DNA of 20,172 nucleotides, from positions 1 to 20,172 of the forward strand of contig JAEXMK010000055.1 of assembly GCA_023444445.1 (NCBI GenBank). The letters are read 5' to 3'. A model generated the notes under the pieces. It searched no databases, was not told the origin of the DNA, and was given only the letters and a program-made list of their open reading frames with translations. The DNA is from Pseudomonadota bacterium. GTDB lineage: Bacteria > Pseudomonadota > Alphaproteobacteria > Rhizobiales > Rhizobiaceae. Every line of letters starts with the position of its first letter. Position 1 is the first letter of the stretch. Of the stretch, positions 1 through 20,172 are shown one piece after another. The position numbers and the translations under genes were made by a program.

Positions 1-41
1 AAGCGCCTGCGGCTTCTCTTTTGTTTAAAGGCAGGACGACC

Positions 42-209
42 ATGGCGAAAGCTACAACAATCAAGATCAAGCTGCTGTCGACAGCCGACACCGGTACCTT
101 CTACGTCACCACCAAGAACAGCCGTACCTTCACGGACAAGATGACGAAGACGAAGTACGACCCGGTTGTACGCAAGCACGTTGAATTCAAGGAAACCAAG
201 ATCAAGTAA
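42..209 (+). CDS. rpmG: 50S ribosomal protein L33
   Basis: Small basic protein of the large ribosomal subunit, located near the E site. The 55-residue product begins [18 protein letters not shown] and ends [11 protein letters not shown], which is the full usual length and pattern of bacterial L33. It has no cysteines, so it is the zinc-independent type. The ATG at 42 is preferred over the in-frame TTG at 21 because AGGA at 33-36 lies 5 nt upstream of it and family members start at MAK. A strong intrinsic terminator follows 27 nt after the stop. The upstream gene lies outside the window, so whether rpmG is transcribed alone cannot be seen. Confidence 0.97.
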
Positions 210-236
210 TTTCTTGATCGGTTTTCCGGCAAATAG

Positions 237-259
237 CGCGCCCCATGGGCGCGTTTTTT
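237..259 (+). terminator. rpmG rho-independent terminator
   Basis: A 7-bp GC stem (CGCGCCC at 237-243 with GGGCGCG at 247-253) has a 3-nt loop and is followed directly by six T residues at 254-259. This is a textbook intrinsic terminator for the + strand transcript ending in rpmG. Confidence 0.93.
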
Positions 260-263
260 GTTT

Positions 264-1078
264 GTGTCGAAGAAAACCGCCACCGCGCTCTCCGCACCCG
301 GCGTCTCCCCCATCGTGGAAATATAGGTGCTGCCTCTCCGTAGATTGCGAATTTGCTGCCGCCACTAGCAAAGGACACCAGGAGGCATTCAAGACGCATT
401 AGCCCACCGCCCGCGCTGTGAGCACAAAGATACCCGCAGGCACTCACGAAGGCTGCGTCGGGCAACACGCCCCTGTTCCGACACCGCATAACCCTGCGCA
501 GAAATCGGCAGGAAGACCAGCGCTTCACAACACGCGCGCCATCGACAATGTGTTCTCGGGAAGAAGGCGGTCGGCCAACGATGTGATTACGGCACGAGGA
601 ACCGATTCGGACATCGTCAGCCGACCGACCCCACGATTCAGGAGATGCGGCGGACCTGAGCATCATGGGGCATTCAAACTACGCAATACCAGCCCCTGAC
701 GAGCGAAATCGAGACGGCAAAAACCGTCATCAATCCATCATCGCAAGACCGAAAAACCGCCGGACGAACTGTTACTCTCGATTGTGAGTGTGCGCAGAAG
801 TAAAATAAAAATCAACAAATTCTTAAGCCAGAGATACATCCCCTGAGAAACATGGTTAAATATACCAAGCTGGCACACTATAGTTCCCTGAGAGCTAGAA
901 TTCAATTTATTTTTCAACTTGAACTCTATTGATGCCGCCCGAATTCATCCCTTCATTGCAAAGAGATAAAATACATCTGAGGTCAATGGTTTGCTGTATC
1001 GCGACATCCGCTGCGATGTGCGAATAACTATTTCGCCGGGATATGCGGGAGAACTGTGCAGACAGTCTTGATCAATTG
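264..1078. other. Long intergenic stretch without a convincing gene
   Basis: About 815 bp lie between the rpmG terminator and the end of pleD. Open frames here (minus 202-666, plus 418-699) give arginine-, serine- and proline-rich low-quality translations, lack Shine-Dalgarno sequences and match no family I know. The left part (to about 780) has coding-like GC content. The right part (about 790-1000) is clearly AT-rich, with runs such as AAAATAAAAAT at 802-812. I found no tRNA, no strong terminator and no clear promoter. It may be decayed coding sequence, a 3' region of pleD, or host to an RNA I cannot identify. Confidence 0.6.
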
Positions 1079-1102
1079 GCCGCGGCCGTCTCAAGCCGCG
1101 GC
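1079..1102 (-). terminator. GC-rich hairpin spanning the pleD stop codon
   Basis: GCCGCGGC occurs at both 1079-1086 and 1095-1102. It is self-complementary, so the copies form an 8-bp stem with an 8-nt loop. The pleD stop (TGA on the minus strand, 1091-1093) lies inside the loop, and one arm encodes the last alanines of the protein. No U-tract follows on the minus strand, so this is either a weak or Rho-assisted 3' end or an mRNA-stabilising hairpin rather than a classic terminator. Confidence 0.4.
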
Positions 1103-2461
1103 AGCCACGACGCGGTTGCGGCCAGCGTGTTTCGCCTCGTAAAGCGCCCTGTCGGCCTGCTTCAATATCTCGTCCGGCGCACCGAAGGCGCCGCTGCTGG
1201 TGGCGATGCCGAGGGAGGCGGTGATGCTCAGTTCCGTGTCGATGGAACGCACATAAAAGGGCGTGTCCTCCACGATCGCCCGCAGGCGCTCAGCGACGCT
1301 TGCCGCAAGCTCCTTGGGCGTATCGGGCATGACGACGACGAACTCTTCTCCACCATAACGGCAGGCGAGATCCGCACCGCGCACTGTGCTGCGGATGCGC
1401 GCTGCGAACTCCCGCAGCACCTCATCCCCGACATCGTGACCATAGGTGTCATTGACCAGTTTGAAGCGGTCTATATCGGTCATGCAGATGGAGATCGGGC
1501 GGCCACGCACCGCGGCGCGGTCGAAAAGTATCTTCAGATGATTGTCGAGGTAACGGCGATTGTTGAGGCCCGTCAGCGCATCGACAATTGCAAGTTCCAT
1601 CGTGTGCTGCAGATTGAGCCGCAGATGTTCATTATAGCGCTTGCGCCTGATCTGCGTCAGCGAACGGGCGACAAGTTCATTCGGATCGATCGGACGAAGA
1701 ATATAGTCGTTCACCCCCAGATCGAGCGCACGCGCCACCAGCTCGTCCGCCCCCTGCTCCGCCACCAGAAGCAACGGCAGAAAACGGGTGCGCTCCAGCG
1801 AGCGAAACTGCGAACACAGCCTCAGCGGATCGTAGTCCTCGAAATTGGAATTGACGATAACGAGTTCGAAGGGGCTGCTCGCCGCCTTGAGCAAGGCCGC
1901 CTGCGGCTCCGTGACGGCATCGACCTCCGCAACCGGCTTCAGCGCCCGGATGATGCGTTCCTGCGAGCTGGCGCGGCCATCCGCAACCAGCACGCGGCCC
2001 GGCGTCTGCATCAGGCCATCGCTGCGCAGCATCTCCTCGATACCGATCTGCCGGGCGGTTTCCGCACGCAGCCGCAGCTCGTCACTGACGGCTTTCAGAC
2101 GGACCAGGCTTTTGACACGGGCAATCAGCTGAAGATCATTGACCGGTTTGGTCAGAAAATCGTCGGCGCCGGCCTTGAGGCCACGCACGCGGTCAGACGG
2201 TTGATCGAGTGCGGTGACCATGACAACAGGAATATGGGCGGTATTCGGATTAGCCTTCAGCCGTTCGCAGACCTCGAAACCATCCATGCCCGGCATCATG
2301 ATATCGAGCAGGATGATATCGATCTGCTCCTCATCACAGATCGCTAGCGCCTTGAAACCATCCTCAGCGGTGACGACATCGAAATATTCCGCCAGAAGAC
2401 GGGCTTCCAGAAGCTTCACATTGGCTGGAATGTCGTCAACAACCAGAACTCTCGCCGTCAT
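1091..2461 (-). CDS. pleD: PleD-type diguanylate cyclase response regulator
   Basis: Makes cyclic di-GMP from two GTP in response to phosphorylation. In Caulobacter PleD localises to a pole and drives the motile-to-sessile transition. The 456 residues match PleD length and order: receiver 1 (about 3-120) with acidic pocket D9-D10, phosphoacceptor D53 and K105; receiver 2 (about 156-275) with asparagine (N204) where the acceptor aspartate would be, as expected of the degenerate dimerisation receiver; and a C-terminal GGDEF domain with active-site GGEEF at 370-374. RGAD at 361-364, five residues before GGEEF, fits the inhibitory I-site RxxD, so product inhibition is likely retained. The ATG has GGGGA 7 nt upstream. 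It lies 18 nt after divK on the same strand, so co-transcription is expected. Confidence 0.96.
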   Translation of the reverse strand: MTARVLVVDDIPANVKLLEARLLAEYFDVVTAEDGFKALAICDEEQIDIILLDIMMPGMDGFEVCERLKANPNTAHIPVVMVTALDQPSDRVRGLKAGADDFLTKPVNDLQLIARVKSLVRLKAVSDELRLRAETARQIGIEEMLRSDGLMQTPGRVLVADGRASSQERIIRALKPVAEVDAVTEPQAALLKAASSPFELVIVNSNFEDYDPLRLCSQFRSLERTRFLPLLLVAEQGADELVARALDLGVNDYILRPIDPNELVARSLTQIRRKRYNEHLRLNLQHTMELAIVDALTGLNNRRYLDNHLKILFDRAAVRGRPISICMTDIDRFKLVNDTYGHDVGDEVLREFAARIRSTVRGADLACRYGGEEFVVVMPDTPKELAASVAERLRAIVEDTPFYVRSIDTELSITASLGIATSSGAFGAPDEILKQADRALYEAKHAGRNRVVAAAA

Positions 2462-2479
2462 AACCGTTCCCCAGTCGCC

Positions 2480-2851
2480 TTACGCATCGCCCAGATAAGT
2501 CTTGATGACTTCGATGAATTTCGGGACGGAAATCGGCTTCGAGACATAGGCTTCGCATCCACCCTGGCGAATACGCTCCTCATCACCCTTCATGGCAAAT
2601 GCAGTAACCGCGATGACGGGAATGACGTGCAGTTCGTCATCCTCCTTCAGCCATTTGGTCACCTCCAGCCCCGAAACCTCCGGCAGCTGGATATCCATGA
2701 GGATGAGGTCGGGGCGGTGTTTGCGGGCAAGATCGAGCGCCTCCATGCCGTTGCGCGTCTGAATCGTCGTATAACCAGACGCCTCGATCAGGTCGCGAAA
2801 GAGCTTCATGTTCAGCTCGTTGTCTTCGACTATCATGACCTGCTTGGGCAT
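2480..2851 (-). CDS. divK: Single-domain response regulator DivK
   Basis: Stand-alone receiver that, in alphaproteobacteria, is phosphorylated by DivJ and dephosphorylated by PleC and signals through DivL and CckA to CtrA. The 123 residues starting [18 protein letters not shown] are almost only a receiver domain: E9-D10 in the acidic pocket, phosphoacceptor D53 in LILMDIQLP, conserved threonine in VTAFAMKG, and lysine in VSKP. There is no output domain, as in the family. The frame stays open to 2938, but residues upstream of MPKQ are not receiver-like and contain a CTATAT promoter element. GGGGA lies 9 nt before the ATG at 2851, so I choose this start. pleD follows 18 nt later. Confidence 0.96.
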
Positions 2852-2892
2852 GGTGGGCAGTCCCCGTTTCGCTTTGAAACCTTCATCCAGAC

Positions 2893-2898
2893 ATATAG
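2893..2898 (-). promoter_or_regulatory. Candidate divK-pleD promoter -10 element
   Basis: The minus strand reads CTATAT here, identical to the rhizobial sigma-70 -10 consensus. It would give a leader of about 35 nt before the divK ATG at 2851. I see no good -35 at 17 nt spacing, so the site may need an activator or may be wrong. Confidence 0.35.
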
Positions 2899-2982
2899 GT
2901 TGCCAGAGAACCGATTCCATCGTCCATTCTTTGCGCAAGACTAGAGGGATTTGGTTTCAAAATAGGTAACTTCGGGGAAGAA

Positions 2983-3291
2983 ATGATGCGCGATACAAAA
3001 AACAAAGGCAATGCCGGCCAGGATCCGCAAGAAACGGCAGCCGCCATACTTGGCTGGCTGGCAAACGAACCGGACATGCTGGCGCGTTTCCTCGCCTTGA
3101 GCGGGTTACAGGCCAATATGTTGCGCCAGGCCGTCAATGATCCCGGCTTTTTGGCGGGGTTGACGGATTTCCTGATGAGCCACGAGCCGGACCTGATGGC
3201 CTTCTGTGCCGCCACCGATACAGCCCCCGAAACTGTGGCCGCCGCCTGGCACCATTTTTCCGGGCCGGGGCTGGATTCAGGTGTGTATTGA
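2983..3291 (+). CDS. DUF3572 family protein, function unknown
   Basis: A 102-residue protein that I recognise as the alphaproteobacterial DUF3572 family, whose function is unknown to me. It is mostly helical, without signal peptide, membrane segment or cysteine cluster. The core is AILGWLANEPDMLARFLALSG, then a second helical stretch around GFLAGLTDFLMSHEPDLMAFC. The start is either ATG 2983 or the adjacent ATG 2986. GGGGAA at 2974-2979 is better spaced for 2986, so the first residue may not be translated. It is divergent from divK and lies 69 nt before dinB on the same strand. Neither neighbour reveals its role. Confidence 0.85.
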   Translation: MMRDTKNKGNAGQDPQETAAAILGWLANEPDMLARFLALSGLQANMLRQAVNDPGFLAGLTDFLMSHEPDLMAFCAATDTAPETVAAAWHHFSGPGLDSGVY

Positions 3292-3302
3292 CGAGACGCC
3301 CC

Positions 3303-3331
3303 TTGAGCGACCATCGCAGGCGGAGTATGTT
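3303..3331 (+). promoter_or_regulatory. Candidate dinB promoter
   Basis: TTGAGC at 3303-3308 and TATGTT at 3326-3331 are separated by exactly 17 nt and begin 11 nt after the DUF3572 stop. A start near 3338 would leave a leader of about 23 nt with no Shine-Dalgarno. The call rests on consensus match and spacing only. Confidence 0.45.
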
Positions 3332-3353
3332 CGGCAACGTTCTGGTTTTGTTT
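3329..3353 (+). promoter_or_regulatory. LexA-like site upstream of dinB
   Basis: Three half-site-like units are present: GTTC (3329-3332), GTTC (3339-3342) and GTTT (3350-3353). The second and third have the N7 spacing of the alphaproteobacterial LexA box GTTC-N7-GTTC, with one mismatch. The first pair is spaced N6, one base short. The cluster covers the predicted -10 and transcription start of dinB, a gene often under SOS control. The box is imperfect, so binding is only plausible. Confidence 0.45.
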
Positions 3354-3360
3354 TCGGCCC

Positions 3361-4644
3361 ATGTCCACGTCGCACCGCTATGATCCCGGTTTTTGCCGTG
3401 ACTGTCTGGCTGGCCAGCCAGAAGGGTTGAGGCGTTGCCGCGCCTGTGGCAGCCCGCGTCTCCTCTATCATTCCGAACTTTATGATCTGAGCATCGCTCA
3501 TATCGATTGTGACGCCTTTTATGCCTCGGTCGAAAAGCGCGACAATCCGGAACTTGCCGACAAGCCCGTCATCGTCGGCGGTGGCAAGCGCGGGGTTGTC
3601 TCCACTGCCTGTTATATCGCCCGCATCCACGGCGTGCGCTCCGCCATGCCCATGTTCAAGGCGCTGGAGGCCTGCCCCGATGCTATCGTCATCAAGCCAG
3701 ACATGGAAAAATACAGCCGTGTCGGCCGTGAAATCCGGACCATGATGCAGGAATTGACGCCGCTCGTGCAGCCGCTTTCCATCGACGAGGCGTTTCTTGA
3801 TCTTTCCGGCACCGAGAAGCTGCATCACGACCCGCCAGCGCGCGTGCTGGCGAAATTCGCCCGGCGCGTGGAAAAAGAAGTCGGGGTGACCGTTTCTGCG
3901 GGGCTTTCCTATTGCAAATTTCTCGCCAAAGTCGCCTCCGAGCTACAAAAACCGCGCGGCTTTTCGGTTGTCGGTGAAGCGGAGGCGTTGTCCTTTCTGG
4001 CGGCGCGCCCGGTCACGACCATCTGGGGCGTGGGAAAGGCCTTTGCAGCGACGCTGGAGGCGGATGGCATCCGCATGATCGCGCAATTGCAGGAGATGGA
4101 AGAGAGCGAACTGATGCGCCGTTACGGCGTGATGGGGCAGCGGCTGTTCCGGCTTTCACTCGGCATTGACGAGCGGCATGTGCATAATAACGATCCGGCC
4201 AAAAGCGTATCGTCCGAAACCACTTTCTTCAACGATATTTCCCGTCATGAGGAGCTCGTTTCAATCCTGCGATCGCTCTCCGAAAAAGTAGCCTGGCGGC
4301 TGAAGAAGAACGGTATTGCCGGACACACCGTGGTGCTGAAGATGAAGACGGCCGATTTCAAGACCCGCACGCGCAACCGCAGGCTGGATGACCCCACGCA
4401 GCTTGCCGACCGTATATTTCGCACCGGCCTTGCGCTGCTGGAGAAAGAAACCGACGGCACCAAATTCCGCCTCATCGGCATTGGCGTCAGCGATCTGCGC
4501 GATGCCGGTCTCGCCGATCCTCCCGATCTCGTTGACAGGCAGGCCACGCGGCGGGCGGCGGCTGAAGCGGCGATGGACAAGCTGCGCAACAAGTTCGGCA
4601 AGGGCAGCGTCGAGACCGGCTACACCTTTGGCACCCGCAAATAA
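3361..4644 (+). CDS. dinB: DNA polymerase IV (Y-family, translesion)
   Basis: Error-prone Y-family polymerase that bypasses lesions such as N2-guanine adducts. The 427 residues contain an N-terminal extension with C12-x2-C15-x10-C26-x2-C29, resembling a zinc knuckle or ribbon. The palm and fingers carry [14 protein letters not shown] (catalytic D49, likely steric gate Y54) and [12 protein letters not shown] (D142, E143). A helix-hairpin-helix thumb (about 215-245, [19 protein letters not shown]) and a little-finger domain (about 285-400) follow. The C-terminus ends GYTFGTRK and shows no clear QxxLxF-type beta-clamp motif. ATG 3361 is the first available start in the frame. It has no recognisable Shine-Dalgarno, so initiation may be weak or nearly leaderless. 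A promoter and a LexA-like site lie just upstream. Confidence 0.95.
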
Positions 4645-4751
4645 AAGCCTCAAACCAACCCTGCAGAACCTGTCCAGCCCCGTCCCCCATCACCCGTGTG
4701 CAATGTATTTTAGATTTTACACAAATTAGTGATGTTGCACCTGCAGCTTCC

Positions 4752-4770
4752 TTAAACTTCATTAAACTTC
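4752..4770. repeat. Tandem TTAAACTTC repeat upstream of the L,D-transpeptidase
   Basis: TTAAACTTC occurs at 4752-4760 and again at 4762-4770, a period of 10 bp, directly before the gene's ribosome binding site. It may be an operator. It resembles a CtrA box (TTAA-N7-TTAA) but the spacer is 6 nt, so I do not call it one. Confidence 0.5.
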
Positions 4771-4794
4771 GCATGGTTGAGTGAGGGAAGTTTT

Positions 4795-6054
4795 GTGCAT
4801 GTGGTGTATTGCGTCATGTCCCTTCGCCTCAGTCTTCTGACCGGCATGCTGTCGGTCAGCATTTTTGCCTTTCCGGCGCTTGCCGCCGACAGCCGGTCGC
4901 TGCAGATCCTGGTGTCCAAAAGCGACCAGTCGCTCTCGCTTTATGAAAATGGCGAGATCATCGCTACCTCGAAGGTCTCCACCGGCAAGGCCGGGCACGA
5001 GACGCCGAGTGGCATCTTCTCCATTCTGGAAAAACGAAAATACCACGAGTCGAATATCTATTCGGCCGCACCCATGCCCTTCATGCAACGCCTGACGTGG
5101 TCCGGCATTGCGCTGCATGAGGGCAAGGTGCCGAACTATCCAGCTTCCCATGGCTGCGTGCGCCTGCCTTCGAAATTTGCGAAGTCACTCTTCAGTGATA
5201 CGCAGGCCGGTGTCCACGTGATCATCACCGATCGCCCCGTTTCCCTGCGTTTCGTGCAGCATCCAGCGCTGTTTACGCCACGCGACGACGCCGATGACGG
5301 CAAGCTGCTACTGTCGGATGTGGAACTGCGCCCGGCGACCTTCGATGCGGCATTGGGTACAGTCGAGGTTGCCGTCAATGAAAAGACCCAGTCCCTCAAA
5401 CCGGTGGCAAAAGCAAAGGCTTCCTCGCCGCTGCGCATTCTCATTACACGTCGCGGCGAGCGGGAAAAGGTGATGGATATCCAGACCGTGCTGACCCGCC
5501 TCGGCTTCGACGCCGGTTCTGCCGATGGTTTCGCCGGCGAAATGACGGTAAGCGCCATTAACGGGTTCAAGCGGTGGAAAGGGCTGAAAACCACCGGCCC
5601 GCTTCTAACCGACGCTTTTGTGACGGCGCTTTACGCATCTGCCGGTGAAGATCATCCGCCAAATGGCCAAATCATGGTGCGGCAGGATTTCAAACCGCTG
5701 TTTGAAGCCGCCATCGACATCAGAGACCCGGAAGTGGCGCTTGGAACCCACTTCTTCGAGGCCGTTTCCGTGGATCGCGCTGCCGGAACGGCTGAATGGA
5801 ACGGCGTGACGCTTGAAAATCACCTGCCCGCAGCTGCCCGCAAGCGACTCGGAATCACCGATGTCGAGGCCCCCGGCGGTTTCGACCAGTTGAGCGCTGT
5901 ACTCGGCCGCCTGGAAATCCCCGCGGAGATACGCAAGCGCATCGAACAGGAGCTTTCAAGCGGAAGCTCGATCACCGTTTCCGACCTCAGTCACCAGATG
6001 GAGACAGGTGTGGGAACGGACTTCATCACCGTCACGAAGGAAGGACCGGTGTAA
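4795..6054 (+). CDS. Exported L,D-transpeptidase with peptidoglycan-binding domain
   Basis: Periplasmic YkuD/ErfK-type enzyme expected to form 3-3 peptidoglycan crosslinks or attach proteins to peptidoglycan. Agrobacterium relies heavily on such enzymes for polar growth. An N-terminal hydrophobic signal (SLLTGMLSVSIFAFPALAA) precedes a YkuD domain of about 35-135, with H108 in IALHEG and H119, C121 in SHGCVR as catalytic residues. A PG-binding-1-like repeat follows around DIQTVLTRLGFDAGSADG. The last 130 residues are not recognised. I chose GTG 4795 because GAGGGAAG at 4783-4790 lies just before it. Alternatives are TTG 4777, GTG 4801 or 4804, and ATG 4816; all keep the signal peptide. Its stop is 11 bp from the convergent dnaE stop. 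Confidence 0.9.
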   Translation: MHVVYCVMSLRLSLLTGMLSVSIFAFPALAADSRSLQILVSKSDQSLSLYENGEIIATSKVSTGKAGHETPSGIFSILEKRKYHESNIYSAAPMPFMQRLTWSGIALHEGKVPNYPASHGCVRLPSKFAKSLFSDTQAGVHVIITDRPVSLRFVQHPALFTPRDDADDGKLLLSDVELRPATFDAALGTVEVAVNEKTQSLKPVAKAKASSPLRILITRRGEREKVMDIQTVLTRLGFDAGSADGFAGEMTVSAINGFKRWKGLKTTGPLLTDAFVTALYASAGEDHPPNGQIMVRQDFKPLFEAAIDIRDPEVALGTHFFEAVSVDRAAGTAEWNGVTLENHLPAAARKRLGITDVEAPGGFDQLSAVLGRLEIPAEIRKRIEQELSSGSSITVSDLSHQMETGVGTDFITVTKEGPV

Positions 6055-6072
6055 GGGCTTTTACCCTACACC
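6048..6072. terminator. Hairpin across the convergent stop codons
   Basis: GGTGT at 6048-6052 pairs with ACACC at 6068-6072, and AGGG (6054-6057) pairs with CCCT (6064-6067), with one bulged A and a 6-nt loop. Both stop codons lie in the stem. It could serve as a shared 3' end for the transpeptidase and dnaE, but neither strand has a downstream T-run, so the terminator call is weak. Confidence 0.4.
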
Positions 6073-9000
6073 AGTTCCACATCAACGACACCGGGTGCGG
6101 ACCGCAGCGCAGCGGCGATCTCAGGTGAAATGCGGTATTTCTCCGTCAGCTCCACCTCGATCTCACGGCTGCCCTCGTCCTTGATGACGATGAAATAGAC
6201 CGATCCGTCGCCCTTTGTGTTGAGGTGGCGGGCAACGGTCTTCAGCGGGCCGGAATCGCGGACATAAACACGAAGCGCCTTCTGCATCTGCACGGATTTC
6301 TCCTCCAGAGACTGGGCCGTCTGGATACGCAGGCCGATGCCTTCCGGTCGCTCTTCCGCCTGTACCGTGATGACCAGCGATTTGCCGACCTCAAGCAGAT
6401 CGCGGAACTGGCCGAGCCCCTCGGAAAACAGCACGGCCTCATATTGCCCTGAAGCATCCGAGAAGGTGACGATGCCCATCTTGTTGCCGGTGCGGGTCTT
6501 GCGCTCCTGCTTGCCGGTCACCGTGCCGGCCAGACGCCCGGCGGTTGCCCCCTGCTTCACCGCCGCGGAAAAATCGGCGAAATTCTGCACCCGCAACTTT
6601 TCCAATATGGGACGGTAGGTATCGAGCGGATGGGCGGTGAGGTAAAAACCCAGCACCTGATATTCGCGCAGCAGCTTTTCCGAAGCGAGCCACGGCTGGA
6701 AAGCCGGCAGGACAAGCTTTTCCGGGCCGTTGCCGCCGCCGGAGCCAAACATGTCCGACTGGCCGATGGTGCGGTTGTTCTGGGCCATCTGGGCATAACC
6801 GATGATGCGGTCCAGCCCGCCAATCAGTTCGGCGCGGTCTCGGCCGAAACAATCGAAAGCACCTGCATTGATGAGGCTTTCCAGAACGCGGCGGTTGATC
6901 TGCTTGGGGTCGATGCGCAGGCAGAAATCCTCAAGGCTTGTGAACGGCTTGCCATCGCGAACCTGGACGATGTGTTCCACCGCCCCCTCGCCCACACCCT
7001 TGATGGCGGCCAGCGAATAATAGATGCGGTTTTCGCCCGTCTCGAACTGGCGGAAAGACGTCTGTACCGAAGGTGCGACGACCTCAATCCCAAGGCGGCT
7101 GGCATCCTGGCGGAAATCGTTGAGCTTTTCCGTATTGGCCATATCGAGCGTCATCGAGGCCGCGAGGAACTCCACCGGATAATGCGCCTTCATATAGGCG
7201 GTCTGGTAGGACACGATGGCGTAAGCGGCGGCATGGCTCTTGTTGAAGCCGTAATTGGCGAATTTCGCCAGAAGATCGAAGATGGTGTCGGCCTGCGGTT
7301 TCGACACGCCGTTCTTGATGGCACCATCAACAAAACGCTCGCGCTGCTGGTCCATTTCCTCCTTGATCTTCTTGCCCATGGCGCGACGCAGAAGATCGGC
7401 TTCGCCGAGCGAATAACCCGACAGAACCTGGGCGATCTGCATCACCTGTTCCTGATAGACGATAACGCCCTGCGTTTCCTTGAGCAGATGGTCGATGGTC
7501 GGATGGATCGATTCCAGCTCCTCCTCGCCATGTTTGCGGGCGTTATAAACCGGGATGTTTTCCATCGGGCCGGGGCGGTAAAGCGCCACCAGCGCGATGA
7601 TGTCCTCGATGCAGTCCGGCCGCATACCGATCAGCGCTTTGCGCATGCCGGCACTTTCCACCTGGAACACGCCGATGGTCTCGCCACGCGACAACATCTC
7701 GTAGGTTTTCGTGTCATCCAGCGGAATGGCGGAAAGATCGACCTTGATGCCGCGTTTGGCGACAAAGTCCACGGCGACTTTCAGCACCGTCAGCGTCTTC
7801 AGGCCAAGGAAGTCGAATTTGACGAGGCCGGCGCTTTCGACCCATTTCATGTTGAACTGGGTGACCGGCATATCGGATCGCGGATCGCGATACATCGGTA
7901 CAAGCTTTGACAGCGGCCGGTCACCGATGACGATACCGGCGGCATGGGTGGAGGCGTGGCGGTAAAGCCCCTCGATCTTCTGGGCGATATCCAGCAGCCG
8001 GGCGACCACCGGTTCTTTGTCCGCCTCTTCCTGCAATCGTGGCTCTTCCTCGATAGCCTTCGAAAGCGGCGTCGGGTTGGCCGGGTTGTTGGGCACCAGC
8101 TTGCAGATCTTGTCCACCTGCCCATAGGGCATTTCCAGCACACGGCCGACGTCGCGCAAGGCCGCGCGCGCCTGCAGCGAACCGAAGGTGATGATCTGCG
8201 CCACCTGCTCGCGGCCATATTTGGCCTGGACATAGCGGATCACTTCTTCGCGGCGATCCTGACAGAAGTCGATATCGAAGTCGGGCATCGAAACGCGTTC
8301 GGGATTGAGAAAGCGTTCGAACAGCAACGAAAAACGCAGCGGGTCGACGTCGGTAATGGTCAGCGCGTAAGCGACCAGCGAGCCCGCACCTGACCCGCGC
8401 CCCGGGCCGACCGGAATATCATGCTGCTTCGCCCATTTGATGAAGTCGGCAACGATCAGGAAGTAACCGGGAAACTTCATGCGCGAGATGACGCCGAGTT
8501 CGAAATCCAGCCTGTCACGATACTCCTGCTCCGTATAACCCGGCGCCATGCCGAGCGTGGCGAGCCGCTGATCCAGCCCCTCCACCGCCTGACGGCGCAG
8601 TTCCTCCGTCTCGGCGCGCTCGGCCGCTTCCGGGTCGTCGCTGGCGCCGGTGAAACGTGGCAGGATGGGTCCACGTTTTTTCAGAACATAGGAGCATCGC
8701 AGAGCAATCTCGACCGTATTCTCCAGCGCCTCGGGAAGATCGGCAAACAGCGCCGTCATCTCAGCACGGCTCTTGAGGTAGTGATCAGGCGTCAGCCGGA
8801 AGCGGCTGTCGTCCGAGACGATGGCATTGTGGGCCACGGCCATCAGCGCATCATGGGCCTCATAATCAGCCTTCGACGGGAAGAAGGCTTCGTTGGTCGC
8901 AACCAGCGGGATATCGTGCTCATAGGCAAGGCCGATCATGCGCCGCTCGTGCGAACGATCATAACCTGACTGGCGCTGCAACTCGATATAGAGGCTGTCA

Positions 9001-9566
9001 CCGAAGAGTGACTTCAGCGCCAGAAGTCGCTCTCTGGCCTGCGCGGTGTGGCCGTCCTTCAGAGCCATATCCACTGGCCCGCCCGAAGCGCCAGTCAATG
9101 CGATGAGCCCCGCATTGGAGGATTCTTCCAGCCACGCGCGGGTTATATGCACCGCGTGACCACTGCCCTCGCCGTCGAGATATGCGCGACTGACAAGATC
9201 GACCAGCCGCTCGTATCCTTCCGCATTGGCGGCGAGAAGGACGATGGCGGGGAGTTTCTGGAGATGGCTATTATGGCTGCGCCGGTCATCCGCCGCATCC
9301 TGCATATCAATGGACAATTGGCAGCCAATGATCGGCTGCAGTCCCTCGTCGCGGGCCTTTTCGGAAAACTCCAGCGCCACGAAAAGATTATTGGTATCAG
9401 TGATGGCAATGGCCGGTTGACCGTCAGCGACGGCCTTGGCCATGATTTTCTTGAGCGGCAAGGCCCCCTCAAGAAGGGAATAGGCGGAGTGAACCCGAAG
9501 GTGGACGAAACCGGGAGTTTTCACGGTGTCGCCAGAGCTCTCTCCATGCACAACCATATCGCCCAT
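6066..9566 (-). CDS. dnaE: DNA polymerase III alpha subunit (DnaE1)
   Basis: Catalytic subunit of the replicative C-family polymerase. At 1166 residues it has the full DnaE1 length. The N-terminal PHP domain begins FVHLRVHSAYSLLEGALPL (20-38). The palm contains VGPGRGSGAGSLVAY and MPDFDIDFCQDRR with catalytic D431 and D433; the third aspartate is D585 in VKFDFLGLK. Other landmarks are YQEQVMQIAQVLSGYS in the fingers, a helix-hairpin-helix around SLAAIKGVGEGAVEHI, and a C-terminal OB fold around AGRLAGTVTGKQERKTRTGNKMG. The ATG at 9566 has AGGA 7 nt upstream; ATG 9557 is possible. A 28-codon ORF controlled by LexA boxes lies upstream on the same strand with no terminator between. The 3' end converges on the L,D-transpeptidase. 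Confidence 0.98.
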   Translation of the reverse strand: MGDMVVHGESSGDTVKTPGFVHLRVHSAYSLLEGALPLKKIMAKAVADGQPAIAITDTNNLFVALEFSEKARDEGLQPIIGCQLSIDMQDAADDRRSHNSHLQKLPAIVLLAANAEGYERLVDLVSRAYLDGEGSGHAVHITRAWLEESSNAGLIALTGASGGPVDMALKDGHTAQARERLLALKSLFGDSLYIELQRQSGYDRSHERRMIGLAYEHDIPLVATNEAFFPSKADYEAHDALMAVAHNAIVSDDSRFRLTPDHYLKSRAEMTALFADLPEALENTVEIALRCSYVLKKRGPILPRFTGASDDPEAAERAETEELRRQAVEGLDQRLATLGMAPGYTEQEYRDRLDFELGVISRMKFPGYFLIVADFIKWAKQHDIPVGPGRGSGAGSLVAYALTITDVDPLRFSLLFERFLNPERVSMPDFDIDFCQDRREEVIRYVQAKYGREQVAQIITFGSLQARAALRDVGRVLEMPYGQVDKICKLVPNNPANPTPLSKAIEEEPRLQEEADKEPVVARLLDIAQKIEGLYRHASTHAAGIVIGDRPLSKLVPMYRDPRSDMPVTQFNMKWVESAGLVKFDFLGLKTLTVLKVAVDFVAKRGIKVDLSAIPLDDTKTYEMLSRGETIGVFQVESAGMRKALIGMRPDCIEDIIALVALYRPGPMENIPVYNARKHGEEELESIHPTIDHLLKETQGVIVYQEQVMQIAQVLSGYSLGEADLLRRAMGKKIKEEMDQQRERFVDGAIKNGVSKPQADTIFDLLAKFANYGFNKSHAAAYAIVSYQTAYMKAHYPVEFLAASMTLDMANTEKLNDFRQDASRLGIEVVAPSVQTSFRQFETGENRIYYSLAAIKGVGEGAVEHIVQVRDGKPFTSLEDFCLRIDPKQINRRVLESLINAGAFDCFGRDRAELIGGLDRIIGYAQMAQNNRTIGQSDMFGSGGGNGPEKLVLPAFQPWLASEKLLREYQVLGFYLTAHPLDTYRPILEKLRVQNFADFSAAVKQGATAGRLAGTVTGKQERKTRTGNKMGIVTFSDASGQYEAVLFSEGLGQFRDLLEVGKSLVITVQAEERPEGIGLRIQTAQSLEEKSVQMQKALRVYVRDSGPLKTVARHLNTKGDGSVYFIVIKDEGSREIEVELTEKYRISPEIAAALRSAPGVVDVELV

Positions 9567-9671
9567 GTCATCATCCTGTCATTCTGAATCACGGGGGCGA
9601 TTTTCCGATTTCCGGCGCTCAATGTCCACCGCCTTGCGATGTCCATACAGGCTTCTGCGCCGGTGTCTTCT

Positions 9672-9758
9672 TCACAGGGCGGTGAGGATCACCGAAAAGC
9701 TGGCGACGAAGACAGCGATGGAGGTGAAAGCGGCAACGTCACGGATGAAATCAGTCAT
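9672..9758 (-). CDS. 28-residue hydrophobic peptide, putative SOS-induced small membrane protein
   Basis: Not a family I recognise. Translation from ATG 9758 gives 28 residues ending in TGA at 9672-9674. The N-terminus MTDFIRDVAAF is charged (D3, R6, D7) and is followed by an uninterrupted hydrophobic stretch (residues 8-28, ending SVILTAL), long enough for one membrane helix. Translation signals are excellent: AAGGAG at 9765-9770, 6 nt before the ATG. Upstream lie a TTGACA promoter and three LexA half-sites, giving a predicted leader of about 20 nt. This matches the architecture of SOS-induced membrane peptides such as Caulobacter SidA and E. coli TisB, both 29 aa, without evident sequence identity. 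Function (division inhibitor, depolarising toxin or other) is inference. dnaE starts 105 nt downstream on the same strand. It could also be a leader peptide of dnaE. Confidence 0.72.
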   Translation of the reverse strand: MTDFIRDVAAFTSIAVFVASFSVILTAL

Positions 9759-9779
9759 TGTTCTCTCCTTACTCGTTAT

Positions 9780-9805
9780 GTTCTAAATTTGTTCTCATTT
9801 TGTTC
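9780..9805. promoter_or_regulatory. Tandem LexA boxes (GTTC-N7-GTTC-N7-GTTC)
   Basis: GTTC occurs at 9780-9783, 9791-9794 and 9802-9805, each separated by exactly 7 nt. This gives two overlapping perfect matches to the alphaproteobacterial LexA operator GTTC-N7-GTTC, on an 11-bp period (about one helical turn). They cover the spacer, -10 region and start site of the minus-strand promoter that faces the 28-codon ORF and dnaE. No + strand gene starts nearby, so the minus strand is the likely target. Confidence 0.85.
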
Positions 9806-9814
9806 GTTTGTCAA
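9785..9814 (-). promoter_or_regulatory. Sigma-70-type promoter under LexA boxes
   Basis: The minus strand has a perfect -35 TTGACA at 9814-9809. After 17-18 nt comes an AT-rich -10 region (CAAATT or AAATTT, 9791-9785) that is not a close consensus match. The start would be near 9779, about 20 nt before the small ORF's ATG. The LexA boxes overlap it, consistent with direct repression. Confidence 0.65.
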
Positions 9815-9902
9815 CAGGGTTCTACAGATATTCCTATTGCTAATGTACGAGAATCGCCTTCGGTTCCGCCGGAGAGAACGGCAAGCCGCTGACTCCAAAG
9901 CG

Positions 9903-9934
9903 AAAAACCCGGAGGCGAAAGCGCCTCCGGGTTT
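9903..9934 (-). terminator. Strong terminator after lolD
   Basis: A 13-bp perfect stem pairs 9905-9917 with 9922-9934 around a 4-nt loop. On the minus strand it ends in TTTTT (9907-9903). It lies about 165 nt past the lolD stop and ends the proS-lolC/E-lolD transcription unit before the LexA-controlled promoter. On the + strand it is followed by only three T residues, so minus is the functional direction. Confidence 0.9.
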
Positions 9935-10097
9935 GGAGAAAAAACATTCAAGGCAGAGGTGCTTTACAGAGGAACTACCAAACGGATTGACTGCAAGCCC
10001 GTGGCTACCCGTTCTCGTTCCTTTGCAGCAACGACCGGCATACTCGTTTCGGGGAGCAATGATGCGCGGGAATCGGCCCCGCGCGCAGTCATCGTTG

Positions 10098-10781
10098 TCA
10101 GAAATCGACGATCTTGCCGTCGGCGAGCGTCACGCGCCGATCCATGCGGGCGGCGAGTTCATGATTGTGAGTGGCGATCAGCGCCGCGAGGCCGGATTGG
10201 CGCACCAGTGCCTCGAGCGCATCGAATACGTAATGCGCGGTTTCCGGATCGAGATTGCCGGTCGGCTCGTCGGCGAGCAGCAGGAGCGGCGCGTTGGCGA
10301 CGGCGCGGGCAATTGCGACACGCTGTTGTTCACCACCGGAGAGTTCTGCCGGACGGTGTTCGCCGCGATGGCCTACCCGCATATAGTCGAGCAGAGCGCT
10401 TGCACGCTTGCGGGCCTCCGCCTGGGTGAGACCAGCGATGAGCTGCGGCATCATCACATTTTCCACCGCCGAAAATTCCGGCAGAAGGTGGTGGAACTGA
10501 TAGACGAAACCGATATCGCTGCGGCGGATTGCGGTGCGCGCTTCATCCGGCAGGCCATTGCAGGGCGCGCCGTTGATGAAGACTTCACCCGCATCGGGAT
10601 GCTCCAGGAGCCCCGCCAGATGCAAAAGCGTCGATTTGCCGGTGCCCGAAGGAGCGACCAGCGCCACCATCTCACCGCTCCTCAACTCAAAATCGGCCTT
10701 GCGCAGAATGGAAAGCGATGTCTCGCCCTGACCGTAGGTTCTCTCGACACCGGTAAGCCGCAGCACTGTTTTTTTTGCCAT
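10098..10781 (-). CDS. lolD: Lipoprotein-releasing ABC transporter ATPase LolD
   Basis: ATPase that powers extraction of outer-membrane lipoproteins from the inner membrane to the carrier LolA. All ABC motifs are intact in the 227 residues: Walker [10 protein letters not shown] (43-51), Q-loop Q95, signature LSGGEQQ (147-153), Walker B LLLLADE (166-172) followed by PTGNLD, and switch histidine in IATHNHE. The segment [17 protein letters not shown] is typical of LolD and related MacB-type ATPases. It starts 15 nt after the lolC/E stop, with AAGGA upstream, so the two are co-transcribed and surely form one complex. A MacB or FtsE relative is less likely given this partner. Confidence 0.94.
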
Positions 10782-10796
10782 ATTGCGAAGCGGTCC

Positions 10797-12104
10797 TTAT
10801 TCGTAACGCAGGGCCTGCACCGGATCGAGCTTGGAAGCCCGCCATGCTGGAAAGATCGTTGCCAGGAAAGAGAGCGTCAGCGCCATGATGACAACGGAAA
10901 TCGTCTCGCTGATATCCATTTCTGCCGGTAGCTGGCTCAGGAAATAAAGCTGCGGGTCAAACAGAACCGTGCCTGATATCCAGGAGAAGAACTGCCGAAT
11001 GGATTCCACGTTGAGGCAGACGATGACGCCAAGCGCCACCCCGGCAAAGGTGCCGACCATGCCGATGGCCGCCCCGGTCATGAAGAAGATGCGCATCACT
11101 GCACCAGAGCTTGCACCCATGGTGCGCAGAATGGCGATATCGCTGCCCTTGTCCTTCACCAGCATGATGAGGCCGGAAATGATGTTCAAGGCCGCCACCA
11201 GAACGATGAGGGTGAGGATCATGAACATAACGTTTCTTTCCACCTGAAGGGCGGAGAAGAAGGTCTGGTTCCGTTGCCTCCAGTCGGTGATATAGACCTG
11301 CCTTTCGGCGGCCTGCTCCACCAGCGGACGGATGCCATCGACATCATCCGGACGGCTGACGTAAAGCTCGATCGATTGCACGATGCCATCGGCATTGAAA
11401 TAAAGCTGCGCCTCTGAGAGCGGCATATAGATCATCGAGGCGTCGTATTCGGACATGCCGATTTCGAAGACACCAGAGATCTTGTAGGATTTGACACGCG
11501 GATTGACGCCCATCGGCGTCACGTCTCCCTCCGGAGAAATCAGCGTGATATCGTCGCCGGCCGTCACGCCCAGCTGGGCGGCGAGCCTGGAGCCGACAAG
11601 GACGCCATCACCGGCCATGAAGCCAACGAGGTCACCAGTCTTGATGTTGGTCGCGACTTCCTTGACCTTGTCGATGTCTTCCTGGCGCACACCGCGCACC
11701 AGCGCACCGGAGCCCGCGCCGCCGCGGCCAGAGGCAAGCGTCTGGCCCTCCACCAGTGGCAGGGCCATGGTAACGCCGGGAACGGCAGCGAATTTCTTGG
11801 CCAGCTCATCATAATTGTTGAAGGGCTGGTCGATCGGCTGCACAATCATGTGACCGTTGATGCCGAGAATGCGGGAGATCAGTTCGGTGCGGAAGCCATT
11901 CATGACGGCCATGACGATGATGAGCGTTGCTACGCCCAGCATGATGCCTACAAAAGAAAAGCCGGCGATGACGGAAATAAAGGCTTCCTTGCGCCGCGAG
12001 CGTAGATAACGCCAGGCCACCATACGTTCAAAAGCGGAAAACGGCCGGGCGGTCTTTGCCCCGGCGGAAACAGCCGCACCTTTTTCAGCTTCGGCTTGTG
12101 CCAT
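10797..12104 (-). CDS. lolC: Lipoprotein-releasing permease LolC/LolE
   Basis: Inner-membrane permease of the Lol system. The 435 residues show a cytoplasmic N-terminus, a first membrane helix (about 43-70, ISVIAGFSFVGIMLGVATLI) and a MacB-like periplasmic domain (about 70-285). An FtsX-type domain with three more helices follows (about 288-320, 335-365, 390-420), ending SKLDPVQALRYE. Only one permease gene precedes lolD here, so it may form a homodimer (LolF-like) rather than a LolC-LolE pair. I cannot exclude a second gene elsewhere. The ATG has GGGAG 6 nt upstream. proS lies 119 nt upstream with a hairpin between. Confidence 0.92.
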   Translation of the reverse strand: MAQAEAEKGAAVSAGAKTARPFSAFERMVAWRYLRSRRKEAFISVIAGFSFVGIMLGVATLIIVMAVMNGFRTELISRILGINGHMIVQPIDQPFNNYDELAKKFAAVPGVTMALPLVEGQTLASGRGGAGSGALVRGVRQEDIDKVKEVATNIKTGDLVGFMAGDGVLVGSRLAAQLGVTAGDDITLISPEGDVTPMGVNPRVKSYKISGVFEIGMSEYDASMIYMPLSEAQLYFNADGIVQSIELYVSRPDDVDGIRPLVEQAAERQVYITDWRQRNQTFFSALQVERNVMFMILTLIVLVAALNIISGLIMLVKDKGSDIAILRTMGASSGAVMRIFFMTGAAIGMVGTFAGVALGVIVCLNVESIRQFFSWISGTVLFDPQLYFLSQLPAEMDISETISVVIMALTLSFLATIFPAWRASKLDPVQALRYE

Positions 12105-12130
12105 GTCGTCTCCCTGATCTCAAACTGCAA

Positions 12131-12155
12131 GGCCGGTCTTTTCCTAAAACCGGCC
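12131..12155 (-). terminator. Hairpin between proS and lolC/E
   Basis: GGCCGG at 12131-12136 pairs with CCGGCC at 12150-12155, and TTTT (12139-12142) can pair with AAAA (12146-12149) after a 2-nt bulge. On the minus strand the stem is followed by TTGCAGTTTGAG, a poor U-tract. It could attenuate read-through from proS to lolC/E or stabilise the proS 3' end. lolC/E may also have its own start downstream. Confidence 0.45.
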
Positions 12156-12223
12156 TCTCTTTCTGCGACTGCGCCACGAAACCGGAGCGGACTTCGGATG
12201 AAGCCGCTCTGCTTTCCGCTCGC

Positions 12224-13546
12224 TTAGCCGAGCACCCTGTTCATCGCTGCTTCGACGGTGACGGTTTCCCGTTCGCCGGTCTTGCGATCCTTCACTTCGA
12301 CTTCGCCATTTGCCGCCGAACGCGGACCGACGATGATCTGCAGCGGCACGCCAATCAGATCGGCCGTGGCGAATTTCTGGCCTGCACGGTCGTCCGTATC
12401 GTCGTAGAGAACATCCTTGCCGGCATTGGAGAGCTGGTAATACAGCTTTTCACAAGCCGCATCGCAGGCTGCATCTCCAGCCTTCATGTTGATGATCACG
12501 ACGTCGAAAGGAGCGACCGAAGCCGGCCAGATGATTCCGTTCTCGTCATGCGATGCTTCAATGATGGCGGGAACAAGGCGCGTGGGCCCGATGCCATAGG
12601 AACCCATGTGGACAGGGTGTTCCTTACCGTCCTTGCCTTGCACTTTCGCGCCCATCGGCTCGGAATATTTCGTGCCGAAATAGAAGATGTGGCCGACTTC
12701 GATGCCGCGTGCCGAAAGGCGCTCGCCTTCGGGAATAGCGTCATAGGCGGCTTCATCGTGCATTTCAGAGGTGGCGGCGTAATCCGCCGTCCATTCGTCG
12801 AACACGCCCTGCAACGCTGCAACATCGTCGAAGTCGGTGCTTTCAGTGGGAATGGCGCGGTCCAGGAAGCTCTTGTGGCAGAAGACTTCGGATTCGCCGG
12901 TGTCAGCCAGAATGATGAATTCATGGCTGTGGTTGCCGCCGATCGGGCCGGTATCGGCGCGCATGGGAATGGCACGAAGGCCAAGCCGTTCGAATGTGCG
13001 CAGATATGCCACGAACATCTTGTTGTAGGAATGGATCGCGTCTTCCTTCGTAAGGTCAAAGGAATAAGCGTCCTTCATCAGGAATTCGCGCGAGCGCATG
13101 GTGCCGAAGCGCGGACGCACCTCGTCGCGGAACTTCAGCTGGATATGATAGAGGTTCAGCGGCAGGTTCTTGTAGGACTTCACATAGGACCGGAAGATAT
13201 CTGTGATCATCTCCTCGTTGGTGGGCCCATAGAGCATCTGACGATCCTGGCGGTCCTTGATGCGCAGCATTTCCTTGCCGTAGTCGTCGTAACGACCGCT
13301 TTCCTGCCAGAGTTCGGCCGATTGCAGGGTCGGCATCACGAGCTCGATCGCGCCGGAGCGGTTCTGCTCCTCGCGGATGATCTTGTTGACCTTATCAAGC
13401 ACACGCTTGCCAAGCGGCAGCCAGGAATAAATGCCAGCCGACTGCTGCCGGATCATGCCGGCGCGCAGCATGAGGCGATGAGAGACAATCTCGGCTTCCT
13501 TGGGATTTTCCTTCAGGATGGGCAGGAAATAACGGCTAAGACGCAT
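12224..13546 (-). CDS. proS: Prolyl-tRNA synthetase, short alphaproteobacterial type
   Basis: Class II synthetase that charges tRNA-Pro with proline. The 440 residues starting [20 protein letters not shown] are far shorter than the roughly 570-residue E. coli-type enzyme. The insertion editing domain that normally lies between motifs 2 and 3 is missing, so cis-editing of Ala-tRNA-Pro is absent. Class II motif 2 is visible around [17 protein letters not shown], motif 3 around [16 protein letters not shown], and the C-terminal anticodon-binding domain from about 340. ATG 13546 is preferred over ATG 13558 because GGAAG lies 5 nt upstream and family members begin MRLSRYF. It heads the lol genes on the minus strand. 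Confidence 0.97.
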
Positions 13547-13620
13547 GACGGCTTCCATTGATGCGGACGACAGCGCGTGAAGCGCGGGAATCGCCCCGAA
13601 TAGAGGGATATTGGCGCCGG

Positions 13621-13626
13621 ATATAG
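13621..13626 (-). promoter_or_regulatory. Candidate proS promoter -10 element
   Basis: The minus strand reads CTATAT, the rhizobial sigma-70 -10 consensus, giving a leader of about 70 nt. The sequence at -35 (GTTTTC) is poor. I see nothing else recognisable between the proS start and the sRNA promoter (13547-13800). Confidence 0.35.
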
Positions 13627-13805
13627 CGGTTTCCGGGCCGGATGAAAACCCGCCATGAAAAGTACGATAAAGGCCATTTCAAGGTATTTCCGAGATAGCT
13701 AATTCGCGTCAAAACGCTTTGATCGGAATATTATTCTGGATCCGGTGCGACAAATTGCACCACAGAGAATTTTTTGCCGACTGTAACAAATATGCAAAAA
13801 ATGAG

Positions 13806-13834
13806 ATGACAAGCATGGGGCTTTGGGCTAGCTT
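13806..13834 (+). promoter_or_regulatory. Candidate sRNA promoter
   Basis: ATGACA (13806-13811) and TAGCTT (13829-13834) are separated by 17 nt, placing a start near 13841. The -35 is good and the -10 modest. It fits the position of a noncoding transcript ending at the strong terminator at 13987. Confidence 0.45.
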
Positions 13835-13840
13835 TAGCTT

Positions 13841-13987
13841 ACAAAAGAGGCAGGAAGTTTAAATTCTTGTCATTTTCGCGGTCAGTCTTGGGAGGATCAG
13901 ATCTTAGGCGCGCTCGTCGCTGCCCCGGCAACGGTTACAGATCACGCGAAACCTGGAAAACAAGGCTGAAAGGCCTTGTTTTTTTTT
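13841..13987 (+). ncRNA. Probable trans-encoded sRNA, alpha-r9-like by context
   Basis: A + strand transcript of about 147 nt is inferred from a candidate promoter and a strong intrinsic terminator, in a gap flanked on both sides by minus-strand genes, so no protein gene accounts for the terminator. The interior includes AGGCAGGAAG and GGGAGGATCAG, purine-rich stretches that could pair with ribosome binding sites. From memory, the rhizobial alpha-r9 family (Smr9C of Sinorhizobium meliloti) has about this length and lies beside proS. I could not compare sequences. The overlapping + frame 13867-14097 reads through the terminator and is not protein-like. The exact 5' end is uncertain. Confidence 0.7.
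13957..13987 (+). terminator. Rho-independent terminator of the sRNA
   Basis: AACAAGGC (13959-13966) pairs with GCCTTGTT (13973-13980) around a 6-nt loop, extendable by two A-T pairs, and is followed by an unbroken run of T to 13987. It points + and no + strand protein gene ends nearby. Confidence 0.92.
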
Positions 13988-14203
13988 GCTTATTCATACG
14001 CCTCTACTCCCCGCCGTCATTTGGGTACAATTACGGCGGTGAATCAGGCGCCCGGCAGGCTTCTGCTGTGTGCACGATAGATATGACATCCATATGACAG
14101 GGCATCCGACGCATTCACGGCAGATTGCCCTCTGCGTAGGCAGATGCCTCGGCTAGCCCATAGCTTGAAAACGCAGAAGCAAGTGACAGCGCCCGCACCC
14201 TTT

Positions 14204-14473
14204 TTAGTCGAAAACGGGAATAATTCTTGGCAAGTCATCGAGGCTGACGCCAAACCACCAGCTTCCGCCATACCATGTTCCGCAGATCAGGGCAGAAATC
14301 AGCGTCGTCCATAACACGATCCGTCCGCCCTTGAAGCTGGATGGCGCGCTGGCAACCGTCCCTAGCGCCACATCGCCTTCATCGTCCTGGGTGCGCAGGC
14401 CAATCGGCAGCACGATGAAAAGCACCGTCCACCAAACGATGAAATAGACTGCGAAGACCGAAAGAAGCGGCAT
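14204..14473 (-). CDS. DUF1467 family membrane protein
   Basis: Small inner-membrane protein of the alphaproteobacterial DUF1467 family, function unknown. The 89 residues starting MPLLSVFAVYFIVWWTVLF contain two membrane helices: about 3-23 (LSVFAVYFIVWWTVLFIVLP) and about 53-73 (IVLWTTLISALICGTWY). A polar loop with RTQDDEGDVALGT lies between, and the tail ends LPRIIPVFD. The ATG at 14473 has GGAGG well spaced upstream; the frame's extension to 14509 lacks such a site. It sits between rnj and the sRNA on the minus strand, separated from rnj by a terminator-like hairpin. Confidence 0.88.
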   Translation of the reverse strand: MPLLSVFAVYFIVWWTVLFIVLPIGLRTQDDEGDVALGTVASAPSSFKGGRIVLWTTLISALICGTWYGGSWWFGVSLDDLPRIIPVFD

Positions 14474-14563
14474 GTGATCCTCCTGCGCAATGCGATTCTT
14501 GTAACGCATTCATCCGCAAACCGGAATCATTTCTCCGCAAGAAAGCCTAAAAGAAAATTGAGA

Positions 14564-14589
14564 AGGGCCGCGCTCTCCGGCACGGCCCT
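14564..14589 (-). terminator. Terminator after rnj
   Basis: AGGGCCG (14564-14570) pairs with CGGCCCT (14583-14589) around a 12-nt loop, about 50 nt past the rnj stop. On the minus strand the stem is followed by a pyrimidine-rich tail (TCTCAATTTTCTTTT), consistent with an intrinsic terminator of moderate strength. Confidence 0.65.
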
Positions 14590-14641
14590 GACATCAATGC
14601 AGAAGAAACTAACTCGCGGCTGATTTGCCGAGAGCCCCGGC

Positions 14642-16309
14642 TCAGACCTTTGTCACAAAAACGGTCACGATCGGCTTTTTGCCCCAGCTCTGATTGGCGG
14701 CGGCGCGCACGGCGCGGCGCACGGCTTCACGCAGCAGTTCCAGATCCTTGCGGCGGGCGCGCGGAATGCTTTCGACAGCGCCGAGCACGGCGTCATAAAG
14801 CGTGTCCTCCATCGCCTCGTCCTCATCATCGAATTCCGGCAGGCCGAAAGGCACGACATCGGGGTCGCCAAGGAAGTCATAACGGCTGTCCAGCACGACG
14901 TTGACGGCCACATGGCCGGCGAAGGACAGCTTGCGGCGGTTGCTGATGCCCATCTCGTCCATGTCACCGACGAGATTGCCGTCCTTGAAGACGCGGCCAT
15001 GCGGCACATCATCGATCACCTCGGCCGGACCGGGTGCCAGGCGCAGAACATTGCCATTGCGCACCTTCGGCACCTGGGAAATACCAGCCTGTTCGGCGAG
15101 CTCCTTCTGCGCCACCAGATGCGCAGCCTCGCCGTGGACGGGCACGACGATCTGCGGCTTCGTCCATTCATACATCCTTAGAAGCTCGTTACGACGCGGA
15201 TGGCCGGAAACGTGTACCAGCGCCTCATTGTCGGTGACGATGTGGACGCCCTGTTCGATAAGGCCGTTCTTGATATCGATGATCGCCTTTTCGTTACCGG
15301 GAATGGCGCGTGACGAAAACACCACCGTGTCGCCGGAGGCGAGCGCCACATTGCGCATCTCATCGCGGGAAAGCTTGGCGAGTGCTGCGCGCGGTTCGCC
15401 CTGCGAGCCGGTCAGGATTAGGACCACACGATCACGCGGAATATAGCCGAATTCATCTTCAGCGAGGAACGGCTTGATGCCTTCCATGATGCCGAGATCC
15501 TGCGAGACGTTGACGACGCGCTTCAGCGACGAGCCAAGCAGTAGCACCTCGCGACCGGCAGCTTCCGCCGCCTGCGCGATCGAGCGGATGCGCCCGACAT
15601 TCGAGGAGAAGGTGGTGACGGCCACGCGTCCCTCGGCATTTTCGATGATCTGGCGCAGACCTTCCGAAACCTCATGCTCGGAGGGCGACACGCCGTCGCG
15701 CACGGAGTTCGTGCTGTCGCACATCAGTGCCAGCACGCCCTCTTCACCGATGGCGCGAAACCGGGCTTCATCCGTCAACGGCCCAAGAGACGGCGCTTCG
15801 TCGATCTTCCAGTCACCGGTGTGGATGACATTGCCGAGCGGTGTGCGGATGACCAGCGACATCGGCTCCGGTATGGAGTGGTTGACGCCAACGGCTTCGA
15901 TTTCGAAGGGGCCGACGTTGATACGGTCGCCAGCCTTGAAGATCGTCACCGGAATTTCGGCGCGCGTGCCTTCATAGGCGCGCTTCGCCTCCAGCATGCC
16001 GGCCGTGAATGGCGAGGCATAGACAGGCACATTGAGGCCGGGCCAGAGATCGTTCAGTGCGCCATAATGGTCTTCATGGGCGTGGGTGATGATGATGCCC
16101 TTGAGGTTCTTTTTCTGCTCGGCGATGTAACTGATGTCGGGCAGCACGAGATCGACACCAGGAAGATCGGGACCGGCAAAGGTCACGCCGCAATCCACCA
16201 TGATCCATTCGCGCTTGCTTGCCGGCCCGTAGCCGTAAAGCGCCAGATTCATGCCGATTTCACCCACGCCGCCAAGCGGCACAAAAACCAGTTCGTCCTG
16301 TTGAGCCAT
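14642..16309 (-). CDS. rnj: Ribonuclease J
   Basis: Metallo-beta-lactamase/beta-CASP nuclease with 5'-3' exonuclease and endonuclease activity. In Sinorhizobium, RNase J is involved in maturing the 5' ends of 16S and 23S rRNA. The 555 residues carry the zinc motif HAHEDH (76-81), IHTGDWKID, MCDSTNS, the beta-CASP region, and VHVSGHPRRNELLRMYEW with VPVHGE near the end of the catalytic core. A C-terminal domain (about 445-555) follows. I chose ATG 16309 (MAQQDELVFVPLGGVGEIG) because homology begins there; the extension to 16351 is not conserved-looking. It lies 203 nt downstream of birA on the same strand, so it may have its own promoter. Confidence 0.96.
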   Translation of the reverse strand: MAQQDELVFVPLGGVGEIGMNLALYGYGPASKREWIMVDCGVTFAGPDLPGVDLVLPDISYIAEQKKNLKGIIITHAHEDHYGALNDLWPGLNVPVYASPFTAGMLEAKRAYEGTRAEIPVTIFKAGDRINVGPFEIEAVGVNHSIPEPMSLVIRTPLGNVIHTGDWKIDEAPSLGPLTDEARFRAIGEEGVLALMCDSTNSVRDGVSPSEHEVSEGLRQIIENAEGRVAVTTFSSNVGRIRSIAQAAEAAGREVLLLGSSLKRVVNVSQDLGIMEGIKPFLAEDEFGYIPRDRVVLILTGSQGEPRAALAKLSRDEMRNVALASGDTVVFSSRAIPGNEKAIIDIKNGLIEQGVHIVTDNEALVHVSGHPRRNELLRMYEWTKPQIVVPVHGEAAHLVAQKELAEQAGISQVPKVRNGNVLRLAPGPAEVIDDVPHGRVFKDGNLVGDMDEMGISNRRKLSFAGHVAVNVVLDSRYDFLGDPDVVPFGLPEFDDEDEAMEDTLYDAVLGAVESIPRARRKDLELLREAVRRAVRAAANQSWGKKPIVTVFVTKV

Positions 16310-16512
16310 TGTTTTTCTTATCCATTCACGAAAGCGCGCAGGCAACGGCAATTGGCCTTGCCCGCCACTCTCTCTAGCATCGGACCTGTTGAACCATCTG
16401 ATAGACCGGGCCGATGCGGAACCGGTTTGTCACCCTGCATTTCATGAGCCGCAGGAAAGCTCCAACCTCTGGGACCGGGTTCGGCGCGGGTTTTTTACCC
16501 GCACCGTGCACC

Positions 16513-17253
16513 TCATCCGAAAAACACGTCGCCTGCAGCGATGGAGCGTCTTGCGCCCTCGTCCTCGTCCAGCAGCAGATAACCATTATCATCAATTCCG
16601 ACAAAACGCCCGCCGATCGAACGATCCGGGAAATTCACGGTGATATGTTCGCCAATTCCACAGGCCGCTGCCCGCCAGCTGGCGATGATGGCGGATATGC
16701 CCCTGCCCTCATCCCATTCGCGCAGAACCTCGGCCGTCTCACGGAAGAGGTGGGCAAACAGTTCCTCGGGTGAGCAAGATGCACCATGTTCTGACAGCAT
16801 CGTAACGGGATAAAGCGGATTGTCTGGCTTGTGGGCGATATTGATACCAATGCCGATGACGATGGCGCGCCGGCCGTCAGGCAAAAGCTCCGCTTCCATC
16901 AGAATGCCGCAGGTCTTGCGGCGGCCGATCAGCACATCGTTCGGCCATTTGATTTCAAGCGCTTCGCCGCCCGGCGGCAGCACCGCGCGAATGGCGCGAT
17001 AGACCGCGAGCGCAAAAGCGAGCGGCAGGGAGCCGATGCGCTCCATCGGCGCGGGGTCGATCAGAAGAAGAGAGGCGTAGAGATTGCCGGGCTCCGACAC
17101 CCAGGGCCGGCCACGACGGCCACGACCGCCGGTCTGGCGGATGGCGGTAACCCACAGGTTGCCGCCATCACCCGCCCGTGCCCGGGCAAAACATTCCAGA
17201 TTGGTCGATGGCGTTTCCGCCATCGCCTCGTGCCTGATATCATCGATGGACAT
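16513..17253 (-). CDS. birA: Biotin--[acetyl-CoA-carboxylase] ligase
   Basis: Attaches biotin to the carboxyl carrier protein AccB and other biotin enzymes through biotinyl-5'-AMP. The 246 residues contain the biotin-binding loop GRGRRGRPW (43-51), KWPNDV (102-107), K113 in RRKTCGILME and a C-terminal SH3-like domain from about 200. The N-terminal DNA-binding domain of E. coli BirA is absent, so this is a ligase only and not a repressor. ATG 17253 is chosen; a TTG at 17283 overlapping the nuoN stop is possible but less likely. It follows nuoN by 26 nt and probably shares its transcript. Confidence 0.94.
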   Translation of the reverse strand: MSIDDIRHEAMAETPSTNLECFARARAGDGGNLWVTAIRQTGGRGRRGRPWVSEPGNLYASLLLIDPAPMERIGSLPLAFALAVYRAIRAVLPPGGEALEIKWPNDVLIGRRKTCGILMEAELLPDGRRAIVIGIGINIAHKPDNPLYPVTMLSEHGASCSPEELFAHLFRETAEVLREWDEGRGISAIIASWRAAACGIGEHITVNFPDRSIGGRFVGIDDNGYLLLDEDEGARRSIAAGDVFFG

Positions 17254-17279
17254 CCGGCCCGTATTCCTTCGTGTACTGC

Positions 17280-18722
17280 TCAAAAGAAGGTCTTCGCCGC
17301 AGCCGTGACCGCGTTGCCAAGTGCACCGCCGAAGACGATGAAGGCGACGGTGAAGAGAGCCGAAAGCGCGTAAACCACCTTCAATTCGCCCGATGGACGC
17401 TCGAACTTGTCCTTGGCTTCATCAAACCACATGACCTTGACGACGCGAATGTAATAATAAGCGCCGACAACCGAGCCGATCACACCGATAATGGCGAGCG
17501 GATAAAGCTTCGCTTCGATGGCAGCCAGGAACACGTAGTACTTGCCGAAGAAGCCGGCGAGCGGCGGAATGCCGGCAAGCGAGAACATCATGATCGTCAG
17601 AACCACCGCCATGAAGGGGTTGGAAGACGAAAGACCGGCCAGATCTTCGACGGTCTCGACATTGCCGATTTCCTTGCGGCGCATGGATAGAATGCAGGCG
17701 AAGGTGCCGAGCGTCATCACCATGTAGATGGTCATGTAAAGAATGACGCCCGAGATACCGGCTTCCGTTCCGGCCGCAAGACCGACCAGCGCATACCCCA
17801 TGTGACCGATGGAAGAATAGGCCATCAGGCGCTTGATGTTCTTCTGGCCGATTGCGGCGAAGGAGCCGAGCAGCATCGACGCGATGGAGATGAAGACGAC
17901 GATCTGCTGCCAATCGGCGAAGACGGGCTGGAACGCTTCGATAACGATGCGGACGAGGATCGCCATGGCGCCGATCTTCGGAGCAGCCGAAAGAAACGCA
18001 GTGACCGGGGTCGGCGCGCCTTCATAAACGTCCGGCGTCCACATGTGGAACGGAACGGCGGAAATCTTGAACGCCAGACCGGCCAGCACGAAGACCAGAC
18101 CGAAAACGAGGCCGAGCGAACGGGTTTCGGACGCCAGAACCTGGGCAATTTCCGTGAAGCCGGTATTGCCGGTGAAGCCGTAAACCAGAGACATGCCGTA
18201 GAGCAGCATGCCGGAGGACAGTGCGCCGAGAACGAAGTATTTCAGGCCCGCTTCCGTAGAGCGCAGGCTCTCGCGGTTGATGGCGCAGACGACGTAGAGC
18301 GCGAGCGACTGCAGTTCCAGCGCCATGTAGAGCGAGATCAGGTTGTTGGCCGAGATCATCAGCAGGATGCCGAGCGTCGCAAGAACCAGCAGCACCGGAT
18401 ATTCGAAACGTCCGATCGGCTCGAAGCGACCTTGGCCGACAGCGAGGATCATGGCGGTGATGGAGCCGATCAGCGCCAGCACTTTCATGAAATTACCGAA
18501 GGCATCGGCGATGTAGACACCGCCGAAAGCCACGCCCGATGCAGGGGCAAAGATGATCCAGAGACCGACGACTAGCAGCAGGGCAACGGCAAGGCCGGTG
18601 ACCGTCGTTGTCGACTTGTCGCCCGAGAAGACGCCAATCATGAGCAGTGCCAGCGCGCCGACCGCAAGGATCAGCTCGGGCGTCGCAATGTGCAGACTGG
18701 CAAAAAGGATTTCAGCGGTCAT
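17280..18722 (-). CDS. nuoN: NADH-quinone oxidoreductase subunit N
   Basis: Antiporter-like proton-pumping subunit in the membrane arm of respiratory complex I. The 480 residues are hydrophobic throughout, consistent with about 14 membrane helices. They carry the family pattern [17 protein letters not shown] in the conserved helix after KNIKRLMA, plus [18 protein letters not shown] with its glutamate and a lysine-containing segment [25 protein letters not shown] 18722 (MTAEILF) is favoured over the TTG two codons earlier. It starts 18 nt after nuoM and is the last nuo gene, followed by birA. Confidence 0.97.
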
Positions 18723-18740
18723 GTCCAACGGGTCCTGTCG

Positions 18741-20172
18741 TCAATTCATAGAGAGCGCAACATTTTGCGCCGCCTGCAGTGCAGCCGAATAGTTGTTTAC
18801 CAGAAGATCGACCGATGCGGCTGTCGCATCGAACACCGGTGCCGGATAGACACCGAAGAAGATCGTCAGCACGACCAGCGGATAAAGGATGACCTTCTCG
18901 CGGGTCGACAGATCGAGCAGGCTCTTCAGGCTTTCCTTCTCCAGCGCACCGAAGATCACGCGGCGATAGAGCCACAGCGCATAGGCGGCCGAGAGGATGA
19001 CACCGGTTGCCGCAAAGAGTGCAACCAGCGTGTTGGCGCGGAAGACACCGATCAGCGTCAGGAATTCACCGATGAAGCCGGAGGTGCCGGGCAGGCCGAC
19101 ATTGGCCATGGTGAAGATCATGAAGGCCACGGCATATTTCGGCATGTTGTTGACGAGGCCGCCATAGGCCGCAATTTCGCGGGTATGGAGACGGTCATAA
19201 ACAACGCCGACGCAGAGGAAGAGCGCGCCCGACACGATACCGTGCGACAGCATCTGGAAGATAGCGCCCTGCACGCCCTGAACGTTGGCGGCGAAGATGC
19301 CCATGGTCACGTAACCCATGTGGGCAACGGAGGAATAGGCGATCAGCTTCTTGATGTCGTCCTGCATCATCGCCACCAGCGAGGTGTAGATGATGGCGAG
19401 AACCGACAGCGTGAAGACGAAGGGTGCGAAATAGTCGGACGCCAGCGGGAACATTGACAGCGAGAAGCGGATGAAACCGTAACCGCCGAGCTTCAGCATG
19501 ACGCCAGCCAGAATGACCGAACCTGCGGTCGGCGCCTGAACGTGGGCATCGGGCAGCCAGGTGTGCACCGGCCACATCGGCATCTTGACCGAGAAGGCGG
19601 CAAAACAGGCGAGCCACAGCCAGGTCTGCATGCCGGCCGGGAAGCCGTATTTCAGCAGTTCCGTCATATCGGTCGTGCCGGCCTGCCAGTACATGGCCAT
19701 GATGGCGAGCATGGTCAGAACCGAGCCGAGCAGCGTGTAGAGGAAGAACTTGTAGGAGGCGTAAACGCGATCCTTGCCGCCCCACACACCGATGATGATG
19801 AACATCGGGATCAGCGTCGCTTCGAAGAAGACGTAGAACAGAACGGTATCCAGCGCCACAAAGACGCCAATCATGACGACTTCCAGCAACAGGAAGGCGA
19901 TCATGTATTCCTTGATGCGCTTTTCGATCGAATCCCAGCTTGCCAGCACGCAGAAGGGCATGAGGAAAGTGGTGAGGATGACGAAGAGCATGGAGATGCC
20001 GTCAACACCCAGATGGTAAGCGGCGATGTTGCCGAACCACTGATGCTTCTCGACCATCTGGAAGCCGGGGTTCGAATTGTCGAAGCCGACCCAGATCAAG
20101 AGCGAGACGATGAAGGTGAACACCGTCGTCAGAAGCGAGACGTTGAGAATGTTGCGGCGCCCGAACGGGCCG
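18741..20172 (-). CDS. nuoM: NADH-quinone oxidoreductase subunit M (5' end outside window)
   Basis: Antiporter-like proton-pumping subunit of complex I. The frame is open to the right edge: 476 residues are visible, and comparison with the usual length of about 500 suggests that roughly 25-30 N-terminal residues (the first membrane helix) are missing. The apparent GTG at 20123 is internal, because the frame continues upstream as LNVSLLTT. Recognisable segments are [19 protein letters not shown] with the conserved glutamate, [21 protein letters not shown] with the key lysine, and [18 protein letters not shown]. It is followed by nuoN after 18 nt, in standard nuo order. Confidence 0.97.

Follow-up and report, generated by a model that had tools for sequence, protein, structure and literature searches.

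A conserved 28-residue peptide gene behind a putative LexA operator in Rhizobiaceae, probably a SidA-like member of the SOS response

Between the genes of a lipoprotein exporter and dnaE, a genome of the Rhizobiaceae carries a 28-codon open reading frame directly behind three half-sites of a putative LexA operator. The locus raises the question of whether so short a frame is a gene, whether it belongs to the SOS response, and what its product might do. It lies in the window, meaning the whole stretch of DNA that was analysed (20,172 nt; contig JAEXMK010000055.1 of assembly GCA_023444445.1). The initial annotation had described a TTGACA element, a triple half-site with 11-bp spacing, an AAGGAG Shine-Dalgarno sequence and the 28-codon ORF, and had proposed an SOS peptide, perhaps a division inhibitor or a membrane-active toxin. 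The coordinates and description of these elements proved correct, and all of them are on the minus strand.

6066–9566, minus strand: ORF, dnaE, the downstream neighbour (collinear with annotated dnaE of Sinorhizobium meliloti CP090106.1)
9672–9758, minus strand: 28-codon ORF and stop codon, encoding the probable SidA-like peptide; translation MTDFIRDVAAFTSIAVFVASFSVILTAL; ATG at 9758–9756
9765–9770 (read 9770–9765), minus strand: Shine-Dalgarno sequence AAGGAG, 6 nt from the ATG
9780–9805, minus strand: putative LexA operator of three GAAC half-sites (9805–9802, 9794–9791 and 9783–9780) with an exact 11-bp period
9809–9814, minus strand: TTGACA, candidate −35 element
9905–9934, minus strand: terminator-like hairpin between lolD and the peptide gene
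10098–10781, minus strand: ORF, lolD (ABC ATPase), the upstream neighbour (collinear with the annotated S. meliloti ABC ATPase gene)
10797–12104, minus strand: ORF, lolC (lipoprotein-releasing permease; collinear with the annotated S. meliloti permease gene)

The names lolC, lolD and dnaE were thus assigned by collinearity with annotated S. meliloti genes. Because one terminator-like hairpin was found where 0.6 were expected, the hairpin at 9905–9934 is suggestive only. The hydrophobic stretch described for residues 8–28 of the peptide is confirmed by a mean Kyte-Doolittle value of 2.24; the whole peptide has one positive and two negative residues. Searches of Pfam and NCBIfam with the window peptide returned no match. 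Elsewhere in the window, Rfam matches mark the sRNA EcpR1 (Atu_C6, RF02500, 89 bits) at 564–673 on the minus strand and the ar9 sRNA (RF02343, 132.5 bits) at 13841–13987 on the plus strand.

The ORF was compared among close relatives. The search covered 101 of them; the 39 that belong to the nearest genus each gave a DNA match. The ATG-started 28-codon frame is intact in each of these 39 genomes, with no frameshift or stop in any orthologue. Synonymous substitution predominates, as had been anticipated: across the 34 distinct sequences dN/dS is ∼0.10 in the peptide frame, whereas the other two frames give 1.2 and 68. Across the 28 codons, 10, 1 and 24 sites vary at codon positions 1, 2 and 3, respectively, and M1, D7 and F17 are invariant in the 34-row peptide alignment. 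The ORF is a real gene, and its amino-acid sequence is itself under purifying selection.

The putative operator was evaluated both as a pair and as a triplet of half-sites. Two copies of the pair GAAC-N7-GAAC are present in the window where 0.69 would be expected, and since 19 of 100 window shuffles also reach two, the pair alone is weak evidence. In the nearest genome it occurs 161 times, compared with 86 for the reversed control pattern. The triple half-site is present once in the window where 0.01 were expected, a count reached by one shuffle in 100. Among 40 sequences (39 of the genus plus the window), GAAC is found at the middle half-site in 40, at the ATG-proximal one in 39 and at the distal one in 26, the remaining distal half-sites reading AAAC. 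Across the family, an exact pair lies within 80 nt upstream of 129 of 137 distinct Rhizobiaceae genes, as opposed to 37 of 2142 control ORFs (other small ATG ORFs from the same loci), and TTGAC lies upstream of 124 of the 137. The expectation that the operator would be kept in orthologues was therefore borne out. In the nearest genome an exact box precedes lexA, while recA has a one-mismatch box only (GAACAAATAGAGTAC), a kind of match that occurs four times in the locus against 3.1 expected. Taken from its sequence, the operator strongly suggests SOS control of the peptide gene.

Half-site pairs are common in genomes of this sort, and the ORF and its boxes might on that account be taken for a chance arrangement. 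This reading retains next to no probability in view of the rarity of the triple half-site, the 39 intact frames, the dN/dS value, the box counts and the family-wide distribution described below, and a chance ORF was rejected on these grounds. Conservation of frame, length and operator instead identifies the ORF as a gene and the arrangement as real.

The distribution of the gene was determined with a profile built from the 34 peptides, with E values up to 0.01 accepted for the family counts. The profile finds the peptide in 223 of 247 Rhizobiaceae genomes and in 97 of 106 genera. Box and peptide length were surveyed in 199 loci, some repeating one gene, of which 165 held the peptide and yielded the 137 distinct genes; the other 34 had no peptide at threshold and were mostly dnaE regions missing the gene. 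The length is exactly 28 residues in 131 of the 137. Outside the Rhizobiaceae the profile signal fades. A phylum-wide sample gave 13 of 199: ten Rhizobiaceae, two other members of the order and one marginal outsider. Hyphomicrobiales dnaE loci, with that of the nearest genome excluded, matched in 9 of 29 at E up to 0.03. Of 29 further class-level dnaE loci, one of them of the same order, 10 show by eye a small hydrophobic ORF behind a box, and profile support for these ORFs is weak or absent. In these distant alphaproteobacterial loci (L167–L174, L180 and L182) the box takes forms such as GAACAAAACAAGAAC, and by position and box the ORFs behind it are possible far members of the family. The class-wide picture thus draws partly on position and box alone. 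Co-loss of the peptide with lexA was considered, and no clear separation emerged: of 20 genomes with the peptide, 18 have a lexA scoring above the cut-off, as do 15 of 20 without it, the latter taken from a set of 24.

The position of the gene in the window bears on its relation to dnaE. The interval from the peptide stop codon to dnaE (within window 6066–9758) showed no terminator-like site, so transcription from an SOS promoter could continue into the gene of the replicative polymerase. This arrangement, together with the peptide's place just upstream of dnaE in 56 of the 90 Rhizobiaceae dnaE loci read (from 150 genomes with a dnaE match), would suit a leader peptide or uORF that tunes dnaE expression. 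All of the 30 best-scoring dnaE loci, read over ∼1.5 kb, have the peptide, as do 26 of the other 60, read over ∼1 kb. A genome-wide profile search was then applied to 27 of the 34 misses, seven being left out, and to one genome whose dnaE region was unread (G204), with two positive controls. The peptide was recovered in 28 of 28 such genomes (E up to 0.0054); 25 of these copies have an exact box no more than 75 nt away, and 21 have lolD within 1.5 kb upstream. In 27 of the 28 the gene lies elsewhere in the assembly, and in G163 it precedes dnaE by 1.4 kb. Three of the relocated loci were read; in each, the next long ORF runs on the other strand, in the direction of the peptide gene, which there appears to stand alone. 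A gene found apart from dnaE in 27 of 28 genomes is not just a leader for dnaE, and a general uORF role was rejected. Selection on the amino-acid sequence, beyond the mere act of reading it, and the retention of the box in relocated copies also count against a uORF, which we regard as highly improbable.

Some genomes contain further matches. In G137 the best match, MRDFLRDLLALAAMSGFLAAAAIWLSQVPA (L346), is peptide-like and has neither box nor lolD, and a second match with both is the normal copy; MRDFLRDLLALAAMSGFLAAAAIWLSQVPA is either a second copy or a chance match. Second copies whose upstream 75 nt contain no exact LexA box occur in G055 (L399, 2438–2536) and in G513 (L400, minus strand), for example MRDLLHDIASFVAVSTFIATFAVWAGYLAEKV. 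A gene encoding a DUF3799 PDDEXK-like domain is found close to the L399 copy, the L400 copy has a similar neighbour, and the setting is perhaps mobile DNA; tblastn of one second-copy peptide against a phage collection gave no match.

A link to experimental data comes from S. meliloti. In tblastn searches of plasmid records, the window peptide gave a weak match (E 0.3) in S. meliloti Ak57, on the 3.7-Mb replicon CP090106.1. The order of genes there is proS, Lol permease, ABC ATPase, a 28-aa ORF (MADFVRDLAAFASMSLFIVSISVIALGL) behind a triple GAAC operator, and dnaE, and this neighbourhood makes the homologue sure despite the E value. The ORF occupies positions 1486770–1486856 of the replicon. 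The feature table, itself incomplete, has no annotated gene at the ORF. This record (L403) is filed as plasmid pSymB, and since it carries dnaE and proS it looks like a chromosome under a plasmid label. In S. meliloti 2011, ribosome profiling detected translation of a novel small ORF, sORF25, in the 5′-UTR of dnaE1 (PMC10117765). This is the location at which Ak57 has the 28-aa homologue, and sORF25 is probably the S. meliloti counterpart of the window peptide. The authors raised the possibility that some 5′-UTR sORFs of this sort are uORFs, and not an SOS role (PMC10117765). The placement of sORF25 is thus a further point for the uORF reading, to be set against the relocated copies.

The other neighbour, lolD, suggests a different partner. 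Small membrane subunits encoded beside the gene of their partner are a known pattern, and lolD is kept nearby in 21 of the 28 genomes in which the peptide gene is not immediately before dnaE. The peptide could accordingly be an accessory small subunit of the Lol lipoprotein exporter that was put under SOS control. Against this, seven of the 28 have no lolD within 1.5 kb (although the second match in G137 does adjoin lolD), the peptide gene has its own operator, and the terminator-like hairpin separates it from lolD. A Lol subunit would also leave the similarity to SidA unexplained, and we consider it unlikely.

The initial annotation had left the function between a division inhibitor and a membrane toxin, and these two options fared differently. 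TisB of E. coli is a short SOS-induced membrane peptide and the toxin of a type I pair. The window peptide is likewise short, hydrophobic and apparently SOS-controlled, and might depolarise the membrane and favour persistence. Its net charge of about −1, with a single basic residue and no cationic face seen, differs from that model. The Rfam scan of the window, the peptide locus included, gave no match to an antisense RNA or a type I toxin-antitoxin RNA; an undescribed RNA would escape such a scan. The Shine-Dalgarno sequence appears to sit in a short leader, not a long structured one, and the gene is near-universal in Rhizobiaceae at a conserved place, unlike most TisB-type toxins. The toxin option gained no support and is very unlikely, whereas that of a division inhibitor was strengthened by position, operator and profile similarity to SidA.

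Members of the Caulobacteraceae provide this comparison. In Caulobacter, sidA (CCNA_02004) and dnaE (CC1926) are presumably neighbours. SidA is an inner-membrane inhibitor of 29 aa that is induced in the SOS response and acts on FtsW (PMC4211646); the two locus tags are given in PMC10769358 (sidA) and PMC1839093 (dnaE). Caulobacteraceae loci were reached through the Caulobacter PleD sequence (PDB), and dnaE was sought in 30 genomes and found at threshold in 29, a C. vibrioides draft giving no dnaE match at threshold. In 13 of 13 Caulobacteraceae loci (L287–L299; Caulobacter, Phenylobacterium, Brevundimonas and one other), the slot before dnaE holds a peptide; twelve of these have 29 residues and the other has 31. 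An exact box lies within 70 nt upstream in 11 of the 13, and lolD lies beside the peptide in five, within the 1.5 kb fetched. Pfam gave no match for three of these peptides. The NCBIfam model NF033228 (div_inhib_SidA; cut-off 35 bits) is passed by two of four, with scores of 72.3 for Caulobacter, 65.6 for Phenylobacterium, 32.6 for one Brevundimonas and no match for a second.

The window peptide shares with SidA its size (28 and 29 aa), a single hydrophobic span, a place directly before dnaE (a link lost in other Rhizobiaceae) and, by sequence, an upstream GAAC-N7-GAAC box, tripled in the window. Alignment of the Rhizobiaceae and Caulobacteraceae profiles with hhalign is gapless over positions 1–21, with probability 91.8 and E 7.4e-7. 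The score of 26.2 compares with a best of 17.2 in 240 column shuffles, none of which comes close, and the Rhizobiaceae profile against single Caulobacteraceae peptides gives E values from 0.003 to 0.7. The shared core comprises R6, D/E7, A/S10, F/L11, S13, F17 and V18. The differences are also clear: the window peptide lacks W19 and M20, residues typical of SidA from Caulobacter, the C-terminal third is not alignable, similarity spans ∼21 residues, and identity to one Caulobacteraceae peptide (L289) is ∼25% when counted by eye. NF033228 does not match the window peptide up to E 10. The proposed link to SidA thus combines a short alignment with position and operator, and the gene is real, conserved and probably under SOS control, its product being a SidA-like variant that falls outside the curated SidA equivalog.

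Small SOS-controlled membrane inhibitors of division are also known from other phyla. YneA, SosA and ChiZ are modelled on FtsW at low confidence, and SidA, likewise at low confidence, on transmembrane segment 7 of FtsW (PMC13396833). The likeness of the first three to the window peptide is one of description, not of sequence comparison.

The gene is therefore most readily explained as a LexA-repressed SOS gene for a single-span, 28-aa inner-membrane inhibitor of late division resembling SidA, which we consider likely. The proposal of an SOS peptide in the initial annotation is thereby supported at the sequence level by the 39 intact frames, the synonymous bias and the kept operator. In an undamaged cell, LexA bound to the tandem GAAC-N7-GAAC half-sites between the −35 element and the start codon would block transcription. 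After damage, RecA filaments would trigger LexA self-cleavage, and the peptide would be made and would enter the inner membrane. There we infer that it stalls late division or septation until repair is finished, with FtsW or its septal partners as the most likely target, as for SidA. This step is suggested by the homology to SidA.

A broader reading, put forward tentatively and judged just short of even, is that SidA is not peculiar to Caulobacter but is the local version of an SOS checkpoint that dates back to ancestral Alphaproteobacteria. This would consist of a LexA-gated membrane peptide of 28 to ∼45 aa, with the slot between lolD and dnaE as its root, across much of the class, including the pole-growing rhizobia. 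Where the gene is linked to dnaE, transcription from the SOS promoter would also extend into the replicative polymerase gene, so that division arrest and polymerase supply would be coupled. The findings suggest that the curated SidA model covers one corner of a wider family.

For rhizobia and agrobacteria, searches of open-licence papers listed no title or abstract naming a SidA-type or LexA-controlled small protein, and no experiment on the peptide itself came up. A 28-aa membrane protein is small enough for gene callers to miss. The reading as an SOS peptide also offers an explanation for a ribosome-profiling sORF formerly taken as a possible uORF. The natural sequence diversity of the family could be used to work out how a peptide of fewer than 30 residues affects the septal machinery. 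Short and precisely mapped, the peptide is a candidate for an SOS division checkpoint in these bacteria that would be easy to test.
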